NCBI RefSeq assembly: GCF_033546935.1 | Contig: NZ_CP137854.1 | Span: 1,426,001-1,490,000 of the forward strand | DNA: 64,000 bases | Source: Xylophilus sp. GOD-11R | Lineage (GTDB): Bacteria; Pseudomonadota; Gammaproteobacteria; Burkholderiales; Burkholderiaceae_C | Direction: 5' to 3' | In this document: in pieces, positions 1-64,000 of the stretch | Position numbering within the stretch: position 1 is the stretch's first letter | How the letters are laid out: each line of letters begins with the position of its first letter | The notes under the pieces: generated by a model | Database searches by the model: none | Seen by the model: only the letters and a program-made list of their open reading frames with translations | What the model was told of the DNA's origin: nothing | Program-made: the position numbers and the translations under genes

Positions 1-30
1 TGCGTGGAGTCCGACGATCTTGACGCGCAT
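1..30 (-). CDS. 5' end of an unidentified gene, cut by the window edge
   Basis: An ATG at 28-30 on the minus strand opens a frame reading MRVKIVGLHA to the window edge. It begins just after the stop of the upstream enolase-family gene (33-35). A GGAG sequence at 40-43 lies 9 nt before it inside that gene's end, so translational coupling in one operon is likely. Ten residues are too few to name a family. Confidence 0.45.
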   Translation of the reverse strand, partial: MRVKIVGLHA

Positions 31-32
31 GG

Positions 33-1238
33 TCAGGCGCTCCGGCGGGATTCGCGCACGACCAGACCGGGCTGCTGCTTGAAGCTTTCCTGCAGCGCGG
101 CGCCGAGTCCGGGGGCCGTGGGCGGCTGTGCCAGACCATTGGCGATGACCGGCAGGCCGGTGAGGATGTCGCGGTACCAGGTCGCCAGGGTGGCGCGCAC
201 GACTTCCTGGTAGATGGCGGTGGGCGCGTGCAGCGCCATGTGCAGGCCGGCCATCAGCGTGACCGGGCCGGTGCAGTCGTGCGGCGCCAGCGGGCGGTTG
301 AAGGCCTGGGCGAGCGCGGCGATCTTGCGACCTTCGGTGAAGCCGCCGCACCAGGCCAGGTCGAGCATGACGACGTCGAGCGCGTCGGCCGCGAGCAGCT
401 CACGGAACGGGCGCAGGCCGCCGAAACTCTCACTGCCGCAGATCGGCACCCGGGTGCGGCGGCGCAGGTCGGCAAGGCCGGCGGGGTCGTCCATCTTGCA
501 GAGCGGATCTTCCACCCAGAAAACGTCGTAGTCCTCCAGGGCCTGGCAGATGCGCAGCGCCGAATGGCCGCCGAAGAGGCTGTGCAGCTCGCACATCACC
601 TCGATCCGGTTGCCCACGGCTTCGCGGATCTTGCGAAAGGGTTCCAGCCCTTTTTCCAGCTCGGCCAGCGTGATCAGCTGGCCGTTGCTGGCCGGCGCGT
701 AGATGTCGAAAGGCCAGATCTTCATGGCCTTGTAGCCCTCGGCGACCAGGCTGGTGGCCAGCGCGCCGGCGTCGCGCATGAAGGCCACCTGGTCGTCGTA
801 GGGGCCGTCGGACACGTCGGCCGTGCCGATGTCGCGCCGCTTGCCAGTCGTGTTGTAGGCATAGCCGGCGCAGGTGTTGTAGACCGGTACGGTCGGCCGC
901 GACAGGCCACCGAGCGCCTCGTGGATCGGCACGCCCTGGCGCTGCCCGGCCAGGTCCCACAAGGCGATGTCGACCGCGCTGGCCGCACGCACCTCCACGC
1001 CCGAGCCGTTGTAGCCGACATAGGGCGTGAGCAGGTGGCGCGAGATGCCCTCGATCTGCCGGGCATCGCGGCCGAGTAGCCAAGGCGCCAGTTCCTCGTG
1101 CAGGAAGGTGTCGACGGTGACCGCGCCGCGGAAGGTTTCACCCAGGCCGACCAGGCCGTCGGCGGTTTCCAGCTCGACCCAGACCAGGCTGGGACGGTCG
1201 GGAAGTCGATAGGTCTTCAGGCTTTGAATGGCGGACAT
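33..1238 (-). CDS. Mandelate racemase / muconate lactonizing enzyme family protein (probable sugar-acid dehydratase)
   Basis: This 401-aa protein is an enolase-superfamily enzyme, which abstracts a proton alpha to a carboxylate and usually dehydrates a sugar acid. Residues 1-120 form the N-terminal capping domain. The barrel carries the expected residues: Lys173 in MKIW, Glu217 in CELH, Glu243 in WVEDP, Glu270 in GSESFGG, and His320 in APHDCTGP. The KIW-PFD strand resembles galactonate-dehydratase-like members, but the substrate cannot be read from sequence. It is divergent from a GntR regulator, with 131 bp between them, and is followed at once by another gene running off the window, so it probably heads a regulated catabolic operon. 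Confidence 0.85.
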   Translation of the reverse strand: MSAIQSLKTYRLPDRPSLVWVELETADGLVGLGETFRGAVTVDTFLHEELAPWLLGRDARQIEGISRHLLTPYVGYNGSGVEVRAASAVDIALWDLAGQRQGVPIHEALGGLSRPTVPVYNTCAGYAYNTTGKRRDIGTADVSDGPYDDQVAFMRDAGALATSLVAEGYKAMKIWPFDIYAPASNGQLITLAELEKGLEPFRKIREAVGNRIEVMCELHSLFGGHSALRICQALEDYDVFWVEDPLCKMDDPAGLADLRRRTRVPICGSESFGGLRPFRELLAADALDVVMLDLAWCGGFTEGRKIAALAQAFNRPLAPHDCTGPVTLMAGLHMALHAPTAIYQEVVRATLATWYRDILTGLPVIANGLAQPPTAPGLGAALQESFKQQPGLVVRESRRSA

Positions 1239-1369
1239 GGTTATCAGCTTTTGACAGCTATGCGGAAAAGTTGGGGTAAAAGGGCGCTCAAGTCATTGTC
1301 TGCTGGTCTGGTATCGGCCGTCGCGTTGGATTACCCTGTAAATAGCTGTCTATCCGCGCGAGGTGTTTT
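1239..1369. promoter_or_regulatory. Divergent promoter region with an inverted octamer pair
   Basis: This is the gap between the enolase-family gene and the divergent GntR regulator. GACAGCTA at 1253-1260 and its exact reverse complement TAGCTGTC at 1343-1350 sit near the two ends, each close to one start codon. Such paired half-sites could be regulator operators, but this is inference; each half is not itself a palindrome. Confidence 0.3.
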
Positions 1370-2092
1370 TTGGCTGAATCGACGTTTTCCGCAGGCCCGG
1401 TGGTGGGGCTGCTGGCCGACAAGGTCTACGAGCGACTGCTCGGCTTGATCGGCACGCCCGGTTTCGAGCCCCAGGCGCGCATGCCGGGCGAAACCGCCTT
1501 GTCGCGGCAATTGGGTGTGTCGCGGCCGGTGCTGCGGCAGGCGCTGGCGCGGCTGCGGGACGAAGGCCGGATCGCGGCGCGCAAGGGCTCGGGCACCTTC
1601 GTCACCGACATGCTGCCGCAGGCGGCGGCGCTGTCGATCCGCACCCTGCAGGACATTCCGGACATCCGCGCCTTCCTCGAATTCCGGCTTTGCATGGAGG
1701 GCGAGGCGGCCGCCCGCGCGGCGCAGGTGCGCACCGGGTCGCAGCTGCAGGACGTGCGCGACTGCTGCGAGCGTTTCGAGCGCGCGCTGGCCGAAGGGCG
1801 CGACGCGGTCGACGAGGACATCGCCTTCCACGAGGCGATCGCCCAGGGCTGCGGCAACCGCTTCTTCGCCATGACCATGTCGGCCCTGGCGCCGCAGACG
1901 CGTTTCAGCATCCAGCTCGCGCGGCAGTTGTCGGGCCGTGCCGCGGGTGATCGCCCGAGCGGCGTATGCGCCGAACACCGGGCGGTGGTCGACGCCATCG
2001 CGCGGCAGGATCCCCTGGCGGCCCGCGCGTCGATGGAGGCCCACCTGCGCGGCGGCATCGCGCGCCTGTTCGGCTCGCAGCCGCCAGCCTGA
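1370..2092 (+). CDS. GntR family transcriptional regulator (FadR/FCD subfamily)
   Basis: This 240-aa protein has an N-terminal winged helix-turn-helix at about residues 12-78, with the family signatures MPGETALSRQLGVSR and GSGTFV. An all-helical FCD ligand-binding domain follows at about 95-230 and includes the DIAFHEAI metal-site segment and a distal EHRAVV histidine. FCD regulators usually bind a metabolite acid and repress the adjacent catabolic genes. The divergent enolase-family operon is therefore the likely target, which is inference from position. Confidence 0.85.
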   Translation: MAESTFSAGPVVGLLADKVYERLLGLIGTPGFEPQARMPGETALSRQLGVSRPVLRQALARLRDEGRIAARKGSGTFVTDMLPQAAALSIRTLQDIPDIRAFLEFRLCMEGEAAARAAQVRTGSQLQDVRDCCERFERALAEGRDAVDEDIAFHEAIAQGCGNRFFAMTMSALAPQTRFSIQLARQLSGRAAGDRPSGVCAEHRAVVDAIARQDPLAARASMEAHLRGGIARLFGSQPPA

Positions 2093-2104
2093 GGCGCGGC
2101 CGGC

Positions 2105-2596
2105 CTACCGGGCCGCGCCCACGGCCTTGGTCGCGTCGATATTGGCCCGCCCGTACTTCCTGGCGTACTCCACGTATGCCGGCTGGAAGGCGGCCTGGAC
2201 TTTCTGCTTGTCGACGTTGGTCACGACCTGCATGCCGTCCTTGCGCATCTGGTCGACACCGCGGGCGTCGGCGTAGCGTATGTACTCGCGCATGGCCAGA
2301 AAGGCCACCTTGCCGGCCGCCGAGAGCTTGTCGCAGCTGCGCGGCGCCATGACGAAGACGGCGGGCGAGAAGAAGTGCCCGGTCAGCGACAAGTACTTCT
2401 ACACCTGCGACATCTTGGTGGAGGCGCTAGCGGCGATGGCCTGCTCCTGCCCGTCGATCGCGCCCTGCTGCAAGGCGCAGAACACCTCGGGAAACGCCAT
2501 CGGCGGGGGCTTGGCGCCGATGGTGCGGAAGGCTTGCTCGACCTGCCCTTTCTCGCCGGCGGGCCTGCCGGGCGGGGGGGGCGCGGGCGCGCGGAT
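2105..2596 (-). pseudogene. Remnant of a TRAP transporter solute-binding protein (DctP family)
   Basis: The minus-strand frame from about 2594 reads like the C-terminal half of a DctP periplasmic receptor: IRAP, then FRTIGAKPPPMAFPEVF, ALQQGAIDGQEQ, KYLSLTGHFFSP and GMQVVTNVDK. A TAG stop (2399-2401) interrupts it just before KYLSLTGH. The first half of the protein, with signal peptide and N-terminal lobe, is missing; the remnant abuts the stop codon of the upstream GntR gene. About 160 codons remain of a family norm near 330. With the dctM fragment at 4450-4540 it shows that a TRAP transporter once stood here. Confidence 0.75.
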
Positions 2597-3364
2597 TCAG
2601 GTGGCGTTGATGCGCGTGCGCGCCACCCGCCGCGCCCGGGCGACCGCGTCGTCCTTCCAGAAATCGGCACCCACGCGGCGCAGCCGTTCAGCCGATTCGC
2701 GCATGTGGGCGTGGGCCGCCTCGCGTGCGGCGGCGGGGTCGCGGGCGCGTATGCCCTCGATCAGCGCGGCATGCTCCAACAGCACCTGCGCGGCCAGCTC
2801 GGGCCGCATGGCTTCGTTGCGCCGGCCGAGCGCGATGGCGTCGTGCAGGGCGCGCCCCAGCATGCCGAGCAACTCCGGGAAATGAGGGTTGTGCGCCGCG
2901 TTCGAGATGGCCATGTGAAAGGCCAGGTCCTGCGCCACACCGTCGCCGCCGTGGTCGGTGGCGGTGGCGATCGCCTTGAGCGCCTTCTCGATGTCGCGCA
3001 TGTCGGCGGCGGTGCGCCGCTCGGCGGCGAGTGCGGCCATTTCGGCCTCGATGCCGCGCCGCAGTTCCAGGATGCGCAGCACGCCCTCGGCGGGATTCAC
3101 GGCGGCGCCGAGCCGGAAGGAATCGGAGGCCGACAGTTCCTGCACCACCGTGCCGCTGCCCTGGCGGGTTTCGACCAGGCCCTCCGAGCGCAGGCGCGAC
3201 AGCGCCTCGCGCACCACCGTGCGGCTCACACCGTACTGCAGCATCAGCGTGCTCTCGGTCGGCAGACGGGTCTGCGGCTGCCAGGCGCCGCTGCGGATCT
3301 GCGATGCCAGCACGCCCGCCATTCGGTCGGTGAGCGTGCCTTCCACAGGGTTGTCGGTCTGCAT
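2597..3364 (-). CDS. GntR family transcriptional regulator (FadR/FCD subfamily)
   Basis: This 255-aa protein starts at the ATG at 3364 (MQTDNPVEGTL). A winged helix domain at about 10-78 contains RLPTESTLMLQYGVSRTVVREALSRL in two overlapping family motifs, and GSGTVV ends the wing. The FCD domain follows with DLAFHMAISNAAHNP and a late LEHAAL histidine. The gene is divergent from the dehydrogenase at 3500. A TTGTACGACAA palindrome lies in the gap and fits the operator type of this subfamily. Its stop codon is directly followed by the dctP remnant. Confidence 0.87.
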   Translation of the reverse strand: MQTDNPVEGTLTDRMAGVLASQIRSGAWQPQTRLPTESTLMLQYGVSRTVVREALSRLRSEGLVETRQGSGTVVQELSASDSFRLGAAVNPAEGVLRILELRRGIEAEMAALAAERRTAADMRDIEKALKAIATATDHGGDGVAQDLAFHMAISNAAHNPHFPELLGMLGRALHDAIALGRRNEAMRPELAAQVLLEHAALIEGIRARDPAAAREAAHAHMRESAERLRRVGADFWKDDAVARARRVARTRINAT

Positions 3365-3457
3365 GTTTCGGGGGCTGTTTCGGGGTGCGATGCGACGAAG
3401 CCTACCACCAAGGGCTTTCCCCACATGTCCGAAAAGTCCCCAAGTTATACGATCTAT

Positions 3458-3468
3458 TTGTACGACAA
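3458..3468. promoter_or_regulatory. Candidate GntR/FCD operator (TTGT-ACG-ACAA)
   Basis: This 11-bp inverted repeat with 4-bp arms and a 3-bp centre lies between the divergent GntR gene and the dehydrogenase gene, 31 bp before the latter's start. FCD-type GntR proteins are known to bind short palindromes of this form with TTGT/ACAA-like ends. A site here could control both directions. Confidence 0.5.
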
Positions 3469-3499
3469 CATGGGGTGCAACAACATCGTGGAGTCTCGA

Positions 3500-4447
3500 A
3501 TGGAAGTCATCGCATCGGCCTCGGGCCGCAAACGCGTCGGCATGATCGGCGTGGGCCTGATGGGGCACGGCATCGCCGCCAATATCGTGGGCAAGGGCTG
3601 GCCGCTGTCGGTGCTGGAGCACGCCGGCAACCAGCCCCTGGACGATCTGCTGGCCGCCGGCGCGCGCACTTGCGCCACCCCGGCGCAGCTCGCGGCCCGC
3701 AGCGACATCGTGGTGCTCTGCGTGTCCGGAACGCCGCAAGTGGAAGCGGTGCTGCTGGGCGAGGGCGGCGTGCTGCAGGGGCTGGCGGCCGGCAGCGTGG
3801 TGATCGACTGTTCCACCGCGGTGCCGGCCTCGACCGAGAAGCTCGCCGCAGCGGTGGAGCAGGCCGGCAGCCGTTTCCTGGACGCGGCCATGACCCGCAC
3901 GCCCAAGGAGGCGGCCGAAGGTCGTCTCAACCTGCTGGTGGGCGCCGATGCCTCGTTGCTGGCGGAGGTGCGGCCGCTGCTCGAATGCTTCGCCGAGAAC
4001 ATCTTCCACGCCGGCCCGCCCGGCGCCGGACACCGCATGAAGCTGCTGCACAACTTCGTGTCGCTGGGCACCGTGGCGTTGATGTCGGAGGCGGCCGCTT
4101 GCGCGCAGCGTGCCGGCATCGATCCGGCGGTCTTCGTCGACGTGCTGGGCAAGGGCGGCGGCGGCGGTGCCGCGCTCGAGCGCCTCAAGCCCTACCTGCT
4201 GGGTGGCGAGACCGCCCAGATGAAGTTCAGCATCGCCAACGCCGCCAAGGACCTGGGCTACTACAACACCATGGCCGACAACGGTGGCGCGGCGCACGGC
4301 ATCGCCGCCGCGGTGGGCGCCACGCTCGACGCACTGGCGGCGGCGGGCCTCGGCACATCCTTCCTGCCCGAGCTGCCCGCGCTGCTGCTGCGCGATGGCG
4401 AGCCGCAGGCACAGGTGTCGGCGGTGGCGAAACGCCGCATCGCCTGA
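3500..4447 (+). CDS. NAD(P)-dependent 3-hydroxyisobutyrate dehydrogenase-like oxidoreductase
   Basis: This 315-aa protein belongs to the 6-phosphogluconate / beta-hydroxyacid dehydrogenase family, which oxidises short 3-hydroxy acids or reduces the semialdehydes. The Rossmann motif GVGLMG is at 17-22, the substrate-binding segment DCSTAVPASTEK at about 103-114, and the catalytic Lys181 with Asn185 in RMKLLHNF. The ATG at 3500 is preferred over upstream ATGs because GGAG at 3490-3493 is spaced correctly. It is divergent from a GntR regulator and upstream of an aldehyde dehydrogenase, with a dctM remnant between them, so the original operon probably imported and oxidised a hydroxy acid. Confidence 0.85.
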   Translation: MEVIASASGRKRVGMIGVGLMGHGIAANIVGKGWPLSVLEHAGNQPLDDLLAAGARTCATPAQLAARSDIVVLCVSGTPQVEAVLLGEGGVLQGLAAGSVVIDCSTAVPASTEKLAAAVEQAGSRFLDAAMTRTPKEAAEGRLNLLVGADASLLAEVRPLLECFAENIFHAGPPGAGHRMKLLHNFVSLGTVALMSEAAACAQRAGIDPAVFVDVLGKGGGGGAALERLKPYLLGGETAQMKFSIANAAKDLGYYNTMADNGGAAHGIAAAVGATLDALAAAGLGTSFLPELPALLLRDGEPQAQVSAVAKRRIA

Positions 4448-4449
4448 GC

Positions 4450-4540
4450 GCACCTGGGCGCACGGCGTGGTGCTGCTGATGCTCACCTTCCTGCCCCGCT
4501 CAGCACCTGGCTGCCGCACCTGGCCGGGTTCACGCGCTGA
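4450..4540 (+). pseudogene. C-terminal remnant of a TRAP transporter large permease (DctM)
   Basis: The gap after the dehydrogenase encodes AHGVVLLMLTFLP in one frame, then LSTWLPHLAGF ending at a TGA (4538-4540) in the next frame. This matches the usual last transmembrane helix and ...LSLWLP... tail of DctM permeases, with a one-base shift near the CCCC at 4494-4497. Only about 30 codons of a protein of roughly 430 residues remain. The reading is by eye from a short segment, so it is probable rather than certain. Confidence 0.55.
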
Positions 4541-4585
4541 GCGGCAGCTCGCGCCTTTCCTTTTCCAACCCAACCGGAATCGCCC

Positions 4586-6073
4586 ATGGACCGCCATCCC
4601 GCCCAGATCGAACCCGCCGCACGCCACGCGGTGCCGACCGAATTCCTGAACTTCATCGACGGCTGCCAGGTGCCCGCCTCCGGCGGCGCCACCGTCGAGG
4701 TGATCGACCCGTCCACCGGCGAGGTGTTCACCCGCATCCAGCGCAGCGGCGCGGCCGAGATCGACGACGCGGTGCGGGCGGCCCAACGCGCCTTCCACGG
4801 CGCCTGGGGCAAGCTCACCGCCACCGAGCGCGGCCGGCTGCTGAGCCGGCTGGCGGCGGCCATCCTGGAGCACCAGGACGAGCTCTCCGAACTCGAATGC
4901 CGCGACACCGGCAAACCCATGGTGCAGGCGCGCAACGACATCGCCGCCTGCGCGCGCTATTTCGAGTACTACGGCGGCGCGGCCGACAAGCTGCACGGCG
5001 AGACGATCCCGTACGCGGCCGGCACCACCGTGCTGGCGGTGCGGGTGCCGCACGGCGTCACCGGCCACATCATTCCCTGGAACTACCCCGCGCAGATCTA
5101 CGGCCGCTCGGTGGCCGCCGCGCTGGCCGCCGGCAACTGCTGCGTGGTCAAGCCCGCCGAAGACGCCTGCCTGACCTCGCTGCGGGTGTCGCAGATCGCG
5201 CTGGACGTGGGTTTTCCGGCCGGCGCGATCAACGTGGTCTGCGGCCTGGGCAGCGAAGCCGGCGCGGCCTTGTCGGCGCATCCGGGCATCGCGCATATCT
5301 CGTTCACCGGCTCCACCGCCACCGGCGCGCTGGTGGCCGAGGCGGCGGCGCGGCGACATGTGCCGGTGACGCTGGAGCTCGGCGGCAAGTCGCCGCAGAT
5401 CGTGTTCGCCGATGCCGACATGGAGCAGGCGATTCCGACCATCGTCAACGCCATCATCCAGAGCGCCGGCCAGACCTGCACCGCCGGCAGCCGCGTGCTG
5501 ATCGAGCGCAGCGCCTTCGACGCGGTGATGGCCAGGCTCACCGAGCGCTTCGATGCGCTGGTGGTGGGCCGTGGCCAGGACGACCGCGACCTCGGACCGG
5601 TCATCAACCACCGGCAACGCCAGAAGATCATGGGCATGGTCGACGCGGCCCTGGCCGACGGCGTGAAACTGGCCGCGCGCGGGCGCCTGGCCGACGGTGC
5701 GCCGGCCAACGGCTGTTACGTGCTGCCCACCTTGCTGGCCGAGGTCGATCCCGCACACGCCATCGCCCGCGAGGAAATCTTCGGCCCGGTGCTGGTGGCG
5801 ATCGCCTTCGACGACGAGGCCCAGGCCATCGAGATCGCCAACGGCACCGACTACGGCCTGACCGCCGGCGTCTGGACCCGCGACGGCGCACGCCAGCTGC
5901 GCATGGCCCACGCCATCGAGGCCGGCCAGGTCTTCGTCAACAACTACGGCGCGGGCGGCGGCATCGAACTGCCCTTCGGCGGCATGAAGCACTCGGGCTA
6001 CGGGCGCGAGAAGGCCTTCGAAGGCATGCGCGGCTTCACCACCATCAAGACCATCGCCATCAAGCACGGCTGA
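4586..6073 (+). CDS. NAD(P)-dependent aldehyde dehydrogenase
   Basis: This 495-aa protein, of normal family length, oxidises an aldehyde to its acid. The catalytic Cys298 lies in SAGQTCTAGSR, Glu264 in LELGGKSP, and the cofactor segments IIPWNYP and FTGSTATG are present. A second signature, EEIFGPVL, is near the C-terminus. Overall it resembles the betaine-aldehyde / gamma-aminobutyraldehyde group, but the substrate is not determinable. It follows the 3-hydroxyacid dehydrogenase and precedes an isopropylmalate-dehydrogenase-like gene on the same strand, suggesting successive oxidations in one pathway. Confidence 0.9.
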   Translation: MDRHPAQIEPAARHAVPTEFLNFIDGCQVPASGGATVEVIDPSTGEVFTRIQRSGAAEIDDAVRAAQRAFHGAWGKLTATERGRLLSRLAAAILEHQDELSELECRDTGKPMVQARNDIAACARYFEYYGGAADKLHGETIPYAAGTTVLAVRVPHGVTGHIIPWNYPAQIYGRSVAAALAAGNCCVVKPAEDACLTSLRVSQIALDVGFPAGAINVVCGLGSEAGAALSAHPGIAHISFTGSTATGALVAEAAARRHVPVTLELGGKSPQIVFADADMEQAIPTIVNAIIQSAGQTCTAGSRVLIERSAFDAVMARLTERFDALVVGRGQDDRDLGPVINHRQRQKIMGMVDAALADGVKLAARGRLADGAPANGCYVLPTLLAEVDPAHAIAREEIFGPVLVAIAFDDEAQAIEIANGTDYGLTAGVWTRDGARQLRMAHAIEAGQVFVNNYGAGGGIELPFGGMKHSGYGREKAFEGMRGFTTIKTIAIKHG

Positions 6074-6238
6074 GGGCACGAGGCGACGCCGTGCGGCAGG
6101 CAGCAGACCCGATCCTTGACGACCGCGGTGCCTACGGCGCGCCGGACGGCCGCGTCCACGCGCGCTATCGGCTGGAGACTGGCGACGACCCCAACCGCGC
6201 CGCCAGCCATTCGACCAACCCGCTCCGAAGGAATTTCC

Positions 6239-7369
6239 ATGCCCCTCAAGCAGTACGAAATCGCGACGATCGACGGCGACGGCATCGGCCCGGAGGTCTG
6301 CCAGGCCACCGTGGCGGTGCTGCGCGAAGCCTGCGGTGCCGACCTGCTGAACTTCAGCCACCACGACGGCGGCGCCGACCACTACGCCCGCACCGGCCAC
6401 GTGCTGCCGCCGGACACCTTCGCGGCCTGCAAGACCGCCCACGCGATCCTGCATGGCGCCGCCGGCATGCCGGGCATCACCTATGCCGACGGCACCGAGG
6501 TCGGCAACGACCTGCACCTGCAGCTGCGCTTCAAGCTCGACCTCTACGCCAACGTACGGCCGGTGCGCCTGTGGAAGGGCGTGCGTTCGCCCCTGCGCGA
6601 CTGGCAGGCCGGGCAGATCGACTACGTGATCGTGCGCGAGAACACCGAAGGCCTCTACGCCAGCCGGGGCGGGGGCATCAACCTGCGCGGCGAGGTCTGT
6701 ACCGACACCCTCGTGGTCACCCGCAAAGGCGTCGAACGGGTGGCCCGTTTTTCCTTCGAGCTGTCGCGCAAGCGCCAGGGCGCACCGCGTGACGGCAAGC
6801 GCCGCATGACGGTCTGCGACAAGGCCAACATCCTGCGCAGCTACGCCTTCTTCCGCGCCGTCTGCGACGAGGTGGCGCAGGAATACGGCGACGTCGAGAT
6901 CGACTACGCCTATGTCGACGCGATGACGGTGCACCTGGTGAAGCGGCCCGACTACTACGACGTGATCGTGGCCGAGAACATGTTCGGCGACATCATTTCC
7001 GACCTCGGCGCGGCCACCATCGGCGGCATGGGCTTGTCGCCCTCGGCCGAGCTCGGCGACCACCACGGGCTGTTCCAGGGCGCGCACGGTTCGGCGCCCG
7101 ACATCGCCGGCCAGGACCTGGCGAGCCCGCTGGCCACCATTCTTTCCGGCGCGCTGATGCTGCGCTGGCTGGGCGACCGCCACGACGACACGCGGCTCGT
7201 GTCGGCCGCCGACCGGGTGGAGCAGGCGGTGGAACAGGTGCTCGCCGAAGGCGACGCGGTGCCCCGCGACCTGGGCGGGCAGGCCGGCTGCCGCGCGATG
7301 ACCGCCGCGGTCATCCGGCGCCTCGCGACCGAACGCCAAGACACCGGCATCGCGGAGACGGCCACATGA
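6239..7369 (+). CDS. Isocitrate/isopropylmalate dehydrogenase family protein
   Basis: This 376-aa beta-decarboxylating hydroxyacid dehydrogenase starts at the ATG at 6239 behind an AAGGA sequence. It shows DGDGIGPEV at about 14-22, the substrate segment NVRPVRLWKG, the VRENTEGLYAS loop, the metal-binding region with DAMTVHLV, and the AENMFGDIISDL and GLFQGAHGSAPDIAG signatures. Such enzymes oxidise and decarboxylate 3-alkylmalates, isocitrate, homoisocitrate or tartrate. The catabolic setting argues against the biosynthetic leuB. It closes the series begun by the 3-hydroxyacid and aldehyde dehydrogenases. Confidence 0.85.
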   Translation: MPLKQYEIATIDGDGIGPEVCQATVAVLREACGADLLNFSHHDGGADHYARTGHVLPPDTFAACKTAHAILHGAAGMPGITYADGTEVGNDLHLQLRFKLDLYANVRPVRLWKGVRSPLRDWQAGQIDYVIVRENTEGLYASRGGGINLRGEVCTDTLVVTRKGVERVARFSFELSRKRQGAPRDGKRRMTVCDKANILRSYAFFRAVCDEVAQEYGDVEIDYAYVDAMTVHLVKRPDYYDVIVAENMFGDIISDLGAATIGGMGLSPSAELGDHHGLFQGAHGSAPDIAGQDLASPLATILSGALMLRWLGDRHDDTRLVSAADRVEQAVEQVLAEGDAVPRDLGGQAGCRAMTAAVIRRLATERQDTGIAETAT

Positions 7370-7378
7370 ACCGAATCA

Positions 7379-7784
7379 GAAGGCGGCGGCCGACGTCGAG
7401 CCGGTCGGCATCGTCGCCACGGTTTCGATGGTGGTGTCGGTCGGCAATGCCAGCGGCATCACCGACCTGCCCGGTCTGGTGGAGCGCATGAAGCAGCAGC
7501 CGGGAAAGGTCGATTTCGGCTCGGGCGGCCCGGGCACCACCGCGCATTTCGTCGAGGCCCCAAGGGCGGCAAGGTGAAGGCGGTGGCGGTCACCGGTGGC
7601 CGTCGAAAAGCGCGGTGAGCGCGGTCGCGTCCACGGCCGAATTCAAGGCCCGGCTGGCCGACATGGCCGCGCAGCGCCCGCTGCTGCCGAGCAGGGCGCA
7701 GCGCACATGCGTCAGCTGATCGCGAAGGACAGCGACCGGGTGAATGCCCAGGCCAAGGCCGCCGCGTTCGCCGGCGGCAATTGA
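7379..7784 (+). pseudogene. Decayed Bug/TctC tripartite tricarboxylate receptor gene
   Basis: Pieces of a Bug-family binding protein survive in several frames. The first covers the middle of the mature protein (VEPVGIVATVSMVV, MKQQPGKVDFGSGGPGTTAHF) and ends at a TGA (7574-7576). A second frame gives GGKVKAVAVTGGRRKAR and a stop. A third gives TAEFKARLADMAAQRP, and the end reads AKAAAFAGGN before a TGA at 7782-7784. The signal peptide, N-terminal lobe and several interior segments are deleted. Intact relatives in this window are about 325 residues. The fragment directly follows the isopropylmalate-dehydrogenase-like gene. Confidence 0.75.
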
Positions 7785-7788
7785 ACGC

Positions 7789-8913
7789 TCAGCTCCTCAA
7801 CCCCAGCATGCGCGCCGCATTGCCGCCCAGGATCGCGACGCGGTCCGCATCGCTCAGCGACGGCGTGTTCATCACGTGATCGACCGGGTGGGTTTCCCAG
7901 GGGATGGGGTGGTCGGTGCCCAGCATCACCTGGCTCACGCCCACTTCGGCGACCAGGTGCCGCAACGCCTCGGGCGTGAACACCAGGGCGTCGAAGTACA
8001 GGCGCCGGATGTAGTCGCTGGGCCGCTGCTTGAGCACGATGTCGGGGTTGCAATTGGCCGGCGACACGTAGCAGCTGAAATCCATGCGCGGCGCGTTCAT
8101 GCCGACGTAGCCGCCGCCGTGCGCGGCGCAGATCTTCAGGTCGGGAAACTTGTCGAGCACGCCTTCGTAGATGAGGTGCTGCAGGGCGATGGTGGTGTCG
8201 AGCGGGTTGCCGACCACGTTCGACATCCAGCCGTTGCCCTTGAAGCGTCGCGCCAGCTCGGGCGTGCTTTGCGGGTGGATGAACAAGGTGACGCCCAGCG
8301 CCTGCGCCTTGGCCCACACGGGGTGGAAACGCGGTTCCGAAAAATCCTCGCCCGCCACGCTGCCGCCGACGGCCGCGCCCAGCAGGCCCAGCCGCGTCAC
8401 CGCATCCTCGAGCTGCACCACGGCCAGGTCCGGAAACTGCAAGGCCAGCGAGGCGAATGCGCCCAGGCGTTGCGGCGCGGCCCGGCAGAGCTCGGCCATC
8501 TTTTCGTTCTGCAGCCGGCAGATGGCCTCGGCGTTCTCGCGCGGCTGCCGGTACCAGAAAGGGTTGATCGACAGCACTTCCATGTCGATGCCCATCGCAT
8601 CCATCTCGGCCAGGCGCTTGTCGACCACGATGAAATGGTCCTGCTGGCCGCGCACCGGCGGCAGGGTCGATCTGGCCTCGGCCGCGCCCAGCAAGGCCAG
8701 CGCCTCGGGCACGTAGCAATGGGCATGGACGTCGATGGTGCGCACCCGCCGGCCGGCGATGGAAACCGGCACCCGGGCCACCGAGGGCTCGCCCGGCGAG
8801 GGACGCCATGTCGGTGGCAGCGCGGCGGTGGAGGCGCAGCCGGTCAGGGCAATACCGCCGACCACGCCGGCCGACGCTCCAAGGAATGCGCGGCGCGACG
8901 CTTTCATGCTCAC
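7789..8913 (-). CDS. Exported amidohydrolase family protein (ACMSD-like) with Tat signal and lipobox
   Basis: This 374-aa protein has a metal-dependent hydrolase fold of the aminocarboxymuconate-semialdehyde decarboxylase type: the metal motif DVHAHC near residue 61, a central FIHPQ histidine, AAHGGGYVG, and MLGTDHPIPWE near the C-terminus. The N-terminus has a twin-arginine motif (SRRAFLG) followed by LTGC, so it looks like a Tat-exported lipoprotein, which is unusual for this mostly cytosolic family. The GTG at 8913 overlaps the cupin stop; an ATG at 8907 is an equally good start and keeps the signal. Substrate unknown. Confidence 0.82.
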   Translation of the reverse strand: MSMKASRRAFLGASAGVVGGIALTGCASTAALPPTWRPSPGEPSVARVPVSIAGRRVRTIDVHAHCYVPEALALLGAAEARSTLPPVRGQQDHFIVVDKRLAEMDAMGIDMEVLSINPFWYRQPRENAEAICRLQNEKMAELCRAAPQRLGAFASLALQFPDLAVVQLEDAVTRLGLLGAAVGGSVAGEDFSEPRFHPVWAKAQALGVTLFIHPQSTPELARRFKGNGWMSNVVGNPLDTTIALQHLIYEGVLDKFPDLKICAAHGGGYVGMNAPRMDFSCYVSPANCNPDIVLKQRPSDYIRRLYFDALVFTPEALRHLVAEVGVSQVMLGTDHPIPWETHPVDHVMNTPSLSDADRVAILGGNAARMLGLRS

Positions 8914-9308
8914 ACGTGCTCCGCCGAGACGGCGCGGGTTTCGCCCGTCTCCAGCAGGGTGCGGGTGGCGTCCACCCGGCCGTAGATCCAGAGGATCTTC
9001 ATGCCTTCGGTGTCCGACGCATTGCGAAAACGGTGCGGCACGCCGCAGGGGATGAAGGTGGTGTCCTGCGGCTGCAGGTCGTGGTGTTCCTCGCCGATGT
9101 CGAACACCGCCCGGCCTTCCAGCAGCATTACGCTTTCCTCGCAGTTGTGGAAATGCCAGGGAATCTGCGCGCCGGGCCCGAATTCGGTGATGCCGTTGAT
9201 GAAACTCTGCGCGCCTAGCCGGGCCGATACCAGGGGCACGGTTCGGGCGCCGCCACCACGTTCGTAGGCCTTGAGTGCGCTGGGGCGCAGGATGCGTGCT
9301 TCGCTCAT
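8910..9308 (-). CDS. Cupin domain protein
   Basis: This 132-aa single-domain cupin has the two conserved motifs: IPWHFHNCEESVMLLEG, with the HxH and glutamate metal ligands, and DTTFIPCGVPHRF with the last histidine. Its stop overlaps the start of the amidohydrolase (GTGA), so the two are co-translated. Small cupins beside hydrolases often act as isomerases or dioxygenases of aromatic or keto-acid intermediates; the exact role here is unknown. Confidence 0.8.
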   Translation of the reverse strand: MSEARILRPSALKAYERGGGARTVPLVSARLGAQSFINGITEFGPGAQIPWHFHNCEESVMLLEGRAVFDIGEEHHDLQPQDTTFIPCGVPHRFRNASDTEGMKILWIYGRVDATRTLLETGETRAVSAEHV

Positions 9309-9374
9309 GTCGTCGTCTCGGGTGTTGTGGTTGCCGGTGGCCGCCGGATCGCCGCTCGCCGGTCTGATGCGGGC

Positions 9375-10364
9375 CTATTCGACCTTGATGCCGTTGCTCT
9401 GGATCACCTGCCGGTAAAGCGTGAACTGGTCCTTCAACGCGGCGCCGAACTCGGCCGGCGTGGTGCCGCGGATCGTCATGCCCTGGGCCACGAGCTGCTT
9501 CTTCACCTCGGGGTCGTCGAGCGACTTCTTCATGGCGCCGTACAGCCGGTCGACCACGGAGGCCGGGGTGTTCCGGGGCGCCACCATCGCGAACCAGGAG
9601 TTGAAGAGGAAATCGGGCAGGCCGGACTCGCCGACGGTGGGCACGTCGGGATACTGTGCCAGGCGTTGCGGGGTCGATACCGCCAACAGGCGCAGCTTGC
9701 CGCCGGCGATGAGCGAGGTGACCGTGCCCAGGCCCTGGAAGGCGCCGTCCACTTCACCGGCCGCCACGGCGATGGCCGCCGGGGTGGCGCCCTTGTAGGG
9801 CACGTGGGTCACGTTGATGCCGGCACGGCTGGCGAACATCGCCATCGCCAGGTGCTGCGGGCTGCCGCTGCCGCCCGAGCCGTAGTTGAGCTTGCCGGGC
9901 CTGGCCTTGGCGGCGGCGATGAAGTCGGCGACGGTCTTGTAGGGCGAGTCGGGCTTCACCACCAGGCCCCATTCGATGGTGCCGACCAGCGAGACGGGCA
10001 CGAAGTCGGTCAGGGGATCCCAGGCGGCCTTGTAGATGTTGGGCACCATGGTCAGCACGCTGTCGTTGAAGCCGCCGATGGTGTAGCCGTCGGGTGTCGC
10101 CTTGGCGACCCGTTCGGCGCCGATCAGGCCGGAGGAGCCGGGGATGTTCTCCAGGTAGAAGCTCTGGCCCAGCTCGGTTCCCATGCGCTGGGTGAGCACC
10201 CGGGCGCCGTTGTCGACCGCGCTGCCGGCGGCCAGGGGAATGATCATGTGGATCGCCTTGGCGGCGGGCCAGGCGGGCTGCGCCTGGATGGTGACGGCAC
10301 CGAGGCCGGCGAGGCCCAGCAGGGCTGCGCGGGCGATGCTGCGGGGCAGGGCGGTGGCTTTCAT
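9375..10364 (-). CDS. Bug/TctC family tripartite tricarboxylate transporter substrate-binding protein
   Basis: This 329-aa periplasmic receptor has a signal peptide ending near AIQAQ at about residue 29. The mature part shows the Bug hallmarks: IHMIIPLAAGSAVDNGAR, a GLIGAERVAKATPDGYTIG segment, LNYGSGGSGSPQHLA, and GKLRLLAVSTPQRLAQYPDVPTVGE. These proteins bind carboxylated solutes. No TctA/TctB membrane genes occur nearby, so it is an orphan receptor or shares a transporter elsewhere. It stands between the cupin/amidohydrolase pair and an Ldh-type dehydrogenase on the same strand. Confidence 0.9.
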   Translation of the reverse strand: MKATALPRSIARAALLGLAGLGAVTIQAQPAWPAAKAIHMIIPLAAGSAVDNGARVLTQRMGTELGQSFYLENIPGSSGLIGAERVAKATPDGYTIGGFNDSVLTMVPNIYKAAWDPLTDFVPVSLVGTIEWGLVVKPDSPYKTVADFIAAAKARPGKLNYGSGGSGSPQHLAMAMFASRAGINVTHVPYKGATPAAIAVAAGEVDGAFQGLGTVTSLIAGGKLRLLAVSTPQRLAQYPDVPTVGESGLPDFLFNSWFAMVAPRNTPASVVDRLYGAMKKSLDDPEVKKQLVAQGMTIRGTTPAEFGAALKDQFTLYRQVIQSNGIKVE

Positions 10365-10403
10365 GTCGCTGGTCTCCGTTCTTCTGTTCTTGTGCTCTTC
10401 GTT

Positions 10404-11498
10404 TCACGCCCCGACCGGCTCGGGTTGCGCACGCCGCAGGGGTTCCACGCCGAGGCGTTCGGCCAGCCGGTCCAGGTCTTGCAGCAGGGCGTCGGGCAGC
10501 GGCGCGCCCTCGCGCTCGTAGGCTTCGCGCTTGCCGTGGCTCTGCTCGCCCGGCAGCCAGATGCGCTCCACGCCCGGCAGCCGTTCGCCGCCGCGGATGT
10601 CGCGCACCAGGGTGTCGACCGCCGACTTGAACGGCGCCGCGCCGCCGAAGGCCGCCAGGTCGATCACCAGGATCGCCTGGCCGGTGTTGGTGGGCGTGAC
10701 GTGGTCGGCATTGAAGTCGACCACCTCGCGGCCCATCGCCGCGCCCTGCAGGGTGCCCGCGAGCAGGCCCACGATCAGCGCCAGGCCGTAGCCCTTGTGG
10801 CCGCCGATGGGCATCAGAAAGCCTTCGTGCGCGCGGTTCGGATCGGTCAGCGGCCGGCCCTGGCGGTCCACCATCCAGCCCTCGGGCATCGGCTCGCCGC
10901 GCTTGGCCTTGGCCTTCACCTTGCCGTAGGCGGCCACGGTGGTGGCCATGTCGAGCACCACCGGGGGTTCGTCGCCGGCCGGTATGCCGGCGGCGATGGG
11001 GTTGGTCGACAGCAGCATGTCCATGCCGCCCCAGGGCGGCAGGTGGTTGGCGTTGCCCACCGCGAAGTACAGGCCGATCATGTCGTGCGCCAGCGGCATG
11101 CGGGCGTAGAGCGATGCCGGACCGGCATGGTTGCTGTGTCGGGTGCCGACCCAGGCCACGCCCGCCTCGCGTGCCTTGTCGATGGCCAGCCGCACCGCGC
11201 GCGACACCACCAGGTGGCCCATGCCGTTGTCGCCGTCCACCACCGCCATCGCGGCGCGTTCCTGCACCACGCGGATGTCCGGATGCCGGTTGATGCCGCC
11301 GGATTCGATGCGCTGCACGTACTGCGGCAGGCGGATCACGCCGTGGCCGTCGGAGCCCTGCAGGTCGGCTTCGGCCATGAGGGAGCCGACGGTGTCGGCG
11401 TCACTCGCCGGCAGGCCGACCCGGTGGAGGATCTGGCGGATGAAACGGCGCAGCTCGTCGCCCTGCGCCCGGTGGCTGGTGTGGTCCTGGCTCGCCAT
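10404..11498 (-). CDS. Ldh family NAD(P)-dependent oxidoreductase (malate/L-sulfolactate/ureidoglycolate dehydrogenase type)
   Basis: This 364-aa protein belongs to the type-2 malate/lactate dehydrogenase family, which lacks a Rossmann fold. Its family motifs are SDGHGVIRLPQY at about 49-60, the catalytic-histidine segment VGTRHSNHAG at 117-126, MDMLLSTNPIA, and GGHKGYGLAL near residue 235. Members reduce or oxidise 2-hydroxy/2-oxo acids and cyclic imines. It is the first gene of a minus-strand unit with the Bug receptor, the cupin and the amidohydrolase, and is divergent from a LysR regulator. Confidence 0.87.
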   Translation of the reverse strand: MASQDHTSHRAQGDELRRFIRQILHRVGLPASDADTVGSLMAEADLQGSDGHGVIRLPQYVQRIESGGINRHPDIRVVQERAAMAVVDGDNGMGHLVVSRAVRLAIDKAREAGVAWVGTRHSNHAGPASLYARMPLAHDMIGLYFAVGNANHLPPWGGMDMLLSTNPIAAGIPAGDEPPVVLDMATTVAAYGKVKAKAKRGEPMPEGWMVDRQGRPLTDPNRAHEGFLMPIGGHKGYGLALIVGLLAGTLQGAAMGREVVDFNADHVTPTNTGQAILVIDLAAFGGAAPFKSAVDTLVRDIRGGERLPGVERIWLPGEQSHGKREAYEREGAPLPDALLQDLDRLAERLGVEPLRRAQPEPVGA

Positions 11499-11646
11499 GG
11501 TCGGCGGGCGCGCCCGTGGCCGGGCGAGCCCCTGTCTCCTGTGTTCTGTGGCGGCGAGTCTAGGAAGGGCGGTGCTTGCGGTCCAATGCCGATTCGGTCG
11601 CGAGCCATATCATCGTGCTATTGCTTCTGCCGCGCCCGCGTCTGCC

Positions 11647-12543
11647 ATGAACCTCCGCACCCTGCGCTACTTCGTCGCCATCGCCGACGCGGGCAGCTTC
11701 ACCGCCGCCGCGGTCGCCGTCTCCGTCGCCCAGCCCGCGCTCACCCGCCAGATGCGTGACCTGGAGGCCGACCTGGGCGTGCAGCTGTTCCAGCGCAGCG
11801 CACGCGGCGTGCGGCTCACGCAGGACGGCGCGACGCTCTACGAGTCTGCCGGCCGCATGCTGGCCGAGGCGACGAGGGTGCGGCTGGCGCTCGACGCCGG
11901 CAGCGCCGACCAGGCCGCGACCGTGGTGCTGGGCGTAACACCGACGCTTACCCGGGTACTGCTGCCCGGCGTGTTCGAGCGCGTCCACTGCGACCTGGCC
12001 GGCGTGCGGCTGGTGGTGCGCGAAGCCTTCACGCCGCAGCTGATGGAGGGCCTGGAGCGGGGGCTCGTCGACATGGCGGTGGTGACCAATCCGGCGGCGC
12101 ACCGCGCGCTGGCCCAGCAGCCCTTGCTGGTGGAGCCCTTCGCCCTCGTCGCATCGGCTGCGCGCGGCCTGCCGGAGCTGGTGTCGCCGACCGAACTGGG
12201 CAAGCTGCCCGTGCTCATGACCGGCCTGCACCGCGGCATCGTCGAGCGGGCGCTGGCGCCGCTGGGTGCGCAGCTGCAGGTGGAGGCCGAGATCGATTCG
12301 GTGGATGCGATCCGCGAGCTGGTGCTGCAGGGGTCGTGGGCCACGGTGATGCCGGTGTCGGTCTTCAAGGACGCGCCGCCGGGCCGGCTCACGCTCTCGC
12401 AGATTTCCGGCGCACAGGTGAACCGCCTGCTGGTGGTGGCGACCCGTATCGAGCGGGCCAGCAATTCGGCGCTGGCGGTGGTCAACGATGTCGTGCGCGC
12501 CGAGGCCGAGAAGCTGCGGGCGGCGGGGGTGTTCGGGTTCTAG
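11647..12543 (+). CDS. LysR family transcriptional regulator
   Basis: This 298-aa protein starts at MNLRTLRYFV (ATG 11647). The winged helix at residues 1-60 includes GSFTAAAVAVSVAQPALTRQ and the DLGVQLFQRSARGVRLT wing. A periplasmic-binding-type effector domain fills the remainder. The gene is divergent from the Ldh dehydrogenase operon, with about 150 bp between them, and probably controls it. It converges with the next LysR gene, leaving only 13 bp between stops. Confidence 0.88.
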   Translation: MNLRTLRYFVAIADAGSFTAAAVAVSVAQPALTRQMRDLEADLGVQLFQRSARGVRLTQDGATLYESAGRMLAEATRVRLALDAGSADQAATVVLGVTPTLTRVLLPGVFERVHCDLAGVRLVVREAFTPQLMEGLERGLVDMAVVTNPAAHRALAQQPLLVEPFALVASAARGLPELVSPTELGKLPVLMTGLHRGIVERALAPLGAQLQVEAEIDSVDAIRELVLQGSWATVMPVSVFKDAPPGRLTLSQISGAQVNRLLVVATRIERASNSALAVVNDVVRAEAEKLRAAGVFGF

Positions 12544-12556
12544 CGGCCGCCGGCAG

Positions 12557-13489
12557 TCAGCGCCGGGTCTGTCGGGTCCACGATTCGTTCGACCTTCCTC
12601 TTTGGTCCGCGAACCACGAAAGCAGGTGGTCGACCAGCGCCCGCGTCTTGGCCGAGAGATGCCGGCCGGTGCGGAACACCGCATAGACATCGGCCGGCGG
12701 CAGGTGCCAGTCGGGCAGCACCGGCACCAGCGCTCCGGCCGCGACCTGGGCGGCGATCTCCCATTCGGAACGCATCAGGATGCCGTGGCCGGACAGGGCC
12801 CAGCCGGTGGCCGATTCGCCATCGTTGCTGCTGAGGGCGCCCCGCACTTTCACCGTCTCGGTCCTGGCGCCGTTGCGCAGGTGCCAGGTGCCGAAGGTTT
12901 CATCGCCTTCGCGGATGAAGATGCAGGCATGGCGCGCCAGTTCGCGCGGCGTGGCGGGAATGCCCGCCCTTTGCAAGTAGGCCGGGCTGGCGCAGAGGAT
13001 GCGGCGGTTGTCCGCCAGCAGCCGCGCGGTGAGCTGCGCATCGGGCATCTCGCCGAAGCGGATGACCACGTCGAAGGCCTGTTCGACGAGGTTCACCGGC
13101 CGGTCGCTCAGGTGCAGCTGCACCTCCAGCTCCGGATACCGCTCGACGAACCGGCCGAGTGCGGGCGCCACCTGGCGGCGGCCGAAACCGAGCGTCGCGC
13201 TGACCCTCAGCAAACCCTTGGGGCTGGCCTGGTGGCCCGAGACGGTGCGCTCCAGCGCCTCGAGTTCGTGCAGCAGCCGCGCGCCGTCGACCAGGTAGGT
13301 TTCGCCTTCGGGCGTCAGGCTCATGCGGCGGGTGGTGCGGTTGAGCAGCCGCGCGCCGAGGCGGGCTTCGAGCTGGGCCAGGCGTTTGCTCACCGCCGGC
13401 CCGGTCACTCCGAGCTCCTGGGCCGTGGCGGCCATGCTGCCTTTCTGGTTGAGCAAGCCGAAGAATGCGAGGTCGGAGAAGCCGTCCAT
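12557..13489 (-). CDS. LysR family transcriptional regulator
   Basis: This 310-aa protein has an N-terminal HTH (MDGFSDLAFFGLLNQKGS, then LGVTGPAVSKRLAQLEARLGARLLNRTTRRMSLT in segments) and belongs to the large DsdC/AaeR-like LysR group by its RTTRRMSLT wing. Effector-domain residues run from about 90 to 300. It is divergent from the Bug/hydrolase/leuCD operon at 13589, 99 bp away, and is its probable regulator. Confidence 0.88.
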   Translation of the reverse strand: MDGFSDLAFFGLLNQKGSMAATAQELGVTGPAVSKRLAQLEARLGARLLNRTTRRMSLTPEGETYLVDGARLLHELEALERTVSGHQASPKGLLRVSATLGFGRRQVAPALGRFVERYPELEVQLHLSDRPVNLVEQAFDVVIRFGEMPDAQLTARLLADNRRILCASPAYLQRAGIPATPRELARHACIFIREGDETFGTWHLRNGARTETVKVRGALSSNDGESATGWALSGHGILMRSEWEIAAQVAAGALVPVLPDWHLPPADVYAVFRTGRHLSAKTRALVDHLLSWFADQRGRSNESWTRQTRR

Positions 13490-13588
13490 TCGTTACCCAG
13501 AAGACTGAAAGAAGTTACCGGGCACCTATTGTAGAGACGGGGCTCATGTTTACGATTCGGCTTCCAACGATTAGACGGAGACAAACCG

Positions 13589-14566
13589 ATGCAGCGCCGA
13601 TCCCTCACGACCTTCCTGCTGTTACCAGCCCTGGCCGCCGTTTGCTTGCCGTTCGCGGTGCATGCGCAGGCATTTCCCGAGCGCCCGATCAAGCTCATCG
13701 TTCCGTATGCGCCGGGCGGCAGCGCCGACATCGCCGCGCGCCTGGTTACCGCCGAATGGGCCAAGGCCCTGGGCGGCGACATGTTCATCGAGAACCGCGC
13801 CGGCGCAGGCGGCAACCTGGGCGTGGATGTGGTCGCCAAGGCCCCGGCCGACGGCTACACCATCGGCCTGCAGACGGTATCGCTGGCCATCAACCCGGCG
13901 CTGTTCGCCCGGATGCCCTTCGACACGCGCAAGGACCTCGCGCCCATCGGCATGGTGGCCAGCTCGCAGCATGTGCTGGTGGTCAACAACGGCTTTCCGG
14001 CAAGGAACGTGGCCGAGCTGATCGCCAAGGTGAAAACCTCGCCGGGCAAGTACAGCTACGGCTCTGCCGGTGCCGGCAGCACCTTCCACATGGCGGCCGA
14101 GCTGTTCAAGGCGACGGCCGGCGTGTCCATCCTGCATGTGCCGTATCGCGGCGGCGGCCCGGCCCTGGTGGACACCATCGCCGGGCAGGTCGACATGAGT
14201 TTCCCGGTCCTGTCGGCGGCGCTGCCGCAGGTGGAGGGCGGCAAGCTGCGGGCGCTGGGCGTGACCGGCGGCAAGCGCTCGTCGCTGATGCCCGATGTGC
14301 CCACCATCGCCGAAGCCGGCCTGCCCAACTACCTGTTCGAAACCTGGTTCATGGCCTTCGCGCCGGCCGGCACGCCGCCGGCCGTCGTCGAAAAACTCAA
14401 CGCCGCGCTGAACAAGGCCATGGCGACGCCCGCCGTCCGCGACCGCATGGTCAAGGAAGGCTTCGATCCCACTCCCTCGACCCCCGCCGCCGCACGAGCC
14501 AAGCTCGAGCAGGAAATGCCCGTGTGGGCGAAGCTCGTGAAAGAGCGCGGCATCACCGGTGAATGA
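13589..14566 (+). CDS. Bug/TctC family tripartite tricarboxylate transporter substrate-binding protein
   Basis: This 325-aa receptor has a signal peptide ending at VHAQA (about residue 27). Mature motifs are IKLIVPYAPGGSADIAARL, GVDVVAKAPADGYTIGL, YSYGSAGAGSTFHMAAELF and MPDVPTIAEAGLPNY. It is the first gene of a plus-strand operon. Its stop overlaps the GTG start of the hydrolase that follows, so the solute it captures is probably the substrate of that operon. No membrane subunits are nearby. Confidence 0.9.
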   Translation: MQRRSLTTFLLLPALAAVCLPFAVHAQAFPERPIKLIVPYAPGGSADIAARLVTAEWAKALGGDMFIENRAGAGGNLGVDVVAKAPADGYTIGLQTVSLAINPALFARMPFDTRKDLAPIGMVASSQHVLVVNNGFPARNVAELIAKVKTSPGKYSYGSAGAGSTFHMAAELFKATAGVSILHVPYRGGGPALVDTIAGQVDMSFPVLSAALPQVEGGKLRALGVTGGKRSSLMPDVPTIAEAGLPNYLFETWFMAFAPAGTPPAVVEKLNAALNKAMATPAVRDRMVKEGFDPTPSTPAAARAKLEQEMPVWAKLVKERGITGE

Positions 14567-15500
14567 AAAGATGACATCAGGCACGCCCGCAGAGGCGCTC
14601 GACTCCCTGTTTCCAGGCTTCCGGCACTGCCGCACCGAGGTGGAGCCCGGCGTGGAAATCGCCGCCACCGTGGGCGGCTCCGGCCCGCCGCTGCTGATGC
14701 TGCACGGCCATCCGCAGACCCGCGCCATCTGGCACCGCGTGGCATCGGTGCTGTCGCGCGACCACACCCTGGTGATGGCCGACCTGCGGGGTTATGGCGA
14801 TTCGTCCAAGCTCGTGGGCACGGCGGGCCACGCCAACTACGCCAAGCGCGTGATGGCCCGGGACCAGCGCGCGCTCATGGCGAGCCTCGGTTTCGAGCGG
14901 TTCGCGGTGCTGGCGCACGACCGGGGAGCCCGGGTCGCGCACCGGCTGGCGGCCGACCATCCGGACGCGGTCTCGCGCCTGGTGCTGCTCGACATCGCAC
15001 CCACGCTCGCCATGTACGAGCAGACATCGCAGGCATTCGCCCGGGCCTACTGGCACTGGTTCTTCCTGATCCAGCCGCAGCCCTTGCCCGAGCGCCTGAT
15101 CGCGGCCGATCCGGCCGCCTATGTCCACGACGTGATGGGCCGGCGAAGTGCCGGGCTGGCGCCGTTCGATCGCCGGGCCCTGGCCGAATACCGGCGCTGC
15201 ATCGCGCTGCCGGGTGCGGCGCACGGCCTGTGCGAGGACTACCGGGCGGCCGCCGGCGTCGATCTGGAACACGACCGCGACGACCGCGAAGCCGGCCGCA
15301 TGCTGGCCATGCCCGTGCTGGCGCTGTGGGGCGCGCAGGGCGTGGTCGCCCGGTGTTTCGATCCGCTGCAGGAATGGCGCCAGGTCGCGCTGCAGGTGGA
15401 AGGACGGGCCCTCGACTGCGGCCACTACATCGCCGAAGAGGCGCCCGACCTGCTGCTGGAGCAGGTCCGGCCCTTTCTTGCCCAGGAGGTGCTCGCATGA
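14559..15500 (+). CDS. Alpha/beta hydrolase, fluoroacetate/haloacetate dehalogenase-like
   Basis: This 313-aa protein (GTG start, or ATG at 14571) has the full residue set of the haloacetate dehalogenase branch. The nucleophile Asp121 is in AHDRGARVAHR, with Arg122 and Arg125 for the carboxylate. His166-Trp167 occur in AYWHWFFL at the place of the halide-site pair of fluoroacetate dehalogenases. CEDYRA supplies a tyrosine, and the catalytic His289 lies in CGHYIAEE. The oxyanion region is MLHGHPQT. Epoxide hydrolase is the main alternative. It overlaps tctC upstream and leuC downstream, so it is part of the leuCD pathway rather than a stand-alone detoxification gene. Confidence 0.8.
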   Translation: MNEKMTSGTPAEALDSLFPGFRHCRTEVEPGVEIAATVGGSGPPLLMLHGHPQTRAIWHRVASVLSRDHTLVMADLRGYGDSSKLVGTAGHANYAKRVMARDQRALMASLGFERFAVLAHDRGARVAHRLAADHPDAVSRLVLLDIAPTLAMYEQTSQAFARAYWHWFFLIQPQPLPERLIAADPAAYVHDVMGRRSAGLAPFDRRALAEYRRCIALPGAAHGLCEDYRAAAGVDLEHDRDDREAGRMLAMPVLALWGAQGVVARCFDPLQEWRQVALQVEGRALDCGHYIAEEAPDLLLEQVRPFLAQEVLA

Positions 15501-16915
15501 CGCCCCGTACCCTCTACCGCAAGCTGGTCGAATCGCACACCGTGGCCACACTGGACGAACAGAACGTGCTGCTGTTCTGCGACCTGCACCTGATGAACGA
15601 ATACACCAGCCCGCAGGCCTTCGCCGGCCTCGACGAGCAGGGCCGGGGCGTGCCGATGCCCGGGCAGAACGTGGCGGTGGTCAGCCACGTCATACCGACC
15701 GAGCCCGGCGTGATCCGTGTCATCCGCGATGCGGCACCGGCGCTGCAGGCGCGCAATCTCAAGAAGAACTGCGACCGTCACGGCATTGCGCTGTTCGACA
15801 CCAACGACGCGCTGCAGGGCATCGAACACGTGGTCGCGCCCGAGCACGGCATGATCCGCCCCGGCATGGTGGTCATCTGCGGCGACTCGCACACCACCAC
15901 CTACGGGGCACTGGGCGCCCTGGGTTTCGGCATCGGCACCTCGGAAGTCGAGCATGTGCTGGCCACCCAGACCCTGGTCTACCGGCTGGCGCAGGACATG
16001 CGCATCCATGTCGACGGCCGGCTGCCGACGGGCACCACCGCCAAGGACCTGGTGCTGATGATCATCGGCCGGATCGGCGCGCAGGGCGCGCGCGGCCATG
16101 TCATCGAGTTCACCGGAAGTGCCTTCGAAGCGCTGTCGGTGGAGGCGCGCTTCACCGTCTGCAACATGGCGGTGGAGGCCGGCGCCCGCGGCGCACTGAT
16201 GGCACCCGATGCCCGGGCGATCGACTACGTGCTGCAGCGCGCACCCGACATCCAGGGCGACATGCGCGAAGCCGCGCTGGGCCACTGGGCCACGCTGCAC
16301 AGCGACGACGGCGCGGTCTTCGACATCGAGCACCGCTTCGACGCCAGCGACGTCGCGCCGCACGTGACCTGGGGCACCAGCCCCGACCAGGTCATCTCCA
16401 TCGAAGGCCGCATTCCGCTGCCGCAGGAACAGGCCGCCGGCCCCCTGCGACGCAGCACCGAACAGGCCCTGCGCTACACGGGCCTGGCGGCGGGCGCTGC
16501 GATCGAGGGCACGCCGATCCAGCATGTGTTCATCGGCTCGTGCACCAACGCCCGCATCGAGGACCTGCGGGCGGTAGCCGAGGTGGTTCGGGGCCGGCAT
16601 GTGGCCGAGGGCGTGCGTGCCATGGTCGTGCCGGGCTCGGGTGCGGTGAAGCAGCAGGCCGAGAAGGAGGGCATCGCCGCCTTGCTGCAGAACGCCGGTT
16701 TCGAGTGGCGCGAGCCGGGCTGTTCGATGTGCCTGGCCATGAACGGCGACATCCTGGAGGCCGGCGTGCGCTGCGCCTCCACCACCAACCGCAACTTCGA
16801 AGGCCGCCAGGGCCGGGGAGCGGTCACCCACCTGATGAGCCCCGCCATGGCCGCGGCCGCGGCGCTCACCGGCACCATCACCGACGTTCGCCGACTGGAG
16901 GCCCTGCATGCGTGA
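15497..16915 (+). CDS. leuC: 3-isopropylmalate dehydratase large subunit (aconitase family)
   Basis: This 472-aa protein (ATG 15497, overlapping the hydrolase stop as ATGA) is the [4Fe-4S] subunit of a LeuCD-type hydro-lyase. Cluster ligands are Cys349 in GSCTN and Cys409/Cys412 in GCSMC. CGDSHTTTYGALG and NRNFEGRQG are family signatures. The usual reaction isomerises 2- and 3-isopropylmalate, but related enzymes act on citramalate, homocitrate and 2,3-dimethylmalate. Being in an operon with a solute receptor and a dehalogenase-like hydrolase, this is probably a catabolic paralogue rather than the leucine-biosynthesis enzyme. Confidence 0.9.
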   Translation: MTPRTLYRKLVESHTVATLDEQNVLLFCDLHLMNEYTSPQAFAGLDEQGRGVPMPGQNVAVVSHVIPTEPGVIRVIRDAAPALQARNLKKNCDRHGIALFDTNDALQGIEHVVAPEHGMIRPGMVVICGDSHTTTYGALGALGFGIGTSEVEHVLATQTLVYRLAQDMRIHVDGRLPTGTTAKDLVLMIIGRIGAQGARGHVIEFTGSAFEALSVEARFTVCNMAVEAGARGALMAPDARAIDYVLQRAPDIQGDMREAALGHWATLHSDDGAVFDIEHRFDASDVAPHVTWGTSPDQVISIEGRIPLPQEQAAGPLRRSTEQALRYTGLAAGAAIEGTPIQHVFIGSCTNARIEDLRAVAEVVRGRHVAEGVRAMVVPGSGAVKQQAEKEGIAALLQNAGFEWREPGCSMCLAMNGDILEAGVRCASTTNRNFEGRQGRGAVTHLMSPAMAAAAALTGTITDVRRLEALHA

Positions 16916-17552
16916 GCGCAACACCCTGGTCGGCCGGGCCGCCGCCCTGCCGATCGAGAACCTGGACACCGACCAGATCATGCCCAAGCAGTTCCTGCAC
17001 GGCATCGACAAGTCGGGCCTGGACCGCGGCCTGCTGTACGACCTGCGATACGACGCGCAGGGCGCGCCGCGTGCCGACTTCGTGCTCAACCGGCCCGAAC
17101 GCGCCGGCACCAGCATCCTGATCGGCGGTGCCAACTTCGGCTGCGGCTCCAGCCGCGAACATGCGGTGTGGGGCCTGCAGCAGTACGGCATCCAGGCGGT
17201 GATCGCACCGAGCTTCGGCGAGATCTTCTATTCGAACGCCATGAACAACCAGTTGCTGCTGGTGATGTTGCCGCCAGCCGACATCGCCGCGCTGATGGCA
17301 GACGCCGACCGCCCGGCGACCGCGGAAGTGCGCATCGACCTGCAGCATCTTCGCGTCCGCAGCGCCAGCGTCGATGCGGCGTTCGGCATGTCGGCGCGGC
17401 ACCGCCACATGCAGATGGAGGGGCTCGATGTCATCGGCCTGTCGCTGACCTACGCCGAGCAGATCGTCGCCTTTGCCGAAGGGCATTGGCAACGCGAACC
17501 ATGGGTTCGCGATGTGGCTGCGAGGACCGTCGCCCGATTGGCGCAGGCCTGA
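16908..17552 (+). CDS. leuD: 3-isopropylmalate dehydratase small subunit
   Basis: This 214-aa partner of the upstream large subunit overlaps it by 8 bp. It shows the small-subunit signatures ENLDTDQIMPKQF at the N-terminus, GGANFGCGSSREHAVW for substrate contact, and PSFGEIFYSNAMNNQLL. Length is normal for LeuD. It completes the operon; the next gene is 167 bp away and unrelated. Confidence 0.9.
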   Translation: MRERNTLVGRAAALPIENLDTDQIMPKQFLHGIDKSGLDRGLLYDLRYDAQGAPRADFVLNRPERAGTSILIGGANFGCGSSREHAVWGLQQYGIQAVIAPSFGEIFYSNAMNNQLLLVMLPPADIAALMADADRPATAEVRIDLQHLRVRSASVDAAFGMSARHRHMQMEGLDVIGLSLTYAEQIVAFAEGHWQREPWVRDVAARTVARLAQA

Positions 17553-17719
17553 CGCGGACGGGAGCCGGGCAGAGCCTCATCGCTGCGCCTGGGCGATCGC
17601 GGGCGACGCCGGGGGGGCCGGCTTCGACCTATGCGGCAGGACCGCGCATCCTCGCGCCGTGTGCAACACAATCCGGCTCCCGAGCCCGCATTGCGCTGCC
17701 TACATGCCCACCTTTCTCC

Positions 17720-18202
17720 ATGGATAAATCCTCGCTGCACCAGCAGGTGCTGGACCGGCTCGCCGAAGACTTGCTGCAGGCCGAAGAGGCCGTGCGGGCG
17801 GCCCATGAAACGGCGACCCACGAAGAAAACATCGCCGAGAACAAGTACGACACCCTGGGACTCGAAGCGGCCTACCTGGCCACCGGCCAGGCGCGGCGCG
17901 CCGACGCGATCCGCCAGGCGCTGGCCCGATGGCGCCAGTTCCGCCCGCCTGCCTACGACGCCGGCAAAGGCATCCAGCTCGGCGCTCTGGTGTGCCTGCT
18001 CGACTCCGCCGACCGGCAGCAATGGCTTTTTCTCGGCCCGGACGGGGGCAGCATGAAGCTGCCGAGCGCCGGCCTGCTCGTGCAGGTCGTCAGCGCCGAA
18101 GCCCCGCTGGGCCGGGCCGTGCTGGGTAAATGCGAGGGTGACGAGGTGTCGATACAGCTCGCGCCCGCCCGGCAGCAGTTCGAGGTGCTGCGGGTGTATT
18201 GA
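17720..18202 (+). CDS. GreA/GreB C-terminal-domain-like protein
   Basis: This 160-aa protein starts at MDKSSLHQQV (ATG 17720). The first 75 residues are a charged helical segment with HEENIAENKYDTLGLEA, like the coiled coil of Gre factors. The last 80 residues look like the FKBP-like C-terminal domain that binds RNA polymerase, with the closing pattern PLGRAVLGKCEGDEVSI. Compared with GreA the acidic tip is not obvious, so cleavage-factor activity is doubtful; it may be an Rnk/GreA-like modulator. It stands alone and converges with the next gene. Confidence 0.7.
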   Translation: MDKSSLHQQVLDRLAEDLLQAEEAVRAAHETATHEENIAENKYDTLGLEAAYLATGQARRADAIRQALARWRQFRPPAYDAGKGIQLGALVCLLDSADRQQWLFLGPDGGSMKLPSAGLLVQVVSAEAPLGRAVLGKCEGDEVSIQLAPARQQFEVLRVY

Positions 18203-18223
18203 GCCGGACGCGAGCCGCGCCGA

Positions 18224-19174
18224 TCAGCCGCCGCGCACCAGCGCCAGAACCTTCCCGGCATCGAGCGTTCGCGCCTTTTCCTGCATGGCCGGCAGGTACT
18301 GCGACTGCATGCCCCGGGCCTGCTGGGTGACGGCGGCGTAGGTCTCCTTCAGCGCCTCGGTCGACAGCGTTCGGCCGCCGGCGTAATAGCGCTTGGCCAC
18401 ATGTCCCAGGGCATAGGTGCTCGCGAAGCTCATCCCCGAACTGACGGCCTGGTTGCCCAGGCCGCGCAGCAGCCCGCCGCCGACCTTGCCCAGCAGGCCG
18501 CCGAGCAGCTTGCGGCCGGCCTGTTCCAGGTACTGCGACGTGAGGCCGACGCCGATGGTGGCGAGAAAGTCCTTGATGTGCCCGCGATCGAGCTCGTATC
18601 CGTAGAACTTTCCGATTCCGTAGACCAGCTTCATCTGCAGCGGAATGATGGCCATGGTGGAGAGCGACTCGGGCAGGAGCTCCAGGGCGCCGTTGAGGAT
18701 GGCGGCGTTGAGAATGCTGCGATCGCGCATGGCGTCGTCGCCGGCCGCCGAGGCGGCAGCGCCGACGGGCGTCGCTGCCGCGCGGGCCGGCGCCAGCGGA
18801 GCCTCGGCCACCGCGTCTGCCTGCCGGACGAAGTCCGCGGTGGTGGACGCGGAAAGCTGGAGCGCAGCGCGTGCCTCGTCGAGGAAGGCGCGCTCGGTGT
18901 CCGACTGGGTTCCGTCGGCGTCGCAGACGCAGACCGCCATCTCGTAGGCCAGCTGGCGCGCGTCGGCGCCCTGCAGGTCGCGCGCGACCGTGGCGAGCGA
19001 GACCCGCTTCATCAGCACATCCTGGTAGAGCGAGGGCAGGTTCAGCCCGGCATCGCCGGACAGGCCTTCGGCGATCCGCTTGATCTCGGCGCGCTCACGT
19101 TCGTGCTTGTCGCCGTCGACGAAAGCGGCCAGCAGGCTCAGGCCCAGGACCGCGCGGGTTTCGGATGGCGTCAT
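18224..19174 (-). CDS. TerB-like / DUF697-like protein
   Basis: This 316-aa protein has a helical N-terminal domain (about 1-115) of the tellurite-resistance TerB type, with AAFVDGDKHERERAEI and a second acidic motif CDADGTQSDTERAF. An Ala/Pro linker leads to a C-terminal part (about 150-270) resembling the DUF697/YcjF membrane-associated domain, with Gly-rich helices (LLGGLLGKVGGGLL). Its start overlaps the stop of the upstream BAX-inhibitor-1-like gene by ATGA, so the two are translated together. TerB domains are linked to metal or membrane-stress complexes; the exact role is unknown. Confidence 0.72.
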   Translation of the reverse strand: MTPSETRAVLGLSLLAAFVDGDKHERERAEIKRIAEGLSGDAGLNLPSLYQDVLMKRVSLATVARDLQGADARQLAYEMAVCVCDADGTQSDTERAFLDEARAALQLSASTTADFVRQADAVAEAPLAPARAAATPVGAAASAAGDDAMRDRSILNAAILNGALELLPESLSTMAIIPLQMKLVYGIGKFYGYELDRGHIKDFLATIGVGLTSQYLEQAGRKLLGGLLGKVGGGLLRGLGNQAVSSGMSFASTYALGHVAKRYYAGGRTLSTEALKETYAAVTQQARGMQSQYLPAMQEKARTLDAGKVLALVRGG

Positions 19175-19863
19175 TCGTCACGTCCTCCGCCGATGCCGAG
19201 CAGGGCGAGTAGCGCCTGGAACACATTGAACAGGCTCAGGTAGACGCCCAGCGTCGCGGTGATGTAGTTGGTTTCCAGGCCGTCCTTCACGCGCTTGAGG
19301 TCGTGCAGGATGAAAGCCGTGAAGACGCCGACCATCAGCACCGCGATCGTGATCATCAGCGCGCTCGACTGCACGAAGATGTTGGCGATGCCGGCCACCA
19401 GGATCAGGAGCGCCCCGACGAAGAGCCACTTGCCCATGGCCGACAGGTCGCGCTTGATGACCGACGACAGGCTGGCCATGCCGAGGAAGATCGCGCCGGT
19501 GCCGGCGAACGCCGTCATGATGAGTTCGGCGCCGTTGCTCAGGCCCAGCACGCTGCCGACCAGGCGCGACAGCATCAGCCCCATGAAGAAGGTGAAGGCC
19601 AGCAGCACGAACACGCCGGTGGCCGAGTCCTTGGTCTTCTCGATGGCGAACATGAAGCCGAAGGCGCCACCCAGGAACAGCACCAGGCCGATGCCGGGCG
19701 ACAGGGCCGCGGCCATGCCGGTGGCCACGCCCACCCAGGCCCCCAGCACGGTCGGCACCATGGACAGGGCCAGCAGCCAATAGGTATTGCGCAGGACTTC
19801 GTTGCGGCCGGCGGTGACGGCAGCGGGCGAGCGGCCGTCGTAGGTCTGAATGTTGTCGTTCAT
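19171..19863 (-). CDS. BAX inhibitor-1 (BI-1/YbhL/YccA) family membrane protein
   Basis: This 230-aa protein starts at MNDNIQTYDG (ATG 19863). Seven hydrophobic segments fill residues 28-225. Family features are the soluble N-terminus with NEVLRNTYWLLALSM, LVLFLGGAFGFMFAIE, and the C-terminal LSLFNVFQALLALLG after HDLKRVKDG. Bacterial BI-1 proteins are inner-membrane, pH-sensitive calcium-leak channels or FtsH partners. It overlaps the TerB-like gene downstream. Longer upstream in-frame ATGs fall inside an alanine-rich shadow and are not used. Confidence 0.87.
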   Translation of the reverse strand: MNDNIQTYDGRSPAAVTAGRNEVLRNTYWLLALSMVPTVLGAWVGVATGMAAALSPGIGLVLFLGGAFGFMFAIEKTKDSATGVFVLLAFTFFMGLMLSRLVGSVLGLSNGAELIMTAFAGTGAIFLGMASLSSVIKRDLSAMGKWLFVGALLILVAGIANIFVQSSALMITIAVLMVGVFTAFILHDLKRVKDGLETNYITATLGVYLSLFNVFQALLALLGIGGGRDE

Positions 19864-19909
19864 GGAGGTCACCTGCTCGGGGTTGGATCGGGTCCGGCTG
19901 CCGGTTTTC

Positions 19910-20392
19910 TTACTTGGCCGCAGCGCGGGCGGCGTCGGCCTTCGCCTTGGCCGCGTCCGCCTTCTGCTGCAGTTCCTGGGCTTCCTTTTCGGCCGCTGCG
20001 GCTTCGGCCTGCCTGGCGTGGGCGGCGTCCTTGTCCGAAGACATGCCGCCGGCCAGTGCGCTGCCGGCCATGGAGCCGACGGCGCCGCCGACGACGGCGG
20101 CGCCCAGGGTCGAGCCCAGGCCAGGGCGCGATGGCGCTGCGGCGGCCGGCACGGCAGGGGCTGCAGCGGCGGGGGCTGCGGTGGTGGCGGCCGGGGCGGC
20201 CGGGGCAGCCGGTTTGGCCGGCGTCTGGGCAGCGGTCGGGGCCGGCTTGGCAGGCGCGCGACTGAAGCTCGAGGCCGACGACTTGCCGCCGCCCATGCGC
20301 TTGGCATGCGCCACCGTGGGGAGCGCCAAAGACACGACGGTCACAGCCATCACCGCGGCGGCGGTGGAACGAATGTAGGAAGAAGTGCGCAT
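19910..20392 (-). CDS. Secreted alanine/proline-rich protein with glycine zipper
   Basis: This 160-aa protein has a signal peptide (MRTSSYIRSTAAAV..., cleavage near VAHA at about 30). An Ala/Pro-rich low-complexity stretch follows at about 48-90. A glycine-zipper segment (GSTLGAAVVGGAVGSMAGSA) lies at about 93-112, and an Ala/Lys/Glu coiled-coil-like tail ends the protein. Such composition suggests an envelope protein that inserts into or lines the membrane; no enzymatic motif is seen. It is in the same orientation as the BI-1/TerB pair, 46 bp upstream. Confidence 0.7.
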   Translation of the reverse strand: MRTSSYIRSTAAAVMAVTVVSLALPTVAHAKRMGGGKSSASSFSRAPAKPAPTAAQTPAKPAAPAAPAATTAAPAAAAPAVPAAAAPSRPGLGSTLGAAVVGGAVGSMAGSALAGGMSSDKDAAHARQAEAAAAEKEAQELQQKADAAKAKADAARAAAK

Positions 20393-20514
20393 GGTGTTGG
20401 GTGTCCTTGAGTTGACGAAAGAAACCGGCAGGCCGGTCGAAGCCAGAACTTAAGGCTTGTGACGAATCGAAAAAAGAAGAAGATATGAGAACGTAGTTCC
20501 TGAAAAACCAGAAC

Positions 20515-21408
20515 ATGAGCCAAGCCTTCAACCATCGTCACCTGTATTACTTCTGGGTGGTCGCCAAGGAAGGCAGCATGTCGCGCGCTGCCGAAACGCT
20601 GGACATGGCGGTGCAGACCGTCAGTGCGCAAGTGCGCGAGCTGGAGCGCGACCTGGGCTGCCAGCTCCTGCGGCCCGCCGGCAGAGGCTTGGCGCTGACC
20701 GAAGCCGGCACCATCGCGATGCAGCAGGCCGAACAGATCTTCCAGCTTTCGCAGGCGCTACCCGAACAGGTGCTCGCCGCCGCCCAGGCGCCGGCGGCGC
20801 GCCTGGCGGTGGGCATTGCCGACGGCCTGCCCAAGCTCGAAGTGCAGCGCCTGCTGCAGCCGGTGCTCGGCGTGCCGCATCTGCGGCTGGTCTGCGACGA
20901 CGGCGAAATGGCCGACCTGCTGGCTGACCTGGTCCTGCACAAGCTCGACGTGGTGCTGACGGACCACCCGGCGCCGCCGAACGCGCAGCTCCGGGTTCAC
21001 AGCCATTCGCTGGGCACGTCCGACATCGGCTGGTACGGCTCGGAAAAATGGTGGGCGGTGGCGCATGAGGGTTTTCCGCAGTCGATGCGCGACGTGCCGG
21101 TCTTGCTGCCGACATCGCACTCGGTCGTGCGCGGCCAGCTCGACCGCTGGCTGCACCAGAAGGGCCTGCGGCCGAAGGTGGTTGGCGAGATCGAGGACAG
21201 CGCCTTGCTCGAAACCTTCGGCAGCACCGGCCTGGGCATTTTTCCGGCGGCGATGACGGTCGCCGACGAACTGCTCAAGCGCAGCCAGGTCCGGCTGATC
21301 GGCGCCTGTGAGGGTGTGCAGGAGCACTACTACGCGATCAGCACCGAGCGCAAGGTGATGCATCCGCTGGTGCAGCAGATGCTCCGTCCGGCGGCCGCCA
21401 GGTCCTGA
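20515..21408 (+). CDS. nhaR: LysR family regulator, NhaR-like
   Basis: This 297-aa protein has the NhaR-type N-terminus: FNHRHLYYFWVVAKEGSMSR, then QTVSAQVRELERDLG and the GRGLALTEAG wing. NhaR proteins sense Na+/pH stress and activate antiporter or osmotic genes. The effector domain contains LPTSHSVVRGQLDRWL, also typical of NhaR. It is divergent from the secreted Ala-rich protein, so that small envelope operon is the nearest possible target. No nhaA gene is in the window. Confidence 0.82.
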   Translation: MSQAFNHRHLYYFWVVAKEGSMSRAAETLDMAVQTVSAQVRELERDLGCQLLRPAGRGLALTEAGTIAMQQAEQIFQLSQALPEQVLAAAQAPAARLAVGIADGLPKLEVQRLLQPVLGVPHLRLVCDDGEMADLLADLVLHKLDVVLTDHPAPPNAQLRVHSHSLGTSDIGWYGSEKWWAVAHEGFPQSMRDVPVLLPTSHSVVRGQLDRWLHQKGLRPKVVGEIEDSALLETFGSTGLGIFPAAMTVADELLKRSQVRLIGACEGVQEHYYAISTERKVMHPLVQQMLRPAAARS

Positions 21409-21474
21409 GCCGGGATGCCGCGGCAAAAAAACGCAGCCCGTTGCCTGCGCCATCGACGGCGCCGGCCTCGGGGG

Positions 21475-21966
21475 CTATCGGGTCGCGTTCGGCGGCTGAT
21501 GTCGATATTGTTCGACCTGCGCCCAATACCGGTCGGCCGCCTCGGCGAAGGCCGGATCCTGGCGGAGTGCCTTCTCGATGTCGGCCGACGGAAAGCCGAA
21601 AGGCGTGCCGAACGTCGGTGCCCCGGGGCAGCGCCCGGCAAGGGCATTCCAGACCTCCGCGCCGTCGCCGCCGCCTTCGGGCGTCACGAAGCCGGAGGGG
21701 AGCCAGGGCGGAAGGCTGCCTCGCGGCGCAAGGCTGTCGACGACGAGCAGACGGGCGATGTCGGCCTTTTGCGCATCGGTGGCGTGGGCGCCGACACAAC
21801 GCGCGCCGGCCAGGCGATCGGCCGCCTGCCGCTCGACCGCGGCGTGGGCGTCCTGCACGCTTTGCGCGTCGCGACAAGCCGGCAGCAGGAGCACGCTGCA
21901 TGACAAGGCAAAAAGAAAACCAACCCGCTGGGGAGGCTTGTAAAAGCATGCTGGACCTGGATGCAT
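21475..21966 (-). CDS. Hypothetical lipoprotein
   Basis: This 163-aa protein is called from the ATG at 21966. The N-terminus PPQRVGFLFALSCSVLLLPAC is, in parts, a basic-hydrophobic signal ending in the lipobox LLPAC. The mature part has two further cysteines (GARC, AGRC), a TDAQKADIARLL helix and a Pro/Gly-rich middle. No family is recognised. It converges with the NhaR-like gene. An upstream ATG at 22002 would bury the signal behind extra residues and is less likely. Confidence 0.6.
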   Translation of the reverse strand: MHPGPACFYKPPQRVGFLFALSCSVLLLPACRDAQSVQDAHAAVERQAADRLAGARCVGAHATDAQKADIARLLVVDSLAPRGSLPPWLPSGFVTPEGGGDGAEVWNALAGRCPGAPTFGTPFGFPSADIEKALRQDPAFAEAADRYWAQVEQYRHQPPNATR

Positions 21967-22170
21967 GCAAGCATTGTCAGCTGGACAAATGTCAACAAAC
22001 ACCTCGACATGTTGCCGAGAGTGGCTGCAGCGAAGCGCTTGCCCTCAATAGCGCTCCGCCGATACGGCCTACTTATGGAAACAGCCCCGAAATCAGCAAG
22101 CGCACCATGACGACGTGCCAGCGCAAAGCGAGGCGGCACGTCACCCAGAACCTTCATCCAAAGGACATTC

Positions 22171-22515
22171 ATGGCTAACAACAGCAAGCAGAACTCCGGC
22201 GCTACCAACCATGGCCAAGGCCGTGTGACGGACCCGGCTCACGATGGGCGCCTGAAAGAAAATCACGGCACCACGGACAACAGTGCCAGTCGTGCCCAAG
22301 CGAGTCACGGACAAGGTGCGGTCAAGGACGCATCCGATGGCCGGCTGAAAGAAAACCGCGATGGTGGCACAGCCAATGCACGCGAAGCGACGGGCGCTGA
22401 CCGGGCAAGCGTTGCCAAAAACCAGCCGGGTAGCGGCAGCGGAACGCACGCCAGCAACGGCCAGGGCCGGGTAACCGACCCGGCGCACGACGGGCGATTG
22501 AAGGACAACCGTTGA
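22171..22515 (+). CDS. Small hydrophilic protein with three 18-19-residue repeats
   Basis: This 114-aa, strongly hydrophilic, probably disordered protein has no signal or hydrophobic segment. Three near-identical units occur at residues 13-31, 45-62 and 95-113, built as HGQGRVTDPAHDGRLKEN; the middle copy has AVKDAS in place of RVTDPAH. The first and third copies are also close at DNA level. The linkers are rich in Gly, Ser, Ala and Asn. It is followed by a clear terminator, so it is a single-gene transcript. The composition recalls desiccation- or stress-induced hydrophilins, but the repeat is not a motif I recognise. Confidence 0.75.
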   Translation: MANNSKQNSGATNHGQGRVTDPAHDGRLKENHGTTDNSASRAQASHGQGAVKDASDGRLKENRDGGTANAREATGADRASVAKNQPGSGSGTHASNGQGRVTDPAHDGRLKDNR

Positions 22516-22535
22516 CGGGGCACTTCCAGACGAAT

Positions 22536-22559
22536 ACGCCGGCTCAGGCCGGCGTTTTT
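22536..22559 (+). terminator. Rho-independent terminator of the repeat-protein gene
   Basis: An 8-bp stem ACGCCGGC / GCCGGCGT with loop TCAG ends in a T-run (22555-22559). It lies 20 bp past the stop of the repeat-protein gene. Confidence 0.85.
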
Positions 22560-22669
22560 GTTTCGAGCGGGTCGACCTGCGGGCCTTCCCGGCAGCGCCG
22601 AGAGCGCGATGAAATCTGCTTTCGGCCGAGCGCCAGGAGTGCGTCGGCAGGGGCGGCGGGCTCGCCGAA

Positions 22670-23023
22670 TCACCGGACCGGCCCAAAACCGAAGAGCGAC
22701 TTTCGCTCGTCCGCGCCCTGACGAGCCGATCCGGTGTCGTGACCGGCATCCTCATCGGGCGAGGCGCTGTCGCGGCCCCTGGTTCCGGCCTTGGCCGCCG
22801 GTCGAGAGCGCGGCCCCAGATCGAGATCGTCCACCAACTGCTCCAGCGCGACCAGGCCAGCGGCCATTGCTTCATGAAAGGTAGCGAAGGACTTCGAGGA
22901 TCGGTCGAGCTCCTGCCAAACCTCGCCATGCCGGCGCTCGCTCAGCACCCAGTGGTAATGCCGGTCTTCGGACTCCTCCACGTGGATGGCGATCGGGCGC
23001 AGGGTCGATGGGGCGGCGGTCAT
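22670..23023 (-). CDS. Hypothetical protein
   Basis: This 117-aa protein has a compact N-terminal region (about 1-70) with IHVEESEDRHYHWVLSE, a VWQELDRSSKSFATFHEAM stretch and ALEQLVDDLDLG. A polar, probably disordered tail ends in FGFGPVR. No family is recognised with confidence. It is divergent from ku, with 127 bp between them, and ends near the terminator of the repeat-protein gene. Confidence 0.6.
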   Translation of the reverse strand: MTAAPSTLRPIAIHVEESEDRHYHWVLSERRHGEVWQELDRSSKSFATFHEAMAAGLVALEQLVDDLDLGPRSRPAAKAGTRGRDSASPDEDAGHDTGSARQGADERKSLFGFGPVR

Positions 23024-23061
23024 CGCCCCACGGTATGAGCTCGGCGGGCGAGACGCCCATC

Positions 23062-23080
23062 AAAACGTTACGGGCGTTTT
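23062..23080. promoter_or_regulatory. Inverted repeat upstream of ku
   Basis: AAAACG at 23062-23067 and CGTTTT at 23075-23080 form an inverted repeat with a 7-bp spacer, about 70 bp before the ku start, in the gap shared with the divergent hypothetical gene. It could be an operator; no regulator is identified. Confidence 0.3.
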
Positions 23081-23150
23081 ACAGCCATGGCGCAAACGAC
23101 ACCCACACTGGCCGGCAACGCCGGGATGGTCCCGGAGCAGGGAAGTCGAC

Positions 23151-24059
23151 ATGGCTACAGGTGGAAGCAGAACTCTCTGGAAGGGCGCCATCACGTTCGG
23201 CCTCGTCCACATTCCCGTCGGCTTGCACACCGCAGCTTCCGCGCAAGGTGTGGATTTCGACTGGCTCGACAAACGGTCGATGGACCCGGTCGGCTACAAG
23301 CGCGTCAACAAGAAGACCGGCAAGGAAATCGACAAGGACGACATCGTGAAGGGCGTGAAGCTCGACGACGACCAGTACGTGGTGATCAGTCCGGAAGAAA
23401 TCGAAGCCGTCTTTCCCAAGACCACGCAGACGATTCAGATCGAGCGCTTCATCGATGCGACCGAGTTGCCGTTCATCTTCCTGGAGCGACCGTATTTCGT
23501 CGCGCCGGTGAACAAGAGCGACAAGGTCTACGCCTTGCTCCGCGAGACGCTCATCGCCACCGGAAAAATCGGGCTCGCCAAGGTCGTCATCGCGACCAAG
23601 CAGCACCTGGCCGCGCTGGTGCCGTCCGGCCCCGCGCTGGTGCTCAACCTGCTGCGGTGGGGCGACGAAGTCAAGACGCTCGACTCGCTGGAACTTCCCG
23701 CCGCCGGATCCAGGGGTGTGAGTGCGGCCGAAATGAAAATGGCCAAGCAGCTCGTCGGGGAGATGTCGGGGTCCTGGAATCCTGACGACTTCAAGGATGA
23801 GTTCCGCATCCAGGTCATGAAGCTCGTCGAGAAAAAGGCCAAGGCCGGTGAAGCCAAAACCGTGCTGCAGCCCGAGGAAGAGGCACCGAAATCCGCCGAT
23901 GTTCTCGACCTGACCGAACTGCTCCAGCGAAGCCTGAAGGGCGGTTCGAAGGCGGCTGCGAAGCCGGCCGCCAAGCCGGCTTCCAGAAAGGCGGCCTCTA
24001 AAAAGGCGGCTTCCGAGCCGGCGGCCAAGAAGGCAGCGCCCCAGAAAAAAGCAGCTTAG
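23151..24059 (+). CDS. ku: Ku DNA end-binding protein of NHEJ
   Basis: This 302-aa homodimeric ring protein binds DNA double-strand ends and recruits LigD. It starts at MATGGSRTLWKGAITFGLVHIPV, in parts the standard bacterial Ku opening. KRVNKKTGKEI and VVISPEEIEAVFPK are core motifs, and EMKMAKQLVGEMSG...FKDEF is the usual end of the core at about residue 225. Past about 260 there is a Lys/Ala-rich tail of the kind known to bind DNA in other bacterial Ku proteins. It is the first gene of the three-gene repair unit. Confidence 0.95.
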   Translation: MATGGSRTLWKGAITFGLVHIPVGLHTAASAQGVDFDWLDKRSMDPVGYKRVNKKTGKEIDKDDIVKGVKLDDDQYVVISPEEIEAVFPKTTQTIQIERFIDATELPFIFLERPYFVAPVNKSDKVYALLRETLIATGKIGLAKVVIATKQHLAALVPSGPALVLNLLRWGDEVKTLDSLELPAAGSRGVSAAEMKMAKQLVGEMSGSWNPDDFKDEFRIQVMKLVEKKAKAGEAKTVLQPEEEAPKSADVLDLTELLQRSLKGGSKAAAKPAAKPASRKAASKKAASEPAAKKAAPQKKAA

Positions 24060-24084
24060 ACAACGCAACCCGGCGGGAGACGAT

Positions 24085-24270
24085 ATGTCGGACGACAAGC
24101 GCATGACCGGCGGCCAGGACCGCGACCGCATCAGCCTGAGCGAGGACTACGAGGTCCGCGACCGGTCGACGAAGTTCGGTTTCAGCGCCGACGAACGCCG
24201 CGCCGCGGCGAGAGCAGTCGGCAACCGGGCGGCCGCGGTGGAGGCGCATTGGAAAGACCAAAAGCGCTGA
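24085..24270 (+). CDS. DUF3606 family small protein
   Basis: This 61-aa protein has the DUF3606 pattern: an acidic start, GGQDRDRISLSEDYEVRD, a KFGFSADERRAAARAVG helix and a short tail. The function of the family is unknown. The GGGAG before the ATG, 25 nt after the ku stop, and only 4 nt before the ligD start place it inside the repair operon. A second DUF3606-like gene occurs at 59852. Confidence 0.8.
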   Translation: MSDDKRMTGGQDRDRISLSEDYEVRDRSTKFGFSADERRAAARAVGNRAAAVEAHWKDQKR

Positions 24271-24274
24271 TGCC

Positions 24275-27200
24275 GTGCGCGTCGCTACCTGGAACATCAA
24301 CAACGTCAACAAGCGGATCGATCTGCTGGTCGACTGGCTCCACCGCTTTCAGCCCGACGTTCTCGCGCTGCAAGAGCTGAAGGCGCCCACCGCGCAGTTT
24401 CCGCTGCAGGCAATCGAAGCGGCGGGCTACCGTGCGCTGGTCGTGGGTCAGAAGGCGTGGAACGGGGTCGCGCTGCTCAGCCGAGGGCACGAGCCGCTGC
24501 CCGTCGTCACCGCGCTTTCCGGCGACGCGGCGGACAAGGAGGCGCGCTATCTGGAGGCCGCCATCAACGGCGTGCTGTATGCGTGCCTCTACCTGCCCAA
24601 TGGCAATCCGTGGCCCGGACCCAAGTTCGAATACAAGCTGGCCTGGTTCGAGCGAATGCAGCGGCGAGCTCGGCAACTGTGGGATTCCGGCAGCCCGGTG
24701 GTCCTGCTGGGTGACTGGAACGTCGTTCCCACCGATGCCGACATCTACAAGCCCGACACGTGGCGCGACAACGCGCTGCTGCAGCCGCAAGCGCGCCAGG
24801 CCTTTACCGACATCCTGGCGCAGGGCTGGACCGATGCACTGGCCGCGGCGCATCCCGATGCACCGCTCTTCACCTTCTGGGACTACCGGCGCAAGCGATG
24901 GGAACGCAATGCCGGCTTGCGCATCGATCACATCCTGACCAGCGCCGGCTGGAAGGTGCTCGACGCCGGTGTCGACCGGCAGGAGCGCGGCAAGGAAGGA
25001 TCGAGCGACCATGCACCGGTCTGGGCCGAGCTGTCAGCGCCCGGTAAAGCCGCCAGACGCAGGAAGGCCGCGACGGTGCCGGCCGCCACGGCGGCGAAGG
25101 CAGGCAACCCGCCGCTGGAAACGCCCGTACCGCTGGCGCGGTACAACGCCAAGCGGGATTTCAAAAAAACGGCTGAGCCCGCCGGCGTCTTGCCCGAAAA
25201 ACCCGGCGACGCCCTGATCTTCGTCGTCCAGAAGCACTGGGCCTCTCGCCTGCACTACGACTTTCGTCTCGAACTCGACGGCGTGATGCTGTCCTGGGCG
25301 GTGCCCAAGGGACCGTCCTTCGACCCGGCCACGAAGTCGATGGCCATTCAGGTGGAAGACCATCCCATCTCCTACAACGAGTTCGAGGGAAACATTCCCA
25401 AGGGCGAATATGGGGGCGGCACCGTCATCGTCTGGGACCGTGGGACCTGGGAGCCTGTCGGTGACCCCCGGGAGGGCATGCGCGTCGGAAAAGTGCTTTT
25501 CAAACTGCATGGGCAGAAGCTCGCGGGCCTCTGGGAGCTGGTCCGCATCTCCAAACCCGGCGAGAAGAAGCAGGACCAGTGGATGCTCTTCAAGAAGAAG
25601 GGCGACGCCTGGGCCAGACCGATCGCGCAATACAACGTCATCACCGCGCTGCCGGACAGCGTCGTCGACAAGCCGCTCGGCCTGGTGGAGGCACGCGAAC
25701 CGCGCGAACCAGGCGCACGCCCTTCGAAAGACGCCCGGCCCGACAGCGCCGATGCGATGAGGCTGGCCCGGGCGGCCGACTTCCCGAGCACGCTCGCACC
25801 ACAACTCGCCACCCTGGTGTCGTCCGTGCCGGACGGGCATTGGGTGATCGAGACCAAGTTCGACGGATACCGGCTTCTGGCACGCATCCGAAATGGCGCC
25901 GTGCGCCTGTTCACCCGCAACGGTAACGACTGGACCGACAAGCTCCAGGCGCTGGCCGCTGCCATCGCCGCGATGGGCATCGAGCAAGCATGGCTGGACG
26001 GCGAAATCGTGGTGCTCGACGACGCCGGCCTGCCCGACTTCAACGCGCTGCAGAACGCCATGGATGGCGCGAAGGCGCGGGACATCGTGATGTTCGTTTT
26101 CGATGTGCCGTTCTTCGGTGAGATGGACCTGCGTGCGGTCCCCCTGGCCAGCCGCCGCGCCCTCCTGCGGGACCTGTTCGAGGAGCGCGAAAGCGAGCTC
26201 GTGCGGTTCAGCCAGTCGTTCGAAGTCCAGCCCGCACAGCTGCTGGGCGCGGCTTGCAGGATGGGGCTCGAGGGTGTCATGGTCAAGCGCGCGGATGCGC
26301 CCTACAGCTCCGGCCGGACCGACTCCTGGATGAAGTTGAAATGCCAGCACCGGCAGGAGTTCGTGGTGGTTGGCTTCACCGACCGATCGGGCGGGGCGAA
26401 GGAGGTGGGCGGGCTTCTCCTCGGCTACCACGAGGCTGGCGAACTTCGCTACGCGGGGTCGGTGGGCACTGGCTGGGGTTCCGCGACCGGACAGGACCTC
26501 CATCGCAAGCTGTCCGGGCTGCAGATCGACAAGCCCGCGCTGAACCCCGCCGAGCTCCAGCCCGGGCGATGGACGAAACGCAAGGCCGGCACGGAGCGCT
26601 GGGTCGAGCCAACGGTCGTGGTGGAGATCGCATTCACGGAATGGACTCCCGACAAGCATGTGCGCCACCCGGTGTTCCGTGGGATACGGACGGACAAGCC
26701 GGCGGCGCTCGTCGTGCGGGAACAGCCCCAGGCCATGCCCGCGTCGAAAACGGCGCCGCCAACAAAACCCAAAGCCAGCACGGTCAAGGTTTCCAATCCC
26801 GAGCGGGTCATCGATGCCTCCACCGGCCTGCGAAAAATCGACCTGGTGCATTACTACGAGAGCATCGCGGAGTTCATGCTCCCGCACCTGAAGAACCGGC
26901 CGACTTCGCTGGTGCGGGCACCTTCGGGCATCGCGGGCCAGCTCTTCTTTCAGAAGCACCTCGAACACCGAATGCCGGGCGTGCGCGAGCTGGACGCCGA
27001 GCTCTGGCCCGGCCACACGGCCCTGCTCGCCGTGGAATCCGTGGAGGCACTCGCTTCCGCAGCCCAGATGAACGTGGTCGAGTTCCATACCTGGAACGCG
27101 ACGGCATCCCGTATCGACCGACCCGACCGCTTCATTCTCGACCTCGACCCGGGCGAAGGCGTGACCTGGCCGATGCTGCAGGAGGCGGCTCAGCTCACCC

Positions 27201-27649
27201 GGGTGATGCTGACCGAACTGGGGCTGGAGAGCTGGCTCAAGACCAGCGGTGGCAAGGGCCTGCACGTCGTTGTGCCGATCACGCCGAAGATGCAGTACGA
27301 CGACGTCAAGGCCTTCTCGCAAGCCGTGGTTCAGCACATGGCCAGGGTCATCCCGTCCAAATTCGTGGCGGTGATGGGCGGCGCGAACCGCGTGGGAAAA
27401 ATTTTCATCGACTACCTGCGCAACGGGCACGGCCAGACGACGGCATGCGCGTTTTCCGCGCGCTCCAGGCCCGGGCTCGGCGTGTCCATGCCGGTCAGCT
27501 GGGAGCAGCTCGGTGCGCTCAAAAGCGGGTCCCAGTGGACCATCGCCACCGCGCGCGAATACCTGAGCTTTCAGAAAGAAGACCCATGGGCCGGGTATTG
27601 GAAGAAGAAGCAAACCTTGGCGCAAGGACTGCGACTCTTGAAGCGATAG
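24275..27649 (+). CDS. ligD: Multidomain DNA ligase D with N-terminal exonuclease III domain
   Basis: This 1124-aa protein starts at GTG 24275. Residues 1-252 form a complete exonuclease III / AP-endonuclease domain: WNINNVNKR at 6-14, Glu34 in LQELK, GDWNV (Asp147, Asn149) and SDHAPV (Asp245, His246). After a short Ala/Lys linker, residues 285-450 are the LigD 3'-phosphoesterase domain (His321, His327, Asp329, Arg331 in RLHYDFRLE). The ATP-dependent ligase domain follows with catalytic Lys528 in TKFDGYR. The C-terminal polymerase/primase domain begins near 840 and has metal Asp956 and Asp958 in LDLDP. The order PE-ligase-polymerase is a known LigD arrangement; the fused exonuclease domain is the unusual part. 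All active-site residues are intact, so it could process, fill and seal ends with Ku. Confidence 0.92.
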   Translation: MRVATWNINNVNKRIDLLVDWLHRFQPDVLALQELKAPTAQFPLQAIEAAGYRALVVGQKAWNGVALLSRGHEPLPVVTALSGDAADKEARYLEAAINGVLYACLYLPNGNPWPGPKFEYKLAWFERMQRRARQLWDSGSPVVLLGDWNVVPTDADIYKPDTWRDNALLQPQARQAFTDILAQGWTDALAAAHPDAPLFTFWDYRRKRWERNAGLRIDHILTSAGWKVLDAGVDRQERGKEGSSDHAPVWAELSAPGKAARRRKAATVPAATAAKAGNPPLETPVPLARYNAKRDFKKTAEPAGVLPEKPGDALIFVVQKHWASRLHYDFRLELDGVMLSWAVPKGPSFDPATKSMAIQVEDHPISYNEFEGNIPKGEYGGGTVIVWDRGTWEPVGDPREGMRVGKVLFKLHGQKLAGLWELVRISKPGEKKQDQWMLFKKKGDAWARPIAQYNVITALPDSVVDKPLGLVEAREPREPGARPSKDARPDSADAMRLARAADFPSTLAPQLATLVSSVPDGHWVIETKFDGYRLLARIRNGAVRLFTRNGNDWTDKLQALAAAIAAMGIEQAWLDGEIVVLDDAGLPDFNALQNAMDGAKARDIVMFVFDVPFFGEMDLRAVPLASRRALLRDLFEERESELVRFSQSFEVQPAQLLGAACRMGLEGVMVKRADAPYSSGRTDSWMKLKCQHRQEFVVVGFTDRSGGAKEVGGLLLGYHEAGELRYAGSVGTGWGSATGQDLHRKLSGLQIDKPALNPAELQPGRWTKRKAGTERWVEPTVVVEIAFTEWTPDKHVRHPVFRGIRTDKPAALVVREQPQAMPASKTAPPTKPKASTVKVSNPERVIDASTGLRKIDLVHYYESIAEFMLPHLKNRPTSLVRAPSGIAGQLFFQKHLEHRMPGVRELDAELWPGHTALLAVESVEALASAAQMNVVEFHTWNATASRIDRPDRFILDLDPGEGVTWPMLQEAAQLTRVMLTELGLESWLKTSGGKGLHVVVPITPKMQYDDVKAFSQAVVQHMARVIPSKFVAVMGGANRVGKIFIDYLRNGHGQTTACAFSARSRPGLGVSMPVSWEQLGALKSGSQWTIATAREYLSFQKEDPWAGYWKKKQTLAQGLRLLKR

Positions 27650-27766
27650 ATGGCGGACCGATTCCGTGCCACTTCGTCGAGGTCGACGCCCCAGGGATAG
27701 CCTGGGTCATTCCATTCGGTTATCGCGCTTACCCTGCAGGCAGCGAATGAGCGTGCAGCAAGAGGC

Positions 27767-28714
27767 TCAGGCGGTCACGGCGCTCTTGCTGGCCGCCTTG
27801 CGCAGGCAACTGACCAGCATGTCGGCGGCCGGCGATAGCCGGGCGCCGCGACGGGTGACGATGCCGAAGGCCTCGTGGCGTGATTCGATGGTGAGCGGCA
27901 AGCGGCGAGCAATGCCGTGTTCCTCGCAAAAATCCATGGTGGCGGAGGCCACCAATGCCACCAGCTTGGGATCGTCCTTGAGCATGAGCATGGTCACCAG
28001 CGATGACGATGTCTCGATGGGGTAGGGCGGCAGATCGAGCCCGGCCTGGCGGAACTCCCGCTCGAGCAGCTTGCGCAAGGGCATGTTGCCGGGATAGAAA
28101 ACCCAGCGGTACCGGGCCAGCTGCGGCAAGGTCACCCGCCTGGCGCGGGCCAGGGCGTGGCGCGGTCCCACGGCTACCGACACCGCCTCGTCCATCAGCG
28201 GCTCGTAGTCGAACTGTTCGACGTTGCTCGTCACGGTGGTGCGGCCGATGGCGACGTCCAGCCGGCCTTCGTTCACCGCTTCGAGCAGTTCGAGGCTGGT
28301 GCTTTCCCTGATCTCGATGGCCAGCGCCGGCTGCAGCCGGCGCAGTTCGGAGACCGCGTCGATCAGCACCGAATGCAGCGCACCGGTGATGGATCCCACC
28401 GCGACCCGGCCGCCGCTGCCGCGCAGCACGCCGTTCATTTCCTCGCGCAGGTGGCCCAGGTCGGCGTCCATCAGCCGGGCGTGCCGAATGAGGCACTGGC
28501 CCAGTTCATTGGGATAAACCCCCTGGTTGGTGCGCACGAACAGTTCGGAGCCGAAGGTGGACTCGACTTCGCGCAGGGCCTTGGTCAGGCCGGGCTGGGT
28601 CATGCCCAGCCGCTCGGCGGCGCGGTGCACGCTGCCGCATTCCTCCAGCGCCACCAGCAGGCCCAGCTGGCGAAAGCGCAGCCGCGAAGTGATCGAGGAA
28701 AGGCTGGGTATCAC
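27767..28714 (-). CDS. LysR family transcriptional regulator
   Basis: This 315-aa protein has a GTG start at 28714 (MIPSLSSITSRLRFRQL). HTH segments are ECGSVHRAAERLGMTQPGLTK and FGSELFVRTNQGVYPNELG. It belongs to the branch with a degenerate wing that includes GbpR-type regulators of sugar and acid catabolism. The start codon sits in an ATCAC-G-GTGAT palindrome (28710-28720), a possible autoregulatory site. It is divergent from the FAH/SDR operon, its likely target. Confidence 0.87.
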   Translation of the reverse strand: MIPSLSSITSRLRFRQLGLLVALEECGSVHRAAERLGMTQPGLTKALREVESTFGSELFVRTNQGVYPNELGQCLIRHARLMDADLGHLREEMNGVLRGSGGRVAVGSITGALHSVLIDAVSELRRLQPALAIEIRESTSLELLEAVNEGRLDVAIGRTTVTSNVEQFDYEPLMDEAVSVAVGPRHALARARRVTLPQLARYRWVFYPGNMPLRKLLEREFRQAGLDLPPYPIETSSSLVTMLMLKDDPKLVALVASATMDFCEEHGIARRLPLTIESRHEAFGIVTRRGARLSPAADMLVSCLRKAASKSAVTA

Positions 28715-28791
28715 GGTGATTCCTGAAAGCTATTACCCCATGTGAAGCTCTCACTATGCAGCAAGCGAGGCGGCCTCGAGAATTTGCCCAA

Positions 28792-28797
28792 AAGGAG
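28792..28797 (+). promoter_or_regulatory. Ribosome binding site that decides the FAH-family start
   Basis: AAGGAG here is 2 nt before the ATG at 28800 and 8 nt before the in-frame ATG at 28806. Only the second spacing is workable, and the protein then begins MKLLRFGP as family members do. Confidence 0.75.
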
Positions 28798-28805
28798 ACA
28801 TGTTC

Positions 28806-29651
28806 ATGAAGTTGCTACGTTTTGGTCCGGTCGGCCAGGAACGCCCCGGCCTGCTCGACGCCACCGGTACCCTGCGGGATCTGTCAGCCCATGTAGGCGA
28901 TATTGCAGGCGCCGTGCTGGCGCCGGACGAACTGAAGCGGCTCGCCGCCATCGATCCTTCCAGCTTGCCGGCGGTGCCCGGCTCGCCGCGCATCGGCGCC
29001 TGCGTGGGCAATATCGGCAAGTTCGTCTGCATCGGGCTCAACTACGCCGACCACGCCGCCGAATCCAACATGCCGATTCCCGCCGAACCCATCGTCTTCA
29101 ACAAATGGACCTCGGCGGTGGTCGGCCCCCACGACGACGTGAAGATTCCGCGCGGCTCGGAAAAGACCGACTGGGAGGTCGAGCTGGGGGTCGTCATCGG
29201 CAGTGTCGCCAGCTATGTCGAGGAAGCCGACGCGCTGCAATACGTGGCCGGCTATTGCGTGGTCAACGACGTGTCCGAGCGCAACTACCAGCTCGAGCGC
29301 GGCGGCACCTGGGACAAGGGCAAGGGTTGCGACACCTTCGGCCCCACCGGCCCCTGGCTGGTGACCACCGACGAAATCCCCGATCCGCACGCCCTGGACA
29401 TGTGGCTGGAGGTCGATGGCAAGCGCTACCAGAACGGCAACACCCGCACGATGATCTTCAACGTGCCGCAGCTGGTGTCCTACCTCAGCCGCTTCATGAC
29501 GCTGCATCCGGGCGACGTGATCTCCACAGGCACGCCGCCGGGCGTCGGCATGGGTATCAAGCCGCAGGCGGTCTACCTGCGTGCCGGCCAGACCATGCGC
29601 CTGGGCATCCAGGGCCTGGGCGAGCAGCAGCAGAAGACCGTGGACGCCTGA
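28806..29651 (+). CDS. Fumarylacetoacetate hydrolase family protein (probable 2,4-diketo-3-deoxy sugar-acid hydrolase)
   Basis: This 281-aa protein is a metal-dependent C-C hydrolase. The family motifs are present: GLNYADHAAES, then EPIVFNKWTSAV, WEVELGVVIG with the metal-binding glutamates, and GDVISTGTPPGVGMG near residue 240. The opening MKLLRFGPVGQERPGLLD resembles hydrolases that cleave 2,4-diketo-3-deoxy-L-rhamnonate or -fuconate to pyruvate and lactate, and also the protein annotated as ureidoglycolate lyase. The two SDRs in the same operon fit the sugar-acid route, in which a 2-keto-3-deoxy acid is first oxidised at C4. The substrate is inferred. Confidence 0.85.
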   Translation: MKLLRFGPVGQERPGLLDATGTLRDLSAHVGDIAGAVLAPDELKRLAAIDPSSLPAVPGSPRIGACVGNIGKFVCIGLNYADHAAESNMPIPAEPIVFNKWTSAVVGPHDDVKIPRGSEKTDWEVELGVVIGSVASYVEEADALQYVAGYCVVNDVSERNYQLERGGTWDKGKGCDTFGPTGPWLVTTDEIPDPHALDMWLEVDGKRYQNGNTRTMIFNVPQLVSYLSRFMTLHPGDVISTGTPPGVGMGIKPQAVYLRAGQTMRLGIQGLGEQQQKTVDA

Positions 29652-29662
29652 GCGGAGCCGCC

Positions 29663-30412
29663 ATGATCCAGTACGACTACGAAGGCCGCACGGCGGTCGT
29701 GACCGGCGGTGCGCAAGGCATCGGATTCGCCATCGCCAGGCGCCTGCTCGCGGGCGGCGCCCAGGTCTGCCTGTGGGACGCCGACGGGGCCGCCATCACC
29801 GCGGCCAAGGCCGCCCTCGGCAGCGATACGGTGACCGGCGTCCAGGTCGATGTGACCGACTTTGCCCAGGTCGAGGCCGCCGTCGGCCAGACGCAAGCGC
29901 GGTCCGGCGCCATCGCCATGCTGGTCCACAGCGCCGGCATCGCCGGCGCCAACCTGCCGGTGGCCGACTATCCGCTGGCCGAATGGAAACGCGTGCTGGC
30001 GGTCAACCTCGACGGCGCCTTCCACGTGAACAAGGCGGTGGTGCCCGGCATGGTGGCGCGCGGCTACGGACGGGTGGTCAACATCGCCTCCATCGCCGGC
30101 AAGGAAGGCAATCCCAACGCCTCCGCCTACAGCGCGTCGAAGGCGGGCGTGATCGCGCTGACCAAGAGTCTCGGCAAGGAAACGGCAGCGCACGACGTGG
30201 CCGTCAACGCCATCACGCCGGCGGCGGCGCGCACCAAGATCTTCGAGCAGATGTCGCAGCAGCACATCGACTACATGCTGTCGAAGATTCCCCGTGCGCG
30301 CTTCGTCGAGGTCGACGAGATCGCCGCCATGGTCGCCTGGCTGGTGTCCGCCGAGAACTCCTTCACCACCGGCGCGGTGTTCGACCTGTCCGGGGGCAGG
30401 GCGACTTACTGA
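29663..30412 (+). CDS. SDR family oxidoreductase
   Basis: This 249-aa classical short-chain dehydrogenase has the cofactor motif TGGAQGIG at 14-21, the NAG-like HSAGIAG at 89-95, the catalytic Ser143 and Tyr156-x3-Lys160 (YSASK), and PAAARTKIF after the active site. It lies 11 bp after the FAH-family gene and before a Bug receptor. It probably oxidises a sugar, lactone precursor or deoxy acid in the same pathway. Confidence 0.88.
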   Translation: MIQYDYEGRTAVVTGGAQGIGFAIARRLLAGGAQVCLWDADGAAITAAKAALGSDTVTGVQVDVTDFAQVEAAVGQTQARSGAIAMLVHSAGIAGANLPVADYPLAEWKRVLAVNLDGAFHVNKAVVPGMVARGYGRVVNIASIAGKEGNPNASAYSASKAGVIALTKSLGKETAAHDVAVNAITPAAARTKIFEQMSQQHIDYMLSKIPRARFVEVDEIAAMVAWLVSAENSFTTGAVFDLSGGRATY

Positions 30413-30451
30413 GCCATCCGTTTTCAACGAGAACAGAAACGAGACAACAGC

Positions 30452-31420
30452 ATGAAAACCACCAGACGCCAGGCCATCGCCTCGGCCTGTGCGATGGCCC
30501 TCGGCGGCCTCGCTTCCGCCCAGGCCTCCGACTATCCCAACAAGCCGATCGAGCTGATCGTGCCGGTGGCCGCCGGGGGCGGCACCGACCTGGTGGGCCG
30601 GTCGTTCGCCGAGGCCGCCAAGAAGTACCTGCCGCAGCAACCGATGGTGGTGGTGAACAAGCCCGGCGCCAGCGGTGCGATCGGTACGGCCGAACTCATC
30701 ACGGCCCGGCCCGACGGCTACAAGATCGGCATCATCATCTGCGAGATCACGATCATCCCCAACATGGGGATCACCAAGTACACGGCGGGCGACCTGCGAC
30801 CGATCGCGCGGCTCAACGCGGACCCCTCGGCCCTGTCGGTGAGGGCCGATGCTCCCTGGCAGACGGTCGAGGAGTTCATCGCCGACGCGCGCAAGCGCAA
30901 GGACCCGGTGTCCATCGCCAATGCCGGCTCGGGCTCCATCTGGCACATGGCGGCGGCGGCTTTTTCCGAGAAGATCGGTTTGCCGGTGAACCATGTGCCC
31001 TTTCTGGGCGCGGCGCCCGCCGTGGTGGCCCTGCTGGGTGGCCATGTCGACGCGATCACCGTCAGCCCCGGCGAAGTGGCCCAGCATGTGGCGGCGGGCA
31101 AGTTGCGCACGCTGGCGGTCATGTCCGACCAGCGTGTCGGCGGCATGTTCGAGAAGGTGCCCACGCTCAAGGAGCGTGGCATCGACCTGTCGGTGGGTGT
31201 GTGGCGCGGCCTGGCCGTGCCCAAGACCACGCCCGCCGACATCGTCGCCACGCTCAGCGAGGTGGCGGCCAAGGCGGCCGACGACCCGGTGTTCCGCGAG
31301 GCGCTGACCCGAGCCAACCTGGGCTGGTCGTATGCCGACGCGGCCGCGTTCCAGAAGACCATCGACCACGACCGGGCGTTCTACGCCGAACTGGTACCCA
31401 AGCTGGAACTGAAGAAATGA
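30452..31420 (+). CDS. Bug/TctC family tripartite tricarboxylate transporter substrate-binding protein
   Basis: This 322-aa receptor has an N-terminal Tat-like TRRQAIASACAMALGG signal ending near ASAQAS. Mature motifs are IELIVPVAAGGGTDLVGRS, GASGAIGTAELITARPDGYKIG, and a C-terminal KVPTLKERGIDLSVGVWRG. The last codons overlap the start of the second SDR (ATGA), so it is inside the FAH/SDR operon, and the solute it binds is probably that pathway's substrate. Confidence 0.9.
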   Translation: MKTTRRQAIASACAMALGGLASAQASDYPNKPIELIVPVAAGGGTDLVGRSFAEAAKKYLPQQPMVVVNKPGASGAIGTAELITARPDGYKIGIIICEITIIPNMGITKYTAGDLRPIARLNADPSALSVRADAPWQTVEEFIADARKRKDPVSIANAGSGSIWHMAAAAFSEKIGLPVNHVPFLGAAPAVVALLGGHVDAITVSPGEVAQHVAAGKLRTLAVMSDQRVGGMFEKVPTLKERGIDLSVGVWRGLAVPKTTPADIVATLSEVAAKAADDPVFREALTRANLGWSYADAAAFQKTIDHDRAFYAELVPKLELKK

Positions 31421-32157
31421 CGCAACGGCTCGCCGGAAAAATCGCGGTCGTGACGGCGGCCGGGCAGGGCATCGGCCGGGCCACCGCGCTGGCAATGGCG
31501 CAAGCGGGCGCCGAGGTCTGGGCCACCGACCTCCGGACCGACACCCTGGCCACGCTGGAGCGGATAGAGGGCGTGCGCACGGCGAAGCTCGACGTGATGG
31601 ACCACGGCGCGATCACCGGATTCTTCGGTGCGCTGGACAGGGTGGACGTGCTGTTCAACTGCGCCGGCGTGGTACACGGCGGCACGGTGCTGCAGGCCAC
31701 CGACGACGACTGGGATTTCGCCATGAACCTCAACGTGCGCTCGCAGTTCTGGGCCATGCAGGCCGTGCTGCCGCGCATGGTCGCGGCCGGGCGGGGCAGC
31801 ATCGTCAACATGGCCAGCGTCGCCAGCAGCCTCAAGGGCCTGCCGGGACGCTGCGTGTACGGCGCCAGCAAGGCGGCGGTGATCGGCCTGACCAAGTCGG
31901 TCGCGGCCGATTTCGTGGCGTCGGGCGTGCGCTGCAACAGCATCTCGCCGGGCACCGTGGATACACCGTCGCTGGGTGATCGCATCGCCAGCCAGGCTGA
32001 TCCGGCGAAGGCCCGGCAGGCCTTCGTCGCGCGCCAGCCCCTGGGCCGGTTGGCCACGGCCGAGGAAATCGCGCCGCTGGTGGTGTTTCTGGCCAGCGAC
32101 GAGGCGAGTTTCGTCACGGGGCAGAACTACGCGATCGACGGCGGAATCACCATCTAG
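31417..32157 (+). CDS. SDR family oxidoreductase (2-keto-3-deoxy-L-fuconate dehydrogenase / BDH2-like)
   Basis: This 246-aa protein has TAAGQGIG at 13-20, DLR at 38-40, NCAG at 81-84, Ser134, and Tyr148/Lys152 in CVYGASK. The opening GKIAVVTAAGQGIGRATALA and the EVWATDLR strand match the SDR branch of 2-keto-3-deoxy-L-fuconate dehydrogenase and mammalian BDH2. With the FAH-family hydrolase in the same operon this suggests oxidation of a 2-keto-3-deoxy acid to the diketo acid, then hydrolysis. This assignment is inference from similarity and context. Confidence 0.85.
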   Translation: MTQRLAGKIAVVTAAGQGIGRATALAMAQAGAEVWATDLRTDTLATLERIEGVRTAKLDVMDHGAITGFFGALDRVDVLFNCAGVVHGGTVLQATDDDWDFAMNLNVRSQFWAMQAVLPRMVAAGRGSIVNMASVASSLKGLPGRCVYGASKAAVIGLTKSVAADFVASGVRCNSISPGTVDTPSLGDRIASQADPAKARQAFVARQPLGRLATAEEIAPLVVFLASDEASFVTGQNYAIDGGITI

Positions 32158-32230
32158 GTACGGTCGACCGGACGACCTTCGGCTGGCATCGTGCCTGGCC
32201 CACCGCAGGCCGGACGCGCGCACAGGTCCA

Positions 32231-33118
32231 TCAGCCCCGCATGGCATTCACCAATGCCTGCTTCAATCCCAGACCTGCGCCGTGCAGGGGCCGGTCCCGC
32301 GGAGCGACCAGGCTGATCGCCATGTCCTCCACGGTCATCAGTCGTTTGGCGATCAAGCCCTGGCGCTGCGCATAGCGCGCACCCAGGGTCTCCACGATGG
32401 CGATGCCGAGCCCCTGGCGGGCCATTTCGCAAGCGGTGAACGACTGCCCCACTTCCATGACCGGCTCATATTCCCATCCTGCCCGCAGCAGGGCCTGCCG
32501 GGTCGCCGCGCCGGCGGGCAAGGAGGTGGACAGCACGATGAGTCCGGCGGCCGCCACCGCCTCCAGGCTCAGGCGGCGGGTGCGGGCCAGGGGGTGGTCC
32601 GGTCTCAGGACGGCGTGCAGGCTCACCGGCGCGATCTGCTCCTGGTGTACGCGTTCGTCGGGAATGGAAGAGCCGATCACCACCCCGATGTCGATGCGGT
32701 GGTCGACCGCCATCTCCACGATGTCCAGCCCCGAGCCGGTACGCACCGAGAATTTCACGTCGGGATAGTCCCCGCGCACTTCCACCAGTGCGGGCGGCAG
32801 CAGCATGGACGCGGTGACCGCCACCGCGCCGACCACCAGCCGGTCGTTGACCCCGTCGCGGATCTGGGAGGCCAGGCGATCGACGGCTTCCATGCCGGTC
32901 AGTGCATGCAGCACCTCCGGAATCATGGCCCGGCCCTGGGCGGTGAGGTGGAGCCGGCGGTTGTCGCGTCGAAACAAGGCAAAGCCGACACGAGTCTCCA
33001 TGTCACGGAGCAGGGCGCTGGCGGCAGGCTGGCTCATGTGCACCGCCTGGGCGGCGGCGGTCACGGTGGTGCACTGGTACATGGCGCGCAGCAGGGTGAG
33101 CTCTCGGCGATTGAGCAT
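32231..33118 (-). CDS. LysR family transcriptional regulator
   Basis: This 295-aa protein starts at MLNRRELTLLRAMYQ. HTH segments are TVTAAAQAVHMSQPAASALLRDME and the wing FRRDNRRLHLTAQG. It is divergent from the enolase-family/Bug pair at 33235 and is its likely regulator. A CATAT-N7-ATATG site covers its start codon, which suggests autorepression. Confidence 0.88.
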   Translation of the reverse strand: MLNRRELTLLRAMYQCTTVTAAAQAVHMSQPAASALLRDMETRVGFALFRRDNRRLHLTAQGRAMIPEVLHALTGMEAVDRLASQIRDGVNDRLVVGAVAVTASMLLPPALVEVRGDYPDVKFSVRTGSGLDIVEMAVDHRIDIGVVIGSSIPDERVHQEQIAPVSLHAVLRPDHPLARTRRLSLEAVAAAGLIVLSTSLPAGAATRQALLRAGWEYEPVMEVGQSFTACEMARQGLGIAIVETLGARYAQRQGLIAKRLMTVEDMAISLVAPRDRPLHGAGLGLKQALVNAMRG

Positions 33119-33132
33119 ATGAAATTTATATG
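33116..33132. promoter_or_regulatory. Candidate LysR box (CATAT-N7-ATATG)
   Basis: This 17-bp AT-rich inverted repeat has 5-bp arms separated by GAAATTT and fits the T-N11-A form of LysR sites. Its left arm contains the LysR start codon, and it lies about 100 bp before the divergent enolase-family gene. It stands out from the GC-rich surroundings. Confidence 0.5.
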
Positions 33133-33234
33133 AATTCAGCTTTTCTATCTATTTGACCACTTGCGGACCTCGGCGAAGAATCGATGTTTTTCCTTCGCGA
33201 TGGAGCATTTCCGCCGCATTCCTCCGGTATTTCC

Positions 33235-34332
33235 ATGAGCGCCAACGACATCGTCTCCGTCACCTGCATTCCCATGCGGCTGCCTTTCCATCATTGGAGC
33301 AAGCCGCCCCTGTTCGCCGGCAAACCCCGGGACAAGCTCGACAGCGCCCTGGTGCGGCTGGAGACGGCGGATGGCACGGTGGCCTGGGGTGAGTCGTACT
33401 GCGTGGAGCCGCGGGCCTTGCAGGCGATCTTCGAATCCTTGATCGCACCGCTGGCCTGCGGCCGTGCCGCCGACGACGCCGGCCTGGTTCCCGGCATGCA
33501 ACGGGTGCTGCACAACCTCGGACGTTCCGGTCCGGTGCTCCATGCACTGGCCGGCCTGGACATCGCTTTGTGGGACCTGCGCGCCAAACGCGAGAAGGTG
33601 CCGCTCTACCAGCTGCTGGGGGGCAAGAAACGTGACCGAGTCAAGGTCTACGCATCCCTTCTGCAGTATTACGGGGACGCGTCGCTGCTGACCGAGGTGA
33701 CCCAGCGGGCCTTGGCGCAGGGCTACCGGGAAATCAAGCTGCACGAAAGAACCGCCGACGCTCTGGGTGCGGCCCGCGCATCGGTGGGCCGGGAGGTGCC
33801 AGTGATGGTCGACACCAACTGCGCCTGGCTGCCCTCCGAGGCAGAGTCCGCCATCGCTGCCATGCTGGTCCACGACCCGTTCTGGATAGAAGAGCCGATC
33901 TGGCAGCCGGAAGACGAACAGGCGTTGAGCGCATTGAAGCAGCGGGTGCCGGTGCCGCTGGCGGTGGGCGAAAACGCCAGTTGCGCCTGGGCGCTGCAGC
34001 AGATGGTGAAAAGCGCCGCTGTGGACTACGTGCAACCCAGTGTGATCAAGCTCGGCCTGACCTCGGCGTTCGATATCTCCCAGGCCTGCCAGGGCACCGA
34101 GGTGACCTGCGCGCCCCAGGTGGCTTTCTTCGGGCCGGGGTTTCTGGCGAGTCTGCACCTGATCGCCGCGCAGCAGAAGGAAGTCTCGCTGGAGCGCCTG
34201 TATGTGGAGCTGGCCCATGTGCCTTACGGCGACAGCGTTCCGATTCGCGACGGCTGGCTCGCCCTACCCGATACGCCAGGGCTCGGCGCAGACCCCGAGC
34301 CGGCATTGATGCAGGGCAGCTTCGCCCGATAG
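33235..34332 (+). CDS. Mandelate racemase / muconate lactonizing enzyme family protein
   Basis: This 365-aa enolase-superfamily protein starts at MSANDIVSVTCIP (ATG 33235). N-terminal capping domain to about 125; barrel residues EIKLHERT (Lys on strand 2), VDTNCAW (Asp), WIEEPI (Glu) and VGENA (Glu) are in place. Where many relatives have a histidine near the end of the barrel, this one reads CAPQVAFFGPG, so the catalytic base arrangement may differ. Sugar-acid dehydratase or cycloisomerase/racemase are possible. A Bug receptor follows after 47 bp. Confidence 0.83.
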   Translation: MSANDIVSVTCIPMRLPFHHWSKPPLFAGKPRDKLDSALVRLETADGTVAWGESYCVEPRALQAIFESLIAPLACGRAADDAGLVPGMQRVLHNLGRSGPVLHALAGLDIALWDLRAKREKVPLYQLLGGKKRDRVKVYASLLQYYGDASLLTEVTQRALAQGYREIKLHERTADALGAARASVGREVPVMVDTNCAWLPSEAESAIAAMLVHDPFWIEEPIWQPEDEQALSALKQRVPVPLAVGENASCAWALQQMVKSAAVDYVQPSVIKLGLTSAFDISQACQGTEVTCAPQVAFFGPGFLASLHLIAAQQKEVSLERLYVELAHVPYGDSVPIRDGWLALPDTPGLGADPEPALMQGSFAR

Positions 34333-34379
34333 CGGCCGCGTGGCGGCCATCGACAACATCGGCAACATCGGAGACAGAC

Positions 34380-35366
34380 ATGAAGAGACAACGCAGGACT
34401 TTCATCGCGCAGTGCGGCGCCCTGGCGCTGGGGGCGGCATCACCCGGGCTGTCGTTCGCCCAGGCGGGGTACCCCGACAAGACGGTCCGCCTCATCATTC
34501 CTTATCCCGCTGGTGGCGCCACCGACAACCTGGGCCGGCTGGCCGCTCAGGCCATGCAGCAGGCGCTGGGCCAGCCTTTCATCGCGGACAACCGCGGCGG
34601 CGGCGGCACCACCATCGGCACCCGCGCCGTGGCGACTGCGCCGCCGGACGGCTACACACTGGGCATGGTCGACAGCACCTTCGCCATCAACCCCGGCCTG
34701 CTCGGTTCGCGCCTGCCTTACGACACCGTCAAGGACTTCGCGCCGGTCTGCCTGATCGCGACCGCCCAGTTCGTGCTGGTCACGCATCCGTCGGTACCGG
34801 TGACCGATCTCGCCGCTTTCGTGGCCAAGGCCAAGGCGGCGCCGAACACGCTGTCCTACGGCTCGGCGGGGGTGGGCAGCGGCCCGCATCTGGCAGGCGA
34901 GCAGCTCGCGCAGCAGGCCGGTGTGCAGGTCACCCATGTTCCTTACCGGGGCGGCGGCACCGTCATCACCGATCTGCTGGGCGGCCAGGTGCAGTTCGCG
35001 TTCGCCACGGTGCCGACCCTCGTCGAGCACATCAAGGCTGGCAAGCTGCGCGCGCTTGCGGTCACCGGCGCTCATCGCGCGCCCCAACTGCCCGAGGTGC
35101 GCACCTTCGTCGAGGCAGGATTGCCGGGCGTGGACACCATGCCTTTCTTCGGCCTGGTCGCACCCAAGGGGGTGCCCGCCGCCGTGGTGGACAAGACCAG
35201 CCATGCGCTGATGGCCTCCATCCGCACAGGCGAGATGCAGACCCGGCTCAAGGCCTTGGGGTTCGAGCCGGTCGGCAGCACGCCGGCGGAGTTTGCCGCT
35301 CGGCTCCAGGAAGAGATCGCCAAGTGGACCGAAGTCATTCGCAAGGGAAAGATCCAGCCGGAATAA
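34380..35366 (+). CDS. Bug/TctC family tripartite tricarboxylate transporter substrate-binding protein
   Basis: This 328-aa receptor has a signal peptide (KRQRRTFIAQCGALALGAA, ending near SFAQA) and the motifs VRLIIPYPAGGATDNLGRL, TRAVATAPPDGYTLGM, LSYGSAGVGSGPHLAGEQL and LPEVRTFVEAGLPGV. GGAGA before the ATG supports the start. It is co-oriented with the enolase-family gene upstream and probably supplies its substrate. Confidence 0.9.
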   Translation: MKRQRRTFIAQCGALALGAASPGLSFAQAGYPDKTVRLIIPYPAGGATDNLGRLAAQAMQQALGQPFIADNRGGGGTTIGTRAVATAPPDGYTLGMVDSTFAINPGLLGSRLPYDTVKDFAPVCLIATAQFVLVTHPSVPVTDLAAFVAKAKAAPNTLSYGSAGVGSGPHLAGEQLAQQAGVQVTHVPYRGGGTVITDLLGGQVQFAFATVPTLVEHIKAGKLRALAVTGAHRAPQLPEVRTFVEAGLPGVDTMPFFGLVAPKGVPAAVVDKTSHALMASIRTGEMQTRLKALGFEPVGSTPAEFAARLQEEIAKWTEVIRKGKIQPE

Positions 35367-35457
35367 GCCGGTTGGATTGACCGGGTGTTTCGCGACGGCG
35401 GTCGGCATGCGGGAGCCGACCGACACCAGGCCTCCATGCGCCGGCGACCGCTGGCGC

Positions 35458-36387
35458 TCATCGCTTCGAGCTGAGTCCGCCTCGGATCATCCACTCGCGG
35501 AAGGTTTCGACCGCCGGGTCTTTTCCACGCTCGGCATTCAACACCAGGGTGTAGGCCGGCGCGCTCCACACGGGAGCAGACAGCGGGCAGACCAGACGAC
35601 CCGCCGCCAGCTCGCGCTCGATGAGCGGAAGGGACGCCAGGGTGACGCCCAGGCCTTCCAGCGCAGCCGCCTGCTGCAGGAACACGTGTTCGAACTCCAC
35701 GTGGCGGGCCGCCCGCAGCCGGGGCGCGCCGGCCTGCGCGAGCCATTGCGCCCAGGCGCCGCGCGTACTGGCCGAATGCAGAAGGGTATGTTTTTCAAGG
35801 TCCGCTGCCGTGCGGATCGGATGCTGCCTCAGCAGCGCCGGACTGCAGGCGGGCAGGCGCTCGTCCGCCATCAAGGGATGCGAGACGAGTCCGGCGCCTT
35901 CCTCCGGTCCTGAGCGAACACCGATGTCGAAGGCGTCGCCGATGTAGCGCAGCTTTCGGGAGGTGGTCGATATCCGCACCTCGATGCCCGGATACAGGGC
36001 ATGGAAGTCCGGCAGACGTGGCAGCAACCAGTGCAGCGCAAAGCTGACCAGCACATTCACCCGAACGGCCCCCGACACCTGCCGGGACGGACGTCCACCG
36101 CGCAAGCGGTCGGCACCGCTGCTCAGGCGCTCGAACGCAACGCCCACATCGCCCAGCAGGGCGGCGCCTTCATCGGTCAGCTTCACGCCGCGCGGTCGCC
36201 GCTCGAACAAGGCCAGGCCGAACCAGTCTTCCAGCAGCCGGATCTGCTTTCCCACCGCCCAATGCGTCACGTTCAGATCGGCCGCGGCGGCCGCGAAACT
36301 TCCCTGGCGTGCCACTGCTTCGAAACTGCGCAAGGCGTTGAGCGGCGGAAGCCGGGTGCGCGCGTTCACGATGTCGTCATCTGGCAT
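35458..36387 (-). CDS. LysR family transcriptional regulator (GcvA-like)
   Basis: This 309-aa protein starts at MPDDDIVNARTR (ATG 36387; an ATG at 36408 adds 7 residues). The HTH LPPLNALRSFEAVARQGSF with DLNVTHWAVGKQIRLLEDW and the wing FERRPRGVKLTDEG identify the GcvA/AmpR-type branch. It is divergent from the MFS transporter at 36465, 77 bp away, and probably controls it together with the following SDR. Confidence 0.87.
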   Translation of the reverse strand: MPDDDIVNARTRLPPLNALRSFEAVARQGSFAAAAADLNVTHWAVGKQIRLLEDWFGLALFERRPRGVKLTDEGAALLGDVGVAFERLSSGADRLRGGRPSRQVSGAVRVNVLVSFALHWLLPRLPDFHALYPGIEVRISTTSRKLRYIGDAFDIGVRSGPEEGAGLVSHPLMADERLPACSPALLRQHPIRTAADLEKHTLLHSASTRGAWAQWLAQAGAPRLRAARHVEFEHVFLQQAAALEGLGVTLASLPLIERELAAGRLVCPLSAPVWSAPAYTLVLNAERGKDPAVETFREWMIRGGLSSKR

Positions 36388-36464
36388 GACGTGACTTTTA
36401 TTCACCATCGCTGCGATATTACGTCTGTGGTGGTTTTGCGGGTGCAGCCCTAGCATCCCGGTCC

Positions 36465-37676
36465 ATGACGACGCCCACCCTTGCCGCAGAGCCATCGCAG
36501 ACGGCCCGTGGCACCACGCCCAGAGCCCGGGTACTGTGGCTCTCCTGCATGGCCCACGCACTGCACGACGGCTACACCGACATGATCTACGTGCTGCTTC
36601 CGGTGTGGCAGACCGAGTTCGGCCTGGGCTACGGTGCACTGGCCATGCTGCGCGGCATCTACGCGGGCACGATGGCGTGCCTGCAGCTGGCTTCTGGCCG
36701 GCTCGCGCAACGAATCGGTAGCCGGGCCACGCTGGCCCTCGGCACCTTGCTGGCCGCACTCGGGTATGGGGCGGCGGGAATGTCCGGCAGCCTGATCGGC
36801 CTCTGCGTGGCCCTGGCCGTTTCCGGCGCGGGGTCCAGCACGCAACATCCGCTGGCCTCGGGCGCTGTGTCCCGGGTCTATGGGCGCGATGCACGCGGGC
36901 CGCTGGGCGTCTACAACTTCGCGGGAGACCTGGGCAAGGCGGCATTGCCTGCCGCGCTTTCCTTGCTGCTGACCACCGTGGCCTGGCGCCCGGCCTTGTG
37001 GGCGATGTCCGTGGCCGGTTGCCTGGCCGCGGTCAGCCTTGCACTTTTCCTCCCGACGATTGCGCGGAAAGGGGAGTCGAAGCACCAGGGTGCCGCTGGC
37101 GGCAAGCACGCTGGGGCACCCGGCTTTCGACTGCTCCTGAGCATCGGCGTACTCGACACCGCCGTCCGGATGGGCCTGCTGACCTTCCTGCCTTTTCTTC
37201 TCAGAGCCAAGGGCCTGTCGGACGGCATGCAGGGAACGGCACTGGCCCTGGTCTTCATCGGCGGCGCGGCGGGCAAGTTCGCTTGCGGCTGGCTGGGCCA
37301 GCGCGTCGGCGTGACGGGGACGGTGTTGGTCACCGAGGGAGCGACCGCCGCGCTGATCCTGGCCGTGCTGTGGTGTCCTTTGATGCCGGCATTGGTTCTG
37401 CTGCCCATCCTGGGCGTGATGCTCAACGGCACTTCGTCCGTGCTCTACGGATCCGTGCCGGACCTCGCGGCTCCTGGCGACACGGAACGTGCCTTCGCCT
37501 GGTTCTACACCGGCGCGATCGCTTCCGGCGCCGCCGCGCCGGTGGCCTACGGCCTGCTGGGCGACCATTTCGGCGTGCACCTGGCCACCGTGGCGACCGC
37601 CATGACGGCCGTCGTCATCGTGCCGATGGCGCTCGTCCTGCGGCCCTATCTCCATCGCGCTGGAGCGCCAGCGTAA
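36465..37676 (+). CDS. MFS transporter, fosmidomycin-resistance (Fsr)-like
   Basis: This 403-aa inner-membrane protein has about 12 hydrophobic helices. The first helix motif HALHDGYTDMIYVLLPVWQ is typical of Fsr-type transporters, which export drugs or move small organic acids. TQHPLASGAVSRVYG follows in the fourth to fifth helix region. It is divergent from a LysR gene and is followed 17 bp later by an SDR gene, suggesting uptake or efflux of the SDR's substrate rather than drug resistance. Confidence 0.85.
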   Translation: MTTPTLAAEPSQTARGTTPRARVLWLSCMAHALHDGYTDMIYVLLPVWQTEFGLGYGALAMLRGIYAGTMACLQLASGRLAQRIGSRATLALGTLLAALGYGAAGMSGSLIGLCVALAVSGAGSSTQHPLASGAVSRVYGRDARGPLGVYNFAGDLGKAALPAALSLLLTTVAWRPALWAMSVAGCLAAVSLALFLPTIARKGESKHQGAAGGKHAGAPGFRLLLSIGVLDTAVRMGLLTFLPFLLRAKGLSDGMQGTALALVFIGGAAGKFACGWLGQRVGVTGTVLVTEGATAALILAVLWCPLMPALVLLPILGVMLNGTSSVLYGSVPDLAAPGDTERAFAWFYTGAIASGAAAPVAYGLLGDHFGVHLATVATAMTAVVIVPMALVLRPYLHRAGAPA

Positions 37677-37693
37677 TCACCAAGGTTTTTGTG

Positions 37694-38455
37694 ATGACCA
37701 TCGAATCAGAGACCCCCGTCATTCTTGTCACCGGCGGAAGCCGGGGTGTCGGTGCGGCGACAGCGCGGCTGGCCGCAGCCGAGGGCTACGACGTCGTGAT
37801 CAGCTACCTTGCCGACCAGGCCTCCGCACGCCAGGTGGTCGCCGATGTCGAAACACAGGGTCGTCGGGCATTGGCCGTGCGTGCGGACAACGCCGATCCC
37901 GAGCAGGTCGCACGCCTGTTCACCGCCGTGGACGAGGCCTTCGGCCGCGTCGACGTGCTGGTCAACAACGCCGCGATACTGGCGCGGCAGTCACGCCTGG
38001 AAGACCTGGGGTTCGAGCGCATGCAGCGCATGTTCGCCGTCAATGCCATCGGTCCCATTCTTTGTGCGCAACAGGCGGTCCGGAGGATGTCGACGCGCCA
38101 CCAGGGGCGAGGGGGCGCCATCGTCAACATCTCCTCGGCCTCCGCACGGCTCGGCAGCCCTCATGAGTACGTGGACTACGCAGCCTCCAAGGGTGCGCTG
38201 GAAACCTTCACCACGGGCCTGGCCAAGGAGGTGGCCCGGGAAGGCATACGCGTCAATTGCATCCGGCCCGGGCACATCTACACCGAGATGCACGCCAGCG
38301 GCGGCGAGCCCGGCCGGGTGGATCGGGTGAAAGACTCCATTCCGATGGGCAGGGGCGGGCAGCCCGAGGAGGTTGCCCGCGCCATCCTGTGGCTCGCGGG
38401 TCCGCAGGCTTCGTTCGTCACCGGCACCTTCCTGGATGTGACCGGAGGCAAATGA
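37694..38455 (+). CDS. SDR family oxidoreductase (glucose 1-dehydrogenase-like)
   Basis: This 253-aa classical SDR has TGGSRGVG at 13-20, NNAA at 91-94, the active-site Ser148 region NISSAS, and Tyr162/Lys166 in YAASK; RPGHIYTEMHASGG follows. The motif order matches glucose 1-dehydrogenase and 3-oxoacyl-ACP reductase-like SDRs. It is translated closely after the MFS transporter and likely acts on what that carries. Confidence 0.86.
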   Translation: MTIESETPVILVTGGSRGVGAATARLAAAEGYDVVISYLADQASARQVVADVETQGRRALAVRADNADPEQVARLFTAVDEAFGRVDVLVNNAAILARQSRLEDLGFERMQRMFAVNAIGPILCAQQAVRRMSTRHQGRGGAIVNISSASARLGSPHEYVDYAASKGALETFTTGLAKEVAREGIRVNCIRPGHIYTEMHASGGEPGRVDRVKDSIPMGRGGQPEEVARAILWLAGPQASFVTGTFLDVTGGK

Positions 38456-38550
38456 GCCCCGGACCACGACGCCCGTGGGCCATGCGATCGAGATGCTCGA
38501 GTCCAGGCAGCCACCGCCGGCCACGTGCGCGGCGGACGACGAGGCCAGGG

Positions 38551-39315
38551 TCATCGGCCGCCGGCTGCGTCCAGCCGACGCTGCATGGCGTTGGCGCGTT
38601 CGGTCGAAGGCGGGTGCGAGGCCAGCAGGCTGATGCCGGTGCCGCCGCCGAGTTGCGCGAGCTTCTGGAAAGCGGTCACCAGACCCTTGCGCTCCAGCTT
38701 GCGTTCGGTGAGCAGGTCGAAGGAGTAGTTGTCGGCGGCGGATTCCTGCGACTGTGAGAACTGGGCGTTGACGAACTGTTCGCCTAAAGCGCCCAGCTGC
38801 GATTGCGACAGGCTGCCGATGGCGCCGCCCATGGCCGCGGCCAGACCGCGCGCGGCCGACGCGGCATAGGCGGTCTGCATCTTGGACTTGGAATGGCCCA
38901 GCGCCACATGCCCGATCTCGTGGCCGATGACGGCGCGCAGTTCGTCGTCGTTCATCTGGTCCATCAGGCCGCTGTAGACCCGGATGCAGCCATTGGCCAT
39001 GGCCCAGGCGTTCACGTCCTTGGTGAGGTAGACCTTGTAGTTGGCCGGGGTGCCGTTGACCGTCTGCGGCATGGCGGCCACGACCTGGTTCAGGCGGGTG
39101 ACGTAGGCGCTGTCGCTGGCGGCGACCTGGTTCTTCTGGTCCATGCTGGCGCAGGACTGGTCGGACATGGTCTTGATGTCGCTGTCGGACAGCGCCATGA
39201 CCTGCAAGGCGGTGCCGCCGATGGTGCCGAGCTGGCTGGTGTCCATGTTGCTCGTGGCCTGGCAGCCGGCCAACAGGGTCGAGGCCAGCAGGCCGAGGGT
39301 GAGAATTGTCTTCAT
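38551..39315 (-). CDS. M48 family metalloprotease lipoprotein (LoiP/YggG-like)
   Basis: This 254-aa protein has a lipoprotein signal with lipobox LLAGC (Cys18) and a zinc-protease motif HEIGH at 132-136, with a downstream ESAADNYSFDLL supplying the third ligand. It ends SHPPSTERANAMQRRLD. Length and layout equal the periplasmic outer-membrane-anchored M48B proteases LoiP/YcaL that act in envelope protein quality control. It is a single gene between unrelated catabolic units. Confidence 0.9.
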   Translation of the reverse strand: MKTILTLGLLASTLLAGCQATSNMDTSQLGTIGGTALQVMALSDSDIKTMSDQSCASMDQKNQVAASDSAYVTRLNQVVAAMPQTVNGTPANYKVYLTKDVNAWAMANGCIRVYSGLMDQMNDDELRAVIGHEIGHVALGHSKSKMQTAYAASAARGLAAAMGGAIGSLSQSQLGALGEQFVNAQFSQSQESAADNYSFDLLTERKLERKGLVTAFQKLAQLGGGTGISLLASHPPSTERANAMQRRLDAAGGR

Positions 39316-39385
39316 TCGGTTGGTGCAGGGGACGGTGAATCAGGCGGGCAATGCTGATGGCGAAATCCCGGGATTGCGCTTTTGT

Positions 39386-39439
39386 GATGATTGGTTGCAC
39401 CAAAACCAGTCATCGCCCCTGCCAGGCCCGGGCAGGGGC
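39386..39439. terminator. Two tandem stem-loops between the Bug gene and the M48 protease gene
   Basis: The first pairs GATGATTGGTT (39386-39396) with AACCAGTCATC (39404-39414), 11-bp arms with one mismatch. The second pairs GCCCCTGCC (39415-39423) with GGCAGGGGC (39431-39439). They adjoin each other in the 212-bp gap after the minus-strand Bug gene. No T-run follows either, so transcription stop or mRNA-end protection is inferred. Confidence 0.4.
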
Positions 39440-39527
39440 AGCGCTACGGCGTCGAGAACGTCGCCGATCCAGGTCCTGTGCCCGGGCCATCGCCCGGCGG
39501 CTGCCCGCGCTCGCCGGCACCAGGCGC

Positions 39528-40523
39528 CTAGTCCGCGCGCACGTTGCCCTGCCGTATCACCTCGCTCCATCGTTTCTGCTCGGCGATGCTGTAGGCCCGG
39601 GTCTGCTCCGGGTTCATGCCGATGACCTCGTAGCCCTTGCGGTCCATCCACTCCCTGGCTTCGGCCGAGGCCAGCAGCCTGGCGACGGACCGGTAGAGCA
39701 GGTCGACGACTTCCGGCGGCGTGGCGGCCGGCGCGTGCAGGCAGATCCAGGAGGAGTTGTCGAAGCCTGGAAAGCCTTCCTCGGCCACGGTCGGCACACC
39801 GGGCAACTGCGGCATGCGTTTGTCGCCGGCCAGCGCCAGGGCACGCAGCCGGCCGCCCTTGATGAGCTCCGCGGCCGACACCACGCTGGTCGCGGTGACG
39901 TCCACCACGCCGGAAGCGACATCGGCCAGCACCGCCGGCGCGCCCTTGTAGGGCACGTGCACCATGTGCACACCGGCGGCGTGTTCCAGGTTCGCGCCGG
40001 TGAGGTGCGTGATGTTGCCCACGCCGACCGATCCCAGCGAGAGCTCGGAGGTGCGCGCCGCCTGCAGCAGCACCTTCAGCGACGTGAAACGGCTGTTCGC
40101 GCCGGTGACGAACACCAGTGGCAGCTTGGCCACGACCGCGATCGGCGCCAGTTCCTTCTGCGGGTCGTAGGGCAGGCGGGGGAACAGCGCCGGGTTGATC
40201 GACAGCACGCCCACGTCGCCCATCAGCAGGGTGTAGCCATCGGGTGCCGCGCGGGCGACGGCCTGGGCGCCGATGGCGCCGTTGGCGCCGGGTTTGTTCT
40301 CCACCACCACCGGCTGGCCCAGCATCGGCGAGATGCCGCCGGCCACGAAACGCGCCAGGGCGTCGAGGCCGCCGCCCGCACCGGAGGGCGCGATCACGGT
40401 GATGGACCGTGTCGGCCAGGCAGGCTGGGCGGCCGCCAGCAGGGGGGCGATCAGCGGCAATGCGCCCAGCAGGGTGCGCCGGCGAAGGTGGTGCGAGGGC
40501 GCAGCGGAACAGGAACCGACCAT
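39528..40523 (-). CDS. Bug/TctC family tripartite tricarboxylate transporter substrate-binding protein
   Basis: This 331-aa receptor starts at MVGSCSAAPSHHL with a Tat-like RRRTLLGALPLIAPLLAAAQ signal. Motifs are ITVIAPSGAGGGLDALARF, GANGAIGAQAVARAAPDGYTLL, a middle ELSLGSVGVGNITHL and LPGVPTVAEEGFPGF. It follows a LysR gene in the same orientation (98 bp), which itself is divergent from the CoA-transferase/lyase operon; the receptor may serve that pathway. Confidence 0.88.
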   Translation of the reverse strand: MVGSCSAAPSHHLRRRTLLGALPLIAPLLAAAQPAWPTRSITVIAPSGAGGGLDALARFVAGGISPMLGQPVVVENKPGANGAIGAQAVARAAPDGYTLLMGDVGVLSINPALFPRLPYDPQKELAPIAVVAKLPLVFVTGANSRFTSLKVLLQAARTSELSLGSVGVGNITHLTGANLEHAAGVHMVHVPYKGAPAVLADVASGVVDVTATSVVSAAELIKGGRLRALALAGDKRMPQLPGVPTVAEEGFPGFDNSSWICLHAPAATPPEVVDLLYRSVARLLASAEAREWMDRKGYEVIGMNPEQTRAYSIAEQKRWSEVIRQGNVRAD

Positions 40524-40621
40524 GTATTTGTCTCCATCGGGCCGGAGGCCCGGTCCGGATGGTCGCGGCGGGCGCGGCGACGTGCCAGGGCCGGCGGGCT
40601 TATACGCTCCATAGGTGCCAC

Positions 40622-41560
40622 TTATGCGGCCGCCTTCAGGGCGCGGCCCGGCACCGGGTAGTGGCGAGACAGGATGGCGCGCAGCCACTGGTGGCTGGGG
40701 TCGTTGTGAAAACGTTCGTGCCACAGCATGTAGCTGCTGACCTGGCCCAGGTCGAACGGCACGTCGTGGATGCGGATCGGAAAATAGCCGGCCATGCCGG
40801 CGGCGACCTGGCGCGGCACCGTGGCGATCAGGCCCGAATGCGCCGCGGCCGCCAGGGCGGCCACATGGTTGGGCAGGCGCAGCACCACGGTGCGCGCCAG
40901 GCCCATGCGCTGCAGGATGTGGCCGGCGCTGTCCTCGGCCTCTCCGAAGCGCGGCACCACCACGTGGCGGCCGGCCAGGTAGGCGTCTGCGCCGAGTCCG
41001 GGCGGCACGTCCAGGGCGGTGCAGCAGACGAAGTCGTAGTCGCCGAGCTTGATCTGGCGCAGCGTTTCGTTGGTACTGGAGAAGGTGCCGAAGGCCAGGT
41101 CGAGGTCGCCCGCCTCCAGCAGCCGGTGCACGTCTTCCGATCGGGTGCGCATGCTGCGGATGGAGCAGTGCGGCGCCTCGGCCATGAAGTCGGTCATGAC
41201 GGCCGACAGCCCCAGCAGTTCGGCGATGTCGGTCATCGACACCACGAACTCACGCGCGGCGGTGGCCGGGTCGAACGCTGCCGGCCGCTGCGATATCAGC
41301 ATCACCTCGCGGGCGATCCGGGCCACCGAGGCCTGCAGCTCGATGGCGCGCGGCGTGGGTTGCAGCGCATTGCCGGCCCGCACGAAAAGCGGGTCGCCGA
41401 AATAGTCGCGCAGGCGGCGCAGGGTCTGGCTGACCGAGGGTTGCGACACGTTCAGCGCGGCGGCGGCGCGCGACACCTGTCCGGTGTCGAACAGCGCCTT
41501 GAGGGTCAGCACCATGCCCAGATCGACCTTGACCGGGCCGGCGTTTTCGGGGGAGTTCAT
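40622..41560 (-). CDS. LysR family transcriptional regulator
   Basis: This 312-aa protein has a short leader (MNSPENAGPVKVDLGMVL) and then the HTH DTGQVSRAAAALNVSQPSVSQTLRRLRDYFGDPLFVR in segments, as in the NodD/LinR-type branch. The effector domain follows from about residue 95. It is divergent from the CoA-transferase gene, with about 155 bp between starts, and is the expected regulator. Confidence 0.87.
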   Translation of the reverse strand: MNSPENAGPVKVDLGMVLTLKALFDTGQVSRAAAALNVSQPSVSQTLRRLRDYFGDPLFVRAGNALQPTPRAIELQASVARIAREVMLISQRPAAFDPATAAREFVVSMTDIAELLGLSAVMTDFMAEAPHCSIRSMRTRSEDVHRLLEAGDLDLAFGTFSSTNETLRQIKLGDYDFVCCTALDVPPGLGADAYLAGRHVVVPRFGEAEDSAGHILQRMGLARTVVLRLPNHVAALAAAAHSGLIATVPRQVAAGMAGYFPIRIHDVPFDLGQVSSYMLWHERFHNDPSHQWLRAILSRHYPVPGRALKAAA

Positions 41561-41716
41561 AAGCGCTGTCGATAAAGGGTATTAGCCTGGACCCGCTGGC
41601 CCGAGCGACGCATCTCTCTTCCAATAGCCGGATCGTCGATCCCGAAGGAGACAAGGTTCATAGGTTATGCGCATAGCGCCCCGCGGGGCATAGTGCCGAC
41701 CCTGGGCCGCAACGCC

Positions 41717-42940
41717 ATGACACTTTCCCGCGAACCCCATGCACCCGCCGATCTGCAAGCCAGCGAGGGAGGCCCGCTGGCGGGCTTGCGTGTGCTGGAC
41801 CTGAGCGCCTACGTGGCCGGGCCCTTCGGTTGCACCCTGCTGGCCGACCTGGGCGCCGACGTGGTGAAGATCGAGCCACCTACCGGCGACAACCTGCGCA
41901 ACTATCCCTCCACGCTCGCAGGCGCCTGCCGTTTCTTCGTGGGGGTGAACCGCGGCAAGCGCAGCCTGGTGATCGACCTGAAGAATCCGGAAGGCCTCGA
42001 CACCCTGCGCAGCCTGGTGGCGCGTGCCGACGTGCTGGTGCACAACTTCCGGCCCGGCGTGGCCGAGCGGCTGGGCATCGGCTACGAAGAGCTGTCGGCC
42101 GGCCACCCCCGGCTCATCTACGCGGGACTCAGCGGCTACGGCGAAAGCAGCGGCCCGCTGCAGGCTCGCGCCGGCTTCGACCAGGTGCTGCAGAACATGA
42201 CCGGTTTCTGCGTCGCCCAGGCCGAGCCGGGCGCCACGCCCGAAGTCGTCTATGGCTCGGTGATCGACTACTACGCGGCTTCCATGCTGGCGCTGGGCCT
42301 CACCTCGGCGCTGTATGCGCGCGAGCGCACCGGACGGGGCCAGCGCATCGCGGTGTCGCTGCTGGGCGCTGCCCTGTGCGCGCAGTCGGGCCGCTTCGTG
42401 TGGGCCGAGGGCGAGGCGGCCGATGTCGATCGCGGTACCCGCTCCACCGGCGTCAACGCGATCTTTCCGACGCGCGAAGGGCATCTCTACATTTCGGCGA
42501 CCACGCCGCATTTCTGGCGCGCGCTGTGCCGCCATATCGGCCGCGCGGACATGGCCGACGATCCGGCCTACGACACGCCGCAGAAGCGCGTGGCCCGCCA
42601 GGACGAGATCACTCGCTGCATCGTTGCCGGCCTGGCCGCGCACACCGCCGAGGAGTGGGAGGCGCGACTGGCGGGCGAGGTGCCTTGCTCGGTCTCGCGG
42701 CCGATCGAGGAGATGTTCGAGCACCCGCAGGTGCAGGCCGAAGGCCACCTCGCGACCTACCGGCACCCCGAGATCGGCAGCTACCGCAGCTTTCGTACGC
42801 CGATTCAGTTTCAGGGCACGCCGCTGGTGCAGCCGCGACCGGCGCCCACCCTGGGCCAGCACGGGGAGGAGGTGCTGCGCGAGGCCGGCCTCACGCCCGC
42901 GCGCATCGCCGCGCTGCGCGATGCCGGCGCCGTGGGCTGA
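41717..42940 (+). CDS. CaiB/BaiF (class III) CoA-transferase
   Basis: This 407-aa protein moves CoA between carboxylic acids. Family motifs are LAGLRVLDLSAYVAGPF, LGADVVKIEPP, VNRGKRSLVIDLKNPEG, and the catalytic aspartate in YGSVIDYYAAS. The ATG at 41717 is preferred; a GTG at 41693 would add 8 residues. It is followed 50 bp later by a CitE-like lyase. The pair would activate and then cleave a branched dicarboxylate, as in citramalate or methylaspartate routes; the substrate is inferred. Confidence 0.88.
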   Translation: MTLSREPHAPADLQASEGGPLAGLRVLDLSAYVAGPFGCTLLADLGADVVKIEPPTGDNLRNYPSTLAGACRFFVGVNRGKRSLVIDLKNPEGLDTLRSLVARADVLVHNFRPGVAERLGIGYEELSAGHPRLIYAGLSGYGESSGPLQARAGFDQVLQNMTGFCVAQAEPGATPEVVYGSVIDYYAASMLALGLTSALYARERTGRGQRIAVSLLGAALCAQSGRFVWAEGEAADVDRGTRSTGVNAIFPTREGHLYISATTPHFWRALCRHIGRADMADDPAYDTPQKRVARQDEITRCIVAGLAAHTAEEWEARLAGEVPCSVSRPIEEMFEHPQVQAEGHLATYRHPEIGSYRSFRTPIQFQGTPLVQPRPAPTLGQHGEEVLREAGLTPARIAALRDAGAVG

Positions 42941-42990
42941 GCCGCCATCGCCTTTGCCGTCCATCTCGATCCTTCCCCCAGACCCATCCC

Positions 42991-43872
42991 ATGCCCTTGC
43001 GTTCCTTCCTGTTCGCCCCCGCCAACCATGCCCGCCGGGTCGAGAAGTCGCTGACGCTCGATGCCGACGCGGTGATCCTCGACCTGGAGGACGCCGTGGC
43101 GGTGGCCGAAAAACCCGGCGCCCGCGCCCTGGCGGTGCAGGCCTTGCAGGGGCCGCGCCGCTGCAAGGGCTACATCCGCGTGAACGCGATGGACACGCCT
43201 TTCTGCTGGGGCGACCTGCAGGCCGTGGTGGCACCGGGTGTGGACGGCATCGTGCTGCCCAAGGTGGAATCGGCCAGCGGCTTGCTGGCGGTGCAGTGGG
43301 TGCTCGAACAGCTCGAACGCGAGCGCGGCCTACCGGCGGGCGGGATCGACCTTTTGCCGATCCTGGAAACCGCCCGGGGCGTGCGCGCCGTCGATGCCAT
43401 CCTGGGCGCCGGCTGCCGGGTGCGCCGCGTGGCCTTCGGTGCGGGTGATTACAGCCTGGACATCGGCGTCACCTGGTCGCGCGACGAGGCCGAGTCGCGC
43501 CATGCCCGCGACGTGATCGTGACCGCCAGCCGCGCGCATGGCCTGGAGGCGCCCATCGATTCGGTGTGGGCGCGGCTGGAGGATGGCGACGGCCTCGTGG
43601 TCTCGGCGCGGCATGCAGCAGCCATCGGCTACCAGGGAAAGATGTGCATCCATCCCTCGCAACTGGGGCCGGTCCATGCGGCGTTCACGCCGACCGCCGA
43701 AGAGGTCGGCTTCGCACGGCGGGTGGTCGACGGTTTCGCTTTAGCCGAGGCGCAGGGCATCAGCGCGTTTCGAGTGGATGGCAAGTTCGTCGATTACCCG
43801 ATCCTGTATCGGGCCCGGCGCGTGATTGCCATTGCCGAGGGGATCGCGGCCGGGGCGGCTGGTGCTTCGTGA
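42991..43872 (+). CDS. CitE-like HpcH/HpaI family lyase (probable citramalyl-/malyl-CoA lyase type)
   Basis: This 293-aa TIM-barrel protein resembles the citrate lyase beta subunit. It shows MPLRSFLFAPANH, AVILDLEDAVAVAEK with the metal ligand glutamate, YIRVNAMDT, GIVLPKVESA, LPILETARGV, and the C-terminal KMCIHPSQLGPV. Partnering with a class III CoA-transferase rather than CitD/CitF indicates a stand-alone acyl-CoA lyase. It closes the operon. Confidence 0.87.
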   Translation: MPLRSFLFAPANHARRVEKSLTLDADAVILDLEDAVAVAEKPGARALAVQALQGPRRCKGYIRVNAMDTPFCWGDLQAVVAPGVDGIVLPKVESASGLLAVQWVLEQLERERGLPAGGIDLLPILETARGVRAVDAILGAGCRVRRVAFGAGDYSLDIGVTWSRDEAESRHARDVIVTASRAHGLEAPIDSVWARLEDGDGLVVSARHAAAIGYQGKMCIHPSQLGPVHAAFTPTAEEVGFARRVVDGFALAEAQGISAFRVDGKFVDYPILYRARRVIAIAEGIAAGAAGAS

Positions 43873-44221
43873 TGGTGGTGGAGCCGGTATGGGCCGGTGA
43901 TCCATGGATCGCTTCACTGGTGATTCGCGACCAAGTGATGTTCGAAGGTGCGGCGTGAAGCGGTCGAGGACATCGGCGCGAGCGAGTCTGGTCGGGGCGT
44001 GCGTGAAGCCTCGTCCCTGGAGTGGCTGGACACGGCCCCCCTGGCAATTCACAGGCCGGCGTGACGGACCTTCATCGGCTCATGGCCAAGTGTCGCCATG
44101 TTCGCCCTTGCTTCATACGCTGAGGCGTCGCCCGGCCATCCGGTTCACCATCGCAGGGTCACGGTGCGAAAAGAAGCTGCTGGCGGCAGTTTCCAGTTTG
44201 GCGATCCGCGCGATATCTTTG
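43873..44221. other. Gap with no recognised gene
   Basis: Between the lyase gene and the alcohol dehydrogenase remnant no reading frame with a plausible product is seen on either strand. Downstream sequence of the remnant may extend into the right end of this gap but is too decayed to read. Confidence 0.5.
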
Positions 44222-44359
44222 TCACATCGGAGTGGCAGACGCCGCAGTTGCAGGATCTCGATGACGCCATCGTCCGCGCGGGTCACGGCGGTCGAAGTTG
44301 AAGAGGCCCAGGGCACCGGTGGGCGAATGGGCTGCGAAGGAGCGTACGTTGTAGGTCAT
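44222..44359 (-). pseudogene. Frameshifted N-terminal fragment of a zinc alcohol dehydrogenase
   Basis: From the ATG at 44359, behind a GGAG, the minus strand reads MTYNVRSFAAHSPTGALGLF and FDRRD, the opening of YahK/AdhC-type alcohol dehydrogenases. A one-base shift near 44278 gives DDGVIEIL, and a second near 44250 gives CNCGVCHSDVTK, the catalytic-zinc site. Thus three frames in order spell one known N-terminus. Beyond CHSD nothing continues in a recognisable way, so about 300 residues are lost. Confidence 0.7.
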
Positions 44360-44442
44360 GTCCAGAACTCCAGGCTTCGCACCGTTCTTCAACCAGGCTC
44401 CCATCCGTTTAACCGGAAGCAAGCAGGACTTGATGGTTCGGC

Positions 44443-46632
44443 TCAGGTCGGCATGGTCTTCAACAGCTTGTCGAGGGTGATGGGATAGTCCCGGACCCGC
44501 GCACCGGTCGCGTTGTAGATGGCGTTGGACACCGCAGCACCCACGCCCGAAATACCCAGCTCGCCCACACCCTTGGCCTGCAGCGGCGACGCCGTCGGGT
44601 CCGCTTCATCGAGGAAGACGACTTCCTGCCGCGGGACGTCCGCATGCACAGGAACCTCGTAGCCGGCGAGGTCGTGGTTGACGAAGAAGCCGTGGCGCTT
44701 GTCCACCACCAGCTCTTCCATCAAGGCCGCGCCCAGCCCCATCGTCATGCCGCCGAGGATCTGGCTGCGTGCCGTCCTGGGGTTCAGGATGCGGCCGGCA
44801 GCGCACACCGCCAGCATGCGCGACACGCGGATCTCCAGCGTGAGCACATCGACGCGCACTTCGACGAAATGCGCGCCGAAAGTCTGCTGCGCATAACGTT
44901 TGCTGAGGTCGCCGAATTCAACCGTGTCTTCCCCGGCGAGGTCGCCCGCCAGGGCTGCCTGGCTCAGGGCGACCTGCCGCTCGCCCTCTCGGACCTGGCC
45001 GTCCACGAAGCTCGCCTCGGCAGGGTCGAAGCCAAGTTGGATCGCCACTGCCTCGCGCAGCTTCATACAAGCGGCGTAGACCCCGGCGGTAGACGATGCA
45101 GCGCCGAACTGTCCGCCCGATCCTGCCGACTCGGGGAACAAGGAATCACCCAGTCGCATGGTGACCTTTTCGAGGTCGACACCCATCATTTCGGCGGCGG
45201 TCTGGGCCAGGATGGTGTAGCTGCCGGTACCGATGTCGGTCATGTCGGTCTCGACCGTGATGCCGCCGCCGCTGTCGAGCCGCACCCGCGCGCCGGATTT
45301 CATGACCGGTGCGCCGCGCAGCGCCACCGCCATGCCCATGCCCACCCGCCAGCGGCCGTCGCGCACCTGACCCGGCACAGGATTTCGACGAGACCAGCCA
45401 AAACGTTCCGCGCCCAGTCGCAGGCACTTCACCAGCTGTCGAATCGAATAGGGGCGGGCCGGGTTCTCAGGGTCGACCATGGTGTCGTTGAGCACACGCA
45501 GTTCGACCGGGTCCATTCGCAGCTTCTCGGCCAGTTCGTCCATGGCCACTTCGAGCGCCATCATTCCGGAGGCCTCGCCGGGCGCCCGCATGGCGTTGCC
45601 CTCGGGCAGGTCCAGCACCGCCAGCCGCGTCTTGGTCATGCGGTGGGCACCGGCATACAGCAGCCGCGTCTGGTTGGCCGCCTTTTCGTACATGCCGCCC
45701 GGCAGGTTGCCGGAAAGTGTCTCGTGGCCGATGGCGACGATCCTGCCGTCCAGTCCGGCACCGATACGCACCCGCTGCAGGGTGGCCGGCCGATGGGTGG
45801 TGTTGTTGAACATGAGCGGCCGCTGCAGAGCGACCTTGACCGGCCGCCCTACGGCGCGCGCAGCCACGGCGGCCAGCACGGCGTCGGCCATGACCGAGCC
45901 CTTGCCGCCGAATCCGCCGCCGATGTAGGGTGCGACGATCCGGATGTTTTCCTTGGGGAGACCCAAGGTCTTGGCGAGGTCGCGCGTTCCCCAGGAGACG
46001 AGCTGGATGGCCGTCCACAAGGTGAGCTTTTCACCCTGCCACGCGGCGACGGTCGCGTGCGGTTCCATCATGGCGTGCGACTGGTCGGGTATCTCGAACT
46101 GCGCATCGACCTGCACCGGCGCAGCCGCGTAGGCGGTGTCGAAATCGCCGACCGCGGTGTCTGGCTCCTGTTCCGGCGCGACGGCGGAAGGACGCGCCGC
46201 GGCCAGGTCGAACCGGCCGGCAGTCGCGGCATACCGTACGTCCACCAGGAAAGACGCCGACCGGGCCTGCTCGAAAGTCTCGGCCACGACGATGGCGACG
46301 GCCTGGTGATAGTGGTCGACATCGGGACCGGCGAGTGCCTTGGCGACATAGAACATTCCCTTGTCGAGCGTGCCCGCCTCGCTGGCTGTCACCACACCGA
46401 GAACGCCGGGAGCGGCCTTCGCCCTGGCGGTGTCGATTGACACGATACGGCCCTTGCCGATGCCGGCGCCGACGATGAAGCCATAGGCCTGCTGCGCGAC
46501 CACGTCGTAATGCTCGTAGGCATAACGGGCCGTACCGGTGGTCTTGGCCGGCCCGTCGATGCGCTGGGCGGGCTGGCCCACGACACGCAACCGGTCGATA
46601 GGGTTGGAAATGACGGGCGTGTCGAATTTCAT
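44443..46632 (-). CDS. Aldehyde oxidoreductase molybdenum-binding subunit (second PaoC-like copy)
   Basis: This 729-aa protein is a xanthine-dehydrogenase-family large subunit that holds the molybdopterin cofactor. Segments include [50 protein letters not shown], and KGVGELGISGVG with the expected active-site glutamate. It shares long identical stretches with the copy at 47771 (for example [18 protein letters not shown]), so one arose by duplication. Its start overlaps the stop of the RibD-C-like gene. Only one FeS and one FAD subunit exist, so the two copies must share or compete for partners, if both are made. Confidence 0.88.
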   Translation of the reverse strand: MKFDTPVISNPIDRLRVVGQPAQRIDGPAKTTGTARYAYEHYDVVAQQAYGFIVGAGIGKGRIVSIDTARAKAAPGVLGVVTASEAGTLDKGMFYVAKALAGPDVDHYHQAVAIVVAETFEQARSASFLVDVRYAATAGRFDLAAARPSAVAPEQEPDTAVGDFDTAYAAAPVQVDAQFEIPDQSHAMMEPHATVAAWQGEKLTLWTAIQLVSWGTRDLAKTLGLPKENIRIVAPYIGGGFGGKGSVMADAVLAAVAARAVGRPVKVALQRPLMFNNTTHRPATLQRVRIGAGLDGRIVAIGHETLSGNLPGGMYEKAANQTRLLYAGAHRMTKTRLAVLDLPEGNAMRAPGEASGMMALEVAMDELAEKLRMDPVELRVLNDTMVDPENPARPYSIRQLVKCLRLGAERFGWSRRNPVPGQVRDGRWRVGMGMAVALRGAPVMKSGARVRLDSGGGITVETDMTDIGTGSYTILAQTAAEMMGVDLEKVTMRLGDSLFPESAGSGGQFGAASSTAGVYAACMKLREAVAIQLGFDPAEASFVDGQVREGERQVALSQAALAGDLAGEDTVEFGDLSKRYAQQTFGAHFVEVRVDVLTLEIRVSRMLAVCAAGRILNPRTARSQILGGMTMGLGAALMEELVVDKRHGFFVNHDLAGYEVPVHADVPRQEVVFLDEADPTASPLQAKGVGELGISGVGAAVSNAIYNATGARVRDYPITLDKLLKTMPT

Positions 46633-47360
46633 GAAGACATCCTGGGTTGCGGCCAGGCCGGGCCGACGCGGTAACGCAGGTGCACGGTACCGGCGGCCAC
46701 AGGCTGCGCGGCTATCAGTTCAAGCTTGAGTTGCGGCCCCACCCCGGTCGCGCCGGTTTCGAAGATCGCCGGGTTGCCGGTGGTTCCGTCGATGGCCGGG
46801 CACAGCAGCAGGCTGATCTCATCCACGGCCCCCGCTTTCAGAAAGGCGCCATTGATTTTTGCGCCGCCTTCCAGAAGCAGCGTGCGGATATTCAGTCGTT
46901 CGCCGAGCGCCACCAGCATGGCGACCACGTCGATGTCGTCGTCCGGCATGACCAGATAGGAGACACCGGCAGCCACCAGTTCGGCGAGGTGGCTGTCCGG
47001 GACGGAGTGGCCCAGGATCACCACGACATGACCGTCGTCCGCCGTGTTTTTGTCCCAGTGCAGGCGACCGTGGCGGTCCATCGCGATCGCGAACTTCTTT
47101 GCCTGCTGGTCGGCCACGTACCAGGGCCGCCCGGGTGGGGATGCTGGCGGGCCGGCATCGAAAGCGGTACCGGTCGCGAAGTCCTGCATGGTGGTAGTGC
47201 CGCCCAGCCAGGCATCGGCGCCGAACTCGACATGCAGGCGCTGGTATTCGTCGTGCATGGCTTTCTTGAGAGCACTGCCGTCCGGCGCCCAGGGGTCGAC
47301 CAGCAGACGCCCGTCGAGCGGGCTGACCATGTGGCAGATGACGTACGGTTTTTCGCTCAT
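46629..47360 (-). CDS. RibD C-terminal-domain (dihydrofolate-reductase-like) protein
   Basis: This 243-aa protein starts at MSEKPYVICHMVSPLDGR (ATG 47360). It has the NADPH-dependent reductase fold of the RibD C-terminal domain: SPLDGRLL near the start, LHVEFGADAWLGGTTTM, IRTLLLEGGAKINGAFL, and VDEISLLLCPAIDG. Stand-alone proteins of this kind have unassigned reductase roles. It lies between two PaoC-type subunit genes and overlaps the second one, so it is expressed with the oxidoreductase. Confidence 0.82.
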   Translation of the reverse strand: MSEKPYVICHMVSPLDGRLLVDPWAPDGSALKKAMHDEYQRLHVEFGADAWLGGTTTMQDFATGTAFDAGPPASPPGRPWYVADQQAKKFAIAMDRHGRLHWDKNTADDGHVVVILGHSVPDSHLAELVAAGVSYLVMPDDDIDVVAMLVALGERLNIRTLLLEGGAKINGAFLKAGAVDEISLLLCPAIDGTTGNPAIFETGATGVGPQLKLELIAAQPVAAGTVHLRYRVGPAWPQPRMSS

Positions 47361-47395
47361 GCGGTATTCCTTGCTTTTGACGTGCGGTGCTGGTG

Positions 47396-47560
47396 TTACT
47401 GCGCGCTGTACTGCTCGTCGCCGACCTTCGCCATCCACTCGACGGCCTTTCCATCCAACGATTCGGCGATGGCGATGTGTGTCCTGCTCGTCGCAGGTGA
47501 AGCGCCGTGCCGGTGCTTTATCGCTGGCGGTGTCCACACCGTGTTGCCCGGGCGGCGCAA
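47396..47560 (-). pseudogene. C-terminal fragment of a cupin protein
   Basis: A minus-strand frame ending at a TAA (47396-47398) reads [40 protein letters not shown] and SDEQY-like GDEQYSAQ. This is the typical end of small cupins of the mandelonitrile-lyase-like / carboxymuconolactone-associated type. The N-terminal half, with the first metal motif, is missing. The fragment joins the xdhC remnant near 47560. Confidence 0.6.
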
Positions 47561-47562
47561 CC

Positions 47563-47751
47563 GGGTCGTCTTCGATGCAGCCGCCGCTGACGGAGCCCAC
47601 CACAGAACCCTGTTCGGACAGGGCCAGGATGGAGCCTCCCGGCCGGGGCGACGAGCCCCCAGGTCCGGACCACCGTGACAAGCCGTACGTGGCAACCGGC
47701 CGGCCGCCCGGCGCACAGGGTCTGGAGGGCCCGCAAATCGAAGTTGTCCAT
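47563..47751 (-). pseudogene. N-terminal fragment of xdhC/coxI (paoD-type molybdenum enzyme chaperone), frameshifted
   Basis: From the ATG at 47751 the frame reads [12 protein letters not shown] and [11 protein letters not shown]. One base later it resumes as [18 protein letters not shown] and [12 protein letters not shown], the signature of XdhC/CoxI chaperones, which sulfurate and insert the Mo cofactor into this enzyme class. The shift coincides with a five-base C run on the plus strand (47656-47660), where four would restore the frame. After GGCIEDD the sequence changes into the cupin remnant, so most of the protein is absent. Confidence 0.7.
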
Positions 47752-47770
47752 CGCCGGCACCCATTGCTGT

Positions 47771-49969
47771 TCAGGCGTACGCCGGCATGTGCGGCAGCAG
47801 TTTGTCGAGCGTGATGGGATAGTCACGCACCCGTGCGCCGGTGGCGTTGTAGACCGCGTTGGCCACCGCCGCCCCCACGCCGCACAGGCCTAGTTCTCCG
47901 ATGCCCTTGGCTTTCATCGGCGACGAAATGGGATCGGTTTCCGGCAGGAAGATGACTTCCTGCTGCGGTATGTCGGCATGCACCGGCACCTCGTACCCGG
48001 CCAGGTCGTGGTTCACGAAGAAACCCTTGCGTTTGTCGACGACCAGTTCTTCCATCAGCGCCGAGCCGACGCCCATCGTCATGGCGCCGATGACCTGACT
48101 GCGCGCCGTCTTGGGGTTGAGGATGCGGCCGGCGGCGCAGACGGCCAGCATGCGTCGCACCCGGATCTCTGCGGTGTCCATCGCCACGCCGACTTCGACG
48201 AAGTGGCCGGCAAAGGTCGACTGCTGGTACTCCTTGCCCAGGTCGCCGTATTCGATGGAGTCCTCACCCACGATGCCGCTGTCGCCCGCCGCTTCGGCCA
48301 GCGTCATCGACCGGCCGGCGGCCCGCACCATGCCGTCGGCCAATAGCAGATCGGCAGGCGCGACGCCCATCTTTCGTGCGATGGTTTCGTACAGCTTCAT
48401 GCAGGCCGCGTACACACCCGCGGTGGCGTTGTTGGCGCCCCATTGACCGCCTGAACCGGCCGACACCGGGAAGGATGAGTCGCCCAGCCGCACGTCGACC
48501 TGCTGCAGCGTCACGCCCATCATCTCGGCGGCCGTCTGGCCCATGATGGTGTAGCTGCCGGTGCCGATGTCGGTCATGTCGCTTTCGACGATGACCTGGC
48601 CCTTGCCGGTGATCCGCACCCGGGCGCCGGACTTGGTCAGCTGGTTGTTGCGGAAACCCGCTGCGACCCCCATGCCGACCAGCCAGCGGCCATCCCGGCG
48701 CTGCCCAGGCTGGGCATTGCGCTGCGACCAGCCGAAACGCTCGGCGCCCAGCCGCAGGCATTCGACCAACTGCCGCTGCGAGAAATGGCGGCCCGGCTTT
48801 TCGGGATCTTCCTGGGTGTCGTTGATGGCACGGAACTCGATGGGGTCGATGCCGAGCTTCTCGGCCATCTCGTCCATGGCGATCTCCAGCGCCATGAGAC
48901 CGGGTGCCTCTCCCGGCGCGCGCATGGCGTTGCCCTCTGGAAGGTCGAGCTGCGAAATGCGCAACGCCGTATAGCGATTGGCGCCGGCGTAGAGCAGGCG
49001 GGTCTGCGCGACGGCGTTTTCAGGTTTGCCGCCCGGCAGGTTGCCCGACCAGCTTTCGTGCCCGATGGCGGTGATGTGGCCGTCGCGCTCGGCACCGATG
49101 CGGATGCGCTGGATGGTGGCCGGCCGGTGCGTGCTGTTGTTGGCGATGAGCGGGCGCTGCATCGTCACCTTCACCGGCCTGCCGACCGCGCGGGCGCCCA
49201 GGGCCGCCAGCACCGAGTCGGCCCGCAGGAACAGCTTGCCGCCGAAGCCGCCGCCGATGTAGGGCGAGATCAGGCGCACCTTGTCGGGCGCCACGCCGAG
49301 CGTGGTCGCCAGGTCGGCTGCCGTCCAGGCGATCATCTGGTTGGAAATCCAGACCGTCACCTTGTCGCCTTCCCACGCCGCCATGGAGGCGAAGGGTTCC
49401 ATCATGGCGTGGCTGTTGTCGGGAGTGCTGTAGGTAGCGTCCAGACGCACCGGTGCATCTGGATAGGTGCCAGCGAAATTGCCGAAAGCGCTCTCGGGAC
49501 GACCGGTCTTGGGGACCGTCGCGGTGGCGCGCGATGCGGCGAGGTCAAACGCACCAAAGGCTGCGACGTAGTCGATTTTCAGCAATTGCGCGGCGGCACG
49601 CGCCTGCTCGAAGGTTTCGGCCACCACCAGCGCAACTGCTTGGTGATAGTGGTCGATTCCAGGGCCGCCCAGCAACTTGGCATCGTTGAACTTGCCTTTG
49701 CCGAGCTGGCCGGCGTTCTGCGCGTTGACAACCGCCAGCACACCGGGAGCCGCCAGCGCCGCCTTGGTGTCCATCGAGGCGATACGGCCCTTGGCGATAG
49801 CCGAACCCACGATGTAGCCGTAGGCCTGGTTGGGGACGGCGTCATGCTGTTCGTAGGCGTAACTCGCCAGGCCGCTGGTCTTCAGCGGACCGTCGATGCG
49901 GTCGAAGGGCTTGCCGACGACCTTCATCCGGTCGATGGGGTTGGTAGAAGCGGGAGTGTCGAATTTCAT
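47771..49969 (-). CDS. paoC: Periplasmic aldehyde oxidoreductase, molybdenum-binding subunit
   Basis: This 732-aa protein has exactly the length of E. coli PaoC. It starts at ATG 49969, overlapping the paoB stop (ATGA). Motifs are [17 protein letters not shown] [56 protein letters not shown], and [14 protein letters not shown] with the active-site glutamate. In PaoABC it oxidises aldehydes, especially aromatic ones, to acids. It is exported folded with the Tat-tagged PaoA subunit. Confidence 0.92.
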
Positions 49970-50922
49970 GACTGGCCCTTCGCCTGATTCAACACGCCGG
50001 CAAGCGTGCGTTCGACCAGGGCCACCTTGAACTCGTTCTCGTGTGTCGGCCGTGCAGCACCGAGCAACAGCGCGGTCGTGGCCTTGGCACCCTGCGGCAA
50101 AACTGCTTCCGCTGACGCCATGCGCCACGGCTTGTGTGCGACGCCGCCGAGGGCCACGCGTCCGGTCCCGTCTTTCTGGACGACGGCCGCCACCGAGACG
50201 AGTGCGAAGGCGTAGGACGCCCGGTCACGCACCTTGCGGTAGATGTGGGTTCCGCCGATCGGTGCCGGCAATGTCACCGCGGTGATCAGCTCGCCACGTT
50301 CGAGTACGGTCTCGATATGCGGCGTGTTGCCCGGGAGCCGATGGAAGTCGGCGATGGGAATGCGGCGTTGCTGGCCATCCGGGCGCAACGTCTCGACCGT
50401 CGCGTCCAGGGCACGCATGGCCACTGCCATGTCGCTCGGGTGGGTGGCAATGCAGGCGTCGCTTGCACCGACCACCGCATGCTGCCGGGTCGCGCCACCA
50501 ATGGCCGAGCAGCCGGCACCGGGCTGGCGCTTGTTGCATGGCATGTTGGTGTCATAGAAATACGGGCAGCGGGTACGCTGCAGCAGGTTGCCAGCGGTGG
50601 TCGCCTTGTTGCGCAACTGGCCGGAAGCGCCGGCCAGCAACGCACGGGATAGCAGGCCATAGTCGCGCCGCACATCGACATGCGCGGCAAGGTCGGTATT
50701 GCGAACCATGGCACCGATGCGCAAGCCGCCATCGGAGGTTTTCTCCATCTTGTCCAGGCCCAGCCCATTCACGTCGATGAGGTGCCCGGGCGCTTCAATC
50801 TGAAGCTTCATCAGGTCCAGCAGGTTGGTACCGCCTGCGATGAACTTCGCCTGCGGGTTGCCGGCGGCGGCGATGGCGGCCGAACGAACCGACACCGCAC
50901 GTTCGTAGGTAAACGACTTCAT
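49966..50922 (-). CDS. paoB: Periplasmic aldehyde oxidoreductase, FAD-binding subunit
   Basis: This 318-aa protein, the same length as E. coli PaoB, starts at [12 protein letters not shown] (ATG 50922). FAD-contact motifs are [14 protein letters not shown] and [18 protein letters not shown]. The cysteines in [20 protein letters not shown] and the next Cys match the extra [4Fe-4S]-binding insertion that is characteristic of PaoB. It overlaps paoA upstream and paoC downstream by 4 bp each. Confidence 0.92.
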
Positions 50923-51584
50923 GCCGCACCTCCGGTCGACTCGGCGACTTCGGTTATCGCATCGAGGATGTTGGAATAAGCGCCGCAGCGGCAGATATTG
51001 CCGCTCATGCGTTCGCGGATTTCGTCTGCGGACAGCAGCGGCCGGACGTTCAGGTCGGCACTGACGTGGCTGGGGATGCCCGCCTTGATTTCGTTGAGCA
51101 CGCTGACGGCCGAACAGATCTGCCCAGGCGTGCAGTAACCGCACTGGAAGCCATCGTGCTTCACGAACGCCGCCTGCATGGCGTGCAGCTTTTGCGGGCT
51201 GCCCAGGCCCTCGATGGTGGTGACCCGCGCACCTTCGTGCATCACCGCCAGGGTGAGGCACGAGTTGATGCGGCGACCATCCACGATCACCGTGCAGGCG
51301 CCGCACTGGCCGTGGTCACATCCCTTCTTGGTACCCGTGAGATGCAGCTGTTCGCGCAGCGCATCCAGCAACGTCGTCCGGGTGTCGAGCGCCATGGTCT
51401 GCATCTGGCCGTTGATGGTCATGCTCACCGACATGACAGCTTCGCTCTGGGTGGCGGACACGTTGCGAGCGGGCGGGGCGGCTTCGGCATCTGGCGTCGC
51501 GGTCGCGCTCACCGCGCCAGCCGAGGCCGCTCCGACGATGAACAGGTCTCGCCGGGTCAGGGCCGGGTCTGGGAATTTTTCCAT
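50919..51584 (-). CDS. paoA: Periplasmic aldehyde oxidoreductase, 2Fe-2S subunit with Tat signal
   Basis: This 221-aa protein starts at [18 protein letters not shown] (ATG 51584) behind a GGAAG sequence; longer starts would bury the twin-arginine signal TRRDLF. Two [2Fe-2S] clusters are indicated by [12 protein letters not shown] plus a later cysteine, and by QCGYCTPGQ with NICRCGAY. PaoA carries the whole heterotrimer through the Tat pathway. It is the first gene of the operon, divergent from a LysR regulator. Confidence 0.92.
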
Positions 51585-51688
51585 CGTGAGCTTCCTTCTG
51601 TGAGGGTTGGGTGCAGCTGGGGCCGGACGGCAAGGCCGAAACTTCACTATAGGTAAGGGGCTTTCGACCGACTAGCCACAATCTGCTG

Positions 51689-51717
51689 GTTAATCCATCA
51701 TGTTTTTCTTGTTAATC
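51689..51717. promoter_or_regulatory. Direct repeat GTTAATC in the pao/LysR divergent promoter
   Basis: GTTAATC occurs at 51689-51695 and 51711-51717, spaced 22 bp start to start (about two helical turns), in an AT-rich patch between paoA and the LysR gene. The spacing puts both on one DNA face, fitting a LysR tetramer site. This is inference. Confidence 0.4.
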
Positions 51718-51743
51718 AAACCGGCTAAAAGCGCCTTGCACCC

Positions 51744-52715
51744 GTGGCCTTCAACGAACTTCGCGCCATCTCTACCTTTGTCAAAGCCGCTGAACTGGGC
51801 AGTCTTCGCAAGGCCGCCGGGGAGCAAGGTGTGTCACCGCAGGCGGCGAGTCAGTCGCTAACCCAGCTGGAATTACATCTCGGTGTCCGGTTGTTTCACC
51901 GCACCACCCGAAAGCTCAGCCTCACCGACGAAGGCGAAGAATTTCTCGCTACCGCCAAGCCCGGGCTCCATACCCTGGAACGCGCACTGCTCGGCGCCCG
52001 CAAAGGAAGCGAAGGCGTTGCAGGGCCGCTTCGGATCGTGGGCCCGCGTTCGACCATGTTGCAGGTATTGCCCCCCGTGCTGGAAGAGTTTTGCAAGCTG
52101 CATCCGGAAGTCAGGCCAGACGTGCAACTCGACGACAAGCTCGGGAACTGGGTCGAGAGCCGAGTCGACGTTGGCTTCAGGGCAGGCAGCCCGCCCGACA
52201 CTGGCGTCATCGCTCGCCGCCTGATGCCGTTGCAGCTGATCGTCTGTGCATCACCCGGGTATCTGCTGGCGCATGGCACGCCGACCAGCATCGACGATCT
52301 GGTCAACCACCGCTGCAGCGGATTCCGCTCACCCCAGATGCCGAACGAGCGCCCGTGGGACTTCAAGGTCGGCAATGAAATCGTGTCGCGGATGATCCCG
52401 GCGGTATTCACCACCAACGACCTCGACGTCGAAGCCAGTGCCGTGGTCGCGGGCGAAGTGATCGGCCAGATAGACGGCGTCACCGCCACGCCGCTGGTCC
52501 GTAGCGGTGCGCTAATACCGGTACTTGGGCAGCACATGGTCGACCACCTGGGTCTGTACATCTATTACGGCAGCCGAGTCGCGTTGCCCAAACGCATACG
52601 GGCATTCATCGATCTGGCGGTGGAAAGATTGGTGGATAACGACCGGTTCTTTCTGCATCCGCACGAGCTGATGGCCAACATTCCGGTCAAAAAGCCTCGA
52701 CGTCGGGCAGCCTGA
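51744..52715 (+). CDS. LysR family transcriptional regulator
   Basis: This 323-aa protein has a GTG start (MAFNELRAISTFVKAAELGS). HTH segments are LRKAAGEQGVSPQAASQSL and the wing FHRTTRKLSLTDEG, typical of the DsdC/AaeR-like group. The effector domain runs to about 300, followed by a basic tail (KKPRRRAA). It is divergent from paoABC and is the probable regulator of aldehyde oxidation. Confidence 0.88.
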   Translation: MAFNELRAISTFVKAAELGSLRKAAGEQGVSPQAASQSLTQLELHLGVRLFHRTTRKLSLTDEGEEFLATAKPGLHTLERALLGARKGSEGVAGPLRIVGPRSTMLQVLPPVLEEFCKLHPEVRPDVQLDDKLGNWVESRVDVGFRAGSPPDTGVIARRLMPLQLIVCASPGYLLAHGTPTSIDDLVNHRCSGFRSPQMPNERPWDFKVGNEIVSRMIPAVFTTNDLDVEASAVVAGEVIGQIDGVTATPLVRSGALIPVLGQHMVDHLGLYIYYGSRVALPKRIRAFIDLAVERLVDNDRFFLHPHELMANIPVKKPRRRAA

Positions 52716-53071
52716 TCGACACGGGACAGAGCTCGTGAGGCTCATCGGTATCGAGCTCGAAGGCGCCCGGCTCAGCTTCGCAACCGTCTCTCTGCAGAAC
52801 CCCGCGCGATAGCGCCAGGCAACGAAATCGCATGCCTGACCGAGCTGGTTGGGCCGGCACCGCCGTGCCTCGGCCATCGCCAATGGCACACGGTTTCCTC
52901 GGCGCCTGATCGACCTATCCCGCGAAGGCGGTATTTACGGCAGGGGAGGGCGGTTCTACCTTCGGCCTCGCTTTTCAGGTCCCGGCGGCGCGGCTGTCGC
53001 CGATGCAGCGACGAGGCTTGATCGGAGGTGTGTGGTTCGGAAATTCCCGTCGATTCGAGGAGCGAAAGTTC
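52716..53071. other. Gap before the 504-aa unknown protein
   Basis: No plausible gene is seen on either strand in these 356 bases. The right end carries GAGGAG at 53057-53062, nine bases before the next start codon, and presumably the promoter of the following unit; no clear promoter, hairpin or operator could be identified. Confidence 0.5.
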
Positions 53072-54586
53072 ATGAGCATTCGGCAAGCGCACGTGCCCTG
53101 GATTCAGGGCTACGATTTTGGAGTGGGTGTCGATCTCGTTTCGACCAGTCCGATGGCCCGCGTCGTCACCGATGTCCACCGCGCTGCCGCGGCGGGCGCC
53201 ACGGTGCAGTTTCAGGTGCAGAGAATCCGCACCACCAGCGATCTCGAAGAGGCGCTCGACATCAACGTCGAGGCGAGTTATGGATCCGCGCTTTTCGGCG
53301 CGGGCGTGGATGCACGGCTCAATTTCGCCAAGAGCGTGCGTGTGCAGACCTCGTCGCTTTTCATGGCGGTGACGGCGTCGGTGAAACTCGGTTTTCTGTC
53401 GATCGACGATCCGCAACTCACCGCCGATGCCGCTTCGCTGGTCGATCGGCCCGACATATTCAGCCGCCGATTCGGAGACACCTTCGTGCGCGGCATGCTC
53501 ATGGGCGGGCTGTTCGTCGGTGTCATTCACATCGAAACCCAGAGCAGCTCGGATACCGAGAATATCGTCACCGAACTCAGCGGAACCTACGGGCTTTTTT
53601 CCGCCGACGCCAAGGTCAAATTCCAGCAGCTCCAGACCAAATACAACGCTTCGTCTTTCGTTCAGATGTACCACGAGGGTGGTCCGGTCAACCTGAAGAT
53701 CATGGATACGACCGACCCGAACGAACTGCTGCAGAACGCCAATGCCTTCCTGCAGTCGTTCAAGGACACGCCGGATGCCGTGTCTACCGCCTACCAGGTA
53801 ACGCTCGCACCGATCGCCATCGCGCGTGGGCCGCTGCCGCTGAACGAAGCCGATATCGAGCATGCCCAGGACGTGCTGGCCGTCTGCGCACGGCGCCGCT
53901 CGTTTTTGCTCGATCAGTTGAACGGCCTGCAATACATCGCCGACCACCCGGGCAAGTTCGATTTTTCCAATGGCGCGCAGATGCCGGAGATTCAGACGGC
54001 GGCCGCCAACACTCAGACAGACCTCGACCTGATCGCCCAATGCGCCAGCGCGGCCATCAACCATCCGGAGCACGCGGCGCTGCCGGTCGATTTTGCGGTC
54101 GCCAATGGCACGGTCTTTCCCAAAGCCGTCATGCCGACGCTGTTGCCCTTGTCGAAAACGGGGGCGATTCCGGCGCCGGAGACTTTCTTGACGGTGCGGC
54201 CCACGCCCACCTACAACGTCTACGGCATGCTGTTGTGGGCCGGCTGGGCGCAACGCGACGAAATCGGCGTCGTGCCTGAAGACCAGCTGCGCGCCCGGTT
54301 GATCGACCATCTGAATCAGCTCGCCAAAGTACCGACCGATCATTTTTTTCAGAGCCTGAAGAGCGTCACGCTGACCGGCAAGGCCGCCATCATTCTTTTT
54401 CTGCTCAAGACCCGGATCTGCACCGCCGATCAATTGAAAACCATGACCGTCGACGAACAGCGCGCGACGGTCATCACCCGGGACCAGACCCATTCCGGGC
54501 GCTCGTTTCCTTTTTGGGAGAAATACGGGGATTCCGACCTCGCTGACGCGGCCCTGAACTGGGCCTACAAACTCATCCCTGCCTGA
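53072..54586 (+). CDS. Unknown 504-aa protein, weakly reminiscent of MACPF/SNTX-type pore formers
   Basis: It starts at MSIRQAHVPWIQGYDFGVGV behind a strong GAGGAG. There is no signal peptide and no clear transmembrane helix. Residues 10-210 are rich in alternating polar/hydrophobic strands. The segment FSRRFGDTFVRGMLMGGLFVGVI at about 130-152 (in parts) is followed by Ser/Thr-rich IETQSSSDTENIV. This pattern, an F-GD-V motif, then a Gly-Gly turn, then amphipathic strands, is seen in MACPF/CDC- and stonustoxin-like pore-forming folds. Residues 280-504 are mainly helical. The family link is by eye and uncertain; the protein could be another self-assembling or toxin-like protein. Two small genes follow on the same strand. 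Confidence 0.7.
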   Translation: MSIRQAHVPWIQGYDFGVGVDLVSTSPMARVVTDVHRAAAAGATVQFQVQRIRTTSDLEEALDINVEASYGSALFGAGVDARLNFAKSVRVQTSSLFMAVTASVKLGFLSIDDPQLTADAASLVDRPDIFSRRFGDTFVRGMLMGGLFVGVIHIETQSSSDTENIVTELSGTYGLFSADAKVKFQQLQTKYNASSFVQMYHEGGPVNLKIMDTTDPNELLQNANAFLQSFKDTPDAVSTAYQVTLAPIAIARGPLPLNEADIEHAQDVLAVCARRRSFLLDQLNGLQYIADHPGKFDFSNGAQMPEIQTAAANTQTDLDLIAQCASAAINHPEHAALPVDFAVANGTVFPKAVMPTLLPLSKTGAIPAPETFLTVRPTPTYNVYGMLLWAGWAQRDEIGVVPEDQLRARLIDHLNQLAKVPTDHFFQSLKSVTLTGKAAIILFLLKTRICTADQLKTMTVDEQRATVITRDQTHSGRSFPFWEKYGDSDLADAALNWAYKLIPA

Positions 54587-54694
54587 GGGATCCGGGCATT
54601 CGCCCGCGGAACCGGATGCGGTCCGCCATTTACCGCCAACGCGCCGAAGACCGACGCGTCGATTTCCAGACCTCGATATGTCCAGGAGAAACCC

Positions 54695-54871
54695 ATGTCC
54701 TATCCGGAAGACGAAGCAGCAGACACCAGCAGTCTCGACACACCGGTCGATTGGGGTCAGTTCCCGGAGCTGGTGCGTGCCACCACGCTGGGAAACGATT
54801 TCGACGCCTACCTGACCGATATCGGCGTCGACCCTTCGCAGGCGGACAACGGCGCCGGCGGCAATACCTGA
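54695..54871 (+). CDS. Small acidic protein of 58 aa
   Basis: AGGAG at 54684-54688 stands 6 nt before the ATG of MSYPEDEAADTSSLDTPVDW; the frame ends at TGA 54869-54871. The peptide is strongly acidic (many Asp/Glu, two basic residues at most), with a FPELVRATTLGNDFDAYL helix-like middle and a Gly-rich end. No family is recognised. It lies 108 bp after the 504-aa gene and 15 bp before the next small gene, whose own ribosome binding site is equally good, so the three look like one transcript. Confidence 0.6.
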   Translation: MSYPEDEAADTSSLDTPVDWGQFPELVRATTLGNDFDAYLTDIGVDPSQADNGAGGNT

Positions 54872-54886
54872 ACCCGGGAGACCACC

Positions 54887-55177
54887 ATGGCATGTCTCGA
54901 TGAAAAACTGACCGCCGGCCTCGCCGGCACAGCGGTGGCGGCGGGCGGTGTCGGCCTGATCGCATCGACCGCCACCGGCCCGGCGTTCTTCGCCGCTGCC
55001 GTCGGCTGGCTCACCGCCTGTGCAGGCTATGGGGCCTCGCTGGCCAAATATGCGGCCTGCCTGGCGGCCAATGGACAGCCTGAATTCGCCAACGCGGTTC
55101 GCGAGAAAGCCGCGGCGATCGAACGGGAGATCGACGCGTTCAGGCAATGGGCTCGATCGATCGGGGCGCCTTTCTAG
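54887..55177 (+). CDS. Small Gly/Ala-rich hydrophobic protein
   Basis: This 96-aa protein has GGGAG 6 nt before its ATG. Residues 8-50 are almost entirely Gly, Ala and aliphatic (GTAVAAGGVGLIASTATGPA, then FFAAAVGWLTACAGYG), like a membrane-inserting hairpin or bacteriocin-like segment. Residues 60-96 form a charged amphipathic helix (REKAAAIEREIDAFRQW). Four cysteines occur at the N-terminus and in the hydrophobic part. No family is recognised. It overlaps nothing and precedes the phosphatase gene by 20 bp. Confidence 0.65.
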   Translation: MACLDEKLTAGLAGTAVAAGGVGLIASTATGPAFFAAAVGWLTACAGYGASLAKYAACLAANGQPEFANAVREKAAAIEREIDAFRQWARSIGAPF

Positions 55178-55197
55178 CGGCGTCGAAGCAGAACACC

Positions 55198-55785
55198 ATG
55201 AACTTCACACGTCAAAGATGGGCCCGCCAGGTGGTCTCCGCTGTCATTGGTCTGGCGCTGGGCGCGGCGACGGTCCTTGCGCGGGCCCAGGCCGATGAGA
55301 AAGTGGCCTGGGACGCTCTTCGGCAAGGCGCGGTGCTGCTGGTGCGCCATGCCAACGCGCCAGGAGTGGGCGACCCCGCCGACTTCAAGCTCGGCGACTG
55401 CCGTACCCAGCGCAATCTTGACCAAACCGGCCGCGAGCAGGCCCGGCAACTTGGCGAGCAATTCGCGAGCCACCAGATCGCGGTGGGCGCCGTGCTGACG
55501 TCGCAGTGGTGTCGGACCAAGGAGACGGCCGAAATCGCGTTCCCGAACCGTGGGCGGGAAGACGCCAGCTTCAACTCGTTCTTCGGTGACAGCGACAGTC
55601 AGCCGGAACAGACCGCCGCCGCGTTGAAGATTCTGAAGCAGTGGAAAGGTCCGGGCGCGCTGGTAGTCGTCACGCATCAGGTCAACATCACCGCATCGAC
55701 CGGCGTGGTGCCGACCTCGAGTGAAGGCGTGGTGGTGAGGCCAAAGGCAGACGGCATCGACGTCGTCGGACGCCTGACGCCCTGA
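55198..55785 (+). CDS. Exported histidine phosphatase family protein
   Basis: This 195-aa protein starts at MNFTRQRWARQVV (ATG 55198) with a signal peptide ending near LARAQA. The phosphatase motif is LLVRHANAPG with the nucleophilic histidine, then TSQWCRTKETAEIAF with the conserved arginine, FNSFFGD, and VVVTHQVNITAST with the second histidine. Such periplasmic relatives (Ais-like) act on phosphorylated envelope sugars or lipid A. It follows the two small genes closely but may be independent of them. Confidence 0.82.
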   Translation: MNFTRQRWARQVVSAVIGLALGAATVLARAQADEKVAWDALRQGAVLLVRHANAPGVGDPADFKLGDCRTQRNLDQTGREQARQLGEQFASHQIAVGAVLTSQWCRTKETAEIAFPNRGREDASFNSFFGDSDSQPEQTAAALKILKQWKGPGALVVVTHQVNITASTGVVPTSSEGVVVRPKADGIDVVGRLTP

Positions 55786-56039
55786 CGCCCTGACGTCTGC
55801 GGACGGTGCGATCAAAAGCCGGGCGCGAGCGCTGGCGCGCAGCCGCGCTTTCGACTCGAATCGTTTCATTCGCGGGCAGGGACCTTCTCGGTGGCGTCCC
55901 GGCTCGACGTGGCTGTGCGAGCCGTCATGACTTTCCCGCCGATGTCGCCGGGCCGGGCTGGTCACCACCGACTATCCGGCGGAAGCGCGGGCCTCGTGAC
56001 GTAGCTGCGGTCCGACGGAGCAAGCACCGCCGAGCCGCC

Positions 56040-56456
56040 CTACTGATTCAGGATGATCGAAGCGATGACGCCGCTCGCGATCGCGATCAGGACGTAGTCT
56101 CCGCCCGCCTGCACCCAGTGGTATCCGCGGGGCGGCGCACTCAGGCGATGGCCGCGCCAGTCATCGACCACGTACTGACGGCCCCGGTATTGGGGCGGGA
56201 TGCGGTCACCGCGATACCACCCGTGGTCAGGCCCGCCACCTCGCGTGTCGAAGCGCCTGTCAGGACCCCGGTGGTCGAAGTGCCTGTCCGGGCCATGATG
56301 TTCGAAGTGTTTGCCCGGGCCCCCACGGGGGCCGTGGGCCTTTTGCTTGCCGTGGGGGCCTGCACGGTTGTCGTGCCGCCCGTGATGAGGGTCTGCGAAC
56401 GCAGCAGCGGAGAAACCCATACTCATCGCAATCACCAGCGCTGCAATCTTGTTCAT
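56040..56456 (-). CDS. RcnB family periplasmic protein
   Basis: This 138-aa protein starts at MNKIAALVIAMSMGF with a signal peptide ending at AAFA. A His/Gly/Arg/Asp-rich region (HHGRHDN, KHFEHHGPDRHFDHRGPDRRF) follows. The RcnB-type C-terminal domain then reads IPPQYRGRQYVVDDWRGHRL and PRGYHWVQAGGDYVLIAIASG. E. coli RcnB tunes nickel/cobalt efflux in the periplasm; the His-rich stretch suits metal binding. Confidence 0.85.
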   Translation of the reverse strand: MNKIAALVIAMSMGFSAAAFADPHHGRHDNRAGPHGKQKAHGPRGGPGKHFEHHGPDRHFDHRGPDRRFDTRGGGPDHGWYRGDRIPPQYRGRQYVVDDWRGHRLSAPPRGYHWVQAGGDYVLIAIASGVIASIILNQ

Positions 56457-56643
56457 CTTCACTAAACCTGTGATGTTGGCCGCAGAGCATAAATGCTGCG
56501 GCTCGATCGGTATCGACCCTGATGCCGCTGCTCGCCTGCGAGGCAGCTTCGGCCAAGCATCGGGTGGCTCGCTCCCGGCGCAGCCCCGCCACGCCGTCGA
56601 TTCTTGAGATTGAGATTCACGTAGGCAGCTCGGAGATAACGCC

Positions 56644-56979
56644 TCAGTGCGACGCACTCCGCGAGAAGACGTTGATGACCACTACGCCCGCGACGATCAG
56701 ACCCATGCCCAGCATCGCCGGCAGGTCGAGCTTCTGGCCGAACCAGATCCAGCTGATCAGCGAGATCAATACGATGCCGACGCCCGACCAGATGGCATAG
56801 GCGATGCCGGTGGGGATCGTGCGCAGGGTCAGTGACAGGAAGAAGAAGGATACCGCGTACCCCGCGATCGTGACGACGCTGGGCCACAGTCGCGAGAACC
56901 CGTCGGAGCTTTTCAGGAAAGTCGTGGCGACGATCTCTGCCGCGATGGCGCAGGCCAGGTACAGGTAGGCAATGGACAT
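56644..56979 (-). CDS. Small multidrug resistance (SMR/EmrE-type) efflux protein
   Basis: This 111-aa protein with four transmembrane helices starts at [20 protein letters not shown]. Glu15 is the essential proton/substrate residue of the first helix, equivalent to EmrE Glu14. [18 protein letters not shown] and WIWFGQKLD are family signatures, and the end NVFSRSASH is short. It works as an antiparallel dimer exchanging protons for cationic compounds. Confidence 0.9.
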
Positions 56980-57043
56980 CGCGCCATTATCGGAACCGGG
57001 CTGCCGATGCCGGTGCGGGCAGTTGCAGCCGAATACATCCGGG

Positions 57044-57253
57044 TCAGACCGGCGTGGCGCGACCCTTTTTCCGGCGGCAGGCATCGCTGCAGTATTTCAC
57101 TTCGTCCCAGTTCTTCGCCCAACTTCGCCGCCAGGTCATCGGCAAGCCACAGGCCACGCACAACTTGCTCGGCAGGTCGGCCTTGTTGCCACGATGACGC
57201 GGCGGCGCCAGGGGTGCCGCCAGAGGCGATTTTGCTTTTGCCATCACACGCAT
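57044..57253 (-). CDS. DUF2256 family zinc-ribbon-like protein
   Basis: This 69-aa protein has a basic N-terminus and the DUF2256 signature [20 protein letters not shown] in part, followed by [13 protein letters not shown]. The CxxC and CxxxC pairs should bind one zinc. Function unknown; such proteins often sit near photolyase or cryptochrome genes, none of which is seen here. An ATG at 57244 is an alternative start. Confidence 0.82.
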
Positions 57254-57281
57254 CCTGCAGAAATTGGTTCGATCGAAAGCC

Positions 57282-58667
57282 TCAGGCCGCAGCGGTCCTC
57301 ACGCTCGAAAGCGTGGCGAACGCCACCAGCGCCGACAGGAACGCACAGCCCGCGCCGAGCAGTGCAGCGGCGTGAAAGGCCCGGGCGAGTTCGGGGCCTT
57401 GCTGTCCGATCACGGCACCGCACAGGGCCGTGGCGATCAGCCCGCCGGTACGGGCCACGGCGCTGTTGAAGCCGGATGCCGTGCCGGTGTGCTGTCGATC
57501 GACCGATGAAAGCACCGCCGTGGTGAGTGGCGCGACCGCGCCCGCCATGCCCAGCGCCATGACGACCATCGCCGGAAAGGCCGCGGTCCAATAACTGGCG
57601 TCGGCCGAAATGCGCAGAAAGAGCAGCAAGCCCAGGCCGGCGACCAGCGGCCCCAGGGTCAGTGGCCAGCGCGGCCCCATGCGTTCGGCCAGCCGGCCCA
57701 TCGAGCGCGATCCCAGACCCAGGATGATGGAGAACGGCAGGAAGGCCAGCCCGGCCTGCAAAGGCGTGTAGTGCGCGGCCTCGATGAGGAAATACGGCAG
57801 CAGCACCAACAAGCCCCCGAGCGCGCCGTACAGCAGAAAGGTGAGGGCTGTCAGGCCGACGAAGGCGCGTGAGGCGAAAAGGCGGCGCGGCATCATGGCC
57901 CGGTCGCCGAGCCGGGCTTCGAACAGCGAAAACGCCACCAGCAGCACGACCCCGGTCAGCAGTGGCGCCAGCACGGTGGAGCCCGACAGGCCACTGCCGG
58001 ACCAGAGGGTCAGCGCCCAGGTCAGGGCGCCCAGGGCGAGCGTGGCCAGCAGCGCGCCGACCACGTCCAGGGGACGACCCGGATCGGAACTCTCGTCCAC
58101 GTAGCGATGGCCCAGCCACCAGGCGCCCAGAGCCAGCGGCAGGTTCAGCAGGAAGATGGATCGCCAGCCGGCCACCTGCACCAGCCAGCCGCCCAGCGGC
58201 GGCCCGACCGCTGCGGCGATCGCCCCGACGGCCGCCCAGGTGCCGATGGCCCGGCCCCGCGCTTCGTCGGAGAACGCTGCTCCCAGAATGGCCAGCGAGT
58301 TGGGCATCAGCAGCGCGGCCCCCAGGCCCTGCAGCCCACGCGCGGCCAGCAGCACCGGCTGACCCGGCGCCAGTGCGCACGCCAGCGATGCCAGCGCGAA
58401 GATGACGATGCCCCACAGGAACACGCGGCGGCGGCCGTAGTGATCGCCCGCCGCGCCACCGAAAAGCAGCAGGGCGCTCAAGGGCAGCAGGTAGGCGTTG
58501 ATGGTCCACTGCAGCGCAGCGGTATCGGCGTGCAGCGCGCGGCCGATGTCGGGCAGCGCGACGTTGACCACCGAGCCGTCGACGAACGCGAGGCTCGAGC
58601 CCAGGATGGTCGCGGCCAGGGTGAGCCGCGGGTGGCGAGGCGGTGCGGCGGCGGTAGGGGTATGCAT
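57282..58667 (-). CDS. MFS transporter, DHA2 (EmrB/QacA) type
   Basis: This 461-aa protein has about 14 hydrophobic segments. Family motifs are LGSSLAFVDGSVVNVALPDI in helix 1, QWTINAYLLPLSALLL in helix 2, GDHYGRRRVFLWG (motif A), and GLQGLGAALLMPNSLAIL with GPPLGGWLVQ (motif C). It exports drugs or metabolites by proton exchange. No TetR/MarR regulator is adjacent. Confidence 0.9.
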   Translation of the reverse strand: MHTPTAAAPPRHPRLTLAATILGSSLAFVDGSVVNVALPDIGRALHADTAALQWTINAYLLPLSALLLFGGAAGDHYGRRRVFLWGIVIFALASLACALAPGQPVLLAARGLQGLGAALLMPNSLAILGAAFSDEARGRAIGTWAAVGAIAAAVGPPLGGWLVQVAGWRSIFLLNLPLALGAWWLGHRYVDESSDPGRPLDVVGALLATLALGALTWALTLWSGSGLSGSTVLAPLLTGVVLLVAFSLFEARLGDRAMMPRRLFASRAFVGLTALTFLLYGALGGLLVLLPYFLIEAAHYTPLQAGLAFLPFSIILGLGSRSMGRLAERMGPRWPLTLGPLVAGLGLLLFLRISADASYWTAAFPAMVVMALGMAGAVAPLTTAVLSSVDRQHTGTASGFNSAVARTGGLIATALCGAVIGQQGPELARAFHAAALLGAGCAFLSALVAFATLSSVRTAAA

Positions 58668-58779
58668 GGTTCACCTCGTTGCGCGCGGCGCGCCGGATCG
58701 GGCGAGGCTGACCAGCCCCTTGCAAATCAGTCGGACCGAGCGCTTGCCACGGGCCCTGCACACGTTGGCCGCCCAGGCA

Positions 58780-59559
58780 TCAAGCCGCCGGCTTCTTGCC
58801 GCGCCGGGCCCACATGTTGAGCACCTCCACCAGCGTCGAGAAGGCCATGGCCGCGTAGATGTAGCCCTTGGGCACGTGCACACCGAAGCCGTCGGCGATG
58901 AGCACCGCGCCGATCATCAGCAGAAAGCCCAGCGCCAGCATCACCACGGTGGGGTTGCGGTTGATGAAATTGGCCAGCGGGTCGGCGGCGAGCAGCATCA
59001 CCGTGACGGCGGCGATCACCGCGATGACCATCACCGCCAGGTTGTCGGTCATGCCGACGGCGGTGAGGATGGAGTCGATCGAGAACACCATGTCCAGCAG
59101 GATGATCTGCACGATGGCGGCCGAGAAACCGATGCTGGCCGTTCCCCGCTTGTCCAGCACGTCCTCGGTGGCCACCGGGTCGACGGCGTGGTGGATTTCC
59201 TTGGTGGCTTTCCAGATCAGGAACAGGCCGCCGGCGATGAGGATCAGGTCGCGCCAGGAGAACTGCGTCTCGAAGCTGGGCACTCCAGCGGCGTTGAGCG
59301 TGCCGCTCCAGCCGAGGTCGAACACCGGTGCAGTGAGGCCGACGATCCACGCGATCATCGACAACAGCAGCAGGCGCATGCCCAGGGCGAGGCCGATGCC
59401 GATGCGGCGCGCGTTCTGGCGCTGATGCGCGGGCAGCTTGTTCGACAGGATCGAGATGAAGATCAGGTTGTCGATGCCGAGCACGATTTCCATCACCACG
59501 AGGGCCAGCAATGCGGCCCAGGCGGTGGGATCGGACATCAGGGCTTGAAGGCTGTTCAT
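58780..59559 (-). CDS. TerC family integral membrane protein
   Basis: This 259-aa protein has about seven transmembrane helices and starts at [14 protein letters not shown] (ATG 59559). The TerC motifs are [15 protein letters not shown] and [17 protein letters not shown], each with an acidic residue in a helix, and [17 protein letters not shown] near the end. TerC proteins are linked to tellurite resistance and, in recent work on relatives, to manganese export. The TerB-like protein at 18224 is a distant second member of the same theme. Confidence 0.9.
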
Positions 59560-59851
59560 GGCTTCGATGGCGAATGGAGGTGGCGCGATGATGCTCGGTC
59601 CGGCGCCAGCTGTCGCGTCAGACAGTAGCTCGCCTGACCCTGATCGCCATCTTCGCCACGATGAAAACGCGGCGAAGCCTCGCAAGAAGCGCAACGTGGG
59701 TCGGCGCCTGCAACGGGCGCACGACCGATGTAGGCGAGCTGCACGGCAATGTGGGTGGTGTCCCACCCGGGCCGATGCGTTTCGACGGTAGAAGACGGCT
59801 TTTCCGCGACCGGCATCCGCCGTCGCATCAACCTGACGAGGAGCTTCTTCC

Positions 59852-60106
59852 ATGAACGACCAGACCAGCGCTTCTTCTTCTTCTTCTTCGTCCGGCGGCG
59901 CCGTCCCCGACCGCATCGATGCCGGCTCCGAGGCGTCCGTCTCGCAATGGGCGCGCAAGCTCGATGCGACCGACATGCAGATTCGCGACGCGATCGCCGA
60001 GGTCGGCAGCCTGGCCACCGACGTCGAGATGCATCTGAAGGGCAGCCGCAGCACCACGAACGACGACCGCGTGGACGAGGCGGGCGGCACGACCGGGGCT
60101 GGCTGA
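59852..60106 (+). CDS. DUF3606-like small protein with poly-serine start
   Basis: This 84-aa protein has a GAGGAG ribosome binding site. After MNDQTSA come seven consecutive serines, encoded largely by repeated TCT triplets. Residues 28-65 ([20 protein letters not shown], then [13 protein letters not shown]) match the helical DUF3606 pattern. Function unknown. It is probably stress-related by its neighbours. Confidence 0.7.
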
Positions 60107-60164
60107 CCTCGGCCGGCAGTCTTTCTCTGCGGTCCTCGGCGACAAGTTACCCCCCCAACCTCCC

Positions 60165-60449
60165 CTAAAAGACCGGCATCTCCTGGAGCCGTTGCTCCGG
60201 CGGTGTCGAGGGAAAGTCGACCAGGCTGACACGGTCGCGCACCTGCCCCACGTTGACCTTGCATCCCGGCGCCCCGCGATGGCACACATGCACCGCGCTG
60301 CGGGAGACCTCGCTCATGGCCACGGTCACCGGCACCACCACCGAATCGCCGTGCCGGATGTCCTCGCCGATGACGTCGACCTCGTGCCAGCGCACATGGG
60401 TGATGTGCCCGGCCGGGTCCCGTCGCACCGCCTCTATTGCATAGATCAC
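60165..60449 (-). CDS. Hypothetical protein
   Basis: This 94-aa protein begins [24 protein letters not shown] in parts and has [18 protein letters not shown] plus two cysteines ([12 protein letters not shown]). It looks like a small beta-rich domain; no family is recognised. It converges with the DUF3606-like gene. Confidence 0.6.
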
Positions 60450-60713
60450 ATTGCCTCCTGGAGTTGGTCTTCATTTTTTTGGGCAAGCCCCTCGCCGCTT
60501 GTAAAGGCCGGACGTGGCCACGTGTAGGCCGGTCCGCCGGAGCGGGCATCGGTCGTTTCCCGGCCGGGCACCGGCCTGCGACGGACGAATGCGACGTGGC
60601 CGCCTACAGCCACAGCCGATGAATCCTGGGGAGGCGGCAAGCCCGCGTTCGCGCCAATGGCGTGGCGGGCAGTGGCCGAACCTCTTTTTCCCCCCGCAGT
60701 CTCCGGAGACAAG

Positions 60714-61055
60714 ATGACCAAAACCCTGATGAAGCTTTGTGCAGGCACCGTCCTGGCCATCGGCGCGATCGCCAGCCAGGCCCAGCCGGCAGCCGGCAAC
60801 CCGCCGGCAAGCGTCGGCGTATCCCCCGGCACCGCGGCCGACGCCGCCGGCAAGGCGGTTCCGCGATCGGACACCGGCACTCTGGTGCGCACCGCACCGA
60901 CCGCCGCGGACCGTGGTCGTGCCGCAGCCGACGGCGCAGCCAATGCGCCGTCCACCGCCGCGACGGCACCCAACACCGGCGCAATGCCTGCCACCGGCGC
61001 GGCCGGCGATCCGCCCACCCCCATGCCGCGCGCCCGCAAGGCCGACCGCAGCTGA
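60714..61055 (+). CDS. Small secreted low-complexity protein
   Basis: This 113-aa protein has a signal peptide (MTKTLMKLCAGTVLAIGAIA, cleaved near SQAQP). The mature part is Ala/Pro/Gly/Thr-rich without secondary-structure or enzymatic motifs and ends in PRARKADRS. It is 36 bp before the glycine-zipper stress protein on the same strand. Confidence 0.6.
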   Translation: MTKTLMKLCAGTVLAIGAIASQAQPAAGNPPASVGVSPGTAADAAGKAVPRSDTGTLVRTAPTAADRGRAAADGAANAPSTAATAPNTGAMPATGAAGDPPTPMPRARKADRS

Positions 61056-61091
61056 GCATCCTCTCCCACTCCTGAAAAAAGAAAGCTGTAC

Positions 61092-61637
61092 ATGACCTCC
61101 ATCCAATCGACCAACGACTCCGGCCGCCTCGTGACTGGCCTGTTCCCCGATCGCGACAGCGCGGAAGCCGCCTACACCTCGGCCAGCAGCCGCGGCTACA
61201 GCAAGGACGACGTGAACCTCGTGATGTCCGACGCCACCCGTGACCGCCATTTCGCGGGCGAGAACGTCGGCACCGAAACCGAACTCGGCAACAAGGCCGC
61301 CGAAGGCGCGGGCATCGGCGGCGCCATCGGCGGTACGGTCGGCGCGGTGATCGCGGCGGTCGCAGCCGTCGGTACCAGCCTGGTCCTGCCGGGTATCGGC
61401 CTGGTGGTGGCCGGACCGATCGCCGCGGCGGCTGCCGGCGGCGGCGTGGGCGCCGCGGGCGGCGGCATCATCGGTGCGCTCATCGGCTGGAACATTCCGG
61501 AAGAGCGGGTGAAGCACTACGAACACGGCATCCGGAACGGCGGCATTCTGATGGGCATGCGCGCCAAGACAGACGAGGACGCCGCGCACTTCGAATCGAC
61601 CTGGAAGGAAAATCGCGGCGAGCACATTTACCGTTGA
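61092..61637 (+). CDS. General-stress-type protein with glycine-zipper region
   Basis: This 181-aa protein has an N-terminal YflT-like segment (LVTGLFPDRDSAEAAYTSAS, RGYSKDDVNLVMSD). A long Gly/Ala hydrophobic region follows at about 73-138 (GAGIGGAIGGTVGAVIAAVA and LPGIGLVVAGPIAAAAAGGG). It ends with GWNIPEERVKHYEHGI and GGILMGMRAKTDEDA, typical of this stress-protein family, in which the zipper sits inside the membrane or forms an assembly. The role is protective but undefined. Confidence 0.8.
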   Translation: MTSIQSTNDSGRLVTGLFPDRDSAEAAYTSASSRGYSKDDVNLVMSDATRDRHFAGENVGTETELGNKAAEGAGIGGAIGGTVGAVIAAVAAVGTSLVLPGIGLVVAGPIAAAAAGGGVGAAGGGIIGALIGWNIPEERVKHYEHGIRNGGILMGMRAKTDEDAAHFESTWKENRGEHIYR

Positions 61638-61690
61638 GGCACCGGGGGCTGTTTCGGCGGCCTGACCGGTGGCCAGTTTCTTCGGCTTCC

Positions 61691-62350
61691 ATGTTTTCAA
61701 TCACCCAGCGTCGCCTCGCCACTGCCGGGATGGCGCTGTGTATGGCGACCGGCGCTGCCTCTGGTGCGAGCGGGCCGCGCATGGTGCCGTCGTCGGCCGT
61801 CCGGGCGTTCGTTTCCTGGGCGATCGCCGACCGGGCGGGCACGCCCGACCGGCCCTGGGCGGTGCTGGACAAGAGCGGCGCCCGGCTCCATGTCTTCGAC
61901 GCTCGCGGCGCCCTGCTGGCCTCGTCGCCCGTGCTGCTGGGGGCCGCCGTGGGCGACGATTCGGTGCCCGGCATCGGCGACCGCCGGATCGCCGACATCC
62001 GCCCCGAAGAAAAGACCACGCCGGCCGGCCGCTTCGCCACCGAGCCCGGCCGCAACCTGCAGGACGAGGACATCGTCTGGGTCGATTACGACGCCGCGAT
62101 CTCGTTGCACCGGGTGCGTCCGCTGGCCGGCGAGCGACGGCTCGAGCGGCTGGCCAGCGCCACCGCGCGCGACAACCGCATCTCTTACGGCTGCATCAAC
62201 GTGCCCGCCGCTTTCTACGACCGCTGGATACGTCCCGGCTTCGGTCGGGTCGCCGGCTGGCTGTATGTGCTCCCCGAGACGCGCACGGTCGACGCGCAAT
62301 TTCATATCAACCCCGGCGGATACCACCCGCCATCGGAAAAGCCTCGATGA
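61691..62350 (+). CDS. L,D-transpeptidase family protein with variant active site
   Basis: This 219-aa protein starts at MFSITQRRLATAG with a signal peptide to about residue 28. The YkuD-like catalytic region has His140 (AAISLHRV) and Cys168 in RISYGCINV, where most family members have SHGC(I/V)R; here tyrosine and asparagine replace the usual histidine and arginine. TTPAGRF at about 109-115 is a family signature. These periplasmic enzymes crosslink peptidoglycan or attach lipoproteins. Its stop overlaps the next gene's start. Confidence 0.78.
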   Translation: MFSITQRRLATAGMALCMATGAASGASGPRMVPSSAVRAFVSWAIADRAGTPDRPWAVLDKSGARLHVFDARGALLASSPVLLGAAVGDDSVPGIGDRRIADIRPEEKTTPAGRFATEPGRNLQDEDIVWVDYDAAISLHRVRPLAGERRLERLASATARDNRISYGCINVPAAFYDRWIRPGFGRVAGWLYVLPETRTVDAQFHINPGGYHPPSEKPR

Positions 62351-62937
62351 AGATCGCCTGCCTCGCCTGGGGCTCCCTGCTCTGGAAAACCGCTCCGCTG
62401 GCACTGGCCACGCCCTGGCACGACGACGGCCCCCCGTTGCCACTCGATTTCTGCCGGGTGGGCGATGGCGGTGAACTGGCGACCGCGCTTCACGAGGGCT
62501 CGCCGCTGCAAATCTGCTGGTGGGCCCTGCTCCAGACCGGTTTGCTCGACGAAGCCCGCGAGCAGCTGCGCCAGCGCGAGCAGATCGATGCGGACCGTGC
62601 CGACGGCATCGGCCACCTTCCGGCCGACCGCGCATTTCCGTTCGACGAGCGCATCCGCGCCTGGATGGCCGGCAAGCCGATCGACGCCGTCGTGTGGACC
62701 GCGCTTTCGCCGCGTTTCGACGGCGTCGAAGGCCGTGCGCCCGATGCCGCCGGCGCGGCGCGATACCTGGACTCGCTCGCGAACGGGAAAAGGGACCATG
62801 CGGAGCAATACATCCGCCGGATGCCCGCCCGATTCCGGACTCCGACGCGATCGGAAATCGAGCGCCGGCTGGGATGGACCCCGCTGCCGGAGGCCTTAGC
62901 CGCCAGTGGCGCTCCGCGGGCGTTCGCCGCTCCATAG
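62347..62937 (+). CDS. Conserved hypothetical protein (gamma-glutamylcyclotransferase-like fold possible)
   Basis: This 196-aa protein begins MKIACLAWGSLLW and continues PLPLDFCRVGDGGELATAL, IDAVVWTALSPRF, HAEQYIRRMPARFRTPTR and ends with IERRLGWTPLPEA. The GSL-like start loop and the later glutamate recall gamma-glutamylcyclotransferase-like proteins, but this is not certain. It overlaps the transpeptidase gene by 4 bp and is translated with it. Confidence 0.68.
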   Translation: MKIACLAWGSLLWKTAPLALATPWHDDGPPLPLDFCRVGDGGELATALHEGSPLQICWWALLQTGLLDEAREQLRQREQIDADRADGIGHLPADRAFPFDERIRAWMAGKPIDAVVWTALSPRFDGVEGRAPDAAGAARYLDSLANGKRDHAEQYIRRMPARFRTPTRSEIERRLGWTPLPEALAASGAPRAFAAP

Positions 62938-63075
62938 CCTCCAGCCGACACCCGATGTCGGCTTGCACTACGTCGACGAGGGTCAATGGATGAGGCCCGG
63001 CAAGCTCTGCCTGTGCCACCGTAGCGGCAGTGGCGTCGCATCCGGCGCCGCACAGACCCATACGAAGGAGCACCC

Positions 63076-63324
63076 ATGTTGGACCAAGCTGAAGGCACCG
63101 TACAGAAACTCGCAGGCCGCGTGCAGGACGCCGTCGGCGCCGTGACCGGAGACACCTCCACCCAGGCCGAGGGCAAGGCCCGCCAAGCCGCTGGCGAGGC
63201 GCAAAAGACCTATGGGGAAGTGGTGGACCAGATCCGCGAGACCGCGGTGACCAATCCCCTGGTCAGCGTCGCCGTGCTGGTGGGCCTGGGATTCGTCCTC
63301 GGCGCGGTCTGGACCAAGCGCTAG
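63076..63324 (+). CDS. CsbD family stress-response protein with C-terminal membrane segment
   Basis: This 82-aa protein begins MLDQAEGTVQKLAGRVQDAV and has GKARQAAGEAQKTYGEV, the CsbD pattern of general stress proteins. Residues 58-80 (NPLVSVAVLVGLGFVLGAVW) form one transmembrane helix ending in TKR, like the DUF883/ElaB tail anchors. A strong terminator follows. Confidence 0.85.
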   Translation: MLDQAEGTVQKLAGRVQDAVGAVTGDTSTQAEGKARQAAGEAQKTYGEVVDQIRETAVTNPLVSVAVLVGLGFVLGAVWTKR

Positions 63325-63341
63325 ATCCAGGCGCTTCGATC

Positions 63342-63368
63342 AAAAAGCCCTCCGACGAGGGCTTTTTT
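63342..63368. terminator. Bidirectional rho-independent terminator
   Basis: AAAAAGCCCTC (63342-63352) pairs with GAGGGCTTTTT (63357-63367) around a CGAC loop, with T-runs in both directions. It separates csbD on the plus strand from the IclR gene on the minus strand. Confidence 0.9.
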
Positions 63369-63430
63369 CATGGGCGGCGCCCAAATGTGGCCGACCTTCG
63401 CGGCCGTGGTGCAGCGTAGTCGAGTCGGTC

Positions 63431-64000
63431 TCACAGCCCGGCGGGCAGCAAGTTCTCCAGCGCCTCCCGCATGCGCCGCGCGATCAACTGCTGCCGCTGG
63501 CGTGGCATGCGGTCCTGCGGCGCGGCCACGCTGATCGCGGCCACCGGCTGGCCGTCGGTCGCCAGCACCGGCACGCCGACACCCAGCGTGCCTTCGATCA
63601 CATGGTTGCCCACCACCGACCAGCCGCGCTCGCGGGTCGCGGCGACCAGGATGTCCATGCGTTCAGGCGTCATGCCGCCATAGCGCGGCAGGGCCTGCGC
63701 GTTGGCCGCCACGATGGCGGCCGACTCGGCCGGCGGCATCGCCGACAGCAAGGCCAGCCCGGCAGCGCCCACGCCCAGCGGCTGGCGCCGGCCCACCTCC
63801 ACCACCAGCACCTGGATCGGCTGTGTGCCCAGCTGCCGGGCGATGCAGTGCGACATCCGGCCCTCGGCCACCACCGCGAACGACGGCTCGCCGCAGGCCG
63901 CGCTTACTCGGGCCAGCACTGGCTGCAGGCGCGCCGCCAGGTCGTCGGCTGGCGGGGGCTGCAACAGGGCCCGGGCGCGCGGACCCGGCGCGTAGCGCCA
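63431..64000 (-). CDS. IclR family transcriptional regulator, C-terminal part (cut by window edge)
   Basis: The effector-binding domain is present: ARVSAACGEPSFAVV, HCIARQLGTQPIQVLVVEVG, RRQPLGVGAAGLALLSAMP, a RERGWSVVGNHVIEG segment and VAAISVAAPQDRMPRQR. The frame runs open through the edge (WRYAPGPRARALL), so the N-terminal winged helix lies outside. IclR proteins control catabolic operons; the target is not visible. Confidence 0.85.
   Translation of the reverse strand, partial: WRYAPGPRARALLQPPPADDLAARLQPVLARVSAACGEPSFAVVAEGRMSHCIARQLGTQPIQVLVVEVGRRQPLGVGAAGLALLSAMPPAESAAIVAANAQALPRYGGMTPERMDILVAATRERGWSVVGNHVIEGTLGVGVPVLATDGQPVAAISVAAPQDRMPRQRQQLIARRMREALENLLPAGL

Follow-up and report, generated by a model that had tools for sequence, protein, structure and literature searches.

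The question raised by one gene of Xylophilus sp. GOD-11R, located in the 64,000-nucleotide stretch of DNA analysed here (the window), is why a LigD should carry an exonuclease III (ExoIII/Xth) domain at its front. A related question is what such a domain (hereafter Exo) contributes to bacterial NHEJ, commonly portrayed as the work of two proteins.

Organization of the Exo-LigD locus

The initial annotation described an ExoIII domain joined to a complete LigD within a three-gene NHEJ operon, and both parts of that description hold. The frame is open from its GTG start to its stop codon without an internal stop, and it lies two genes downstream of a co-directional Ku gene, with gaps of 25 nt between the Ku and DUF3606 genes and 4 nt between the DUF3606 gene and Exo-LigD (Table 1). 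Pfam matches on the product were Exo_endo_phos (4-246, E 2e-28), LigD_N (319-424), DNA_ligase_A_M (511-689), DNA_ligase_A_C (708-808) and LigD_Prim-Pol (854-1105).

Table 1. Coordinates of the operon genes and of the domains of Exo-LigD in the window
Feature	Position	Strand	Description
Ku gene	23151..24059	+	302 aa, ATG at 23151, first operon gene; TIGR02772 282.3 bits (cut-off 150); PF02735
DUF3606 gene	24085..24270	+	61 aa, second operon gene; PF12244 46.4 bits (cut-off 24.3), E 3.5e-12
Exo-LigD gene	24275..27649	+	1124 aa, GTG start 4 nt past the DUF3606 stop
ExoIII/Xth domain	24275..25039	+	residues 1-255; catalytic E34, D147, N149, D218, D245, H246; specificity N109, L168
LigD phosphoesterase (PE) domain	25133..25600	+	residues 287-442; TIGR02777 (LigD_PE_dom) 224 bits (cut-off 144)
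ATP-dependent DNA ligase domain	25787..26719	+	residues ~505-815; nucleophile K528; PF01068, PF04679; TIGR02779 at 509-813
Primase-polymerase domain	26783..27604	+	residues ~837-1110; D956, D958; PF21686 at 854-1105; TIGR02778 at 837-1080

The LigD portion has the PE, ATP-ligase and AEP polymerase domains of bacterial LigD in one protein, all above cut-off (for ligD_pol, 289 bits against 215). Its catalytic residues are present, namely K528 (in KFDGYR), D956, D958 and, in PE, H321, H327, D329, R331, H363 and Y367. By motif and spacing, Q319, H321, H327, D329, R331, S340, H363 and Y367 correspond to Gln40, His42, His48, Asp50, Arg52, Ser61, His84 and Tyr88, the PE residues of P. aeruginosa LigD given in PMC8656161. 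Exo-LigD shares with the PE-LIG-POL LigD of the Pseudomonas aeruginosa type the same three domains, their order, the catalytic residues and an upstream Ku gene, but adds a 255-aa Xth domain in front, and in some relatives Xth replaces PE. The second LigD of the window genome is without an Exo domain.

The Exo portion scores above the cut-offs of TIGR00633 xth (212.9 bits against 99) and TIGR00195 (210.9 against 182.6), and all of the ExoIII/Xth family residues are present (N7, E34, D147, N149, D218, D245 and H246). The residues on which the initial annotation relied (E34, D147, N149, D245, H246, K528, D956 and D958) were each found at the position claimed. In the listed fused rows, which are the best 120 of 462, E34, D147, N149, D218, D245 and H246 are kept in 120 of 120 and N7 in 119, with a gap in one. 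An AlphaFold2 model of the domain (pLDDT 92.1, pTM 0.91) has as its closest PDB fold NExo, the 3'-phosphatase of the ExoIII family from Neisseria meningitidis (PDB 2jc4, 6fk4, 6fk5; for 6fk5, TM 0.91 and 38% identity), which is also the closest solved structure by sequence (180 bits); profiles and predicted fold agree in placing the domain in the Xth family.

Distribution and origin of the fusion

Fusion of Exo to LigD is a recurrent, sporadic architecture in the Burkholderiales and is not unique to the window. A search with the Exo domain gave 462 matches, and all 120 of those listed join Exo to a ligase domain. Since these come from many contigs, chance or assembly error is very unlikely, and an assembly or frameshift artefact was rejected, the architecture recurring both in the 120 listed proteins and in the single-contig genomes G000 and G517, the latter PE-less. 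The fusion was found in 5 of the 150 genomes of the family draw, including the window's own, and 2 of the 5 have broken or shortened frames. Of the 8 other Burkholderiales fused genes examined, 7 have a DUF3606 match no more than ~2 kb away, and a literature search on DUF3606 gave no paper title on NHEJ.

The fused Exo domains of the Burkholderiales form one clade in the tree. A second fusion, of 1122 aa, occurs in a Pseudomonadaceae-like genome (L128) and probably arose independently of the Burkholderiales one; two fusions are preferred because the L128 Exo domain is 81% identical to a free-standing copy from f55 and because of a branch marked 99*. An AU test of both fusions as a single clade, L128 included, gave p 0.087 and did not reject that arrangement. 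Plasmid carriage of the fusion was discarded, as the 289 plasmid records that match Exo (E <= 1e-50) are all below 60% identity, the range of free-standing copies. Viral carriage was also discarded, viral contigs having three weak loci.

The view that this is not a standard LigD form survives in part. No description of Exo-LigD was found in the literature searched, outside which lay supplementary table 10 of PMC7719229, which covers 20 additional domains in Ku/LigD proteins and may list this one, but the fusion does recur in the Burkholderiales and in a Pseudomonadaceae-like genome.

Predicted activity of the Exo domain

The specificity positions of the Exo domain point to a 3'-phosphatase rather than an AP endonuclease. 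Asn109 and Leu168 are each invariant in 120/120 listed fused rows and in 91/91 free-standing rows, and the signature of the subfamily is PNGNP at 108-112 and AL at 167-168. Asn109 is the equivalent of NExo Asn108, which supports 3'-phosphatase activity (PMC6294502), whereas NApe has Ser112 (PMC6294502) and ExoIII has Gln112 (PMC4750427; alignment). At the Leu168 position NExo, which is free-standing, has His167. At this position of the abasic-sugar pocket, Gly or Ser is found in AP endonucleases that have been characterised, and His in weak ones; with His, NExo leaves native AP sites uncleaved and MtbXthA is weak (PMC6294502, PMC3731287). The reference residues in the available parts of these two papers are Gly, Ser and His, and Leu is not among them. 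E. coli exonuclease III, NApe and APE1 have fold and family in common with the Exo domain but carry Ser or Gly where it has Leu (PMC3731287). In the window genome, a free-standing Xth (L008) has Gly at the equivalent site, and an NExo-type Xth (L007), 40% identical to the fused domain, has His.

The domain is predicted from these residues to be a 3'-phosphatase/phosphodiesterase/exonuclease with weak AP-endonuclease activity. The initial suggestion that a single protein could remove abasic or blocked 3' ends draws support from the intact Xth domain, but its abasic part is the weakest given the invariant Leu168.

We consider it likely that Exo is a Ku-linked 3'-end cleaner of the Xth subfamily for NHEJ, fused to LigD and overlapping in function with PE. 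At double-strand breaks Exo would unblock 3' ends, its candidate substrates being 3'-phosphate and 3'-phosphodiester remnants (phosphoglycolate and the AP-lyase unsaturated aldehyde), and it may also carry out limited 3'-5' trimming. Ku would hold Exo-LigD at the break, where Exo would clean the 3' end and PE would handle ribonucleotide tails, and POL would then fill and LIG seal within the same polypeptide. Because Exo is tethered to LigD in the window species, one Ku-held polypeptide could clean, fill and seal. PE is itself a 3'-phosphatase (PMC8656161), and Ku and LigD have AP lyase and dRP lyase activity, respectively (PMC4770248). The mycobacterial LigC complex, which works with ExoIII/XthA/EndoIV, resembles Exo-LigD in that an NHEJ-type ligase/polymerase is paired with ExoIII-family end cleaners, but LigC-BER is a non-covalent association acting in base excision repair whereas Exo-LigD is a covalent fusion in a Ku operon (PMC5663958).

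Exo could instead be a true AP endonuclease, making Exo-LigD a one-piece enzyme for base excision or clustered damage that would cut at abasic sites close to breaks and then fill and seal. The exodeoxyribonuclease III models TIGR00633 and TIGR00195 are above cut-off, and W202 is present in an FWDYR motif, which we take to be the motif that holds Trp212 of ExoIII. AP activity is not determined by the pocket residue alone, because NExo with His167 changed to Gly cleaves AP sites almost 3000-fold more slowly than NApe (PMC6294502). Moreover, B. subtilis LigD carries out AP-site repair in vitro once an AP endonuclease has acted (PMC4770248), and the partners of mycobacterial LigC include ExoIII/XthA (PMC5663958). 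Nevertheless, this alternative appears unlikely, since Leu168 is invariant where AP-active enzymes carry Gly or Ser (PMC6294502, PMC3731287) and the window genome has a separate Gly-type copy.

Association of the Xth subfamily with Ku

More informative than the fusion itself is the link between Ku and the Xth subfamily as a whole. In the family draw, in which G103, with a 40% match and no Ku, was not counted as a subfamily member, Ku was present in 17/17 genomes with the subfamily versus 27/133 without it (p 6e-11), and in 12/12 (p 3e-8) when the 5 fusion genomes were left out because the fusion is itself an NHEJ gene; in the phylum draw, Ku was present in 48/51 versus 19/268 (p 1e-37), and in 46/49 (p 3e-36) without the fused G000 and G763, all four p values being uncorrected for relatedness and genome size. 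The 51 subfamily genomes of the phylum draw come from 26 genera, and the 48 that have Ku span 14 family codes; the 3 without Ku all have family code f83 and match at 46-50% identity. Ku was also present in 50/50 genomes chosen from those of the 77 named free-standing loci, including 16 Bacteroidota and 1 Verrucomicrobiota as judged from record titles, a choice that left out 20 metagenome bins and L080, L088, L093, L102, L106, L109 and L114 and that contains 4 loci (L047, L050, L054, L075) already known to adjoin Ku. Exo is dispensable for NHEJ, since the subfamily is absent (E <= 1e-75) from 19/67 Ku genomes of the phylum draw, the congener G020 has Ku and LigD_N with no Exo match, and the window genome has its Exo-less second LigD.

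The initial annotation had proposed to look in relatives for separate xth genes next to ligD, and these do occur, in a minority of loci. Free-standing Exo adjoins LigD and Ku in L040, L050, L054 and L114 and adjoins Ku in L047, L075, L018 and L035, and the gene order in L123 and L125 is LigD-Ku-TPR-hydrolase-Exo. No Ku is nearby at 12/14 free-standing loci of the family draw, and 71/77 named free-standing loci have no NHEJ genes within the available flanks of up to 6 kb on each side.

This separation from NHEJ genes, together with the 4-9 Mb size of many genomes that have Exo and Ku, would suit a general oxidative-damage enzyme whose link to Ku reflects shared presence in large-genome soil bacteria and whose fusion to LigD is a neutral accident. 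Such an explanation is quite improbable, as genomes of 2.8-3.0 Mb (G653, G756, G813) have both Exo and Ku, the control with NExo-type Xth does not track Ku (11/39 versus 56/280, p 0.29), the same partner has probably been fused twice, and neighbourhoods are shared in several families.

That relatives of the Exo domain are almost restricted to genomes with the pathway suggests a third member of NHEJ that has been missed. Because the subfamily is nearly confined to Ku genomes in the draws made, occurs near Ku/LigD in several lineages and has members joined to LigD in two families, we infer that this member acts in 3'-end processing. Whether NHEJ in many Pseudomonadota and Bacteroidota would consist of three parts, Ku, LigD and a signature-bearing Xth 3'-end cleaner that has joined LigD in two or more separate fusions and can replace PE, is in our estimate an even call.

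Changes in the PE domain within the fused clade

PE is absent from 16/113 fused proteins, which corresponds to at least 7 changes on a tree in which losses are indistinguishable from regains and which took in 14 PE-less rows, leaving out P0071, which did not pass the length filter, and P0068, which was outside the list. One of the PE-less fusions is in the complete genome G517. Among the 120 listed unfused proteins found with a LIG-POL query, 4 are PE-less (p 0.004 against the fused proteins); P0245 and P0307 are apparently cut at the N-terminus and P0309 is apparently a true deletion. This control replaced an earlier one, in which 120/120 listed proteins have PE and which was not used because its PE-containing query is biased towards PE-bearing matches. 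Pooling the controls gives 4/205 PE-less (p 3.6e-5), a figure that leans towards PE-bearing proteins and is not relied on.

Crc, an Xth relative with the same fold that appears among the sequence and structure matches, is catalytically inactive, but the idea that Exo is likewise a dead module for DNA binding or protein docking can very nearly be dismissed, given that none of its catalytic positions varies across the 120 listed fused rows and that all are intact in the 16 PE-less forms. An active Exo domain may substitute for part of the work of PE, and the repeated absence of PE in the fused clade amounts to a natural replacement experiment on the role of PE and on the 3' lesions that are limiting for bacterial end joining.

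The Exo-LigD gene and its operon

The initial annotation described a LigD preceded by an ExoIII/Xth domain (Exo) in a single protein, and this reading is borne out by the gene, which contains no internal stop, and by the product, in which every catalytic residue listed in that annotation is present (see table). The gene for a 61-aa DUF3606 protein is co-directional and lies 4 nt upstream of the Exo-LigD start, and a co-directional Ku gene lies 25 nt upstream of the DUF3606 gene. Of the eight Burkholderiales fused loci examined, seven have a DUF3606 match, on either strand, no more than ~2 kb from Exo-LigD (L028, L031, L033, L036, L037, L122 and, weakly, L032); none was found at L034. DUF3606 matches also adjoin free-standing exo genes in L022 and L023, and the protein is possibly a small partner in NHEJ, the Ku and LigD break-joining pathway. 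The only other DUF3606 match in the window genome is at ~59897-60040 (+) of the window, ~35 kb from the NHEJ operon. Upstream of the operon is a hydrophilic 114-aa ORF with recurring GQGRVTDPAHDGRLKENH-like motifs, which has no Pfam family over cut-off.

Features of the Exo-LigD gene and of the DNA upstream of its operon
Feature	Position	Strand	Basis
Exo-LigD	window 24275-27649	+	single open frame, 1124 codons, GTG start
ExoIII/Xth domain (Exo)	residues 1-253		Pfam and NCBIfam, over curated cut-off
LigD phosphoesterase domain (PE)	residues 287-442		Pfam and NCBIfam, over curated cut-off
ATP-dependent ligase domain (LIG)	residues 509-813		Pfam and NCBIfam, over curated cut-off
LigD primase-polymerase (POL)	residues 837-1080 (TIGR02778); 854-1105 (Pfam)		over curated cut-off
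114-aa ORF	window 22171-22515	+	

The genome is a single 5.13-Mb contig (C1) with a second LigD, lacking Exo, at ~886 kb and a second Ku at ~2.005 Mb, far from the second LigD. Two free-standing Xth genes are present as well, which makes the fused Exo the third type of Xth there. Their products share 40% (L007) and 26% (L008) identity with the fused Exo.

Predicted activity of the fused Exo

The nearest solved relative of the fused Exo, both by sequence (180 bits) and by fold (AlphaFold2 pLDDT 92.1, Foldseek TM 0.91), is NExo of Neisseria. As described in PMC6294502, NExo acts as a 3'-phosphatase and leaves native AP sites uncut, a property to which Asn108 and His167 contribute along with further determinants, as H167G restores AP cleavage that is only slow. 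The pocket residue in AP-active enzymes is Gly or Ser (Gly231 in HAP1, Gly170 in NApe, Ser178 in ExoIII), and M. tuberculosis XthA, with His201 in the pocket, has weak AP activity (PMC3731287). In the HMMER alignment, NExo Asn108 corresponds to Asn109 of the fused Exo and His167 to Leu168; L007 has His and L008 has Gly at the latter position. Asn109 and Leu168 are invariant in 120/120 fused rows (the best 120 of 462 matches) and 91/91 free-standing rows of this Xth subfamily. Leu168 would act as a bulky block much as His does, so that the fused Exo is predicted to clean 3' ends strongly and to incise AP sites weakly.

Ku and LigD in other bacteria are described as having AP/dRP lyase activities (PMC4770248; PMC4245934), and since lyase action leaves 3' products, a 3'-end cleaner would be needed. 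In the activities and order of steps that we infer, Ku would grip the DNA ends, Exo would take off 3' blocks, PE would trim ribonucleotide tails in those proteins that keep it, and POL would fill before LIG seals.

Association of the Xth subfamily with Ku

Ku is present in all 17 genomes with the subfamily in a draw of 150 from the family (best match at least 53% identity, which excludes G103 at 40% and without Ku), versus 27 of the 133 others; with the five fusion carriers removed, the count is 12/12. Among 319 genomes drawn from the phylum, 51 carry the subfamily at E <= 1e-75, and Ku occurs in 48 of these versus 19/268 others (46/49 with the two fused genomes removed). In the same draw, the control, NExo-type Xth, is accompanied by Ku in 11/39 genomes versus 56/280 without it. 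All 50 genomes of the chosen named free-standing loci have Ku.

The suggestion that separate xth genes might stand beside ligD in relatives holds in part: in the flanking sequence covered, up to 6 kb on each side, Ku or LigD adjoins 6 of 77 named loci (L040, L047, L050, L054, L075 and L114) and 2 of 14 family loci (L018 and L035). Eight phylum-draw genomes have Exo and Ku on the same strand 2.6-3.3 kb apart, and in the four of these examined (L123-L126, all of family code f89) LigD points the same way as Ku and Exo. Between Ku and Exo in L123 (4983-6993) lie two genes, assigned by Pfam to TPR and Abhydrolase_11, with a matching pair by sequence likeness in L125 (5293-7016), giving the order LigD-Ku-TPR-hydrolase-Exo; Ku and the TPR gene share 4 nt.

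Distribution and origin of the fusion

A check for other LigDs with an N-terminal Exo, using this domain only as query, matched 462 proteins, and the fusion recurs in all of the best 120, with named sources that include Variovorax, Acidovorax, Pseudorhodoferax, Xylophilus, Aquincola, Ottowia, Mitsuaria and Roseateles. By our own profiles, Exo and LIG occur together in 120/120 of these, with POL in 113 and with POL and PE in 97. Across whole genomes the fusion is sporadic, being found in 5/150 family-draw genomes, the window genome included, and in 2/399 from the order at a strict cut-off (E <= 1e-108); the family-draw search gave no match to Exo in the congeners G020 and G148. In G056 and G146 of the family draw the ligase part has a frame break or deletion, and G078 has an intact fusion plus a split copy. 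L033 has a fused gene with shortened ligase/polymerase, and in L034 the ligase match is split between two frames. The architecture is implicit in domain databases through precomputed Pfam assignments. A LigD of 1046 aa from a Ramlibacter MAG (P0189) has a precomputed PF01028 besides the usual domains. Neither an Xth-LigD fusion nor a Ku-tied Xth subfamily is mentioned in the accessible portions of PMC8656161, PMC7719229, PMC1378119, PMC5663958, PMC10273834, PMC10932983 or the other open-access literature searched; PMC7719229 refers to 20 additional domains in Ku/LigD proteins, given in a supplementary table.

The source of the fused Exo is the free-standing subfamily, whose members are mostly 50-61% identical to it and occur in alpha-, beta- and gammaproteobacteria and Bacteroidota, as well as on many plasmids. 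A 97-row Exo tree places the fused domains of Burkholderiales in a single clade (54 rows; starred branch, 100), whose sister (starred, 98) is L029, a split Exo/LigD pair in which the Exo frame stops ~40 bp short of the PE match. One Exo-only locus, L038, is nested within the fused clade. This lone Exo of Pseudorhodoferax sp. Leaf274 (5872-6807; 311-aa frame, 77% identity) has no LigD match within the surrounding 12.8 kb.

Another Exo-PE-LIG-POL protein, of 1122 aa, is found in G763, a genome of family code f55, which looks like Pseudomonadaceae because G817, also f55, and Stutzerimonas zhaodongensis (L060) have identical domains. Among free-standing f55 copies, the best match to the G763 Exo shares 81% identity with it, and in the tree this Exo falls in a group with three f55 copies (starred, 99). 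The LigD scores of the G763 protein (PE 220, LIG 382, POL 346) are in the range of unfused LigDs, below those of the Burkholderiales fused proteins. Together these point to a second fusion event; a single clade for both fusions is not rejected by the AU test (p 0.087).

Absence of PE from fused proteins

PE turns a 3'-phosphate into a 3'-OH and also trims ribonucleotides from 3' ends (PMC8656161). It is absent, with Exo joined straight to the ligase, from 16 of the best 120 of 462 matches, or 16/113 with Exo, LIG and POL, and among the matches listed this share exceeds that of unfused LigDs scored for LIG-POL (4/120, two seemingly truncated; p 0.004). Overlap with the predicted 3'-phosphatase activity of Xth would explain why PE is dispensable. 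An Exo+LIG+POL tree, built on 841 columns from 62 rows of which 14 lack PE, requires nine changes in PE state, seven forced by starred branches, with loss and regain indistinguishable. The single-contig genome G517 encodes a PE-less fused protein (946-aa frame, Pfam-confirmed) and, additionally, a Ku-LigD pair with PE.
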